Source: Desulfurobacterium sp.
Lineage (GTDB): Bacteria > Aquificota > Aquificia > Desulfurobacteriales > Desulfurobacteriaceae
NCBI GenBank assembly: GCA_026988135.1
Contig: JALSLT010000065.1
Location: 1 to 48,685 of the forward strand
DNA length: 48,685 nt
Direction of reading: 5' to 3'
The notes beneath the pieces are model-generated. The model was not told the DNA's origin. It was given only the letters and a program-made list of their open reading frames with translations, and ran no database searches. The position numbers and the translations under genes are program-made. This document shows, piece after piece, positions 1-48,685 of this stretch (position 1 is its first letter; each line of letters opens with the position of its first letter).

Positions 1-2221
1 CGTAATTTTTTATAATTTCCCGTTCTATATCGGATAGAGTCATTCCGTTTATAGGTGAGAATGTATGAGAAAAGAATCGGTTAACCACTTCGGAAGATAG
101 CCCTATTATGTCGAAGTTTTGACTAAGGTGATAGGAGGATAGAAGAGAGATTCCTATCTTTGACATTATTTTTAGTAGTCCGTTGTCAACAGATTTCCGG
201 TAGTTTTTTGCCAATGTTTCATAAGGTAGGTTAAGCTCTATTTCCCTTGTTTTTAGATAGTTGAAAACAAGGAACGGGTAAACGGCACTTGCTCCGAAAG
301 AGATAAGAGTTGCTATTTCGTGGGTGGTTTTTACTTCTCCTGTTTCAACAACAATCGAAATTTTGTGCATAAGATTTTCTTCTTTTAAAAAGTTTAGAAG
401 ACCTGAGACTGCGAGAAGTGACGGGATAGGTTTTTCAACATTTTTGTCCGAAAGAATAACTATTTCGATTTCATTTTCCTTTATCGCTTTTTTTACATTG
501 TTCAACAGTTTCTCTATCCCTTTTTCAAGGGAAGACTCAAATTCAAGTTTGAATGTTTTAATTTTTATGAAATCCGCATTTTTCAGTTTGCTGAACTGTC
601 CGGGGCTTAGGAGAGGGGATTCGAGCTCTATTCTTCTCGGTAGCTTTCCATCTCGTTCCAGAAAGTTTACTTTTCCACCCAGTCTTATTTTTAGAGACAT
701 TACAACTCTTTCTCTAATTGGGTCTATTGGCGGATTTGTTACTTGGGCAAATTTCTGTTTGAAAAACTTAAACAGTGAAAACGGTGAGTTTGACATAAAA
801 GGAAATGGAGTATCGTCTCCCATTGAGAAAACAGGTTCTTTTCCGTATTCGGCCATTTCGTCAACTATAAATTCAAGGTCTTCTCTGGCGAATCCGAATT
901 TTACAAACTCTTTTATTAGTTTCTTGCTGTCTATGTTGCTATCTTCTGTTTCTTTTTTTAATTCTGAAAGCTTGAATAGTTTTCTTCTTATCTCCCTTCT
1001 CATATCTCTATGGTGGGCTATTCTTTTTAAAATTTCTCTATTTCTTTCTATTTCACCAAATTCCGTATTAACAAGAATCATTTCTCCCGGGAATAATCTT
1101 TCATGAGATATAACCTGTTTTTCATCTATATCTATCATCCCTTCTTCGGAGCCGAATATTATTTTTTCCTTATCGGTTATTACGTATCTTGCCGGTCTTA
1201 AGCCGTTTCTGTCCAATTTCCCTCCCACTGCTTTTCCATCTGTGAAGGTCACGGCGGCAGGCCCGTCCCAGGGTTTCATCAGGAGAAGATGGTAGAGGAA
1301 AAATGCTTTCTCTTCGTCGTCTAGGTCAATCATTTCATAAGCTGGAGGAATCAAAACACTTATCGCTTCTTCCGGTTGGTATCCAGCAAGCACCATAAGT
1401 TCAAAAACTCTATCAAGGGATGCAGAATCGCTCTCGTCAAAATTTATTACAGGAAGAATTTCTTTTATTCTGCTTCCGAAACGGGAGTTTTTGAGGATAG
1501 GTTCGACAATTTTTATAAAGTTTCTGTTTGCTGTTATAGTATTTATTTCTCCATTGTGAGCTATCATTCTTAATGGTTGTGCAAGTTTCCATTCCGGGAC
1601 AGTGTTTGTTGAGTATCTTTGATGGAAAACGGCAATTGCAGTTTCAAAAGTTTCTTCGTTTAAATCCGGGTAGAATTTTTGGAGATCTTGAGCAAGTAGC
1701 ATTCCTTTATAGGTGATAAGTCTATCTGAAAATGAAATAACATAGTTTTCTTTTGAAATTTTTCTTAAAGCTTTTTCTATTTTCCGTCTTAAAATATACA
1801 GCTCTATCTCTCCGGGGAAAGATATTATGGTTTGAACAATAACCGGAAGTTTTTTTCTTGCTATTTCACCGCATTCATCACTATTAACGGGAACTTCTCT
1901 GAAAAGGCAAGAAATGTTTTCTTCTTTAAGTATGGTTTCAATAGCTTTAATACTTTTGTCAGAGGTGTTTCTGTCAATAAAAAATGTCCCCACGGCTATT
2001 TCATCAAAATCGTATCCCTCTTTCCGTGCAAAATTCTTGAAAAATTCTGACGGTAATTGAAATAAAATTCCCGATCCGTCTCCTGTTCTTCCGTCAGATA
2101 GAACGGCTCCTCGATGAGTAAGGTTTGAAACTGCGCTTAGTCCTTCTCTAAGTATTTCATGACTTTTGTTCCCGTCTATATTCGCAATAAATCCAACGCC
2201 ACAGGAATCTTTATGCTTCAT
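1..2221 (-). CDS. gltB: Glutamate synthase large subunit (GltB), N-terminal part; runs off the left edge of the window
   Basis: Reverse strand open from ATG at 2221 to position 1: MKHKDSCGVGFIANIDGNKSHEILREGLSAVSNLTHRGAVLSDGRTGDGSGILFQLP..., with the CGVGF class II glutaminase N-terminus (catalytic Cys after a 6-residue propeptide). Absent from the ORF track because it is truncated. Confidence 0.93.
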   Translation of the reverse strand, partial: MKHKDSCGVGFIANIDGNKSHEILREGLSAVSNLTHRGAVLSDGRTGDGSGILFQLPSEFFKNFARKEGYDFDEIAVGTFFIDRNTSDKSIKAIETILKEENISCLFREVPVNSDECGEIARKKLPVIVQTIISFPGEIELYILRRKIEKALRKISKENYVISFSDRLITYKGMLLAQDLQKFYPDLNEETFETAIAVFHQRYSTNTVPEWKLAQPLRMIAHNGEINTITANRNFIKIVEPILKNSRFGSRIKEILPVINFDESDSASLDRVFELMVLAGYQPEEAISVLIPPAYEMIDLDDEEKAFFLYHLLLMKPWDGPAAVTFTDGKAVGGKLDRNGLRPARYVITDKEKIIFGSEEGMIDIDEKQVISHERLFPGEMILVNTEFGEIERNREILKRIAHHRDMRREIRRKLFKLSELKKETEDSNIDSKKLIKEFVKFGFAREDLEFIVDEMAEYGKEPVFSMGDDTPFPFMSNSPFSLFKFFKQKFAQVTNPPIDPIRERVVMSLKIRLGGKVNFLERDGKLPRRIELESPLLSPGQFSKLKNADFIKIKTFKLEFESSLEKGIEKLLNNVKKAIKENEIEIVILSDKNVEKPIPSLLAVSGLLNFLKEENLMHKISIVVETGEVKTTHEIATLISFGASAVYPFLVFNYLKTREIELNLPYETLAKNYRKSVDNGLLKIMSKIGISLLSSYHLSQNFDIIGLSSEVVNRFFSHTFSPINGMTLSDIEREIIKNY

Positions 2222-2231
2222 TTTATTTCTC

Positions 2232-2816
2232 CTAAATATGGATTATGTATTTTCCATTGAAGGAAGATACATCTTCAAGGCCTATAAATTTTGTTTTTCC
2301 GTTGATGAATTTTTTGAAGGTTTTAGACGGATAAATGCAGTAGTCAGGTTTTATTGTTTCGATAATTTCCTTTAGAAGTTTGTCTTCAGGATTAAGGTTG
2401 GATACGAAAATATTTACTTTCGGTATTTTGAGTTTTTCAAAAGTAGCGAAAATAGCAAGAACATCCTCGTTGAAAATATATCCCATATCTTTTTTTGGAA
2501 ATTTACCTCTGTTCCTTTTGGTCCATTCACTTCTGGTGAATTTGTAAGTTTGGGGATGGGAAATTCCGCTTAATCCGCAGAAATGAACATTTTTATATTT
2601 GAAAATTCTTGACATAAAGTCGATACCGTCACTTTTTGAAAGTGAATCGAAATCTTTCTCTTTGCCGTGAATGTAAAACCATGTTCTTTTCAAGATGAGC
2701 GGTTCCGATAGGTTCATCGGTGCCAAAGCTATTGTGATATCCGGTGATGAGACGTCAACAAGGCCTTTTACCCTTTCGTTGTTGCCTTTTGCTGGACCTA
2801 ATATTAAAAATTCCAT
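2232..2816 (-). CDS. Hypothetical protein, possible degenerate metallophosphoesterase-like fold
   Basis: 194 aa ORF between ftsY and gltB, co-directional; begins MEFLILGPAKGNNERVKGLVDVSSPDITIALAP. Confidence 0.75.
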   Translation of the reverse strand: MEFLILGPAKGNNERVKGLVDVSSPDITIALAPMNLSEPLILKRTWFYIHGKEKDFDSLSKSDGIDFMSRIFKYKNVHFCGLSGISHPQTYKFTRSEWTKRNRGKFPKKDMGYIFNEDVLAIFATFEKLKIPKVNIFVSNLNPEDKLLKEIIETIKPDYCIYPSKTFKKFINGKTKFIGLEDVSSFNGKYIIHI

Positions 2817-2834
2817 ATCAAACTCCGGATAGGT

Positions 2835-4244
2835 TTAAGAAAATAAACTTTCTACAAATTCTTCGGGGTTGAACTTTCTTAAGTCTTCTATTTTTTCCCC
2901 TATGCCAATATACTTTATAGGTATTTTCAGCTCATTACATATTGCTATCACAATACCGCCTTTTGCAGTTCCGTCAAGTTTTGTTAACACGATACCCGTA
3001 ACATCTGTTATCTCTTTAAATGCTTTGGCTTGGGAAATTGCGTTTTGTCCGGTGTTTGCATCAAGGACAAGAAGAATTTCTGAAGGTTCTCCCGGAAGCT
3101 CCCTGCTTACTATTTTTTTTATCTTCTGTATCTCTTTCATCAATCTTTCTTTGTTGTGAAGTCTTCCTGCAGTGTCTATTACTAGAATGTCATCTTCTTT
3201 CGCTTTTATGCTTTGGATAGCATCAAACACGACTGATGCCGGGTCCGCACCTTCGTTTCCTTTGATTATTCTTGTGTCAGCTCTATCGGCCCAGACTTCA
3301 AGCTGCTCTATTGCTGCGGCTCTGAATGTATCGGCTGCCGCCAGTACTATACTTTTGCCTTCACTTTTTAGCTGTTTGGCAAGTTTTCCTATGGTAGTAG
3401 TTTTTCCAACACCGTTTACTCCCAAAACGAAAATAACGAAAGGTTTATGTTCTGTTTTTAGTTTACCTTTGTATTTTAAAAGTATCTTTTTCAGTTTTTC
3501 TTTTAAAAGTTCCAGGATTTCGTCCGATTCTTTGATTTTTTTCTTTTTTGCTTCTTTTTTAAGATCTTCTATAAGTTCAAGGGTTGTTTTAACTCCGATA
3601 TCGGCAAGGATAAGTTTTTCTTCAAGTTCTTCGAAAAACTCTTCGTTTACTTCTCTTCCTTTGAAAACGGAGAAGTTAAGGGCCTCACGGGTTTTCTTAA
3701 GACCGTCTTTAAAACTTTTAAAGATTCCTTTTTTTTCTTCTCCAGTTACGATTTCTATCTCTTTTTTTATCTCTTCTATCTTTTTTCTAAAACTGTTTGG
3801 AGTTATCGGTTCTATTTCCGAGAGTATTTTTTTTGCCTGGTCGTAAAAATTTTCTTCTATTAGAAGTTTTAGAAGCTCAAATCCTGCAATAAATTTTTCT
3901 TGGTTGTTTTCGGAAAGATAAGCTGTTTCAAAGAAGTTTCTTGCTTTTGATATGTTGCGGTTCTCATGTTTTTCAATGATTCCAGATATGAGAGCGGCTG
4001 TGAATTTTCCTGTTTTTTCTTCTATTTTATCGATTTTGATATCAACATCTCGATATGAAATTTTTTCCTTTAACAGAGTTACTGCGTTAATTACAAGGTC
4101 CCCGTTACTGTAAAAAATTGCGTTAGCTATCCCTTCGGTAAGCTTTTTGATGTTTTTATCTGCCAGTTGAAGCCATTTTTCCGGTTGGGCCGGATTTTCT
4201 TTTAACTCTTCTTCAAGGGACTTTTTTTTGAAAAATCCGAGCAT
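2835..4244 (-). CDS. ftsY: Signal recognition particle receptor FtsY with helical N-terminal extension
   Basis: SRP GTPase NG domain: GVNGVGKTTTIGKLA, AADTFRAAAIEQLEVWA, DTAGRLHNKERLM, TKLDGTAKGG, IGIGEKIEDLRKFNPEEFVESLF. Confidence 0.96.
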   Translation of the reverse strand: MLGFFKKKSLEEELKENPAQPEKWLQLADKNIKKLTEGIANAIFYSNGDLVINAVTLLKEKISYRDVDIKIDKIEEKTGKFTAALISGIIEKHENRNISKARNFFETAYLSENNQEKFIAGFELLKLLIEENFYDQAKKILSEIEPITPNSFRKKIEEIKKEIEIVTGEEKKGIFKSFKDGLKKTREALNFSVFKGREVNEEFFEELEEKLILADIGVKTTLELIEDLKKEAKKKKIKESDEILELLKEKLKKILLKYKGKLKTEHKPFVIFVLGVNGVGKTTTIGKLAKQLKSEGKSIVLAAADTFRAAAIEQLEVWADRADTRIIKGNEGADPASVVFDAIQSIKAKEDDILVIDTAGRLHNKERLMKEIQKIKKIVSRELPGEPSEILLVLDANTGQNAISQAKAFKEITDVTGIVLTKLDGTAKGGIVIAICNELKIPIKYIGIGEKIEDLRKFNPEEFVESLFS

Positions 4245-4378
4245 TTTTCGCTCCTTTTAGTTTTGGTAAACTGTCATCGGTAAATTTAGCTCTAAATGCA
4301 ACTTTTTCAAAAAGAATAATTATATTAAGGCGACACTATTATATCAGCTTTTGCCGATTGAATCGGGAGGTGTTTTTT

Positions 4379-5002
4379 ATGGATTTGAAGCTTTATGCCA
4401 TAACCGATGAGAGATTTATGGGAGTTGAGAATATAGTCGAAAAAGTTATGGTGGCTATAGAGGGTGGAGTAACTGTTGTTCAATATCGAGCAAAAAAAAA
4501 GGAAGCGAGAGAGATGTATGAAGAGGCTCTGAAAGTTAGAGAAGTTACAAGGAAGTGCCGAATTCCATTTATAGTGAACGATAGAGTTGATCTTGCTCTA
4601 GCTGTTAATGCTGATGGGGTTCATGTGGGACAGAAAGATATTCCTGTATCTGTAATCAGAAAAATTGTTGGCGGTAAGTTTATTATAGGTCTTTCTACTC
4701 ACAATATAGTTGAGGCTGAAAAGGCACAGGCGGAGAATGTAAACTATATAGGTTTTGGTCCCGTTTATGTTACTACTACCAAGGAGAAGCCTGATCCTGT
4801 TGTTGGTGCGGAACTTTTGAGAAAAGTGACTGCTTTTTCACGTAAACCGGTTGTTGCAATAGGTGGAATTAATACCGATAATATCGGAGAAGTTTTAGCA
4901 TGTGAGCCGACAGGGGTTGCTATTGTTAGGGGCATTTTTTTCGGAAATCCTTACAAAAATGCAAAGAAGTTAAGAGAGATTATAGATGCTACGATGGGCT
5001 GA
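4379..5002 (+). CDS. thiE: Thiamine-phosphate synthase
   Basis: MDLKLYAITDERF...GGVTVVQYRAK...PFIVNDRVDLALAVNADGVHVGQKDIP...GFGPVYVTTTK; SD gggaggtg upstream of ATG 4379. Confidence 0.93.
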   Translation: MDLKLYAITDERFMGVENIVEKVMVAIEGGVTVVQYRAKKKEAREMYEEALKVREVTRKCRIPFIVNDRVDLALAVNADGVHVGQKDIPVSVIRKIVGGKFIIGLSTHNIVEAEKAQAENVNYIGFGPVYVTTTKEKPDPVVGAELLRKVTAFSRKPVVAIGGINTDNIGEVLACEPTGVAIVRGIFFGNPYKNAKKLREIIDATMG

Positions 5003-6068
5003 GGTTTACCTTAATAGGTTGAAAAACAACTACTTTGTTTTAAAGAAGATTGCCGGCAACAAAAAAGTGATAGCTGTTGTGAAAGCTAACGCTTACGGTC
5101 ATGGGAGTGTTCCTGTTTCCCGTTTCCTTGAAAAATTTACGGATGTTTCTATGTTTGCGGTTGCAACTTTTGATGAGGGAAGAGAGTTAAGGGAAGGTGG
5201 GATTAAAAATCCTATACTTGTAATGAGTAATCCCTTGCTTGAAGGTTTTGATTGTGTGAAAGAATACAATCTCACTCCTGTTGTTTTTGACTTTAAGAGT
5301 CTAAATATAGCTATTAAAAATAGAATTCCTTTTCATTTGAAAGTTGATACCGGCATGGGAAGACTTGGATTTCTTCCCGATGAATGGCATTCCCTTTTTG
5401 ATAAGGTTGATTTTTCTCTTTTAAGTGGAGTGATGAGTCATTTTGCCGACTCAGGTGGCGACCCTGAGTTTACCCGTTGCCAATATAGGCTTTTTGTTCC
5501 TTTTGCTAGGAGGATTTTGACAGTAAAGAAAGTTCCGTTTCACATAGATAGTAGTGGTGCGGTACCGATGGTTCTTGATGAGATTTTGACACATTCGAGG
5601 GTTGGAATTGCTCTTTATGGTTGTAAGCCTTTTTCAGGGTTTTCCGTCCCTGTGGAGCAGGTTATGGAAGTGAAGTCAAAGCTCATAAGTGTCAAGACTT
5701 TACCGGCAGGTTGGTCTGTTTCTTACGGTAGAACTTACAAAACTATGAAAGATGAAGTTGTAGGGGTTGTTGCTTTTGGTTATGCCGATGGTTTTATGAG
5801 ATCTCTTTCAAACAAATGGATGGTAAAAATTAAGGGAAATTTCATTCCGGTGAGGGGAAGAATTTGTATGGATATGACGGTTGTATCTCTTGATAAAGTT
5901 GAAGCTTTCGTGGGAGATGAGGTTGTTATATCCGATAGGGAGCTTACTTTTGATAGAATGGCGGAAAGAGGGGGAACTATACCTTATGAAATTATGTGTG
6001 ATATAAGTCCCCGGGTAAAAAGAGTTTTTATTGAGGGAGAAGATGGAAAAATATTATCTCGTTTTTGA
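4986..6068 (+). CDS. alr: Alanine racemase
   Basis: MLRWAEVYLNRLKNNY...VIAVVKANAYGHG (PLP lysine motif), KVDTGMGRLG, RGRICMDMTVV; overlaps thiE by 17 nt. Confidence 0.95.
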   Translation: MLRWAEVYLNRLKNNYFVLKKIAGNKKVIAVVKANAYGHGSVPVSRFLEKFTDVSMFAVATFDEGRELREGGIKNPILVMSNPLLEGFDCVKEYNLTPVVFDFKSLNIAIKNRIPFHLKVDTGMGRLGFLPDEWHSLFDKVDFSLLSGVMSHFADSGGDPEFTRCQYRLFVPFARRILTVKKVPFHIDSSGAVPMVLDEILTHSRVGIALYGCKPFSGFSVPVEQVMEVKSKLISVKTLPAGWSVSYGRTYKTMKDEVVGVVAFGYADGFMRSLSNKWMVKIKGNFIPVRGRICMDMTVVSLDKVEAFVGDEVVISDRELTFDRMAERGGTIPYEIMCDISPRVKRVFIEGEDGKILSRF

Positions 6069-6864
6069 TTTTGCAGTTCCTGATGAATATAGGGATATTG
6101 CTGATGGAATTTTTTTTGAGTCTGGTTGTAAAGGTGTTGAAGATTTAAAACATGAAAACGGAGTTAGTTACCTTAGGGTTTATTTTGACGCTGATTCCGG
6201 TTTTAGTTTGGATTCGACACCCCTTAAAGAGTTTCTTTTGAATTCCTTTAGAATAGAGGAAGAGAGTTGGAATGAAAATTGGAAAAAACATTTTAAACCT
6301 GTAGAAATAGGGAAAAGCATAATTGTTGTGCCTTCATGGCTTAAAGACGGTTTTGATTCCAAGGGAAGGACACCGATTTTTATCTATCCCGGTCAGACTT
6401 TCGGAACCGGGACTCATGAAAGCACCAAACTTATTATGGAGCTTATGGAAGACTATCTGTTTTCCGTTTGTTCTTTTCTTGATGTGGGAAGCGGAAGCGG
6501 GATACTTTCTATTTTAGCCAAAAAGCTCGGTGCCTCAAAAATTGTTGGCTGTGATATTCAGAAAGAAGCGAAAGATGAAATTGAGTTTAATTCCATTATT
6601 AACGGGGTTTCCGGAATAGATTTTGTTCTTGGAAGCGTTGATAATGTTGATGGAAGTTTTGATATTGTTACCGCTAATATAGAGAAGCATCTTCTATTTC
6701 CGATTCTTCCGAAAGTTATTGAAAAAGCAGAAAAAATTGTTCTTCTTTCCGGTATTCTTGAATCTCAGGAAAATGATTTGGAAAGGGAGTTGGTCGGTTG
6801 TAATGTTTCTATTAACAGTATGAAAAGGGAAAACGGATGGACAGCTTTTGCAATCGAAAAATAG
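6043..6864 (+). CDS. prmA: Ribosomal protein L11 methyltransferase
   Basis: IYPGQTFGTGTHESTKLIMELMEDY...FLDVGSGSGILSILAKKLGASKIVGCDIQ typical of PrmA. Confidence 0.92.
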   Translation: MEKYYLVFDFAVPDEYRDIADGIFFESGCKGVEDLKHENGVSYLRVYFDADSGFSLDSTPLKEFLLNSFRIEEESWNENWKKHFKPVEIGKSIIVVPSWLKDGFDSKGRTPIFIYPGQTFGTGTHESTKLIMELMEDYLFSVCSFLDVGSGSGILSILAKKLGASKIVGCDIQKEAKDEIEFNSIINGVSGIDFVLGSVDNVDGSFDIVTANIEKHLLFPILPKVIEKAEKIVLLSGILESQENDLERELVGCNVSINSMKRENGWTAFAIEK

Positions 6865-7685
6865 AAGTAGATCTTCATATCCATACGATCTGTTCCGACG
6901 GAACAGATACGCCGGAAAAGGTAGTAGAGCTTGCAAAGGAAAGAGGATTAAGCCTTATCAGTATTACGGATCATGATACGGTTTCGGGAATAAAGTCTGC
7001 CGAAATTGTTGCCAAAAAATTAGGTATTGATTTTATTCCCGGGATTGAGGTTACGGCAGATACTTTTTCTTTTCCCAAAGGAGCCGAATTTCATATATTG
7101 GGTTATTCTATTGATGTTGAATCAGTTGCTTTAAAACAGCTTGTTGATTTTTTTTCCGGAACCAGAAAGGAGAGAAACAGACTTTTGATAAAAAAACTTG
7201 AGAAAGAAGGATTTAATATTTCTTATGATGATGTATCAAGCTGCTTTGGAGAGAATTTTGGAAAACCGAACATCGTTACCGTACTTGTTGAAAAAAAACT
7301 TGTTTCCGATAGAAAGGAAGCGTTTACTATTTTAAAAAGGTGTGAAGTCAAAAGAAAAAAATTGGATTATAGGGAGATTTTTCTTCTTATTAAAGAGGCC
7401 GGAGGTGTTCCGGTTGTTGCCCACCCGGTTACTTTGGGGATTTCAAGAAGTTCCTATTTTGAATTTTTTAAAAAGCTTAAAAGTAACGGACTTGAAGGAA
7501 TTGAGGTTGTACATTCTCTTCATACTCCTTCTCATGTTCGCTATTTTCGTGAAATTGCTTCGGAACTTTCTCTTTTTACAACGGGAGGTAGTGATTATCA
7601 CGGTTATAATAAGCCAGATATCTCTCTTGGTATGTTAAAGATAAAACTAAAAGATTTGAATTTTAGTATGTTTGCCGGGGTGTAA
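6837..7685 (+). CDS. PHP domain phosphoesterase (TrpH/YciV-like)
   Basis: VDLHIHTICSDGTDTPEKVVELAKERGLSLISITDHDTVSGI; overlaps the prmA 3' end. Confidence 0.88.
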   Translation: MDSFCNRKIEVDLHIHTICSDGTDTPEKVVELAKERGLSLISITDHDTVSGIKSAEIVAKKLGIDFIPGIEVTADTFSFPKGAEFHILGYSIDVESVALKQLVDFFSGTRKERNRLLIKKLEKEGFNISYDDVSSCFGENFGKPNIVTVLVEKKLVSDRKEAFTILKRCEVKRKKLDYREIFLLIKEAGGVPVVAHPVTLGISRSSYFEFFKKLKSNGLEGIEVVHSLHTPSHVRYFREIASELSLFTTGGSDYHGYNKPDISLGMLKIKLKDLNFSMFAGV

Positions 7686-7688
7686 ATT

Positions 7689-8660
7689 ATGGTTATAGGT
7701 GTTATAGGTTCCGGGAGTTGGGGTTCGGCTCTTGCCGTTCATTTCGGAAAAAGTGGTTTTAAAGTTGTTCAATGGTGTAGGGAGAAAGAAGTTATTGAAG
7801 GGATAAACAGAGATAGAGAAAATCGGAAATATCTTTCCGGGATTCTTTATCCTGAGAGTGTAACAGTTGAGAATGATGAAAGAAGATTCTTTGATAAAGT
7901 GGAAGATGTGGTTTTTTCTGTAATTCCAACTCAGTTTGTCAGAGATTTCTGGCAAAATTGGAGAAACGAACTGAAAAGCAGACAGGTTATTTGTGCCAGT
8001 AAAGGGATAGAGATAGCATCGCTAAAACTTTTGTCTCAGGTTTATGAGGATGTTGTCGGCGGAGAGTATTTTGTTCTTTCAGGTCCTACGTTTGCCAGAG
8101 AAGTTGCTCTCGGAAAGCCTTCGGCTGCCGTATTGGCAGGTAAAGATAGAGATGAGGCTTTTAGGCTGGTTAATCTTTTAAGTGCAAAGATGTTTCGTCT
8201 TTACGCGTCAAGTGATGTTATAGGTGTTGAAACCGGGGGTGCAATGAAAAATGTTGTGGCGATTGCTACCGGCATATCTGACGGAATGGGATTGGGAAAT
8301 AATGCCAGAGCGGCTCTTATAACGAGAGGTCTTCATGAGATAAAAAAACTCGGTATGAAATTTGGTGCTGTTGATAAAACCTTTTATGGTCTTTCAGGTA
8401 TGGGAGATCTTATATTAACTTGCACAGGAGATTTGTCGAGGAACAGGCAGTTTGGGCTTTCTTTGGGAAAAGGGAGTGGAAAGGTGGATAAGAAATATGT
8501 TGTTGAAGGTGTTCATACTGCCAAAGCGGTTGTTGAACTTTCCCTAAAACTTGGTGTTGAGATGCCGATAGCAGAAGCTGTCTATTCCGTAGTTTATGAT
8601 GAAAAAGAGATTGAAAAGGTTATGATAGAACTTCTTTCAAGGCCGGTGAAAGAGGAATGA
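7689..8660 (+). CDS. gpsA: Glycerol-3-phosphate dehydrogenase [NAD(P)+]
   Basis: MVIGVIGSGSWGSALAVHFG...VICASKGIE...VLSGPTFAREVALGKPSA...NARAALITRGLHEIKKLG...GLSGMGDLILTCTGDLSRNRQFG. Confidence 0.96.
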   Translation: MVIGVIGSGSWGSALAVHFGKSGFKVVQWCREKEVIEGINRDRENRKYLSGILYPESVTVENDERRFFDKVEDVVFSVIPTQFVRDFWQNWRNELKSRQVICASKGIEIASLKLLSQVYEDVVGGEYFVLSGPTFAREVALGKPSAAVLAGKDRDEAFRLVNLLSAKMFRLYASSDVIGVETGGAMKNVVAIATGISDGMGLGNNARAALITRGLHEIKKLGMKFGAVDKTFYGLSGMGDLILTCTGDLSRNRQFGLSLGKGSGKVDKKYVVEGVHTAKAVVELSLKLGVEMPIAEAVYSVVYDEKEIEKVMIELLSRPVKEE

Positions 8661-10540
8661 ATAAAAGGACTATAACTATAGGGACTGCAGGACATATAGA
8701 TCATGGCAAAACTTCTCTTGTAAAAAGGTTAACGGGAATAGATACCGATAGGTTGAAAGAAGAAAAAGAGAGGGGTATGACTATAGAGCTTGGCTTTGCT
8801 CATATGGAGCTTGAGGACTGTTTAATAAGTATTGTTGATGTTCCCGGTCATGAGAAATTTATAAAAAACATGGTTGCCGGAGCTCATGGGATAGATGGTG
8901 TTCTTTTTGTAATAGCTGCGGATGAGGGAATTATGCCTCAGACACGAGAGCATCTTATCGTATGCGAGATGTTGGGGATATCTCGTGGAATTGTTATTCT
9001 TACCAAAGTGGATACTGTTGATGACGAGTGGCTTGAGCTTGTTGAAGAAGATTTAAAAGGGTATCTGGAAGGTTCCTTTCTTGAAAATGCGCCTATTGTA
9101 AAAGTTTCTTCAAAAACGGGAAAAGGTTTTGATGAACTTAAAAAAGAGCTGGTAGAGCTTCTAAAATCGGTTTCCGATAGAGATGAAAACTCATTTCCCC
9201 GATTACCTATTGATAGGGTTTTTTCCGTAAAGGGTTTCGGTACTGTCGTAACCGGAACTCTGACCGGTGGTAGTTTAAGGGTTGGAGATAGGCTAAGAGT
9301 GTATCCTTCTCTTAAAGTTGCGAAAGTAAAAAGTGTTCAAGTTGCTGGAAAAACGGTTCGGACTGCTTGTCCTGGTCAGAGGACAGCTTTGAATCTTGAT
9401 ATTTCCAAGGATTATGTTGAAAGGGGAAATATGCTTGCTCCCGAAGCTTTGCTAAAAGGTACGACATTGATAGATGTTGTCGTTAGATTTTCAGAAACTG
9501 CTCAGTCTTTTGAAAAGAGAAAAAGAATCCATTTTCACTATCTTACTCAGATGGTAGAAGGGGAAGTCGTTCTTATAGATAAAGAAATTGCAGGTGCCGG
9601 AGATTTGGTGAAAGCCCAGGTAATTCTTGACAAAGAAATTTTTCCTGTTTTCGGAGACCGATTTGTTTTAAGGAGTATATCTCCTTCATCGGTTATAGGA
9701 GGCGGGATAGTTCTTCATCCACTTGAGGAAAGACGTTTTCGAAAAAAATTCAAAAAAGAGTTTTCGGAAAAGATGGAGTTTATAAAACAAGGGAAAGTAG
9801 AGGCGTTGAAAGTTTTTGTAGAGGAGTTTGAACCTCTTCCGATAGATGCTCTTCCTCAGCTTTTGAATTTTTCTCTTTCCGGAGTTTCGGATTTTGTTTC
9901 CAGGATAGAAAAAGAGTCCGATATTATAAAAGTCGGGTTGTATCTTTACACGGCAGGAAAAGTAAAGAATGTTTTTGACGAAGCTTTAAAGGCGGTTTCT
10001 CTCTATCATGAAAGGTTTCCCGTGAAAAAAGGAATGAATAGGGAAACTCTCAAAAGTCTTCTCTCTGTTGACGATGCTCTTTTTGAAAATGTGATTTTAG
10101 ATTGCCCTCAGTTTGAAATAGATTCGGAATTTGTTAGAAAGAAGGGCTTTGTTCCTTTTCTTGATAAACGGTTTGAAAATTTCAAGGAAAAGATAGATGA
10201 GATTTTGCTGAAAAGCGGATTTGCTCCTCCTGCCGTTGAGAAGCTAAGAGAGAAAATAGGTATTTCGAAAGAAGAGTTTTATGCACTTTTGGAGTTTTTG
10301 AAAGATAACGGTTATAGGATGGCAGGAGAATTTCTTCTTTATCCTGATATATTTCTCAAAATTAAAGGGAAGGTTTTGAATTTTCTTAAAGATGGTGGTG
10401 TGATGTCAGTAACTGAATTCAAAGAGCTTTTCTCTCTTTCTCGGAAGTATGCTATTCCATTTCTTGAACTTCTTGACCGTGAGGGGATAACGGAGAGGAA
10501 AGAGAGTGGAATTAGAAAAATTAAATCCCGACATTCTTAA
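8657..10540 (+). CDS. selB: Selenocysteine-specific translation elongation factor SelB
   Basis: [66 protein letters not shown], then a C-terminal region consistent with SelB winged helices; ATG overlaps the gpsA stop. Confidence 0.92.
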
Positions 10541-10546
10541 AAACGG

Positions 10547-10575
10547 TTGCAAATTGGAAATAGGGGTAATATAAT
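10547..10575 (+). promoter_or_regulatory. Putative sigma70-type promoter upstream of rpsU
   Basis: TTGCAA (10547-10552), 17-nt spacer, TATAAT (10570-10575). Confidence 0.6.
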
Positions 10576-10615
10576 CCGTTTAGCAAAAACACCCAAAAAA
10601 AGGAGGCGATGCTTA

Positions 10616-10840
10616 ATGGCAACAATTTATGTCCGCGACGGAGAGCCATTTGAGAAGGCGCTAAAAAGGTTTAAAAAATTATGTGAAAAGGAAGGTATTC
10701 TCACTGAAATTAAAAGGAGAGAGTACTATGAGAAGCCAAGTGAGAAGAGAAAAAGGAAAGCTATGGCAGCGAGGAAGCGTCTTATCAAGGCTCTCAAAAA
10801 GCGCGGTCTTTTGCCACCAAGAGGTAGAAAGAAGAATTAA
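10616..10840 (+). CDS. rpsU: 30S ribosomal protein S21
   Basis: [57 protein letters not shown] aaggaggcg; start refined from the track. Confidence 0.95.
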
Positions 10841-10861
10841 CTTGATATGAAGAGGCTTACT

Positions 10862-11311
10862 ATGAGCATTAAAGAACAGTTAAAAAGCGATATGAAAGAT
10901 GCTATGAGAGCTAAGGATAAAATAAAACTTAGCACTATAAGAATGATAATGTCTCTTGTTAAAAATGCGGAGATAGAAAAGCGTGGTGAGCTTACCGATG
11001 AGGAGGTTGTTTCTCTTCTCCAAAAATATGCAAAGCAACGCAGAGAGTCTATAGAGATGTATGAAAAGGGCGGAAGACAAGACCTTGTGGATAAAGAAAA
11101 GTCGGAACTTCTTATAGTTGAATCTTATCTTCCTGAACAACTTGATGAAAATGAGATTAAAAATATAGTAAAATCTGTAATAGCGGAAGTTGGTGCATCT
11201 TCTGTTAGAGATATGGGCAAAGTTATGCAGGCTGTTATGCCAAAACTTAAAGGAAGGGCTGACGGTTCTATTGTGAATAGGGTTGTGAGAGAACTTCTTT
11301 CCGGAGAATGA
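10862..11311 (+). CDS. yqeY: GatB/YqeY domain protein
   Basis: SIKEQLKSDMKDAMRAKDKIKLSTIRMIMSLVKNAEIEKRG...; downstream of rpsU, a conserved neighbourhood. Confidence 0.9.
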   Translation: MSIKEQLKSDMKDAMRAKDKIKLSTIRMIMSLVKNAEIEKRGELTDEEVVSLLQKYAKQRRESIEMYEKGGRQDLVDKEKSELLIVESYLPEQLDENEIKNIVKSVIAEVGASSVRDMGKVMQAVMPKLKGRADGSIVNRVVRELLSGE

Positions 11312-11334
11312 AATATTATGGCTTATAATTGGGG

Positions 11335-11396
11335 CGCTCACACTCCTTTGGTGTATTGGAGGGGGTATTTATACTAATGTTCAAAGGAGTGTGGCG
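11335..11396 (+). promoter_or_regulatory. Inverted repeat enclosing the mutS2 SD and start codon (putative translational control hairpin)
   Basis: CACACTCCTTTG (11339-11350) and CAAAGGAGTGTG (11382-11393) are perfect reverse complements; CGC (11335-11337)/GCG (11394-11396) extend the stem past one bulged T. The 31-nt loop contains GGAGGGGG and ATG 11377. Confidence 0.6.
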
Positions 11397-13665
11397 TCAC
11401 CTTGGATTTGATACGGTTTTAGAAGAAACTTCAAAGATAGCAAAAAGCGAGTCAGGTGAGAAAGCTGTTCTTTCCATTCAACCTTTAGTTGATAGTAAAG
11501 AGATTTTTGAGAATGTACTTTTGACTTTTGATTTTTCAAGGCTTCTTTCCGAGAGATTTTTTCCCCTTGAGTCGTTTCCAAATATAACCGCAATTCTTGA
11601 AAAAGCGAAAGTTGACGGGACGGTATTTTCCGTTCGTGAAATTTTAGATATTAGGACTGTTGCCGTTCAGTCGAAAATTGTAAAAAAATTTTTAAATGAA
11701 ATTAAAGATAGATTTCCAAGAATTTCCGCTTTTTCCTCTTCTCTTTCTTCTTTTATGGAATTGAGAGAGCTTGTGGATTCTTCTGTTGATGAGGCAGGAG
11801 AGATTCTCGATACTGCTTCACCTAATCTTAAACTTATAAGAAGACAGAAGTTTACCATTGCCGATAAGATAAAGAAGCGTCTCGAATCACTTGTTAGAAG
11901 GAACGAGGATATATGCCCGGAACAGATAATTACTTTGAGAAACGGAAGATATGTTGTCTTGGCAAGAGCAGGTTACAAAAAAAGATTTCAGGGAATTGTT
12001 CATGATAAGTCTTCTACGGGACAGATGGTTTATGTGGAGCCGGCTTTTGTTGTTGAAGAGAACAACAGGTTAAGAGACTTTGAGATAGAAGAGCAGAAAG
12101 AGATAAAAAGAATTCTCTCGGAAATAAGTCGAAAAATAAGAGAGAATCGTTTCAGGCTTTCCGTTGCTTTCGAAACACTTACAGAGCTTGATAAAAGATA
12201 TGCGATGGGATACATGAGTTATAAGTTGGGAGGTGTTCTGCCGGATATTTCCTCCTATGTCGATATCAAGGATGCGAGACATCCTCTTCTTCTGTTGTCG
12301 GGGAAAAAAGTTGTTCCGGTCGATGTTAGACTGGACAAGGGTTTGGTTATTACAGGTCCGAATACAGGTGGAAAAACAGTTATTCTTAAAACTTTGGGTA
12401 TCTTTGTTTTAATGTTTCAGAGCGGATTTCTTATACCTGCTACCGAAGGGAGCAAGATTCGACTATTCAAAAACGTTATGGCGGATATAGGAGATGAACA
12501 AAGTATCGAGCAAAGTTTGAGTACTTTCAGTGCTCATGTGAAAAACATTTCAGAGATTCTCTCAAAGGCTGATAAAGATACTCTTATACTTCTTGATGAA
12601 CTTGGTGCCGGTACGGATCCTGTTGAAGGTGCAAGTTTGGGAGTTGCAATTCTGGAGTATCTGAAAGAGAAAGAAGCCGTTGCCGTTGTTACTACTCATT
12701 TTACGCCCATAAAACTTTATGCCTATAAAGAGCCTTTTTACGATGTTGCTTCCGTTCTTTTTGATGAAAAGAGCTTTAAGCCTCTCTACAGACTTGCTTA
12801 CGGTATTATAGGAAGGAGTTATGCTTTTGTTATAGCGAAGCGTTACGGCATGCCGGATAAAGTGATAGAAAAAGCGAAAAAGCTATTATCAACAGAGGAT
12901 AAAATTGCCGCTGATATTGTTGCATCTCTTGAAGACGAGTATAAATCCCTTCAGGATGAGAAGATTTCTGTTGAAAAATTAAAGGAGCAGCTGGAAAGAG
13001 AGAAAGAACTTATTAACAAAGAAATTAAAAGGCTGAGAGAGAAAGGAGTGGAAGAAATTCACTCCTATATAGCTGACTTTCGGGAAAAGAGTGAAAAACT
13101 TCTTTCCGATATTCATGATGAAAAGTTGAGGAACAGAGTAAGAGAGCTTGTGCATGAAGCCCGACAAAAGGTTGAAAATATTGAGAAAAGGCAGACTGTA
13201 TCCGTTAGAGAGTTGATTAAACCCGGGATGGTTGTAAGGCTCAAAGGAAGCGGTAGAAAAGGAACCGTGCTTGAGGTAGATAAGGAAAGAGGATGTACAA
13301 AAATAGGAATAGGTTCTTTGAAAATTGATGTGAAATTTTCTCAGATAGAATCGGTTGAGGCATTACCGGAAAAGATAGAGTCTTCTCTAAACGTAAATGT
13401 AAATGCGAAGATACCGGATAGGTTTTTTTCAGAGCTGAAACTTCTTGGTATGAGGGGAGACGAAGCCCTTGATGCTGTCGAAAAATATCTTGATGATGCG
13501 AGGCTTACAGGCTTTACTAGGGTTAAGATAGTTCACGGTCACGGAACAGGAATATTGAAAAGGCTTATAAGAGCTTATCTTAAAGAGTCCCCTTATGTAA
13601 AATCTTTTCGCCCTGGAAAGATAGAAGAAGGTGGGGACGGAGTAACTATCGTTGAGTTAAAATGA
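11377..13665 (+). CDS. mutS2: Endonuclease MutS2 with C-terminal Smr domain
   Basis: GPNTGGKTVILKTLGI Walker A, LLDELGAGTDPVEGASLG Walker B, STFSAHVKNISEIL, C-terminal Smr VKIVHGHGTGILKRLIRAYL. Confidence 0.95.
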   Translation: MFKGVWRHLGFDTVLEETSKIAKSESGEKAVLSIQPLVDSKEIFENVLLTFDFSRLLSERFFPLESFPNITAILEKAKVDGTVFSVREILDIRTVAVQSKIVKKFLNEIKDRFPRISAFSSSLSSFMELRELVDSSVDEAGEILDTASPNLKLIRRQKFTIADKIKKRLESLVRRNEDICPEQIITLRNGRYVVLARAGYKKRFQGIVHDKSSTGQMVYVEPAFVVEENNRLRDFEIEEQKEIKRILSEISRKIRENRFRLSVAFETLTELDKRYAMGYMSYKLGGVLPDISSYVDIKDARHPLLLLSGKKVVPVDVRLDKGLVITGPNTGGKTVILKTLGIFVLMFQSGFLIPATEGSKIRLFKNVMADIGDEQSIEQSLSTFSAHVKNISEILSKADKDTLILLDELGAGTDPVEGASLGVAILEYLKEKEAVAVVTTHFTPIKLYAYKEPFYDVASVLFDEKSFKPLYRLAYGIIGRSYAFVIAKRYGMPDKVIEKAKKLLSTEDKIAADIVASLEDEYKSLQDEKISVEKLKEQLEREKELINKEIKRLREKGVEEIHSYIADFREKSEKLLSDIHDEKLRNRVRELVHEARQKVENIEKRQTVSVRELIKPGMVVRLKGSGRKGTVLEVDKERGCTKIGIGSLKIDVKFSQIESVEALPEKIESSLNVNVNAKIPDRFFSELKLLGMRGDEALDAVEKYLDDARLTGFTRVKIVHGHGTGILKRLIRAYLKESPYVKSFRPGKIEEGGDGVTIVELK

Positions 13666-13673
13666 TGTTGTTT

Positions 13674-13994
13674 TTATCCCGAGCAATTTTCTTTCAGCCA
13701 TTTCAGGTAGTCGTTACTTCCATTTTCAATTGGTATTGAGATAATTTCAGGTGTTTCGTAAGAATGAATTGTTTTTAAGGTTTTTTCCACTTTCTCAAAA
13801 AGAGTTTCTTTTGTTTTGATGAAAAGGAGCTGTTCCTCGCTTTTTTCCATAGCGCCTTCCCAGCTATACACGCTTTTTATTGAAGGTATAATCTGAACAC
13901 ATGCTGCCAGTTTTTTCGATACAAGAATTTCAGCTATTTTCTCTGCTTCTTCTTCTGTCTCAGTTGTTGTTATCACTATTATAAATTTCTCCAT
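13674..13994 (-). CDS. cutA: Divalent cation tolerance protein CutA
   Basis: MEKFIIVITTTETEEEAEKIAEILVSKKLAACVQIIPSIKSVYSWEG...EEQLLFIKTKE...HSYETPEIISIPI. Confidence 0.93.
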   Translation of the reverse strand: MEKFIIVITTTETEEEAEKIAEILVSKKLAACVQIIPSIKSVYSWEGAMEKSEEQLLFIKTKETLFEKVEKTLKTIHSYETPEIISIPIENGSNDYLKWLKENCSG

Positions 13995-14061
13995 TTTTCC
14001 CCCTATGTTCAAAGTAAGTTGTCGTAGGCTATTATTGTATAATCTTTCTGGGGGGTTGATA

Positions 14062-15579
14062 ATGGTTGCTGAAATTAAAAGTTATACAGTTATAGGGGTT
14101 AATGCTGTTGAGGTAACCGTTCAGGTTGATGCAGGAAGGGGACTTCCGTCAGTTGCCATTGTCGGACTTCCCGATTCCGCTGTAAAGGAAAGTAAAGAGA
14201 GGGTCAGGTCTGCCGTTGTTAATTCAGGTTATCCATTTCCTACAAAAAAGATAGTTATAAACCTTGCTCCTGCTGATCTTCGTAAAGAGGGAACAATATA
14301 CGACCTTCCTATTTCCGTTGGAATTCTGTTTTCGCAGAATATTGTTTCTGAAGCAAAACTTAAAGATTATCTTGTAGCCGGTGAGCTTGGTTTAAACGGA
14401 GAGGTTCGCAGGGTGAAAGGGGCTCTCGCTTTTGCAATTCTTGCGAAGGAAAAAGGTTATAAAGGGGTTATTCTTCCTTTTAAAAATGCGGAAGAAGCTT
14501 CACTTATAAGTGGTATTGAAATTATTCCAGTTAAGTCACTTGTGGATGTTGTTGCATTTCTAAATGGAGATTGTGTTATAGAACCTTTTAAAGAAAATCG
14601 TAAAAGCGGGAATTTTCAATTTGATGTTGATATGGCTGATGTTTCAGGGCAGTTTCATGCAAAAAGGGCTGTTGAGATAGCTGTTGCCGGTGGACATAAC
14701 CTTTTGTTTTTCGGGCCGCCAGGTTCAGGAAAAACAATGATAACCCGGCGGATTCCTACCATACTTCCTGAAATGACAGAAAGAGAGATAATTGAAACAA
14801 CTAAAATTTACAGTGCAGCAGGCTTGCTGTCTGGAGGAGTTGTAAATAAAAGGCCTTTTAGGTCCCCTCATCACCTTGTTTCCGATGTTGCAATGGTTGG
14901 CGGAGGCAGTAACTTGAAGCCCGGGGAGGTAAGCCTCGCTCATAACGGTGTTCTTTTTCTTGATGAATTCCCGGAGTTTAAAAGGTCTGTGATAGAGGCT
15001 TTAAGGCAGCCTATTGAGGATGGAATGGTGACAGTTTCAAGAATTTCAGGAACTGTTGCTTTTCCATCAAGGTTTATTCTTGTTGCTGCGATGAATCCCT
15101 GTCCCTGCGGATTTTACGGCTTTGAAGATAATGTTCATCAATGTAGTTGTTCTCCATTTCAGGTAAAAAGATATCTTTCAAAAGTTTCGGGTCCCATTCT
15201 TGACAGGATAGATATTCATGTTTCTCTTCCTGCCGTTAAGGTTGAAGAGCTTTCAAAAGGAGAGAAGGGAGAGCCGTCGGCTTCAATTAGAGTAAGGGTT
15301 GAGAAAGCTCACTCAATTCAAAAGGAAAGATTTAAAAACCTTCCTATCTCTTTTAACTCACATATGGGAAACAGAGAGATTCGTAGTTTTTGTGTTATGA
15401 CTTTAGAAGCGGAAGGTATTTTAAACAGGGCAGTTTCAACATTTAGACTCTCTGCAAGGGGCTATAATAGGATAGTGAAAATAGCAAAAACTATTGCAGA
15501 CCTTGAAGGTGAGGACAATATTAAACCTCATCATGTAGCTGAAGCTGTGAGCTTTCGAGAGATTGTAAAGGTTAATTGA
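14062..15579 (+). CDS. comM: YifB/ComM family Mg-chelatase-like AAA ATPase
   Basis: MVAEIKSYTVIGVNAVEVTVQVDAGRGLPSVAIVGLPDSAVKESKERVRSAVVNSGYPFP; FGPPGSGKTMITRRIPTILP; AMNPCPCGFYG. Confidence 0.94.
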   Translation: MVAEIKSYTVIGVNAVEVTVQVDAGRGLPSVAIVGLPDSAVKESKERVRSAVVNSGYPFPTKKIVINLAPADLRKEGTIYDLPISVGILFSQNIVSEAKLKDYLVAGELGLNGEVRRVKGALAFAILAKEKGYKGVILPFKNAEEASLISGIEIIPVKSLVDVVAFLNGDCVIEPFKENRKSGNFQFDVDMADVSGQFHAKRAVEIAVAGGHNLLFFGPPGSGKTMITRRIPTILPEMTEREIIETTKIYSAAGLLSGGVVNKRPFRSPHHLVSDVAMVGGGSNLKPGEVSLAHNGVLFLDEFPEFKRSVIEALRQPIEDGMVTVSRISGTVAFPSRFILVAAMNPCPCGFYGFEDNVHQCSCSPFQVKRYLSKVSGPILDRIDIHVSLPAVKVEELSKGEKGEPSASIRVRVEKAHSIQKERFKNLPISFNSHMGNREIRSFCVMTLEAEGILNRAVSTFRLSARGYNRIVKIAKTIADLEGEDNIKPHHVAEAVSFREIVKVN

Positions 15580-15655
15580 TCTGAGAAATAAGCTGGACGA
15601 CCTCCAAACAGCATAATATAGACGAAGATATTTGGCAAAGTGTAGAAAGATTATC

Positions 15656-16477
15656 CTATTTCTCGCTTCCAAGAAATAATCCTTTTGTCAGATATCTTTG
15701 TAAAAACAGGAAAACCGCTAAAGCTGGGAGAAGAGATATTACCGCTCCTGCCATTACTATTCCCCAGTTTGTTGCATCTTGACCTGTAATCATCATTCTT
15801 AATCCTATCTGTATCATCTGTTTTGAGTTTTCCCTTATTATTACAAGTGGCCACAGGTACTGGTTCCACACATAAACAAACTCTATAACTGTTAGGGCTG
15901 CTATTACATTGGTTGACATCGGGAAGAGAATTTTCATGGCAAATTGGATGGGTCCTGCTCCTTCAATCTTTGCTGCGTCAACAATTGCAGGTGATATCTG
16001 GAGAAAATGTTGACGGAAGAGAAAAGTTCCGGTTGCTGATGCAAGAAATGGGACAATAAGGGCAAAGTATGAGTTTGACCAGCCAAATTTTGTAACAAGG
16101 TCAAAAAGTGCCACAATCATTATTTCTGTTGGCATCATAAGGGTGAGAAGGATAAAAATGAAAAGGAATCTTTTAAGCGGAATGTCAAAACAGACAAGAA
16201 CAGTGGCTGCAAGGAAAGAGATTGCGATTTTTCCTACTGTTACAGCAACGGCAATAAAAAAGGTGTTAAGTATATATCTGCCTAAATGGTACATGTTCCA
16301 TGCGGTTTTATAGTTTTCTATCAGTGCTTTTCCTATCGTGAATTTTGGAGGATAGGAAAATATTTCAGCAGGGGTTTGTGTTGAGAAAATAAATGCGGTA
16401 ATTACAGGCATTGCTATTATAAATACACTTATGGTAAGGAGGATGTAAACGGATATTTTCAAAATGTTACTTCTCAT
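15656..16477 (-). CDS. ugpE: Glycerol-3-phosphate-type ABC transporter permease (UgpE-like)
   Basis: Multi-TM protein with binding-protein-dependent permease motif DAAKIEGAGPIQFAMKILFPM; operon context. Confidence 0.83.
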   Translation of the reverse strand: MRSNILKISVYILLTISVFIIAMPVITAFIFSTQTPAEIFSYPPKFTIGKALIENYKTAWNMYHLGRYILNTFFIAVAVTVGKIAISFLAATVLVCFDIPLKRFLFIFILLTLMMPTEIMIVALFDLVTKFGWSNSYFALIVPFLASATGTFLFRQHFLQISPAIVDAAKIEGAGPIQFAMKILFPMSTNVIAALTVIEFVYVWNQYLWPLVIIRENSKQMIQIGLRMMITGQDATNWGIVMAGAVISLLPALAVFLFLQRYLTKGLFLGSEK

Positions 16478-17408
16478 AATGTACCATTCTCCTTGAAACT
16501 CTTAATTGGATAAGAGTAAGAATTACAACACATATAAATAGGATTACCGACTCTGCTGCTGCCAGTCCGGTTTTAAAGTATTCAAAACCGTCCCGATAGA
16601 TACTGTAGATTATCACTGTTGTGCTATCTGCAGGTCCTCCTTTGGTTATTAGGTCAATAAAAGTAAAGCTTTCAAAAAATGCTGCTATGGTGTTTGTTAC
16701 CACAAGAAACAGGGTTATCGGTGAAAGCATCGGCAGTGTTACTTTGAAAAATGTTTGAAATATAGATGCTCCTTCCACTTTTGCAGCTTCAATAATATCT
16801 TTTGGTATATTTTGAAGGGCTGCAAGATAAAACACAACGTTATATCCGACCATTTTCCACACAAAAGCTGTTATGACCACGCCCATAGCAAGATAGCTTT
16901 TTGATAGCCACGGCAGTGCTATATTGGCTACATGTTTGAGAATGTAATTTACCATTCCCGACTGCTCATTAAAAAGAAACAGAAATATTACACCTGCAAC
17001 AGCTGGCGGTAGAGCGTAGGGCCATATCAGTAAAAGGCGAAAGACAGTTTTGCCCTTTATTTTCTGGTTTGCAAGAACTGCAAGAAAAAGTCCTATTACT
17101 AAGCTGATTACTACGCTTAAAACTACAAAAATTGCTGTGTTTAAAAAAATCTTACGGTATTCCGGAGAGGAAAATATGTACCTGTAATTTTCAAGTCCGA
17201 CAAACTGTTTTGAAAGTCCCAAAAAAGCAACACGGTATAAAGACATCTTAAATGTCTGGAAAGTGGGATAGTAAAGGAAAATGATAAGTATGACTAATGT
17301 TGGAAGGATAAACATTAAAGCTGTAAGCTTACTTTTATATAAACTGTGCCTTTCCATCTTTTCTCCGAAAAAGAGGGGGATTTCCCCCTCAAAGTGCTTA
17401 TCTAACAC
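16467..17408 (-). CDS. ugpA: Glycerol-3-phosphate-type ABC transporter permease (UgpA-like)
   Basis: Multi-TM, EAAKVEGASIFQTFFKVTLPMLSP motif; overlaps ugpE and the UgpB-like gene. Confidence 0.83.
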   Translation of the reverse strand: MLDKHFEGEIPLFFGEKMERHSLYKSKLTALMFILPTLVILIIFLYYPTFQTFKMSLYRVAFLGLSKQFVGLENYRYIFSSPEYRKIFLNTAIFVVLSVVISLVIGLFLAVLANQKIKGKTVFRLLLIWPYALPPAVAGVIFLFLFNEQSGMVNYILKHVANIALPWLSKSYLAMGVVITAFVWKMVGYNVVFYLAALQNIPKDIIEAAKVEGASIFQTFFKVTLPMLSPITLFLVVTNTIAAFFESFTFIDLITKGGPADSTTVIIYSIYRDGFEYFKTGLAAAESVILFICVVILTLIQLRVSRRMVHYEK

Positions 17409-18705
17409 TCATGTTGTATCTTTTAAGAGCCTGGTCAGCTTTTCTATCAGCTTCTTTAAGTACTGCTTTTATCGGTTTTCCGGCAAGAATTTCCTGAACA
17501 GCGTTTTCAATGATTGTTCTTATTTCAGGGAAGTTTCCTATTAAAGCTCCCTGTGTTGCTCTGTTTGGAATTGTTTGGAGTAGCTGGTCAAAAGCAGCTC
17601 TATATGCTGGGTGTTTATCAAACCATCTTTCAAACTTAAGAACCTTAACGGCACTCTCTCTTACAGGAAAGTAACCTGTTCCTTTGTGCCAGCGGACTTC
17701 GTTTTCTGTATTTGTAAACCAGAGTAGAAACTCTTTGGCTGCTTCAAGTTCTTTTTTCGGATGTCCTTTTGTAACCCATAGGCTTGCTCCGCCAACAACA
17801 ACCCCGTTTCTTTTTATACCGTCAGGTACCGGAAGGAATCCTGTACCGAGTTTAAACCCGTGTTCGTAAGCTGCATTCTCAAGAATTGTTACATCAGAAG
17901 TTGATGTTATAAGCATTGCTGCCTGCTGTGATACAAAGAGGTTGTTTGCTCCGTCCCAGTCTTCAGGTTTTCCTGAATAGGCGTAATAACCTTTGTCGTA
18001 AAGGTCTTTCCACCATTTCATGATTCTGTACATCGGTTTTGAATTGATGTAAATGTTTGTAGCTCTTGCCTTTCTTCCATTTTCATTATTGGCAAGTAGA
18101 GCTCCCTGCTCTGCTATCCACTGTTCAACAAACCATGAGTGGAGAGGCCATGTTATGCAGTAGCGAACACCTGCTTTTTTCAGTTTTACACAGGCATCAA
18201 CGATTTCGTCAAACGTTTTTGGGGGATTTTCAGGGTCAAGTCCCGCTTTTTTAAAGAGACTTTTGTTGTAATAAAGTATCGGGTTTGAAGAGTTGAAAGG
18301 AACAGAGTTGAAATTTCCTTTTATTCTGTAGTAGTTAGCAACAGGTTTTATAAAGTCGTTTAAAAGTGCGTAGTTTCCGGGTTTTACAAGATTCTGGAAA
18401 GGCATAAATATTCCAGAATCAAGAGCAAGCTGACTTCCAACTTCAAAAATCTGAACGATATGAGGTGCGTTGCCCTGCTTGTATGCAAGGATTGCAGAGT
18501 TCAGTGTGTCTCTGTAGCTTCCCTTATACTGGGCTTTTACCTCAATATTCGGGTGGGTGTAGTTGAAATCCTGAACCATCCTGTCAATGAATGCTGCTCT
18601 TGACCCACCCATTGCGTGCCAGAATGTGATGTGAATCTTTTCCTGTGCCAGTGCCGATGAAAAAGCTGTCAGCACTGCCATAAGTGCCATCAGAATTTTT
18701 TTCAT
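17398..18705 (-). CDS. ugpB: Extracellular glycerol-3-phosphate-type substrate-binding protein (UgpB-like)
   Basis: Signal peptide MKKILMALMAVLTAFSSALA; UgpB-like blocks ITFWHAMGG, APHIVQIFEVG, PFNSSNPILYYNKSLFKKAGLDPENPPKTFDEI, VVGGASLWV, WHKGTGYFPV, IGNFPEIRTIIENAVQEILAGK. Confidence 0.88.
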   Translation of the reverse strand: MKKILMALMAVLTAFSSALAQEKIHITFWHAMGGSRAAFIDRMVQDFNYTHPNIEVKAQYKGSYRDTLNSAILAYKQGNAPHIVQIFEVGSQLALDSGIFMPFQNLVKPGNYALLNDFIKPVANYYRIKGNFNSVPFNSSNPILYYNKSLFKKAGLDPENPPKTFDEIVDACVKLKKAGVRYCITWPLHSWFVEQWIAEQGALLANNENGRKARATNIYINSKPMYRIMKWWKDLYDKGYYAYSGKPEDWDGANNLFVSQQAAMLITSTSDVTILENAAYEHGFKLGTGFLPVPDGIKRNGVVVGGASLWVTKGHPKKELEAAKEFLLWFTNTENEVRWHKGTGYFPVRESAVKVLKFERWFDKHPAYRAAFDQLLQTIPNRATQGALIGNFPEIRTIIENAVQEILAGKPIKAVLKEADRKADQALKRYNMSVR

Positions 18706-18719
18706 CTTTTTCCCTCCCC

Positions 18720-19739
18720 TTAAAGTTTTCTGCCTTCTCTATTGAAAAAGAGCAGTTGTTCTCTATTACAGTAAAGAGAAATCTTTTCACCTATGGTGTG
18801 TTTCCCTTCAATGGATTTAACATTTATCAGGGTTTCATTTACTTTTACAGAATAGATGGTTTCACTTCCGTGATATTCGCAGAAAACGATTTCTCCATCA
18901 CCTATCTTTATTTCTCTTCTTTCAAAAGAGATGGATTCAGGTCTTACTCCTGCTTTTTCGGCATTTTCAGGTAGCTTTATGTTGGAGTTTTTTATAAGGT
19001 TGATGTTGAATATGTTCATCGGTGGAGTTCCTATAAATTCTGCTACATAGATGGTTTTTGGGTTTTCGTAGATGGTTTTAGGGTCGGCATGCTGTTCTAT
19101 TTTTCCGTTATTTATAAGAATAATCTCATCGGCCATACTCATCGCTTCAATCTGGTCGTGGGTTACATAGATCACTGTTAAATTGAGTTTTTCCTGAAGA
19201 GATTTAAGCTCTTTTCTCATAGAACTTCTGAGTTTTGCATCAAGGTTTGAAAGAGGTTCGTCCATAAGGCATATAAGCCTTTCAGATATTATCGCTCTTG
19301 CAAGGGCAACTCTTTGACGTTGTCCCCCTGAAAGTTCTGATGGTTTTCTACCAAGGAGATTATCTATTTTGAGCATCTTTGTAACTGTAGATAATTTTTT
19401 TTCAATCTCTTCTTTTTTAACTTTTCTAATTTTAAGTCCAAATACTATGTTTTCCCTTACATTCATATGGGGAAAAAGGGCGTAGGATTGAAAAACCATT
19501 GAGATATTTCTTTTTGATGCTTCTTCCTGTGTTACATCTTTCCCGTTTATGAAAATCTTTCCACCAGTGGGAAAATCAAGCCCTGCAATCAATCTTAAAA
19601 GGGTTGTTTTCCCCGAACCGGATGCTCCAAGAATTACAGTAAAAGTTCCTTTTCTTATTGAAAAATTGATTTTTTCAAGAACTTTATTTTTACCGAAGCT
19701 TTTATTTACATTTTTAAGAGTTATCATTGCTTCTGCCAT
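18720..19739 (-). CDS. ugpC: ABC transporter ATP-binding protein (UgpC/MalK type)
   Basis: GASGSGKTTLLRLIAGLDFPTGGKIFING, LSGGQRQRVALARAI, LMDEPLSNLDAKLR, FIGTPPMNIFN and C-terminal regulatory/TOBE-type domain. Confidence 0.88.
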   Translation of the reverse strand: MAEAMITLKNVNKSFGKNKVLEKINFSIRKGTFTVILGASGSGKTTLLRLIAGLDFPTGGKIFINGKDVTQEEASKRNISMVFQSYALFPHMNVRENIVFGLKIRKVKKEEIEKKLSTVTKMLKIDNLLGRKPSELSGGQRQRVALARAIISERLICLMDEPLSNLDAKLRSSMRKELKSLQEKLNLTVIYVTHDQIEAMSMADEIILINNGKIEQHADPKTIYENPKTIYVAEFIGTPPMNIFNINLIKNSNIKLPENAEKAGVRPESISFERREIKIGDGEIVFCEYHGSETIYSVKVNETLINVKSIEGKHTIGEKISLYCNREQLLFFNREGRKL

Positions 19740-19781
19740 TTTTGTATCCCCTGTATTGCTAAAGGAAAGATACCAGTAGTT

Positions 19782-19798
19782 CTGTTAGTTTTTTGTTA
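19782..19798. promoter_or_regulatory. Possible Pho-box-like direct repeat upstream of ugpC
   Basis: CTGTTA-GTTTT-TTGTTA, 11-bp periodic repeats; the minus strand reads TAACAA-N5-TAACAG. Compare E. coli CTGTCA-N5-CTGTCA. Confidence 0.3.
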
Positions 19799-19834
19799 AG
19801 TTTTTCGGGGTTACTTATTCTTGACGAATATCAC

Positions 19835-19862
19835 TTGCAAGTCTTTCTCAAAAAGATATAAT
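19835..19862 (+). promoter_or_regulatory. Putative sigma70-type promoter for the cytochrome c peroxidase gene
   Basis: TTGCAA (19835-19840), 16-nt spacer, TATAAT (19857-19862). Confidence 0.55.
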
Positions 19863-19907
19863 TAACAGTGTAAAGAATACCCCCCAAACTTTTGAAGGAG
19901 GAAAGGG

Positions 19908-21101
19908 ATGAAAAAGTTATTATTATCTGTAACTGCCATGCTGGCTATCTCTGCATCAGCAAAGGCGGGAGTATGGGAAACAACATGTTCAAACTGTCAC
20001 GGAAGGGTTGCACCTTCAAAAACACAGATTCTTGAAAAATTTGCAACACCTGAAGACCTTGTGAAAAGGGCAAGAGAGCTTGTGAGTACCGGTGTTATGC
20101 CGAAAGGACTTCAGTTTGGGCTTGCGGCTAAAGAGCTTTATGGAAGAATGCCAAAAATGAAAGGTGTTCACATGCCACCTAAAACCGATAAATACACAAG
20201 GTTCTTTGAAGTTCTTCCCTCTACACCGCCAATTCCGGCTGACAATCCTATGACCGTTGCCAAGGTTAAGCTTGGAAAGATGCTCTATTTTGACCCAAGG
20301 CTTTCAAGGAGCAACCTTATCTCATGTAACACGTGCCACAACCTTTCAATAGGTGGTGATGACAACCAGAAAACCTCCATTGGTGACAAGTGGCAGAAAG
20401 GTCCAAGAAATGCTCCTACAGTGTTTAATTCTGCTTTCTTAAAAGTTCAGTTTTGGGATGGAAGGGCCGCTACACTTGAGGAACAGGCGAAAGGTCCTCT
20501 TACAGCTCATGTTGAGATGAATGCTACTCCTGAAATGGTTGTGAAAAAATTAAAAGCTATCCCTGCATACAGAGAGATGTTTAAGAAGGCTTTCCCCGGA
20601 GAAGTTAATCCGATAACTTTTGACAACGTTGCGAAAGCTATAGCTGTTTATGAAATGACTTTGATAACACCAAACTCTCCGTTTGACAGATATCTTTCGG
20701 GAGACAATAAAGCTTTAACAAGGGTGCAGGTTGAAGGAATGAAGTTGTTTGTTGATAAAGGTTGTGTGTCTTGCCATAGGGGATCAATCCTTTCTGATGG
20801 ATTATTTCATAAATTTAAAACAAACGATGATAAGGGAAGATATAAAGTTACCAAAAATAAAGCTGATATGTATAAGTTCAGAACTGCTCAGCTTAGAATG
20901 ATTTCTCAAACAGCGCCTTATTTTCACGATGGGTCTGTCAAAACTCTCGAAGCAGCTATTGACGTAATGGCCAAGAAGATGCTTAACGTTAAGCTTACAA
21001 AAAGTGAAACTTACAGAATCAGGAAATTCCTTGATTCCCTTACCGGACAAGTTCCGATGGAAGCGGTTGTTCTTCCTGTTCTTGATGATTCAAGTAGATA
21101 A
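19908..21101 (+). CDS. Tri-heme cytochrome c peroxidase (CcpA/MauG family with extra N-terminal heme motif)
   Basis: Signal peptide MKKLLLSVTAMLAISASAKA; three heme c motifs CSNCH, CNTCH, CVSCH; LYFDPRLSRSNLISCNTCHNLSIGGDD and RNAPTVFNSAF typical of di-heme peroxidases. Confidence 0.9.
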   Translation: MKKLLLSVTAMLAISASAKAGVWETTCSNCHGRVAPSKTQILEKFATPEDLVKRARELVSTGVMPKGLQFGLAAKELYGRMPKMKGVHMPPKTDKYTRFFEVLPSTPPIPADNPMTVAKVKLGKMLYFDPRLSRSNLISCNTCHNLSIGGDDNQKTSIGDKWQKGPRNAPTVFNSAFLKVQFWDGRAATLEEQAKGPLTAHVEMNATPEMVVKKLKAIPAYREMFKKAFPGEVNPITFDNVAKAIAVYEMTLITPNSPFDRYLSGDNKALTRVQVEGMKLFVDKGCVSCHRGSILSDGLFHKFKTNDDKGRYKVTKNKADMYKFRTAQLRMISQTAPYFHDGSVKTLEAAIDVMAKKMLNVKLTKSETYRIRKFLDSLTGQVPMEAVVLPVLDDSSR

Positions 21102-21128
21102 ATTATCAACTTGGACTTTTAAAAGCAT

Positions 21129-21159
21129 GGGGAGCCACGTGCTCCCCTTTTCTTTTTCT
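21129..21159 (+). terminator. Rho-independent terminator after the cytochrome c peroxidase gene
   Basis: GGGGAGC-CACGT-GCTCCCC stem-loop followed by TTTTCTTTTTC. Confidence 0.85.
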
Positions 21160-21206
21160 GGTAAAATTACTCTGGTGTGAATTTTCGTTCACTAGGAGAA
21201 GTTTTT

Positions 21207-22379
21207 ATGAGAAGATGGATGCTTGTTTTTGTTGGTTTTCTTTTTCTTTTTTCCTGTCAGTATTTTGAGAAAGAGGAAAAAACGATTTATGTAAGCGGAA
21301 GGATTGAGAGTGAAGAGATAGATATAGGGACTAAACTGCCCGGAAGGCTAAAAGAGATTCTCGTTAATGAAGGAGATAGCGTCAAAGAAGGTCAGATTAT
21401 TGCTGTTTTTGAAGCTAAAGATGTTGATGCAAAGCTTAAACAGGCAGAGACCGGCATAAAAGTTGCAAGGTCAGTTGCTTTTGCAAAGGAGAAGGAGATT
21501 GCTATCTATTCTGCAAAAGTGAAAGCCTTTGAGAACAGAAAGGAAGCTTTTAAAAAAGATATAGATGAACAGATAAAAATAGCTAAGAAGAAAAAAGTAC
21601 TTGCTGAAAATGACGTTGTTCTTGCAAAGAAAGCTTATGATAAAGCAAAATCTGTTTTTGAAAAAGCGAAGTCTGACTTTGAAAGGTTTAAAGTTTTATA
21701 TGAAAAGAAAATTATTTCCCGGGCAGATTTTGATAAAGTGAAAACCGCTTTTGAAGTGGCAAGAGCTGACCTTGAAAGTGCAAAGGAAAATCTCAAAAAG
21801 GCTGAAACGGCGGTAAAGATTGCTGAATCCGGAGTTAAGATTGCTTTAAGCAAAGGGAAAGAGATTGATGCTCTGAACAATGAGATAGACTCTCTTAAAG
21901 GGATTGTTGAAGCAAAAAAGAGAGAATACCAATCATTTCTTGAAAGGGTAAAGCAGGCTGAAGCGGTTTATGATGAGGTAAAAGCAAACCTTGAGGAGAC
22001 AGTTATTAAATCTCCTGTTGATGGTGTTGTTACGGTTAAATATGTTAATGTGGGAGAGGTTGTTCCTGCAGGTTTTAGAATAGTTTCTGTTGTTAATTTG
22101 AATAATGTTTATCTTAAAGGTTATATTCCGGAGAAAAAGATAGGTCTTATAATGATAGGACAACCTGCCTATGTGGCTGTTGATGCCTATCCCGATAGAA
22201 AATTTTCTGCCCATGTGAGTTATATCTCTCAAAAGGCAGAGTTTACACCGAAAGAGGTGCAGACAAAAGAGGAAAGGGTAAAAGAGGTTTTTGCTGTAAA
22301 GCTTCAAATTAAAGAAAATTCCGATGGAATTTTAAAACCGGGAATGCCGGCAGATGGGTATATAGAGCTTTCAAAATGA
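21207..22379 (+). CDS. HlyD/YbhG-type membrane fusion (efflux adaptor) lipoprotein
   Basis: Lipobox-like LFLFSCQYFEKEEK; IYVSGRIESEEIDIGTKLPGRLKEILVNEGDSVKEGQIIAVFEAKD, long coiled coil, SPVDGVVTVKYVNVGEVVPAG. Confidence 0.9.
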   Translation: MRRWMLVFVGFLFLFSCQYFEKEEKTIYVSGRIESEEIDIGTKLPGRLKEILVNEGDSVKEGQIIAVFEAKDVDAKLKQAETGIKVARSVAFAKEKEIAIYSAKVKAFENRKEAFKKDIDEQIKIAKKKKVLAENDVVLAKKAYDKAKSVFEKAKSDFERFKVLYEKKIISRADFDKVKTAFEVARADLESAKENLKKAETAVKIAESGVKIALSKGKEIDALNNEIDSLKGIVEAKKREYQSFLERVKQAEAVYDEVKANLEETVIKSPVDGVVTVKYVNVGEVVPAGFRIVSVVNLNNVYLKGYIPEKKIGLIMIGQPAYVAVDAYPDRKFSAHVSYISQKAEFTPKEVQTKEERVKEVFAVKLQIKENSDGILKPGMPADGYIELSK

Positions 22380-24217
22380 AAGTTGTTTCAGTAGAAAACC
22401 TTAAAAAAACTTACAATCGGGGTAAAGTGGTTGCAGTTGATGGTATCTCTTTTTCTGTTGATAGAGAGGAGATATACATTTTTGTAGGTCCCGATGGTGC
22501 CGGGAAATCTTCAACGTTAAAAGTTGTGGCAGGCGTTTTGTGCTATGATGATGGAAAGGTTAAGCTTTTTGGTCAGGATATAAGAAGCGATAGGGTTGTT
22601 GAAAAACTGAAGGATAAAATAGCTTTTATGCCTCAGGGACTTGGTTTAAACCTTTACCACACCCTTTCCATTGAGGAAAATATCAACTTTTTTGCTGACC
22701 TTCATGATGTTCCTTATGATGTTAGAGAAAGGAGAAAAAAGCTCCTTCTTGAAGCAACAGGGCTTTTGCCCTTTAAAGACAGAGATGCCGGTAAACTTTC
22801 CGGTGGTATGATGCAAAAGCTGGGTATCTGCTGCAGTTTAATCCACACACCTGAACTTATAATTCTTGATGAGCCAACTACGGGCGTTGACCCTGTTTCA
22901 AGGCGGGAGTTGTGGAAGCTGATATACAGGTTTGTCAAAGAGGAGGGAATTACAGCCCTTATTTCTACCTCTTACCTTGATGAGGCTGAAAGAAGTACTA
23001 CTCTTTCAATAATGAAATCCGGAAAACTTATCGTTACGTCGTCGCCAGAATTTCTCCTTGAAAAAAAGATAGATGTTTACGAGGCTGAAGGTGAAGATGT
23101 TGAGAAGGCTTACGATATTGCGTGGGGATGTTTTAAAATTCCAAGACTTAAAGGAAAGGTTTTAAGATTTGTTGCTGATGATATTTCTCCTGTTAGCAAT
23201 CTTTCTCTTTCTGTAAAAAAAGTTGAACCTTCTGTTGAAGATGTTTTTCTTTTAAATACAGGGCTAAAGAGAGTAAAACTTGAGCCTTTCTTTAAGATTA
23301 GCTTCGATATTCCTGATGAAGCGATAGTTGCTAAAAATGTTGTGAAAAATTTTGGCAATTTTACAGCTGTTGATAATGTTTCTTTTACTGTGAAAAAGGG
23401 AGAGATATTTGGGCTTCTTGGTCCAAACGGTGCAGGAAAAACAACTCTGATAAAGATGATGACAGGGCTTTACAATCCGACTTCTGGCGAATGTTTTATA
23501 GCAGGTTTTAAAGGTGAAAAGATAAAGCAGGTTATAGGTTATATGTCTCAGAAATTTTCCCTTTATTCAGATTTAACTGTTTATGAGAACATGGTTTTAT
23601 GGGGTAAGATATACAACGTTCACGGTGCCATTTTAAAAAGTAGAATAAAGGAAGCTTTAAGAATGGTTGACCTTGAGAAGTACAGAAACTCAGTAGTTGA
23701 ATCTCTTCCCCTTGGAATAAAACAGCGGCTTGCATTGATGTGTGCTGTTATTCACGGTCCCGCTGTTCTTTTTCTTGATGAGCCGACATCTGGTGTTGAT
23801 CCTGCAGAAAGAGACGCTTTCTGGCAGATAATCAGATTTCTTGCAAGAGAGATAAGTGTAACGGTTATAGTAACAACCCACTATATGGATGAAGCGGAAT
23901 ATTGCGACAGAATTTTGCTTATGAATAGGGGAAGAACGATAGCTTTTGGTACTCCTTCATCTCTTAAATCGGAAACGTTAAAAAAGATAGGCATGATATA
24001 TGAGGTGAAAACCGAAAATCCGTTTAGTGATGTTGATAAGCTAACCAAAAAAGGGTTTAATGCCGTGCTTTACGGTAGAAAGATACGAATCTACTCGAAG
24101 GGTATATTGTCACCTTCGGAGATAGAAAAGATTGGCGTTAAAGTTTTTTCTTTTAAAGAAGGTGACGTGTCAATGGAAGATGTTTTTGTTTTTGCGGTGG
24201 GGAGCGATGAATTTTAA
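22376..24217 (+). CDS. Tandem ABC ATPase (YbhF-like, two nucleotide-binding domains)
   Basis: Two Walker A motifs (GPDGAGKSSTLK; GPNGAGKTTLIK) and two Walker B motifs (LIILDEPTTGVDP; VLFLDEPTSGVDP). Confidence 0.92.
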   Translation: MKVVSVENLKKTYNRGKVVAVDGISFSVDREEIYIFVGPDGAGKSSTLKVVAGVLCYDDGKVKLFGQDIRSDRVVEKLKDKIAFMPQGLGLNLYHTLSIEENINFFADLHDVPYDVRERRKKLLLEATGLLPFKDRDAGKLSGGMMQKLGICCSLIHTPELIILDEPTTGVDPVSRRELWKLIYRFVKEEGITALISTSYLDEAERSTTLSIMKSGKLIVTSSPEFLLEKKIDVYEAEGEDVEKAYDIAWGCFKIPRLKGKVLRFVADDISPVSNLSLSVKKVEPSVEDVFLLNTGLKRVKLEPFFKISFDIPDEAIVAKNVVKNFGNFTAVDNVSFTVKKGEIFGLLGPNGAGKTTLIKMMTGLYNPTSGECFIAGFKGEKIKQVIGYMSQKFSLYSDLTVYENMVLWGKIYNVHGAILKSRIKEALRMVDLEKYRNSVVESLPLGIKQRLALMCAVIHGPAVLFLDEPTSGVDPAERDAFWQIIRFLAREISVTVIVTTHYMDEAEYCDRILLMNRGRTIAFGTPSSLKSETLKKIGMIYEVKTENPFSDVDKLTKKGFNAVLYGRKIRIYSKGILSPSEIEKIGVKVFSFKEGDVSMEDVFVFAVGSDEF

Positions 24218-25325
24218 AAAGGTTAAAACAATAGTGATTAAAGAGTTTAAAGAGATGCTAAAAGATAAAATAGGTGCACTTGTTATATTTCTTGTTCCCA
24301 TCTCTACAATGCTTATTTTTGGTTACGGTATGAGGCTTGATGTTGATAAGATTCCTTTTGTTATTGTTGACAGAGATCATTCCACTTTAAGTAGAGAGCT
24401 TGTTTATAAACTTTCTGCTACAAAGGAGTATTTTAAATTTGTCGGGGAGGTTCCTTCTGAAAAAGTGATAGATAGGATGATTTTGAAGGATAAAGCCCGA
24501 TTTGGTGTTGTTATTCCTGAAAATTTTGAAAGAGATATAAAGAGCGGAAAAAACAGAAAAATACTTGTTTTGATTGACGGAACATTTCCCTATAGGGGAG
24601 AGATGGCAAAAAGCTATGTGGTGGCTGTTGTTAATCAGCTTAACCTTGAAAGGCTTGAAAAGTTTCATAAAGGTAGTGTTCCTGTTGAGCTTAAAACAAG
24701 ATACTGGTTTAATGAGAGTTTGAAACAGGAATATTTGATGGCGGCAGGAACTATGGCAGTTGTTCTTTTTATGTCACCGGCTATTGTTGCTTCTCTACTG
24801 ATTGCAAAAGAGAGGGAAAGAGGGTCTATATACAACATCTATACCTCATCAATTACAGCTATGGACTATCTTTCAGGAAAGCTTCTTTACACATTTTTTA
24901 TCTCATGTATCAACTTTTTGATAATTTTCTTTCTTGCTCTTTATCTTTTTAAGGTCCCTTTTAAAGGAGATCTTGCCGTTTTTGTATTTTCATCGTTTCT
25001 CTTTATACTTGTCTCTGCTGCGTTTGGACTTTTTCTTTCAACATTTCTTAAAACGCAGGTTTCAGCTTTTGTTGGTTCTATAATTCTTACAATTGTTCCT
25101 TCGATTCTTTATTCAGGATATATGACTCCCATAAGTGCAATGAACAGGAGTGGGCTTTTAATGGCTCATATGATTCCAACATTTTATTATATGAAGATTT
25201 TGAAAGGGTGCTTTTTTAAAAATACAGGTTTTGTTGTTCTTTTACCATACATTAGTGCTCTTACAGGGTTCTTTTTACTGTTTTTCGGACTTAATGTGAA
25301 ATTTTTTAAAAAGAGAGAAAAATGA
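24207..25325 (+). CDS. ABC-2 type permease (YbhS/YbhR-like)
   Basis: MNFKKVKTIVIKEFKEMLKDKIGALVIFLVPISTMLIFGYGM...; AKERERGSIYNIYTSSI; ATG 24207 overlaps the end of the preceding ATPase gene. Confidence 0.88.
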   Translation: MNFKKVKTIVIKEFKEMLKDKIGALVIFLVPISTMLIFGYGMRLDVDKIPFVIVDRDHSTLSRELVYKLSATKEYFKFVGEVPSEKVIDRMILKDKARFGVVIPENFERDIKSGKNRKILVLIDGTFPYRGEMAKSYVVAVVNQLNLERLEKFHKGSVPVELKTRYWFNESLKQEYLMAAGTMAVVLFMSPAIVASLLIAKERERGSIYNIYTSSITAMDYLSGKLLYTFFISCINFLIIFFLALYLFKVPFKGDLAVFVFSSFLFILVSAAFGLFLSTFLKTQVSAFVGSIILTIVPSILYSGYMTPISAMNRSGLLMAHMIPTFYYMKILKGCFFKNTGFVVLLPYISALTGFFLLFFGLNVKFFKKREK

Positions 25326-26428
25326 GAGATTTTTTTGAGCGGTTTAAAATTCTTGTGTGGAAAGAGCTTATTCAATTTGTAAGAAGTAAGGGTTTGCTTA
25401 TTTTTGCGATTTATGCGTTTACCCTTGATATATATTTTGCTGCTACAGGTATATCTTTGACTCTTAAAAACGCGAAGTTTTATGTTCAGGATATGGATAT
25501 GACCTCCGTTTCAAGAGAGTATGCCTATAAGTTTCAAAAGCCCTATTTCAATTTTCAGGGGTATATACTTGATGATAAACAGATAGAGAAGCTACTCATT
25601 GATGATAAAGCAATAGCGGTTCTTCGTATTCCCGACGGTTTTGAGAGAGACTTTAAGCATGGAGAGGGTGAATTAGGAATGATAATTAACGGGGCGGAGA
25701 TAGTTTCCAGTTATCTATTTTCAGCCTACGCCGCACAGATAACCTATAACTTTATAATGGAGCATTTTCCGATAAAGGGGATAGGGTTGATAGAGCCCGA
25801 GAGGAGGCTCTATTTTAATCAAAATGCTTCAAGTAAAGATTTTATGGGAATTTCAGAACTTTTGACAATAGTAACTCTTTTTCTTCTTATTCTTCCTTCC
25901 TCTGCTATAATACGGGAGAAGGAGAGGGGGAATATTGAGATGCTTGTTGTTTCTCCTGTTCGCAACTATACCTTTATGCTTGCAAAGGTTGTTTCCATGT
26001 CTATTGTGATACTTCTGTGTACCGTTTTTTCAATTTTATTTATCTTAAAAGGAGTTTTAGGTATTCATGTCAAGGGGAATCTCCTTGAATTTTCCTTTTT
26101 TACATTAATATTTGTTTTTGCTGCATCAGGGCTTTCTATGTTTATTGCCGCCATTTCGAAAAATATGCTTCAAGTTTCTCAGCTTTCTATTCTTGTACTT
26201 GTTCCGATTCTATACCTTTCTGGTTCCTGGACACCGATAGAGGCGATGCCGAAACTTTTACAGTATCTCTCCTATCTTTCCCCTTTGAAATACTACATAG
26301 ATGGGGCTTTCGGGATTTTAATAAAGGGACTTTCTTTGAAATATATATGGAAAGATTTTTTAGGCCTTCTGGTTCTCGGTTTTGCCGTATTTTCAGCGGG
26401 TAGTTATTTTCTCTCCCGTCGGGTATAA
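25322..26428 (+). CDS. ABC-2 type permease (YbhR-like)
   Basis: FKILVWKELIQFVRSKGLLIFAIYAFTLDIYFAATG; REKERGNIEMLVVSPV; overlaps the previous permease gene. Confidence 0.88.
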   Translation: MRDFFERFKILVWKELIQFVRSKGLLIFAIYAFTLDIYFAATGISLTLKNAKFYVQDMDMTSVSREYAYKFQKPYFNFQGYILDDKQIEKLLIDDKAIAVLRIPDGFERDFKHGEGELGMIINGAEIVSSYLFSAYAAQITYNFIMEHFPIKGIGLIEPERRLYFNQNASSKDFMGISELLTIVTLFLLILPSSAIIREKERGNIEMLVVSPVRNYTFMLAKVVSMSIVILLCTVFSILFILKGVLGIHVKGNLLEFSFFTLIFVFAASGLSMFIAAISKNMLQVSQLSILVLVPILYLSGSWTPIEAMPKLLQYLSYLSPLKYYIDGAFGILIKGLSLKYIWKDFLGLLVLGFAVFSAGSYFLSRRV

Positions 26429-26561
26429 CGACTTCTTTTTGATTTCTTTCCCCTATTTAATTATAAGATACTGTATGATATTTGTGTGGAGGTAGATACT
26501 TCTATATGGCTTATAATAGAGCTATTAGAGTAACGTGGAAAAGTTAGAGTTATGATAGAAT

Positions 26562-26589
26562 GGAGTTTGTGCAGTTTTGCCAACACTCC
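26562..26589 (+). other. Putative stem-loop in the orf153 leader
   Basis: GGAGT-TTG-(T)-GCA-GTTT-TGC-CAA-(C)-ACTCC: 11 base pairs with two single-nt bulges. Confidence 0.4.
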
Positions 26590-26650
26590 TGGTTTATCAT
26601 TTAAAAAATAGCCGGGAATTCTATTTCTCATAGCTAATTCGGAGGGAGAG

Positions 26651-27112
26651 ATGAGTATTGATGATATTCTTGATTTGACACCTGATAAGATTCTCCTTAT
26701 AGAAGACCATGAAGAAAGGTTGCAGGCAATTATGTTGATTCTTCTTATTAAAGCTTCTACGATAGAGAGAAATATATATGAGATTGAAAAGCTTGAGAAA
26801 GTTTTTTTAGAAACCATAGATGAGATAGATGATAACAAAGTAAAAGTAGAATCTATAAGAGGGTTTGCTTCCCTTGAGGGTGCCGATATTGATAGACTTA
26901 CAACTATTTTTTTAAAATCGGCAAGAAAAATAGAAGATCCTGTGGTGAGAGCATATGAGCTTTTTTGGTTTTTAAGAGATGCTCATAACGTTGCTCCTTG
27001 GCCTATTATTGCAGAGATAAAAAAGATACTGAAAGAGATAAATGACGTGGAAATTAAAAAAGAGTATGTTGAATTTGTAAATCAAGTAATAAGAAGTAAA
27101 TTTAAGAGGTGA
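26651..27112 (+). CDS. Hypothetical helical protein (153 aa)
   Basis: MSIDDILDLTPDKILLIEDHEERLQAIMLILLIKASTIERNIYEIEKLEKVF...; SD ggaggga at proper spacing; no recognisable family. Confidence 0.7.
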   Translation: MSIDDILDLTPDKILLIEDHEERLQAIMLILLIKASTIERNIYEIEKLEKVFLETIDEIDDNKVKVESIRGFASLEGADIDRLTTIFLKSARKIEDPVVRAYELFWFLRDAHNVAPWPIIAEIKKILKEINDVEIKKEYVEFVNQVIRSKFKR

Positions 27113-27205
27113 ATTTTCGAGTTTTCTGTTAGAGTTTTAACCGTTTCCCCGGATTTATTCTCCCTATAATTTATCGCGGCTTTTCTCGTATGGTTACTAT
27201 ATCTG

Positions 27206-27289
27206 TCTTATCTCCAGGACTGTTTGGAAAGCAGATAAGAATCGGCGAAATTCTTCGTGTTACGTTTTTAAAACGATAAGAGCGAAATT
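27206..27289. repeat. Inverted plus direct repeats upstream of usp-actP
   Basis: TCTTATCT (27206-27213) / AGATAAGA (27233-27240) inverted repeat; GATAAGA-N4-GCGAAATT (27234-27252) repeated directly as GATAAGA-GCGAAATT (27275-27289). Confidence 0.5.
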
Positions 27290-27462
27290 TTGACGTTGTT
27301 TTACAGCCAAATAATCCCAATAGCACCAAAGATAAAATTACAAGTTTTTCAAAGTCTCTCTATTCATCTTGAAAAAAATTTACATTTTTTTTACAATTAC
27401 AGGCATAATAAAATTTTTATTCATGCGTTTTTTACTTTTATATACTAACGTTAGGAGGAGAG

Positions 27463-28200
27463 ATGGGTTTTAGGAAGATTCTTGTTGCTGTTGACGGCTA
27501 TCCTGCCTCCTTAGGTGCTTTTAAAAAGGCGGTGGAGATTGCCAGAACGTATGGTGCGGAAGTTGCTGTTTTGCAGATTGAAGAAGATGTTCCCCTTTTA
27601 CCTGCGGAGAAGATGATGGAAGCTCATATTGATGAGCTTGTTACATCCCGTTCTCTTGAGCTATCTAAGGAGTATGGAAAAAAGGCGGGAATAGACGTCA
27701 AAGTTATTAGAAAGTTTGGTGAGCCTGTGGCCGGTATTATCCTTCAAACGGCAGAAGAGGAGGATGTTGACCTTATCATTCTCGGTGATTCCAGAAAATC
27801 GGGTCTTGAGAAGTTTTACCTTGGGAGTGTTTCTCAAACTGTTATGGGAAATGCCAAGTGTCCTGTGATGGTTATAAAAAAGGGGTGGATGAATATTTCC
27901 GATATTGTTGAGCTTGCAAAGGAGATAGAAAAGAAGCCCGAAAAGGTGGTTAAAGAGGAAAAGCCGGTTTATGATTCGGAGGTTATAAAGGAGAACTTTA
28001 GATTCAGCGGGACACTTTTTTTAATCCTTTCCGTTATCTATTTCTTCGCAGCTACGATAGCTTCAAAACCTTTTAAAAATATTGCCGCGTATGGGATTTT
28101 AGGTCTTCCTTTTGCTGTTTGGTGCGGTTTTTTCCTTATTGTTTCAGGGATTTTACTTACAAGAATCTATATAAACAGAGTTGGAGGTAGTGAAACATGA
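27463..28200 (+). CDS. Universal stress protein domain fused to a two-TM DUF485/YjcH-like domain
   Basis: N-terminus FRKILVAVDGYPASLGAFKKAVEIARTYGAEVAVLQ...VDLIILGDSRKSGLEKFYLGSVSQTVMGNAKCPVMVIK; C-terminus has two hydrophobic helices ending ILGLPFAVWCGFFLIVSGILLTRIYINRVG; directly upstream of an actP-like gene. Confidence 0.82.
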   Translation: MGFRKILVAVDGYPASLGAFKKAVEIARTYGAEVAVLQIEEDVPLLPAEKMMEAHIDELVTSRSLELSKEYGKKAGIDVKVIRKFGEPVAGIILQTAEEEDVDLIILGDSRKSGLEKFYLGSVSQTVMGNAKCPVMVIKKGWMNISDIVELAKEIEKKPEKVVKEEKPVYDSEVIKENFRFSGTLFLILSVIYFFAATIASKPFKNIAAYGILGLPFAVWCGFFLIVSGILLTRIYINRVGGSET

Positions 28201-29807
28201 GTTTAACTTATCCGATAGCTTTTGTGATAGTTGCAGTTAGTGTGGTTTTATCTATTTATATAAGTTTCTATTTTAGAAAGCAATCAAGAACCGCTTCTTC
28301 GTTCTTTGTGGCAGGCGGGGAAATTCCGTGGAAGATAAACGGTCTTGCGATGTTTGGAGATTACTGTAGTGCAGCCAGTTTCCTTGGTGTAGCAGGTGCG
28401 ATAGCAATTGTGGGGATTGACGGCTGGTGGCTTGCCCTTGGTTTTTTTGCTACATGGATGGCGGTTCTTTTTCTGATAGCCGGACCTTTAAAAAATACCG
28501 GTAAGTTTACGGTTGGTGATGTGATAAGCGAGCGATTTGGTAAAAGTAAAGACATTAGAACTATTGCAATGATAACGACGCTGGTTCTTACTTCTCTTTA
28601 CCTTGTTCCTCAGATTGTCGGAGCAGGTCATCTCTTTAAACTTTTACTTGGATGGAATTACGCTGTAACTGTTGTAGTTTCAGGAGCACTTATAACTTTT
28701 CTTGTTATTATCGGAGGGATGAAAGGAACGACATTTAATCAGGCAATTCAGGGAATTGTTCTTCTGGGTGCTATGCTTCTTCTTCTTTTTTCCTCTGCCG
28801 CTCTATTTTACAAGGGTAATATCTTTAATATCATAACAACGGGGAAGAAGGTTGTGCCTACGGTTATTGCCGCTAAAGAAGCCTCTGATATTGTTGAAAA
28901 TGCTCCTGATGCTAAGGCGGCGGTGGAAGCGGTTAGAAGTGCTATGCCGACTGCTCCTGGTGCTTTGACTCCCGGTGTTGGATTAAGGGATTTTGCAAAT
29001 CATATGAGTCTTGTTCTCGGTCTTTTTGTCGGTGTTCTTGGCCTTCCTCATATTTTGATAAGATTTTACACTGTAAAAAGTGCTAAGGCTGCTCAAAAAA
29101 GTATTGAGTTTACTATATGGGGACTTGCAATTTTTTATACTGCGGTTCTTTTTGTAGGTCTTGCCATTATGTATATTCTCTATCCCGAGCTTGTTGAACT
29201 TGTCGTTTCCGGGAAAAGAGGTCTTGCGACAAATATGGCTGTTCCGATGCTTGGTCAGCGTATAGGTGGAGAGCTTTTTCTCGGTTTAATTGCAGCAGGT
29301 GCTCTTGCAGCGATGTTGAGTACATGTACTGGTCTTCTTATTACGGCTACGACAAGTATTGCCCATGACCTTTACGCTTCCATTTTTAGACCTGAAAGTT
29401 CTGATGAGGAGAGAGTGAGTTTTGCAAAGAAGGCTGTTATTGTTCTTGCGGTGGTTTCTATTCTTCTTGCCATCTGGCTTAAAAGCCAGAATGTCGGTAT
29501 GCTTGTCGGTATGAGTTTTGGTATAGCTGCAAGTACTTTTGCACCGGCTATTGTTCTTACCGTGTGGTGGAAGAGATTGACGAAGCAAGGAGTTGTTATA
29601 GGTATGGCAGCAGGATTGCTCGTGTCATTGATATTTACTTTCGCGAGATTTTTTAAATTGAAAGCCTTTATCGGTATTCCCGTTCTTGTTAATCCTGCTC
29701 TTTACAGTGTGCCTGTAGCGTTTTTTGTGTTCATTATTGTTAGTTTAATGACAAAAGATGTTGGAAAAGTTGAAGAGTTTATGGCGATGGCTCATCAGAA
29801 AAAATAA
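28197..29807 (+). CDS. Sodium:solute symporter family, ActP-like cation/acetate symporter
   Basis: SSFFVAGGEIPWKINGLAMFGDYCSAASFLGVAGAIAIVGIDGWWLALGFF...LYLVPQIVGAGHLFKLLLG matches ActP layout; overlaps the USP fusion gene by 4 nt. Confidence 0.9.
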   Translation: MSLTYPIAFVIVAVSVVLSIYISFYFRKQSRTASSFFVAGGEIPWKINGLAMFGDYCSAASFLGVAGAIAIVGIDGWWLALGFFATWMAVLFLIAGPLKNTGKFTVGDVISERFGKSKDIRTIAMITTLVLTSLYLVPQIVGAGHLFKLLLGWNYAVTVVVSGALITFLVIIGGMKGTTFNQAIQGIVLLGAMLLLLFSSAALFYKGNIFNIITTGKKVVPTVIAAKEASDIVENAPDAKAAVEAVRSAMPTAPGALTPGVGLRDFANHMSLVLGLFVGVLGLPHILIRFYTVKSAKAAQKSIEFTIWGLAIFYTAVLFVGLAIMYILYPELVELVVSGKRGLATNMAVPMLGQRIGGELFLGLIAAGALAAMLSTCTGLLITATTSIAHDLYASIFRPESSDEERVSFAKKAVIVLAVVSILLAIWLKSQNVGMLVGMSFGIAASTFAPAIVLTVWWKRLTKQGVVIGMAAGLLVSLIFTFARFFKLKAFIGIPVLVNPALYSVPVAFFVFIIVSLMTKDVGKVEEFMAMAHQKK

Positions 29808-29813
29808 TTGTCC

Positions 29814-29836
29814 GGGGAGGGATTTCCTCCTTTCCC
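29814..29836. terminator. Possible terminator hairpin between convergent actP-like and dxr genes
   Basis: GGAGG-GATTT-CCTCC core with flanking G and C residues, followed on + by ATTTTTATC. Confidence 0.35.
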
Positions 29837-29841
29837 CATTT

Positions 29842-30963
29842 TTATCTTATAAAGTTTTTTATCAATTTTTCCGCTGTTTCTCTCGCTATTTTATCTATCC
29901 TTGTGACATCTTCAACAGTTGTAGGAGATTCTATGTTAAGTATATCCATCGTTTTTTCTATAATTTCGGGAATTGAAAGAAAAGGTATCTCTCCTTTAAG
30001 AAATGATTCGACAGCGACTTCATCTGCGGCGTTAAGTATTATCGGATAGGGATAGCCTCTTTTTACACTTTCATAGGCAAGGTTCAAACATTTAAATGTT
30101 TCTGTATCTGGTTCTTTAAGTGTTAAGTTTAAATTCGTATAGTCCATGGATAGTCCTTCTTGTAATTTTAGCCTTTCGGGATAAGATAGCGCGTAAGCAA
30201 TAGGGATTCTCATATCGGGTTTTCCCATTTGAGCGATGAAGGAGTTGTCTTGAAATTTCACAATAGAATGGATAATGCTTTGAGGATGAACTACAACTTT
30301 TATTTTTTCAACAGGTATATTAAAAAGCCACATGGCTTCTATAACTTCAAGTCCTTTATTCATTAAAGTTGCCGAGTCTATTGTAACTTTGTTTCCCATA
30401 TTCCAGTTCGGGTGTTTCAGTGCTGTTTCCGGTGTTACTGTTTTAAGTTGTTCTTTCTCTTTTCCGTGAAATGGGCCTCCTGAAGCCGTCAGAATTATCT
30501 CTTTTACATCCTCTTCTCTACCTGATGAAAGAGCCTGAAATATTGCAGAGTGTTCGCTATCAACCGGTATTATCTTTTTTGCTACTTTTTTTATGAACAT
30601 TCCGGCGCAGACAAGGGATTCTTTGTTTGCAAGGGCAAGCCTTTCAGCTCTCTTTGCAGCTTCATATGTAGGTATTATACCGGCAGCTCCGGAAATCGCA
30701 GCGACTACGATGTCAAATTCTATCTCTTTTATTAGCCGGATTATTCCTTCCTCTCTATGATAAGTTTTTACATGGGAGTCAAAGGAAGTATCAAGAGTTG
30801 CAATAGCTTTCGGCTTGAATTCTTCTATTTGCCTTTGCAGTTTTTCACTGTTTTTTCCAGCTACAAGTCCTGTAACTTTGAATTTATCTGGAAATTTTTT
30901 TATTACATTTAACGTGTTTTCACCAATTGATCCTGTTGAACCTAAAATCAGGATTTTTTTCAT
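29842..30963 (-). CDS. dxr: 1-deoxy-D-xylulose 5-phosphate reductoisomerase
   Basis: MKKILILGSTGSIGENTLNVI...ALANKESLVCAG...IIPVDSEHSAIFQ...ILTASGGPF...HPNWNMGNKVTIDSATLMNKGLEVIEA. Confidence 0.96.
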   Translation of the reverse strand: MKKILILGSTGSIGENTLNVIKKFPDKFKVTGLVAGKNSEKLQRQIEEFKPKAIATLDTSFDSHVKTYHREEGIIRLIKEIEFDIVVAAISGAAGIIPTYEAAKRAERLALANKESLVCAGMFIKKVAKKIIPVDSEHSAIFQALSSGREEDVKEIILTASGGPFHGKEKEQLKTVTPETALKHPNWNMGNKVTIDSATLMNKGLEVIEAMWLFNIPVEKIKVVVHPQSIIHSIVKFQDNSFIAQMGKPDMRIPIAYALSYPERLKLQEGLSMDYTNLNLTLKEPDTETFKCLNLAYESVKRGYPYPIILNAADEVAVESFLKGEIPFLSIPEIIEKTMDILNIESPTTVEDVTRIDKIARETAEKLIKNFIR

Positions 30964-30973
30964 TCCTTCTCCG

Positions 30974-32206
30974 TTATATTCTTGCTATGAGCTCTGCAAG
31001 AGATTCAATTCTTTCCTGCTTTCCGGTTTCGAGGCACTTAAATGAGTAGAATCTGTTTTCCACCTCTTCGTCGCCGATGATAACAACATGCTTCATGTTT
31101 AACCTGTTTGCGGTTTTAAATTGGGATTTGAAACTTCCTTGTCTGTGGTCTATTTCCGTATAGATGTTTCTGTTTCTAAGAATTTCGGCAGTTTTTAATC
31201 CTTCAAGATATCCTTTTTCTCCGAAAGTTGATATAAATACTCCGTTTCTATTTTTTTCAGATTTTTCTATTAGAAGCATTATTCGTTCAATTCCCATTGC
31301 AAATCCAAGAGCAGGTGTTTCCTGGCCTCCAAGTTCTTTTATAAGGTTGTCGTATCTTCCTCCTGCCAAAATGGTACTTTGAGCACCAAGGTTTTTGGAT
31401 TTAAATTCGAAAACTGTTTTGGTATAGTAATCAAGGCCTCTGACCATGAACGGGTTTAAGGAAAATTTTACTTCTAAAGTTTTTAAAAGCTCTATCACTT
31501 TTTCAAAGTGGTTTTTACATTTGTCACATAGATAGTCCGTAATAATAGGTACGTTTTTCACAACTTTTTTGCAGTTTTTGTTTTTACAGTCAAGAACTCT
31601 TAAAGGGTTTCCGTCAAGTCTGTTTTTGCAGTCTTGGCAGAGATTTTCTTTTTCGGAAGAGAGGTGATTTATAAGTGCCGTTTTATAATTTGGACGGCAA
31701 GAGTTGCATCCTATACTGTTTATTTCAAGGGTAAAGTCTATCTCTAAGTTTTCAAGTATTTTGGCTGCCATTTTTATAAGTTCAGCATCGCTTCCCGGAG
31801 ATGAAATTCCGAAAATTTCGCACCCTGCCTGATAAAACTGTCTATTTCTTCCGGCTTGAGGTCTTTCATATCTGAACATAGGGCCTATATAAAACCACTT
31901 TGTGAACGGTTCTTTCGCATAGATGCCGTGTTGAATGTAGGCTCTTACTGCGGAGGCTGTTCCTTCAGGTCTTAAAGCTATTTTTCTTCCACCCCTGTCT
32001 TCAAACAGATACATCTCTTTCTGGACAATATCTGTCGTTTCTCCGACACTTCTTGTAAAAAGGGCAATATTTTCAAACGTTGGAAGGATGACTTTTTTAA
32101 AACCACAAAGATGAACGGTATTTTTAAACGTTTCAACTATTTTTTCAAATTTTTCACTTTTAGGAGGGATAATATCTTCCACACCTCTAACAGTTTTAAT
32201 TTCCAT
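30974..32206 (-). CDS. hisS: Histidyl-tRNA synthetase
   Basis: MEIKTVRGVEDIIPP...LRPEGTASAVRAYI...FYIGPMFRYERPQAGRNRQFYQAGCEIFG...LDYYTKTVFEF; SD ggagg upstream of ATG 32206. Confidence 0.95.
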   Translation of the reverse strand: MEIKTVRGVEDIIPPKSEKFEKIVETFKNTVHLCGFKKVILPTFENIALFTRSVGETTDIVQKEMYLFEDRGGRKIALRPEGTASAVRAYIQHGIYAKEPFTKWFYIGPMFRYERPQAGRNRQFYQAGCEIFGISSPGSDAELIKMAAKILENLEIDFTLEINSIGCNSCRPNYKTALINHLSSEKENLCQDCKNRLDGNPLRVLDCKNKNCKKVVKNVPIITDYLCDKCKNHFEKVIELLKTLEVKFSLNPFMVRGLDYYTKTVFEFKSKNLGAQSTILAGGRYDNLIKELGGQETPALGFAMGIERIMLLIEKSEKNRNGVFISTFGEKGYLEGLKTAEILRNRNIYTEIDHRQGSFKSQFKTANRLNMKHVVIIGDEEVENRFYSFKCLETGKQERIESLAELIARI

Positions 32207-32852
32207 AACTTTCAATGACCTCCACATTTTCCGTAGAACAGAATCTATCTCCTGCGTCTCCAAGTCCCGGTAGAATATATCCTTTATTGTTTAGCTCTCT
32301 GTCGATGGAAGCGGTAACTATTTTTATATTTTTAAATTGGGAAAGCATTTTTACTCCTTCCTGAGAACAGATGAGAGATATAAAAAAGATATTTTCCGAT
32401 TTTATTCCTGCTTCAATCAATTTTTCGATGGTTAGATACGCTGTTCCGCCGGTTGCAAGCATCGGATCAAGGATAAAATAAAACCCGTTGCGGACGATAG
32501 GAGATTTAAAATAGTAAAGGTATGGTTTGAGTGTTTCTTCGTTTCGTTTTATCCCTATGAATCCGATTCTTCCTTTGGAATATGCGTTAATTGCAGCAGG
32601 AAGCAGTAATAGTCCGGCTCTTAAAATGGGGAGAAAAATAATTTCTTTCTGTATTGTTATTGAAGTTATGTTGTTTTCAACGGGTGTATCTATCGTTACT
32701 TTCTTAATAGGAAGTTTTGATATCCCTTCTGTTATTAAAACTTCCGATAGTTTTAAAGATGCTTTTCTAAAGTCTTCTGTATCTGTTGCTTTATCTCTTA
32801 ATATCGTGAGAAGATGTTCGGTAAAATTTGTTTTTACTTCATAAACAATCAT
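32196..32852 (-). CDS. upp: Uracil phosphoribosyltransferase
   Basis: EHLLTILRDKATDTEDFRKASLKLSEVLITE...PILRAGLLLLPA...ILDPMLATGGTAYLTIEKL...GLGDAGDRFCSTE. Confidence 0.94.
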   Translation of the reverse strand: MIVYEVKTNFTEHLLTILRDKATDTEDFRKASLKLSEVLITEGISKLPIKKVTIDTPVENNITSITIQKEIIFLPILRAGLLLLPAAINAYSKGRIGFIGIKRNEETLKPYLYYFKSPIVRNGFYFILDPMLATGGTAYLTIEKLIEAGIKSENIFFISLICSQEGVKMLSQFKNIKIVTASIDRELNNKGYILPGLGDAGDRFCSTENVEVIESYGN

Positions 32853-33529
32853 TTAAACAACTCTCCGATAATAGCGGTGTAAAAGCTGTTTTGGTAGTCT
32901 CCTTTCAGAATTTCATATATCTCTTTTGCTCTATTTCTGTCCCCTTCGGTTATATATGCTATAGCCGCATAGTAAAGACTTGCCGGATGGGTCCAGTCTT
33001 TGTTTCGGGAAATGGAGATAAATTTTGTTATCGCTTCATCTGTTTTTCCTTTTTCAAAGAGAATAACTCCCGTGTCAAGTTTTCCTGCAGAGCTTATTGT
33101 AAGGCTTTCTGTTTTTATAGCTTTTTCAAGATAGGAAATGTTTTTTGTCAATTTACCGTAAATGAATATCCCGGCTTTACCAGAAGGGGTATCGGGAAAA
33201 CTGTCGGCTACTTTTTTAAAGTATTTTTCCGCCTCTTTATTTTTTCCGCTTTTAAGGGCAAATAATCCTCTGTCAAAAATGGCAGCTGCTTTTGTTTCAA
33301 GGTTCCCTCTATACCATTTGTAACCGAAAAATCCCCCGCCGATAATTGCTATAGCGACTATAATAGCGATAAACTTTGCGGCATGTTTTTCAAAAAAATT
33401 GATAATTTTGTAGAAGTCGCTAACCATCATCTCAGCTTCCGGTGTGTCTATCGCTTCAGGAATGTTCACAGGTGGATTCTCTTCCTTTTTCTCTTTTTTT
33501 ATATACGATTTATAAGGTGGTTTTTTCAC
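32849..33529 (-). CDS. Membrane-anchored TPR protein (YfgM-like)
   Basis: Single TM segment FIAIIVAIAIIGGGFFGYKWYRG followed by TPR-like helices (RGLFALKSGKNKEAEKYFKKVADSFPDTPSGKAG). Confidence 0.75.
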   Translation of the reverse strand: MKKPPYKSYIKKEKKEENPPVNIPEAIDTPEAEMMVSDFYKIINFFEKHAAKFIAIIVAIAIIGGGFFGYKWYRGNLETKAAAIFDRGLFALKSGKNKEAEKYFKKVADSFPDTPSGKAGIFIYGKLTKNISYLEKAIKTESLTISSAGKLDTGVILFEKGKTDEAITKFISISRNKDWTHPASLYYAAIAYITEGDRNRAKEIYEILKGDYQNSFYTAIIGELFK

Positions 33530-34175
33530 CCGAACTCCTCCTCACTATTTCAAGGGAATTTTTAAATGCCTGTGCAATTTCATTTTCCGTTAATCCTGCT
33601 CCTATTCCTACAGTTTTTGCAAATTCGGCAGACATAAGGTCCCCCGGTGAGTGTGCATCTGTGTTTATAACAAACTTAACACCTGCTTTTCTGCCTTCTT
33701 TAACAACATGTCCGTTCGTTATATTATGCCCTTTTCTTGCGGTAATCTCAATAAAAACTTTTGATTTTGCCGCTTTTTTGAGGGTTTCAGGCTTTATTAG
33801 ACCCGGGTGTGCAAGAATGTCGGCTCTACCTTCTATTGCTGCAAGGTTGGTTCCTTTGGCTACAGGTTCAACAACTGTTTCTCCATGAACAACGACTATT
33901 CTTGCCCCTTCCTCCCTGCATTTTTCTATGAGGTAGGGTATTTTATTCGGTGGAACGTGGGTTATTTCGACTCCGGGGATAACTATGGTGTTTGTATTTT
34001 TGGTAAGTATGTCTGCGGTTTTTAAAAGGTTTTCAATAATGAATTGGAAGTTTGAGAAGTCTGCATGGTCGGTTATTCCTATAGCTTTATAGCCGATAGA
34101 TTCGGCTCTTCTGACAAGTTCGCTCGGTATGAGCTCTCCATCACTGAAAATGGTATGGGTGTGAAGGTCTATCAT
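33510..34175 (-). CDS. PHP domain protein, histidinol-phosphatase-like
   Basis: MIDLHTHTIFSDGELIPSELVRRAESIGYKAIGITDHADFSN...IVIPGVEITHV...FVINTDAHSPGDL. Confidence 0.85.
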   Translation of the reverse strand: MIDLHTHTIFSDGELIPSELVRRAESIGYKAIGITDHADFSNFQFIIENLLKTADILTKNTNTIVIPGVEITHVPPNKIPYLIEKCREEGARIVVVHGETVVEPVAKGTNLAAIEGRADILAHPGLIKPETLKKAAKSKVFIEITARKGHNITNGHVVKEGRKAGVKFVINTDAHSPGDLMSAEFAKTVGIGAGLTENEIAQAFKNSLEIVRRSSGEKTTL

Positions 34176-34187
34176 CTTTTAACTCCG

Positions 34188-34727
34188 TTAAAGAAGTTCT
34201 TCTGCAACGATGTTTGTATTTGTGTATATGCAGATATTTCCTGCTATTTTTAGTGATTCCTCAACGATTTCTTTTGCGGAAAGATCTGTGTTTTTGTAAA
34301 GAGCTGTTGCTGCAGCTTGTGCAAATGCTCCCCCCGAACCTATTGCCATAACCGGAACATCAGGTTCTATAACATCCCCATTTCCTGAAATGAGAAGAAT
34401 TTTTGTTTTATCTGCAACCAGAAGCATCGCTTCAAGTCTTCTTAGAACCCTATCTGTCCTCCAATCTTTGGCAAGCTCTACCGCAGATTTTAAGAGATTT
34501 CCACCGAACGACTGAAGTTTTGATTCAAACCTTTCAAGAAGAGAAAAGGCATCTGCAACGGAACCTGCAAATCCAACAAGAACACTTTCGTTATATATTT
34601 TTCTTACCTTTCTTGCTCCGTTTTTAAAGATTGTGTTTCCAAGGGTAACTTGACCGTCTCCCGCCATTGCGACTTTCCCGTCTTTAAGAACTGCACATAT
34701 TGTCGTTGCGTGAAAATTTTGACTCAT
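34188..34727 (-). CDS. hslV: ATP-dependent protease peptidase subunit HslV
   Basis: [40 protein letters not shown]...[20 protein letters not shown]; catalytic Thr after a short propeptide. Confidence 0.95.
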
Positions 34728-34978
34728 ACGGTTTCTCCTTCCATTTTTCTTCTTATTCTCCCGCCGGCAAGCTGTCCGGCTACGGCGGTAGCAATTAGTG
34801 CAGGTGCGAATTTGATACTAAGTCCCATTAGTATTCTTGAAAGGACTATGAATGGTATCGGAAGATGGATATAGAGAAACCACTTTTTTGAAAATTTCTC
34901 CGTTTTTTCTCTAAACCATCCGGAAGGCATGTTTAATATAAGTGTTATTGCTACTACTATTAAAAGTTTTTCCCACAT
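34724..34978 (-). CDS. Small hypothetical membrane protein
   Basis: [53 protein letters not shown]...; SD aaggagg upstream of ATG 34978; overlaps hslV by 4 nt. Confidence 0.7.
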
Positions 34979-35005
34979 TTTTACCTCCTTGAACAATTTA
35001 GTTAA

Positions 35006-35034
35006 AAAGTAGGAGATAAGTATGCTGATGTCAA
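35006..35034 (-). promoter_or_regulatory. Putative promoter of the orf/hslV/PHP/TPR/upp/hisS/dxr operon
   Basis: On the minus strand TTGACA (35034-35029), 17-nt spacer, TACTTT (35011-35006), just upstream of the small membrane protein gene. Confidence 0.5.
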
Positions 35035-35047
35035 TTGCAAATCATTT

Positions 35048-36505
35048 TCAATCTTTCCAAAAGGAGGGCATAAATATTGCAAAAAGAGCAAATATTTCAA
35101 GCCTTCCAAGGAGCATTTCTATTGATAACAGGAATTTCTGCCAGTCTGCAAAAAAGTGAAAGTTTCCAGCCGGTCCTGTTTTTAAAAGTCCAGGGCCTGA
35201 ACAACTGGCACAGGCTATGGATGATGAGAAAGCCGTAATAAGGTCTGTTCCTGTTAAACAAAGTACAATACCTATTATAACAATAATAAACGTGTATGCG
35301 GCTCCGAAAGCCCAGATTGCATTTAGAGCCGAGAAATCAAGAGTTTTTCCTTCCATCTTTATCCTGTAAATGAGTTTCGGATGGGCAGTTTTCTTCATTT
35401 CGCCGTAAATGGATTTTCCAAGAGCCACAAGGCGGAACTGCTTTAACCCGCCGGCGGTAGAACCTGATACACCACCTAAAAATTCAAGTATTATGAGTAT
35501 TGCAAGTACAAATGAAGGCCAATAGGTGTAATTGGTTGATGAAAACCCTGTGGTTGAAGCCGAGTTTATTACCTGAAAGATACTGTATCTTAATGCCTGT
35601 AACGGGTTGTAAACCCCATCGACTGTAAGCATAAATGCGCATAGAAATATGGTAACTCCGAGAATAATAAAGTATAGTTTGTTCTCTTCCGATTTAAAAA
35701 ACACTTTCCAATTTTTACTTTTGTACAACTGGTACCAGTTAAGAAAGTTTACAGAGCCGAATATCATAAAAAGAGCGATAACCATTTCTATGAAAACGCT
35801 GTGGTATGAACCGATGCTGCTGTTTTTAACGGAAAAACCGCCTGTTGCTATTGTGCAGAAAGCGTGATTTACGGCATCGAAAAGGGGCATACCGCCGATA
35901 ACGAGTAGAAGTATTTCTGTAAATATCAATCCGTTGTATATGATAAATATGATTCTTGCTACTTCTTTTACTTTAGGTTTTAGTTTTTCTTCAACAGCTT
36001 TGGATGCTTCAAATTTCATCATCTGCATTCCACCTGTTCCAAGAGCCGGGAGTAGAGCAATAGCAAAAACAACAAATCCGAGTCCGCCGACCCAGTTTGT
36101 TGTTGAACGCCATAAAAGTAAGCTTTTGGGAAGACCTTCAACATTTGTGAGTATTGATGCACCTGTTGTTGTAAATCCCGATACGGATTCAAAATAAGCT
36201 TCTATAAAGTTAGGAATGGCTCCGTTTATCCAGTAGGCAAATGCTGAAATAGCGGGGAAGATAAGCCAGATGAGACAGATGGATAGGATAGCTTCTTTAA
36301 GTGTTAGGTCGTCCTCTATCTCTATCTGGTATGCTATTAGATATAGAGATGAAACGATTAAGAACGGATAAATAAAGTCCATAAATTGTCCGTCGCCTAC
36401 AAAAATCGAGTATGTGGCGGGGATAAGAAGGGAAACGGCCATGAAAAACAGAATGGAGACAACTACTTTAAAAACAACTAAAAGGTCGATATTTTTAATT
36501 TTCAT
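35048..36505 (-). CDS. trkH: Trk-type potassium uptake transmembrane protein TrkH
   Basis: FEAYFESVSGFTTTGASIL, LLLWRSTTNWVGGLGFVVFAIALLPALGTGGMQMMKFE, GGVSGSTAGGLKQFR selectivity-filter-type repeats. Confidence 0.93.
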   Translation of the reverse strand: MKIKNIDLLVVFKVVVSILFFMAVSLLIPATYSIFVGDGQFMDFIYPFLIVSSLYLIAYQIEIEDDLTLKEAILSICLIWLIFPAISAFAYWINGAIPNFIEAYFESVSGFTTTGASILTNVEGLPKSLLLWRSTTNWVGGLGFVVFAIALLPALGTGGMQMMKFEASKAVEEKLKPKVKEVARIIFIIYNGLIFTEILLLVIGGMPLFDAVNHAFCTIATGGFSVKNSSIGSYHSVFIEMVIALFMIFGSVNFLNWYQLYKSKNWKVFFKSEENKLYFIILGVTIFLCAFMLTVDGVYNPLQALRYSIFQVINSASTTGFSSTNYTYWPSFVLAILIILEFLGGVSGSTAGGLKQFRLVALGKSIYGEMKKTAHPKLIYRIKMEGKTLDFSALNAIWAFGAAYTFIIVIIGIVLCLTGTDLITAFSSSIACASCSGPGLLKTGPAGNFHFFADWQKFLLSIEMLLGRLEIFALFAIFMPSFWKD

Positions 36506-36508
36506 CTT

Positions 36509-37801
36509 TTACTTCTCCCTTATGCATATAAGAATATCTCCCTCTCTTACTTGGGTGTTGCCATCTACTACCTGAATTTCGGTTTGTCTTTTAAGTGCCA
36601 GAATCAAAGGACAATCCTTATATTTAATATCGGCAATTCTTTTCTCGTTCCATTCTTTGTCAACCTTTATCTCTATAATCTCAATGTTATCCCTTAACTC
36701 AAATACATCGAGAAGACTTTTACTACTTAAAGTTGTGTAAACTCTACTTGCCAGAAGTTTTCTCGGTACTATAGGGGTATCTATTCCTATTGATTCTATG
36801 ATGTTTTCATATTCGGTATGGGATATGAGAGCTGCTGCCCTTTTTGCTCCAAGTTTCTTGGCAAGAATACAGGATAAAACGTTATCTTCCTCGTCTTCCG
36901 TTATGGCTACAACGAGGCCGGCATTATTTATTCCCTCGGATTTAAGAAGCTCTACGTCTGTTACTTCTCCGTGGAGAACATCTATTTCAGGAAATTCCCC
37001 GGCTATCTCTTCACATTTTTGGAGGTCTTTCTCGACAAGTTTTATTTTAAGTCCTTCAAGTCCGATAATTCTTTTTAAAAGTTCGTTTGTGAATTTCGAG
37101 TGTCCGAGGATGAAAAGGAGTTTAATCGGTTCGGCATTTCTCAGAAGATGTTCTTGAAACAGTTTTACGTCTTCTTCCTTGATAACGAAAAATATTATAT
37201 CTTCCGGATAAACAATAGTTCCACCCTTCGGAATAACAACTTTTCCGTCTCTTTCAAGTGCAGCGATTGTAAACGGGACAAGCTGTTTTAACGCTTGGAG
37301 TTCCTTTATTTCTTTTCCGGCAAATATATCTTCGGAAGATACTTTGTAGTTTAGAAGAATTAGCTTTCCTTTTTCAAATCTGACAACGGACATTGCGAAA
37401 GGGAACCGTATGGTATCTATGATTTTTGTTATTACTTCCGTTAGTATGTTGACGGCTTCTATTCCTAAAAGCTCTTTCATCGGTGGTGCTGCAAAGGCGT
37501 TTTTGCTTACTCTGACAATTATTTTCTCTTTTTTAAAAAATGCTTTAAGTATTGCGGCAATAGCGATATTTCTTTCGTCGCTGTCGGTTACTACTATAAA
37601 GAGTTCAAAGTCTTTAACTTTATCAAGACATTTTACTTCCGTTGCATCACAGTCTATTCCCATAATATCAAGTGTTGAGGTAAGATCTTCTATCTTGGTA
37701 TCGTTGTAGTCTATAACCGCTACTTCATATCCGGAGTGGGTGAGCTTTTTGGCAAGGGAACTTCCCACAATCCCAGCTCCTATTATGCAAACCTTTTTCA
37801 T
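36509..37801 (-). CDS. trkA: Trk potassium transport peripheral protein TrkA
   Basis: MKKVCIIGAGIVGSSLAKKLTHSGYEVAVID, two RCK/TrkA-N domains and TrkA-C domains; adjacent to trkH. Confidence 0.93.
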   Translation of the reverse strand: MKKVCIIGAGIVGSSLAKKLTHSGYEVAVIDYNDTKIEDLTSTLDIMGIDCDATEVKCLDKVKDFELFIVVTDSDERNIAIAAILKAFFKKEKIIVRVSKNAFAAPPMKELLGIEAVNILTEVITKIIDTIRFPFAMSVVRFEKGKLILLNYKVSSEDIFAGKEIKELQALKQLVPFTIAALERDGKVVIPKGGTIVYPEDIIFFVIKEEDVKLFQEHLLRNAEPIKLLFILGHSKFTNELLKRIIGLEGLKIKLVEKDLQKCEEIAGEFPEIDVLHGEVTDVELLKSEGINNAGLVVAITEDEEDNVLSCILAKKLGAKRAAALISHTEYENIIESIGIDTPIVPRKLLASRVYTTLSSKSLLDVFELRDNIEIIEIKVDKEWNEKRIADIKYKDCPLILALKRQTEIQVVDGNTQVREGDILICIREK

Positions 37802-37817
37802 CTTGCACCTCATTAAG

Positions 37818-37823
37818 TATAAT
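37818..37823 (+). promoter_or_regulatory. Putative -10 element for murJ in a 32-bp divergent trkA/murJ spacer
   Basis: TATAAT at 37818-37823, 10 nt before the murJ ATG; the minus strand reads ATTATACT toward trkA. Confidence 0.5.
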
Positions 37824-37833
37824 TAGCGTTATT

Positions 37834-39354
37834 ATGCCAGAAAATAAAAGTATAGGAAAATCGTTCATTATTGTATCACTCTCTATCTTTTCAAGCAGAA
37901 TTTTTGGCCTGCTTAGGGATGTTGTAATTGCTTCTACATTTGGGGCGGGAAGTTTAACGGATGTTTTTTTCGTTGCTTTCAGGGTTCCCAATATGTTAAG
38001 AAGAATATTTGCGGAGGGGGCTTTCAGCTCGGTTTTTACTCCGGCTTTTGCGAAGAAGTTAAAAAAGAGTGAAAAAGAAGCCAAAAGGTTTGCCGGAAAG
38101 TTTTTTGCCGTTCTTTTAATAGCTTTATCTGTTACGGTTCTTTTCGGGGAGGTTTTTACTCCACTTATTATAAAAGTGATAGCTCCCGGCTTTGAAGGTG
38201 ATGCCGGAACTCTTGCTATTGCTCTTACCAGAGAGATGTTCCCTTATATTTTGCTTGTTAGTCTTGTTGCTTTTTTCGGAGGTATTTTAAACGGATATGA
38301 GCATTTTTTCGCTCCGGCGGTTTCAACGGTTCTTTTCAATATTTCTCTTATTTTATGTGCGGTGTTTTTTAAAGATTCATTATCCGTTCATGCTCTCGCT
38401 ATTGGTGTTATTTTCGGAGGTGTGTTTCAGCTTCTTTTGCAGGTTCTTTTTTTAAAAAAAGTTGCTTTTATTCCTAAGCCTATACTCGAACTTGATGAAG
38501 ATGTTAAAAAAGCTTTGAAAAATATTGTTCCCGGACTGTTCGGTTTTGGGGTACGTCAGCTTTCAATGCTTGCCGATACGGTTATAGCTTCTTTTCTTTA
38601 TGTCGGTGCTATCTCTTACTTATATTATGCAAATAGGTTTGTTCAGCTTCCCCTTGGAATATTTGCTATAGGTATTTCGCAAGTTCTTCTTCCTAAGCTT
38701 GCAAAAAGTTTTGATAGTAAGGAAGGTTTCAGGAAAAAGTTAATTTTGGGGTTAACTTTGTGCTCTTTCGTAATAGTTCCATCAACCTATGGGCTTATAT
38801 TTTTCGGCAAACCTTTGATAGATATTGTTTTCCGTCACGGGGAATTTACTTTCGGAGACCTTCGGGCTACCTATTACGTTCTTTGCGGTTACGGTGCGGG
38901 ATTGCTGTTTTACTCTTTTGAGAAGATACTTGTTAACGCTTTTTACTCTCTTGATGATTATAGATTTCCCGTAAAAGTCGGAGCTATTACCTTGGTTTTT
39001 AATATTATAGCCAATTTGTTCCTATGTTTTGTTTTGGGTTTGGGAGCGGCCGGTTTGGCGCTTGGTACTGCTATTACGTCTTTGTTTAATGTAATTTTTT
39101 TAACGAGAGAGCTTGAGAAAAGAGTTTCTTTTAGTTCCGGATGGATAAGAGATTCCGTTCGTTATCTGTTTTTGGCAATTCCTGTGATACCTGTTGCTTT
39201 TATCGGGACAAAGTTTTACTTTCAATGCACTTTAACCGTTTTTAAAATTTCAGTTGTTTTTTTAACTGTAGCGGCTGCTGTCTCAGCTTATTTTGCTACT
39301 CTTTACATTACAAAAGATAAAATAGTTTCAGGACTTTTAAACAGGAGGAGTTGA
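37834..39354 (+). CDS. murJ: Lipid II flippase MurJ
   Basis: SFIIVSLSIFSSRIFGLLRDVVIASTFGAGSLTDVFFVAFRVPNMLRRIFAEGAFSSVFTPAF. Confidence 0.96.
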   Translation: MPENKSIGKSFIIVSLSIFSSRIFGLLRDVVIASTFGAGSLTDVFFVAFRVPNMLRRIFAEGAFSSVFTPAFAKKLKKSEKEAKRFAGKFFAVLLIALSVTVLFGEVFTPLIIKVIAPGFEGDAGTLAIALTREMFPYILLVSLVAFFGGILNGYEHFFAPAVSTVLFNISLILCAVFFKDSLSVHALAIGVIFGGVFQLLLQVLFLKKVAFIPKPILELDEDVKKALKNIVPGLFGFGVRQLSMLADTVIASFLYVGAISYLYYANRFVQLPLGIFAIGISQVLLPKLAKSFDSKEGFRKKLILGLTLCSFVIVPSTYGLIFFGKPLIDIVFRHGEFTFGDLRATYYVLCGYGAGLLFYSFEKILVNAFYSLDDYRFPVKVGAITLVFNIIANLFLCFVLGLGAAGLALGTAITSLFNVIFLTRELEKRVSFSSGWIRDSVRYLFLAIPVIPVAFIGTKFYFQCTLTVFKISVVFLTVAAAVSAYFATLYITKDKIVSGLLNRRS

Positions 39355-40112
39355 TGCATCCGATACTTTTTAAAATAGGTCCTTTTACCATCTACACCTT
39401 CGGAGTGATGGTTGCCCTTGGGATAGTCTTTGCTTATCTGATTTTGATGAAACTTGCCGAAAAAGAAAATATGGATAAAAATGATGTTTCGGATTTAATG
39501 ATTTGGACGGTAGTTTCCGGATTTATCGGGGCAAGGGTTTTCTTTTTTTTATACAATCCTCAATATCTGAGTTCTCCTTGGAGAATTTTTTATTTCTGGG
39601 AGGGAGGGCTTGTCTGGTACGGCGGATTTCTGTTTGGATTTGTAACCGCCCTTTATCTTTCGAAGAAAAAAAATATTCCCGTATGGAAAATTGCTGATAT
39701 TGCGGTTATTGCCGGGGAGGTTGGTCTTGCTTTCGGTAGAATAGGTTGTACAATGGCCGGATGTTGTTACGGTAAAGAGTGTCATTCGCAGCTTGCAATT
39801 GTGTTTAAAGATCCCCATTCTGCGGCTCCTTTAAATGTTCCGCTTTATCCCACCGAACCTGTTTCATCGGTTGCGAACTTTTTGATAGCGTTTGTTCTCT
39901 ATCTACTGTATAAAAGAAGAAAAGCTTCCGGAGAAATTTTCGGTTTTTACTTCGTTTTTTACGGTATTTTCCGTTTTCTTATTGAATTTTGGAGGGCAAC
40001 TCCGAAAGAATATTTGGGATTTCTAAGTAATAATCAGGTTTTGAGTGTTTTTATGGTTACTATCGGTATGGGAATTGTTCTGTATAGAAGAGCTTCATCT
40101 AAAACGGTATAA
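39354..40112 (+). CDS. lgt: Prolipoprotein diacylglyceryl transferase
   Basis: MHPILFKIGPFTIYTFGVMVALG...GFIGARVFFFL...WEGGLVWYGGF...AFGRIGCTMAGCCYG; ATG 39354 preferred over the TTG in the track. Confidence 0.95.
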   Translation: MHPILFKIGPFTIYTFGVMVALGIVFAYLILMKLAEKENMDKNDVSDLMIWTVVSGFIGARVFFFLYNPQYLSSPWRIFYFWEGGLVWYGGFLFGFVTALYLSKKKNIPVWKIADIAVIAGEVGLAFGRIGCTMAGCCYGKECHSQLAIVFKDPHSAAPLNVPLYPTEPVSSVANFLIAFVLYLLYKRRKASGEIFGFYFVFYGIFRFLIEFWRATPKEYLGFLSNNQVLSVFMVTIGMGIVLYRRASSKTV

Positions 40113-40146
40113 TCTCTAATCAGAATTAAAATTTCGGAGGGTAGTG

Positions 40147-41064
40147 ATGGGTAAAAGATATGCCTATTTTGAGGGATGTTTTGTCCCTATAGAAGAAGCG
40201 AATATAAATATTCAGACCAACTCTTTCCATTATGGTACCGCTATTTTTGAAGGGATAAGAGCTTACTGGAGCGAAGATAAAAATCAGCTTTTCGGTCTTT
40301 TCTTCAAGGAGCATTATGAAAGGATGCTTGCCAATTGCAAAATTTTGAATATGAAAATTGTTGAAACGGCAGATAGTCTTTCGGAGATAACTGTTGAGCT
40401 TTTGAGAAAATGTGAGCATAGGGAAAACGTTTACATAAGGCCGATAGTCTATTTTCGAAATCTTCAGATATCACCGAAACTGGTGGATTACGATACGGAG
40501 TTTGCGATATATACGGTGCCTCTCGGTGATTACCTTGATACGAAGAAGGGGCTTAAAGTTGTTACGTCTTCATTTAGAAGAATAAATGATTCGATGATTC
40601 CTGCAAGGTGTAAAGTTGCGGGGGCTTATGTGAATAGTGCTTTTGCTAAAACCGAAGCTATTATGGCCGGAGCCGATGAAGCGATAATGTTGAATACGGA
40701 TGGAACCGTTGCCGAAGGGAGTGCCGAGAACCTTTTTATTATAAGAAACGGAGTTGCGATAACTACTCCTTCTTACAGTAATATTCTTGAAGGTATAACG
40801 AGAAATGCGGTTATAGAACTTTTAAAAGATGAATTTGGGATGGAAGTTGTCGAAAGGCCGATTTTAAGAAGTGAGCTTTATGTTGCTGACGAAGCATTCT
40901 TTACGGGAACGGGGGCTCAGGTAGCTCCAATTGCTGAGATAGATGGTAGAGTTATCGGAGACGGGAAGATAGGAGAACTTACTCTAAAACTTCAAGAGCT
41001 TTACTTCGGGATAGTTAAAGGTGATGTAGATAAATATTCTCACTGGTTGACTCCAATATATTGA
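40147..41064 (+). CDS. ilvE: Branched-chain amino acid aminotransferase
   Basis: YFEGCFVPIEEANINIQTNSFHYGTAIFEGIRAYW, YVNSAFAKTEAIMAGADEAIMLNTDGTVAEGSAENLFII. Confidence 0.93.
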   Translation: MGKRYAYFEGCFVPIEEANINIQTNSFHYGTAIFEGIRAYWSEDKNQLFGLFFKEHYERMLANCKILNMKIVETADSLSEITVELLRKCEHRENVYIRPIVYFRNLQISPKLVDYDTEFAIYTVPLGDYLDTKKGLKVVTSSFRRINDSMIPARCKVAGAYVNSAFAKTEAIMAGADEAIMLNTDGTVAEGSAENLFIIRNGVAITTPSYSNILEGITRNAVIELLKDEFGMEVVERPILRSELYVADEAFFTGTGAQVAPIAEIDGRVIGDGKIGELTLKLQELYFGIVKGDVDKYSHWLTPIY

Positions 41065-41077
41065 AAGGTGGTTTTTG

Positions 41078-41917
41078 ATGAAAGTTGCTTCCGTTCAGAT
41101 AGATACTGTTCTTGGTGATATGGAAAAGAACATTGAGAAGATATGCGAATTTGTCGAAATGTGTGTGGAGCAAGGGGTTGGGGTTTCTGTTTTTCCAGAG
41201 CTTTCTTTAACCGGATATTATCTTCAGGATATCACTCCGGAAATTGCGGTAACTCCGGACGATGAGCGGCTTGCACCCTTGAAAAAGTTGAGTCATTACA
41301 TAGGTATAATTGTCGGATGTATAGAGGAGTCCGATTCCCATGTCCTTTATAATTCCGCCTTTTATATAGAGGGTGGTGTTGTTAAGCATATACATAGAAA
41401 GGTGTATCTGCCGACTTACGGTATGTTTGATGAAGGAAGGTTTGTCGGGAGCGGTGGTAAATTTGATCGGTTCGTCTCGAACGGTTTTTCTTCAACCATT
41501 CTTATCTGTGAGGATTGCTGGCACTTTTCATCTGTTTATATTCCTTTTTTGAAAGGAGTGAAGCTTATCTTTGCTCAATCGGCAAGTCCGGGAAGAGGAT
41601 ATAAGAATTCCGGTATGTTTGGCAATACGAGAGTTTGGAAAAATATGGGAGAGTTTTATTCTCGCCTTACCGGTTCCTATTTTATCTATTCCAACAGGGT
41701 TGGTGTGGAAGATGGACTTGTGTTTTCGGGAAATTCTTTTATATGTGATCCGTATGGTAATGTTGTTGCGGAGGGTTCGGTGTTTGATGAGGAGATTATT
41801 ACGGTGGATATTGAAGAATCGGTTATTCGCTCGGCTCGTATGAATCTTCCTCTTTTAAGAGATGAAAAACCTTACATTCTTGAGAAAGGGCTTAAAAAAT
41901 TCCTTGAAGGAAACTGA
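41078..41917 (+). CDS. Carbon-nitrogen hydrolase (nitrilase family), likely glutaminase component for NAD synthetase
   Basis: Glu/Lys/Cys triad contexts FPELSLTGYYLQD, HRKVYLPTYGMFDEGRF, LICEDCWH; immediately upstream of nadE. Confidence 0.85.
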   Translation: MKVASVQIDTVLGDMEKNIEKICEFVEMCVEQGVGVSVFPELSLTGYYLQDITPEIAVTPDDERLAPLKKLSHYIGIIVGCIEESDSHVLYNSAFYIEGGVVKHIHRKVYLPTYGMFDEGRFVGSGGKFDRFVSNGFSSTILICEDCWHFSSVYIPFLKGVKLIFAQSASPGRGYKNSGMFGNTRVWKNMGEFYSRLTGSYFIYSNRVGVEDGLVFSGNSFICDPYGNVVAEGSVFDEEIITVDIEESVIRSARMNLPLLRDEKPYILEKGLKKFLEGN

Positions 41918-41919
41918 TA

Positions 41920-42762
41920 ATGGAAGGCAGTGAACTAAAAGAGCTTTTGAGTATAAGCGATAAGGACTTTGTTGTTAACGTTCTGACTTTTTTTATAAAA
42001 AGTGAGATAGAGAAAGCGGGATTTAAAAAAGCCGTTATCGGTATTAGCGGAGGTGTGGATTCTGCCCTTTCGGCATTTCTATGCGTAAGGGCTCTTGGCA
42101 AAGATAATGTTGTTTTGATTTCAATGCCTTACAAGGAGAGCTCTACTCAGTCGGTAGAGGATTCTCGACTTATTGGAAAGGTTCTTGGGGCGAACTTCTT
42201 TGAGATGGATATTTCTCCTCAGATAGATGTTTATTACCGAAGATATCCTAATGCGTCAAAGCTTCGTAAAGGGAACAAGATGGCAAGAGAAAGAATGTCA
42301 ATTCTTTACGATTTTGCCTATGATAACAATGCGTTAGTAGTTGGTACAAGTAATAAAAGCGAACTTCTTATAGGTTATTCAACCCGTTGGGGGGATAATG
42401 CCTATGATATAAATCCTCTTGGAGATCTTTACAAAACTCAGGTTTGGGAGATTGCGAAGTTTTTAGGTGTTCCCGAAAAGATAGTAAAAAAGAAACCTTC
42501 TGCGGATCTTTGGCCTGGACAAACTGATGAAGGAGAGCTTGGATTTCCATATGATCTGCTTGACCGGATTCTCGTTGCTTACGTTGACTTAAAGATGAGA
42601 AAAGAGGAGATTTTAAGTTTCGGATTTGATAAAAGCGTGGTTCATAGGATTTTAAATATGGTTCGACAAAGCCAGTATAAGAGAAAATTACCGATTGTGT
42701 GTAAAATAGCGCAGAGAACCGTTGACAAAGACTTTCTCTATTTAAGAGATTGGGGGATTTAA
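41920..42762 (+). CDS. nadE: NAD+ synthetase
   Basis: VIGISGGVDSALSAFLCVRALG...ARERMSILYDFAYDNNALVVGTSNKSELLIGYSTRWGDNAYDINPLGDLYKTQVWEIAKFLG...PSADLWPGQTDEGELGFPY. Confidence 0.95.
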   Translation: MEGSELKELLSISDKDFVVNVLTFFIKSEIEKAGFKKAVIGISGGVDSALSAFLCVRALGKDNVVLISMPYKESSTQSVEDSRLIGKVLGANFFEMDISPQIDVYYRRYPNASKLRKGNKMARERMSILYDFAYDNNALVVGTSNKSELLIGYSTRWGDNAYDINPLGDLYKTQVWEIAKFLGVPEKIVKKKPSADLWPGQTDEGELGFPYDLLDRILVAYVDLKMRKEEILSFGFDKSVVHRILNMVRQSQYKRKLPIVCKIAQRTVDKDFLYLRDWGI

Positions 42763-42763
42763 T

Positions 42764-44167
42764 ATGCTTGTTGATTTTAAAGAGCTCGGAGAGTTTGGAG
42801 TAAAAGAACTTGTAAGAAGAGGAGCCGATTTTGCCGACCTTTTCTTTGAGAGGAAATTTACATTTACGGCTAAACTTGAGGAAAACAGAATAGAAAATAT
42901 TTCAAGTGGTATAGAAGTAGGTGTCGGTGTAAGGATGGTTAAAAACGGAAGAACTTTTTACGGTTTCACAAATGGTATATCTCAGAAATCTGTACTTAGA
43001 GTTATAAATAACCTTGCTCCGGCAGTTAACGAAACTGTTAATGAACCTGAAGAGAAAGTAGAGTGGAAAGAGCTTGAAAAACGTTATCCTCATATAATAG
43101 AAGGAAGCTGTGATTTTAATTTTTCAGCCGAAGAGAAGATAATGCTTTTAAAAAGAGCAAATTATAGAGCAAGAGAGTGTGGTGATCGTATAAAGCAAGT
43201 AACAACTGTTTTAAGAGATTCTATGCAGGAAGTAGTGATTGTTAATTCTCTCGGTGAAATTGTAGAAGATGTTAGACCGAGAATTGTTTTTTATGTTCTT
43301 GTTGTGGCTTCCGACGGTAAAATTTTGCAAACTGGGTATGAGCCTGTAGGGCATCTTGGTGACTATTCTTTCTTTGAAAAAGTTTCTCCCGAAGATATCT
43401 CTTTTAAAGCTGCGGAAAGGTCTTTAAGAATGTTATCTGCTCAACCTGCTCCTGCGGGAACATTTACCGTTGTTATATCTTCAAAGGCAGGTGGTACCAT
43501 GATTCACGAAGCTGTCGGCCATGGCCTTGAGGCGGACCTTACGAATCAAGGGTTGTCTGTTTATTCCGGAAAGCTTGGAGAGAAAGTTGCTTCGGAGCTT
43601 GTAACGGTTATAGATGATGGAACAATTAAAGGAAAGTACGGTTCTTCCGGTTATGATGATGAGGGAGTTCCGACAGGGAAAACCGTTCTTATAGAAGACG
43701 GTGTTCTGAAAAGTTTTATGTATGACCGAATTCAGGCTCAGGAAAGAGGTGGGGCAACTTTGACCGGAAACGGTAGAAGACAGTCCTATATGGATGTACC
43801 GATTCCAAGGATGACAAATACTTTCATATCACCTGGAAATGACGATCCTGATGAGATTATAAGAGATACGAAAGAGGGTATTTTGGTTGTAAAGATGGGA
43901 GGAGGTCAAGTTAACACGATTAACGGTGATTTTGTTTTTGAAATATCGGAAGGTTATATGATAGAGGACGGGAAGGTTACCGTACCTATAATGGGGGCTT
44001 CTTTGATAGGTAATGGCCCCTCCGCTCTTCAAAAGATAGATGCGGTAGGAAATGATCTTGGATTTGCTATAGGTACTTGCGGTAAGGACGGACAGGGAGT
44101 TCCTGTTTCGGATGCTCTTCCGACTATAAGAATAAAGGAGATAACTGTCGGGGGGACTCAAAAGTAG
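42764..44167 (+). CDS. tldD: TldD/PmbA family metalloprotease, TldD-like
   Basis: GGTMIHEAVGHGLEADL (HExxxH), KYGSSGYDDEGVPTGKTVLIEDGVLKSFMYDR, RRQSYMDVPIPRMTNTFI. Confidence 0.92.
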   Translation: MLVDFKELGEFGVKELVRRGADFADLFFERKFTFTAKLEENRIENISSGIEVGVGVRMVKNGRTFYGFTNGISQKSVLRVINNLAPAVNETVNEPEEKVEWKELEKRYPHIIEGSCDFNFSAEEKIMLLKRANYRARECGDRIKQVTTVLRDSMQEVVIVNSLGEIVEDVRPRIVFYVLVVASDGKILQTGYEPVGHLGDYSFFEKVSPEDISFKAAERSLRMLSAQPAPAGTFTVVISSKAGGTMIHEAVGHGLEADLTNQGLSVYSGKLGEKVASELVTVIDDGTIKGKYGSSGYDDEGVPTGKTVLIEDGVLKSFMYDRIQAQERGGATLTGNGRRQSYMDVPIPRMTNTFISPGNDDPDEIIRDTKEGILVVKMGGGQVNTINGDFVFEISEGYMIEDGKVTVPIMGASLIGNGPSALQKIDAVGNDLGFAIGTCGKDGQGVPVSDALPTIRIKEITVGGTQK

Positions 44168-44195
44168 TTTGGAACCGGAAACTTTTCCCTGCCAC

Positions 44196-44223
44196 TTGAA
44201 ATATCACTTTCAGAGTATATAAT
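44196..44223 (+). promoter_or_regulatory. Putative promoter of rpmI-rplT
   Basis: TTGAAA (44196-44201), 16-nt spacer, TATAAT (44218-44223). Confidence 0.6.
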
Positions 44224-44257
44224 TACTACCGTTTAACTTCGGAAGGAGGCGATTGGT

Positions 44258-44455
44258 ATGCCAAAAATAAAGACACGTAGAGCTGCAGCAAAAAGAGTAA
44301 AGGTTACGGCTACAGGAAAGGTAAAGCACTGGCATCCTAACAAAGGACACATTCTTACAAAGAAAAGTAGAAAGAGAAAAAGAAGACTTAGAAAGCCGGA
44401 TTACCTAACAGGAGCTCAAGCTGCAAATTACAAAGAGCTTGTACTTTATAAGTAA
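44258..44455 (+). CDS. rpmI: 50S ribosomal protein L35
   Basis: [50 protein letters not shown]. Confidence 0.95.
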
Positions 44456-44518
44456 GTGATGCAACCGGGTATGAAGCTTAAAAAAGCGCCCGTAGCTCGC
44501 TAAAGGAGGAGACAGAAA

Positions 44519-44866
44519 ATGAGAGTAAAAACCAGCAGAAGAAGGTACAGAAGGAAAAAACTTAAAAAAATGACCAAAGGTTATTTTGGGGCAAAGCACA
44601 AGCTTTACAGAACCATGAAGATTCAGGTCATGAAATCTCTCTTTTATGCCTATAAGCACAGAAGAGAGAGGAAAAGAGAGTTTAGGAAACTCTGGATAGC
44701 AAGAATCAACGCCGCTGTTAGGCAGTTTGACCTTAATTACAGCAGATTTATTAACGGGCTTAAAAAGGCTGGCATAGAGCTTGATAGAAAAGTTCTTGCC
44801 GATATTGCCGTAAGAGATCCGGAAGGATTTAAGGCGATTGTCGAAAAAGTGAAAGCTGTTATTTAA
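44519..44866 (+). CDS. rplT: 50S ribosomal protein L20
   Basis: [69 protein letters not shown]. Confidence 0.96.
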
Positions 44867-44883
44867 AAAGCTGGAAGATAAGA

Positions 44884-44908
44884 GGGGAGGTTAAGCCTCC
44901 CCTTTTTT
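44884..44908 (+). terminator. Rho-independent terminator/attenuator between rplT and pheS
   Basis: GGGGAGG-TTAAG-CCTCCCC followed by TTTTTT. Confidence 0.85.
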
Positions 44909-44944
44909 GTTTAATAATCACGAATGATGTTTTCAGAGGGGAAA

Positions 44945-45979
44945 ATGGAGCTTAAAATCTTAGATGATATTAAGAAAAAAGCTCTTGAGGAGCTATCAAA
45001 AGTTTCATCTCTTAAATCTATTGAGGATCTTAGAGTTAAATATCTTGGCAGAAAGGGAGAACTAACCTCTCTTCTAAAAAAGATTCCTGAACTTTCTCCA
45101 GAAAAGAGAAAAGATTTCGGTAAGGCGTGTAACGAAGTTAAGAAAGAGATAGAAAAGCTCATAGAGAATACGGTTTTAAAAGTTAAGACTGCTGAAAAAG
45201 AGGAAAGAATAAAACAGGAATATATAGATATTTCTCTTCCCGGAAGGAGTATTCCTACGGGTACTTTGCACCCTATAACGAAAACTTTATCGGAAATCGT
45301 TGAATTTTTTACATCTATGGGTTTTGCTGTTGCCAGAGGTCCGGAAATAGAAACGGATTTTTATAACTTTGAAGCTTTGAATATTCCGAAAGGGCATCCG
45401 GCAAGAGAGATGCAGGATACATTTTATATCAAAGAAGAAGTTGTTTTAAGAACACACACTTCTCCTGTTCAGATAAGGGTTATGGAATCTATGGAGCCTC
45501 CTGTTCAGGTTATTGCCCCGGGGAAAGTTTACAGAAAAGATGCCGATCTAACTCATACTCCTATGTTTCATCAAGTTGAAGGTTTGCTGGTTGATACTTC
45601 TGTAACCTTTGCAGACCTGAAAGGTGTATTGGAGCTTTTTCTTAAGGAGTTTTTCGGTTCCGATACAAAGGTTAGATTCAGACCCAGCTTTTTCCCGTTT
45701 ACAGAGCCAAGTGCTGAAGTTGATATAGGTTGCGTAATTTGCGGTGGAGATGGATGCAAGGTCTGTAAGGGTACCGGATGGCTGGAAGTTTTAGGTTGCG
45801 GAATGGTAGATCCGGCTGTATTTAAGTCTGTGAATATAGATCCTGAACTTTACCAAGGATTTGCTTTTGGAATGGGTGTTGAAAGGTTGACTATGTTGAA
45901 GTACGGTATTGACGATTTAAGGCTATTTTTTGAAAACGATTTAAGATTTATAAAACAGTTTAAAGGGTTGGAAGTATGA
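44945..45979 (+). CDS. pheS: Phenylalanyl-tRNA synthetase alpha subunit
   Basis: GTLHPITKTLSEIVEFFTSMGFAVARGPEIETDFYNFEALNIPKGHPAREMQDTFYI; GFAFGMGVERLTMLKYGIDDLRLFFENDLRFIKQF. Confidence 0.96.
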   Translation: MELKILDDIKKKALEELSKVSSLKSIEDLRVKYLGRKGELTSLLKKIPELSPEKRKDFGKACNEVKKEIEKLIENTVLKVKTAEKEERIKQEYIDISLPGRSIPTGTLHPITKTLSEIVEFFTSMGFAVARGPEIETDFYNFEALNIPKGHPAREMQDTFYIKEEVVLRTHTSPVQIRVMESMEPPVQVIAPGKVYRKDADLTHTPMFHQVEGLLVDTSVTFADLKGVLELFLKEFFGSDTKVRFRPSFFPFTEPSAEVDIGCVICGGDGCKVCKGTGWLEVLGCGMVDPAVFKSVNIDPELYQGFAFGMGVERLTMLKYGIDDLRLFFENDLRFIKQFKGLEV

Positions 45980-48366
45980 GGATAACGTATAACTGGTTGA
46001 AAGAGTTCATAAATATCGAAGATTATTCAGCTGAGGAGATAGCTGATATTTTTACCGATATAGGGATAGAGGTTGATTCTGTTTCTTATGTGGGAAAAGA
46101 TATAGAAAAAGTTGTGGTAGGGAAAATTGTTTCCATCGAAAAACATCCCAATGCCGATAAACTTAAAATTTGTCAGGTCGATGTCGGAAATGGGGTTATT
46201 CAAATAGTAACGGGTGCCGATAATATTTTTGAGGGAGCTGTTATCCCTGTGGCACTTCATGGAGCTAAACTTCCTATAGGCATAAAAATAAAAAGAAGTA
46301 AATTGAGAGGTGTCGAATCTAACGGTATGCTTTGTTCGGAAGAGGAATTAGGGCTTACCGCTCATTCCGCCGGAATAATGATTCTTCCCGATAATGCTAA
46401 CCTTGAGCTTGGTGCCGATGCGGTTAAAGCTCTCGGTCTTGATGATTGGATAATAGAGTATGAGATAACAACCAACCGTCCTGATGCTCTCAGTATTCTC
46501 GGTATGGCTCGGGAATTGAAAGCTGTTTTAGGAAGAGAGATAACTTTACCGGAAACGTCGTTTGAAACGGTAGAAACTATGGCAGAAGAGGAATTGTCTT
46601 TAAAGGTTGATGATGAGACCGCTTGCCCGAGATATGACGGTTTTGTTATAAATGATGTAAAGGTCGGACCTGCCCCTCTTTATATGCAAATAAGGCTGTA
46701 TCTTTTAGGATTAAGGCCTATAAATAATGTTGTGGATATTACAAATTACGTTCTTTATGAAATTGGTCAGCCTCTTCATGCTTTTGACAGTAAAAAGGTA
46801 AACGATAAAACAGTGGTTGTGAGAAGAGCTAAAGAGGGCGAAGAAATAGTCACGCTTGATGGAGTTAAGAGGACTCTTATCGGTTCGGATCTTCTTATAG
46901 CTGATACGGAAAAACCGTTGGCTCTTGCAGGTATTATGGGCGGGGAAGATTCCGGAGTAACCGGCAATACCGTCAGTGTTATCCTTGAAAGTGCTCACTT
47001 TGATCCTCTTACTATTAGAAAAACCGCGAAAAGGTTCGGTATTTCGACGGATGCTTCTTACAGGTTCGAAAGAGGTGCCGATATAGAAGCTACTATTTTT
47101 GCGGCGGAGAGAACGCTTCACCTTTTGCAGAAATTTGCCGGCGGGAAGATACTTTCCGGTAAAGTTGAATGTTACCCTAAACCTTATACTCCCAAAGTAA
47201 TCGTTTTTAATCCCGATAAGGTTAAAAAGATTGTAGGTGTTGATATTCCTCCCAGGAAGTCTTCCGAGATGCTTTCATCTTTAGGTTTTTCGATTAAGAA
47301 AGAGCAGGATTATATCGTTGTGAAGGTTCCCTCCTGGCGTAAATACGATGTTTCAAGAGAAATCGATGTTATAGAAGAGATTGTTCGTATTTACGGTATG
47401 AAAAATGTAAAAAGCACTTATCCTCTTATGCATTCCAATATTAAAAGACCGAAAGATTTCTTTAACATTCTTGAAGTTAAAAAGTTTTTTTCCGGTAGAG
47501 GATTAACAGAAGTTATAAATTACAGTTTTGTGGGTAGGAAACTTTTTGAAACATGCGGTTTTGATTTTGATTCTCTTATGAAAATATCCAATCCGCTTTC
47601 CGAAGAGTGGGTCGGTATGAGGGATTTTCTATTCCCATCCCTTATAAATACTTGTGTCCAGAATGTTAAGCGAAACGAAAAAAATGTTGCTATATTTGAA
47701 ACGGGAGTAACTTTTAAAAACTTGGGAGAAAATCTTCCGGAAGAAAAACTTCATATTTCTGTTTTACTTTCCGGTAAAGTTCCGTCGGATATTTTGTCGG
47801 AAAGGGAAGTTGACTTTTATGATACGAAAGGTATTGTTGAAGAATTTCTTTCCTATTTAGGGGTTGATGTTCAGTTTTCCAGGGAAGAGAACAAACCGTT
47901 TTTACATCCCGGTCAGGCGGCAAAGATTACTGTTTCAGATAGGGAGGTTGGTTTTCTTGGAAAACTTCATCCGAATATTGAAGAGAAACTGGAGGTTAAA
48001 CAGTCCGTATATCTTGCAGAGCTTGACCTTGATGCTTTGTTTGAAGTGGTAGAAGGCAAACTTCCGAAATTTAAAAAACTACCTAAATTCCCGCCTGTTA
48101 CAAGGGATATAGCCGTTGTGGTTGACAGGGACGTTTTTTCTAAAGATGTAGAAGAGCTTATAGAAAAAACAGCCGGAAAACTTTTAGAAAAAATTAAACT
48201 TTTTGATATATATGAAGGTGAAAATATTCCGGAAGGCAAGAAGAGCCTTGCTTTCTCCCTTATTTTTAGATCATTTGACAAAACATTGTCAGATGAGGAA
48301 GTTTCACGTATAATAGAGAAAGTTATCAAAAAACTTGAACAGCACAATATAAAGCTGAGGGTATAA
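45976..48366 (+). CDS. pheT: Phenylalanyl-tRNA synthetase beta subunit
   Basis: MRITYNWLKEFINIEDYSAEEIADIFTDIGIEV..., tRNA-binding domain, B3/B4 and B5 domains, C-terminal ferredoxin-like anticodon-binding domain. Confidence 0.96.
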   Translation: MRITYNWLKEFINIEDYSAEEIADIFTDIGIEVDSVSYVGKDIEKVVVGKIVSIEKHPNADKLKICQVDVGNGVIQIVTGADNIFEGAVIPVALHGAKLPIGIKIKRSKLRGVESNGMLCSEEELGLTAHSAGIMILPDNANLELGADAVKALGLDDWIIEYEITTNRPDALSILGMARELKAVLGREITLPETSFETVETMAEEELSLKVDDETACPRYDGFVINDVKVGPAPLYMQIRLYLLGLRPINNVVDITNYVLYEIGQPLHAFDSKKVNDKTVVVRRAKEGEEIVTLDGVKRTLIGSDLLIADTEKPLALAGIMGGEDSGVTGNTVSVILESAHFDPLTIRKTAKRFGISTDASYRFERGADIEATIFAAERTLHLLQKFAGGKILSGKVECYPKPYTPKVIVFNPDKVKKIVGVDIPPRKSSEMLSSLGFSIKKEQDYIVVKVPSWRKYDVSREIDVIEEIVRIYGMKNVKSTYPLMHSNIKRPKDFFNILEVKKFFSGRGLTEVINYSFVGRKLFETCGFDFDSLMKISNPLSEEWVGMRDFLFPSLINTCVQNVKRNEKNVAIFETGVTFKNLGENLPEEKLHISVLLSGKVPSDILSEREVDFYDTKGIVEEFLSYLGVDVQFSREENKPFLHPGQAAKITVSDREVGFLGKLHPNIEEKLEVKQSVYLAELDLDALFEVVEGKLPKFKKLPKFPPVTRDIAVVVDRDVFSKDVEELIEKTAGKLLEKIKLFDIYEGENIPEGKKSLAFSLIFRSFDKTLSDEEVSRIIEKVIKKLEQHNIKLRV

Positions 48367-48379
48367 GAGGAAGTGGAAA

Positions 48380-48682
48380 GTGGCTAACTTGCCTAACACT
48401 ATAGATATAATTATCTCCGGTAGGAGATTTACCATAAGGACCGATAAAGACCCCGAGTACGTAAGGCATCTTGGCGTGAGACTTGAAAAAATGCTTGAGC
48501 GTATAAGGTCTTCAAATGTAAAAATAACTTATGATAAAGCGCTTGTTATAGCGTGTCTCTATCTTCTTGATGAAAACGAGATGCTTAGAGATCAGATAAG
48601 GGATTTAGGTCTTGAAATTCAGCGACTTCATGAAGAGGGTGTGAAAGTTTTGATAAACTCAAAGAAAAAAATAGCACCCTAA
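48380..48682 (+). CDS. zapA: Cell division protein ZapA-like
   Basis: GTG start; MANLPNTIDIIISGRRFTIRTDKDPEYVRHLGVRLEKMLERIRSSN...ALVIACLYLLDENEMLRDQIRDL; downstream of pheT. Confidence 0.82.
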   Translation: MANLPNTIDIIISGRRFTIRTDKDPEYVRHLGVRLEKMLERIRSSNVKITYDKALVIACLYLLDENEMLRDQIRDLGLEIQRLHEEGVKVLINSKKKIAP

Positions 48683-48685
48683 TTT

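Follow-up and report, generated by a model that had tools for sequence, protein, structure and literature searches.

In RNA thermometers that sequester the Shine-Dalgarno (SD) sequence, an anti-SD-like strand is paired with the SD near the start codon, in a manner resembling the CUCCUUU-AAAGGAG pairing at the locus described here. The gene at whose start that pairing lies encodes MutS2, recently shown to split stalled ribosomes (PMC10897456). Searches of Rfam and of the literature (mutS2 with yqeY or riboswitch) turned up no mutS2 leader RNA, and a survey of Aquificales non-coding RNAs that includes D. thermolithotrophum and T. ammonificans names neither mutS nor yqeY in its main text; the RNA-seq described there was done on Aquifex, outside the family that bears the element (PMC4227106). 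A conserved RNA at the mutS2 start would give a handle on the tuning of ribosome rescue in thermophiles.

The locus lies in a 48,685-nt stretch (the window) of the 1.38-Mb draft genome of a Desulfurobacterium sp. (GCA_026988135.1, contig JALSLT010000065.1), where the local gene order is rpsU, yqeY, mutS2 and an inverted repeat spans the start of mutS2 (Table 1). The gene for the selenocysteine elongation factor (selB, 8657-10540) adjoins this group in the window's genus and lies elsewhere in other genera. We favor, at a probability of about 0.52, the reading that the repeat is part of an undescribed 5' leader RNA that mutS2 has in the Desulfurobacteriaceae alone, transcribed from a promoter of its own and bearing a loop that would be recognized by some factor.

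Table 1. Features of the yqeY-mutS2 junction, by position in the window
Feature	Position	Strand	Remarks
yqeY (YqeY/GatB-tail family)	10862..11311	+	Pfam PF09424, E 2e-56
TATAAT, putative -10 box; 3 nt separate it from the hairpin foot	11324..11329	+	
P1 left strand, GGCGC	11333..11337	+	covariation GGCGC/GCGCC, GGUAC/GUACC, GGUGC/GCACC, GGCAC/GUGCC
P2 left strand, CACACUCCUUUG, containing anti-SD-like CUCCUUU	11339..11350	+	
Loop of 31 nt; its conserved core is AUUGGAGGGGG, and its G-run falls in a small, tentative inner hairpin, UGGA/UUUA	11351..11381	+	
SD-like GGAGGGGG	11358..11365	+	kept even where no start codon comes after
mutS2 (MutS_V, MSSS and Smr domains)	11377..13665	+	Pfam PF00488, PF20297, PF01713
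mutS2 ATG start	11377..11379	+	ATG in 12 genomes, this one included; ACG in genus g7; TTCG in genome G011
P2 right strand, CAAAGGAGUGUG, here within mutS2 codons 2-6	11382..11393	+	
P1 right strand, GCGUC	11394..11398	+	

The inverted repeat and its predicted folding

The sequence-only reading from which this work started had described two perfectly complementary 12-nt arms, CACACTCCTTTG and CAAAGGAGTGTG, around a 31-nt loop that holds the SD-like sequence and the mutS2 ATG, with the right arm inside the first mutS2 codons, and all of this stands. The bulged T11338 and the CGC/GCG extension beyond it are likewise present, but the 3 bp allowed for that extension were an understatement, as five further pairs join GGCGC to GCGTC, for a stem of 17 bp. 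Folding of 11300-11420, proposed with that reading as a check, gives a minimum free energy of -36.1 kcal/mol, against -27.0 +/- 3.4 for shuffled sequences (z -2.7, with 3 of 200 shuffles equally good). A competing hairpin, CUCCUUUGG/UUGGAGGGG, the kind of alternative fold that a riboswitch would need, was rejected, its predicted energy at 75 C being near zero (-0.5 kcal/mol or weaker). The tentative inner hairpin UGGA/UUYA is predicted to be possible in all sequences, without compensatory support.

Might the hairpin open on heating? The pairing of CUCCUUU to AAAGGAG would suit an RNA thermometer, and reporter fusions at different temperatures had been suggested as a test. The 12-bp stem, however, has a predicted pairing of 0.96 at 75 C and 0.84 at 90 C, and at 75 C no family member is predicted to have an energy weaker than -9 kcal/mol. 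Because the stem is predicted to be closed at 75 C, a temperature switch is most unlikely.

No other perfect inverted repeat of 12 bp whose loop is at most 40 nt occurs in the window, where random sequence of that length would be expected to hold 0.2. A single sequence would therefore not settle whether this one is real or a chance palindrome, and the decision rests on its relatives.

Conservation among the Desulfurobacteriaceae

A covariance model built from 12 sequences was searched, under strict filters, against 136 genomes of the phylum in all. Of the 22 Desulfurobacteriaceae genomes, 18 yield one copy each, at E values from 1e-11 to 1e-18: that of the window and 17 of the 21 further family members located. 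Outside this family the model gives no match in the phylum. The four family genomes without the element also lack yqeY and the mutS2 N-terminus in their assemblies, so that these absences are best read as assembly gaps. No second genomic copy was found: a weak second match in G008 falls on the opposite strand of the same site, and beyond the site itself low-scoring own-genome matches are limited to its antisense and one at E 2.6. The pattern match L032 and one in Alphaproteobacteria, L072, both appear to fall within coding sequence and were set aside; a pattern scan of one genome per species, covering 84,980 species, matched only Desulfurobacteriaceae besides that chance match. With Rfam covariance models the element gave no score above the gathering threshold, whether in the window or at eight loci.

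The element always lies directly 3' of yqeY (18/18), and mutS2 is the next gene in 17 of these genomes. Junctions that keep the mutS2 codons and lose the left arm had been named beforehand as what would tell against that reading; the left arm is present at every assembled yqeY-mutS2 junction. Compensatory changes, for which an alignment of the junction had been proposed as a check, are found. In the model-fitted alignment 97.8% of cells are paired and 8 of the 20 pairs are changed on both sides. Cells changed on both sides number 20, against 5.9 in shuffles, none of 500 shuffles reaching that count; slid registers reduce pairing to 42-62%, and a MAFFT alignment made before model fitting gives the same picture, with both sides changed in 6 pairs. 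Departures from Watson-Crick pairing in P1 and P2 comprise 23 G-U cells, no A-C and 3 G-G, and this wobble, G-U and never A-C on the plus strand, points to a plus-strand RNA. Kept in 18 genomes with eight compensatory pairs, the inverted repeat is real, and the comparisons confirm it as an RNA structure, probably of the plus strand, conserved across the Desulfurobacteriaceae. That it is a chance palindrome, or a site acting at the DNA level, is scarcely tenable: both are refuted by the 18-genome conservation with compensation, the one-sided G-U wobble, the strict orientation and the synteny.

Is pairing all that is selected? Among the 12 genomes with the mutS2 ATG in the loop, synonymous differences amount to 4% in codons 2-5 versus 55% in codons 9-35, which indicates that nucleotides are held, and not amino acids alone; the constraint is confined to the right arm. 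The element appears to be a case of RNA structure dictating the first residues (MFKGV) of a protein. Pairwise identity between representatives is 0.65 in the outer stem, 0.95 in the inner stem and 0.94 in the loop core. With inner stem and loop core near-invariant beside the outer stem, part of the sequence is probably recognized beyond base pairing.

Start codons, the putative promoter and the copy without mutS2

The relation of the hairpin to the mutS2 start varies. The start lies within the loop in 12 genomes. In the four genomes of g7 an ACG occupies that loop position and the mutS2 ATG comes just past the hairpin foot, and in G011 about 70 nt separate the hairpin from an ATG that has its own SD-like sequence; the stem and the G-rich loop are kept in both. 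In G009 the order is yqeY, element, T-run and a convergent rpoD, with mutS2 elsewhere, behind a transposase fragment. The earlier claim thus survives as to a hairpin at the mutS2 start, but not as to trapping of the SD and ATG as a shared property, the ATG lying beyond the hairpin in five mutS2-linked genomes and mutS2 being gone from the site in G009. On these comparisons start-codon trapping is common among the copies, not a conserved core property of the element. The geometry in g7 and G011, together with the G009 copy without mutS2, implies that control of mutS2 initiation cannot be the only property conserved.

These arrangements bear on the view that a plain cis hairpin lowers or buffers mutS2 translation, or stabilizes the mRNA as a 5' hairpin, with no specific partner. 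The SD and ATG, or the SD, do lie within the stem-loop in 16 of the 17 mutS2-linked copies. Such a hairpin, however, leaves unexplained both the near-identity of loop and inner stem (0.94-0.95, versus 0.65 for the outer stem) and the retention of the element away from the start in G011, and we consider this view quite doubtful.

Other reading frames at the junction were considered. An alternative in-frame TTG start at 11329, an N-terminal extension offered by the ORF finder, is not conserved and, by hand reading, meets in-frame stops in relatives such as G005. A 19-codon ORF (11318-11377, MAYNWGAHTPLVYWRGYLY) overlaps the mutS2 start by TAATG and has an SD-like GGAG upstream, with similar peptides in g3 and g5; by hand reading it is set in another frame against the RNA motif in g2 and is missing from g7, and a conserved leader peptide was rejected. 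Other families of the phylum have MutS2 N-termini unlike MFKGV..LEF (loci L023-L027, in f3 and f4; e.g. MREKDLLKLEY), which would fit an RNA element that fixes the opening codons in the Desulfurobacteriaceae.

Fourteen of 18 genomes carry an exact TATAAT in the 45 nt upstream of P1, against 1.07 expected and 1 of 162 control windows, a count that overstates the number of separate events because the relatives are not independent. The seven genera agree all the same, with weaker matches in g2 and part of g4. The putative -35 is weak in the window's genus, and most other genera have TTGAAA or TTGCAA with a 15-17 nt spacer; in most genera it is placed in the end of yqeY. A consensus promoter scan of the window under a stricter rule found no promoter.

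The constant presence of yqeY upstream could instead mark the element as a terminator, or other 3'-end element, of the rpsU-yqeY operon, and in G009 T-runs do flank the hairpin on both sides, between the convergent yqeY and rpoD. G009 is, however, the sole exception to the absence of a T-run after the stem, the other 17 copies having none, and a promoter box stands between yqeY and the hairpin. For the window's genome the sequence-only reading had already judged the repeat not to be a simple terminator, and rightly, no T-run directly following the stem. A terminator is very unlikely.

The main rival is a stand-alone small RNA gene, acting in trans, e.g. on C-rich or anti-SD sequences, which the mutS2 start merely came to overlap. 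The G009 arrangement keeps this reading in play, as the copy there is a complete unit of putative promoter, hairpin and terminator-like T-run with no ORF after it (TTGCTC-16-TATAAT, 9 nt, the hairpin and TTTCTATTTTTTT, followed by convergent rpoD). Moreover, the loop is kept where it holds no start codon (g7, G011, G009). Against this, mutS2 comes next without a terminator in 17 of 18 genomes, and exact complements of the loop core, the element itself aside, number a few at most in any genome. The separation in G009 may also be recent, and its element a relic, since that genome is full of near-identical insertion sequence copies: about 40 of one transposase fragment, 94-100% identical, many of them at contig ends. 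At the G009 loci L074 (C2) and L076 (C23), one such fragment lies directly upstream of the relocated mutS2 and another beyond rpsU. The changes that the G009 stem shows relative to g7 all preserve pairing by hand comparison, whatever their age. On balance we regard a trans-acting small RNA as possible, though unlikely. Its fuller version, in which the SD-like loop and the SD/anti-SD-like stem would act in trans on the ribosome or on a factor linked to it, mutS2 having later recruited its first codons from the 3' arm, is doubtful.

How might a 5' leader of mutS2, the reading we prefer, work? Transcription would start on the plus strand from the element's own sigma-70-type promoter, and the RNA would form the 5' leader of the mutS2 mRNA. 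The near-invariant loop (AUUGGAGGGGG..GUUCAA) would be recognized by a protein, a ligand or an RNA. With the stem over the mutS2 ATG (12 genomes), or over the putative SD AAAGGAG (g7), initiation would be kept low unless the stem were opened, and the recognizing factor would thereby set the level of the ribosome-rescue protein MutS2. In G011, with some 70 nt between the hairpin end and the ATG, the element would have to act on transcription or on mRNA stability. Several observations weigh against such a leader: the stem does not stand in a constant relation to the start codon (g7, G011), the G009 copy is retained with no mutS2 behind it, a stem so long and fully paired is atypical of switches, and the -35 is weak in the window's genus.

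Comparison with known regulatory RNAs

The element recalls several known systems. A GGA in the hairpin loop is shared with CsrA targets. No csrA was found in any of the 25 genomes searched, by a search that was positive in E. coli, B. subtilis and T. maritima controls, and a CsrA-regulated leader was rejected on the absence of the gene from these genomes. Bacterial SECIS elements come to mind because every family genome searched encodes SelB and selB lies 0.8 kb upstream of the element here. A SECIS was rejected as having the wrong architecture: the element has no UGA in the required place, its loop is large, and in other genera selB is not nearby. Like ROSE and fourU thermometers, it pairs an anti-SD-like CUCCUUU with AAAGGAG close to the start; unlike them it is predicted to stay closed at 75-90 C, and most copies have the paired SD on the 3' side of the ATG.

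Autogenous ribosomal-protein leaders also place a hairpin over a translation start, and the neighbors here, rpsU and mutS2, are translation genes. The element differs in that it is not upstream of rpsU, has no Rfam match and has no established rRNA mimicry. With orphan riboswitch-like or protein-binding leaders it has in common a single-copy structured RNA with a conserved loop and compensatory changes, located between a putative promoter and one gene. It departs from them in its very long, near-perfect stem, in a right arm that is coding in 12 genomes, in its confinement to one bacterial family, and in having a ribosome-rescue gene as its putative target.
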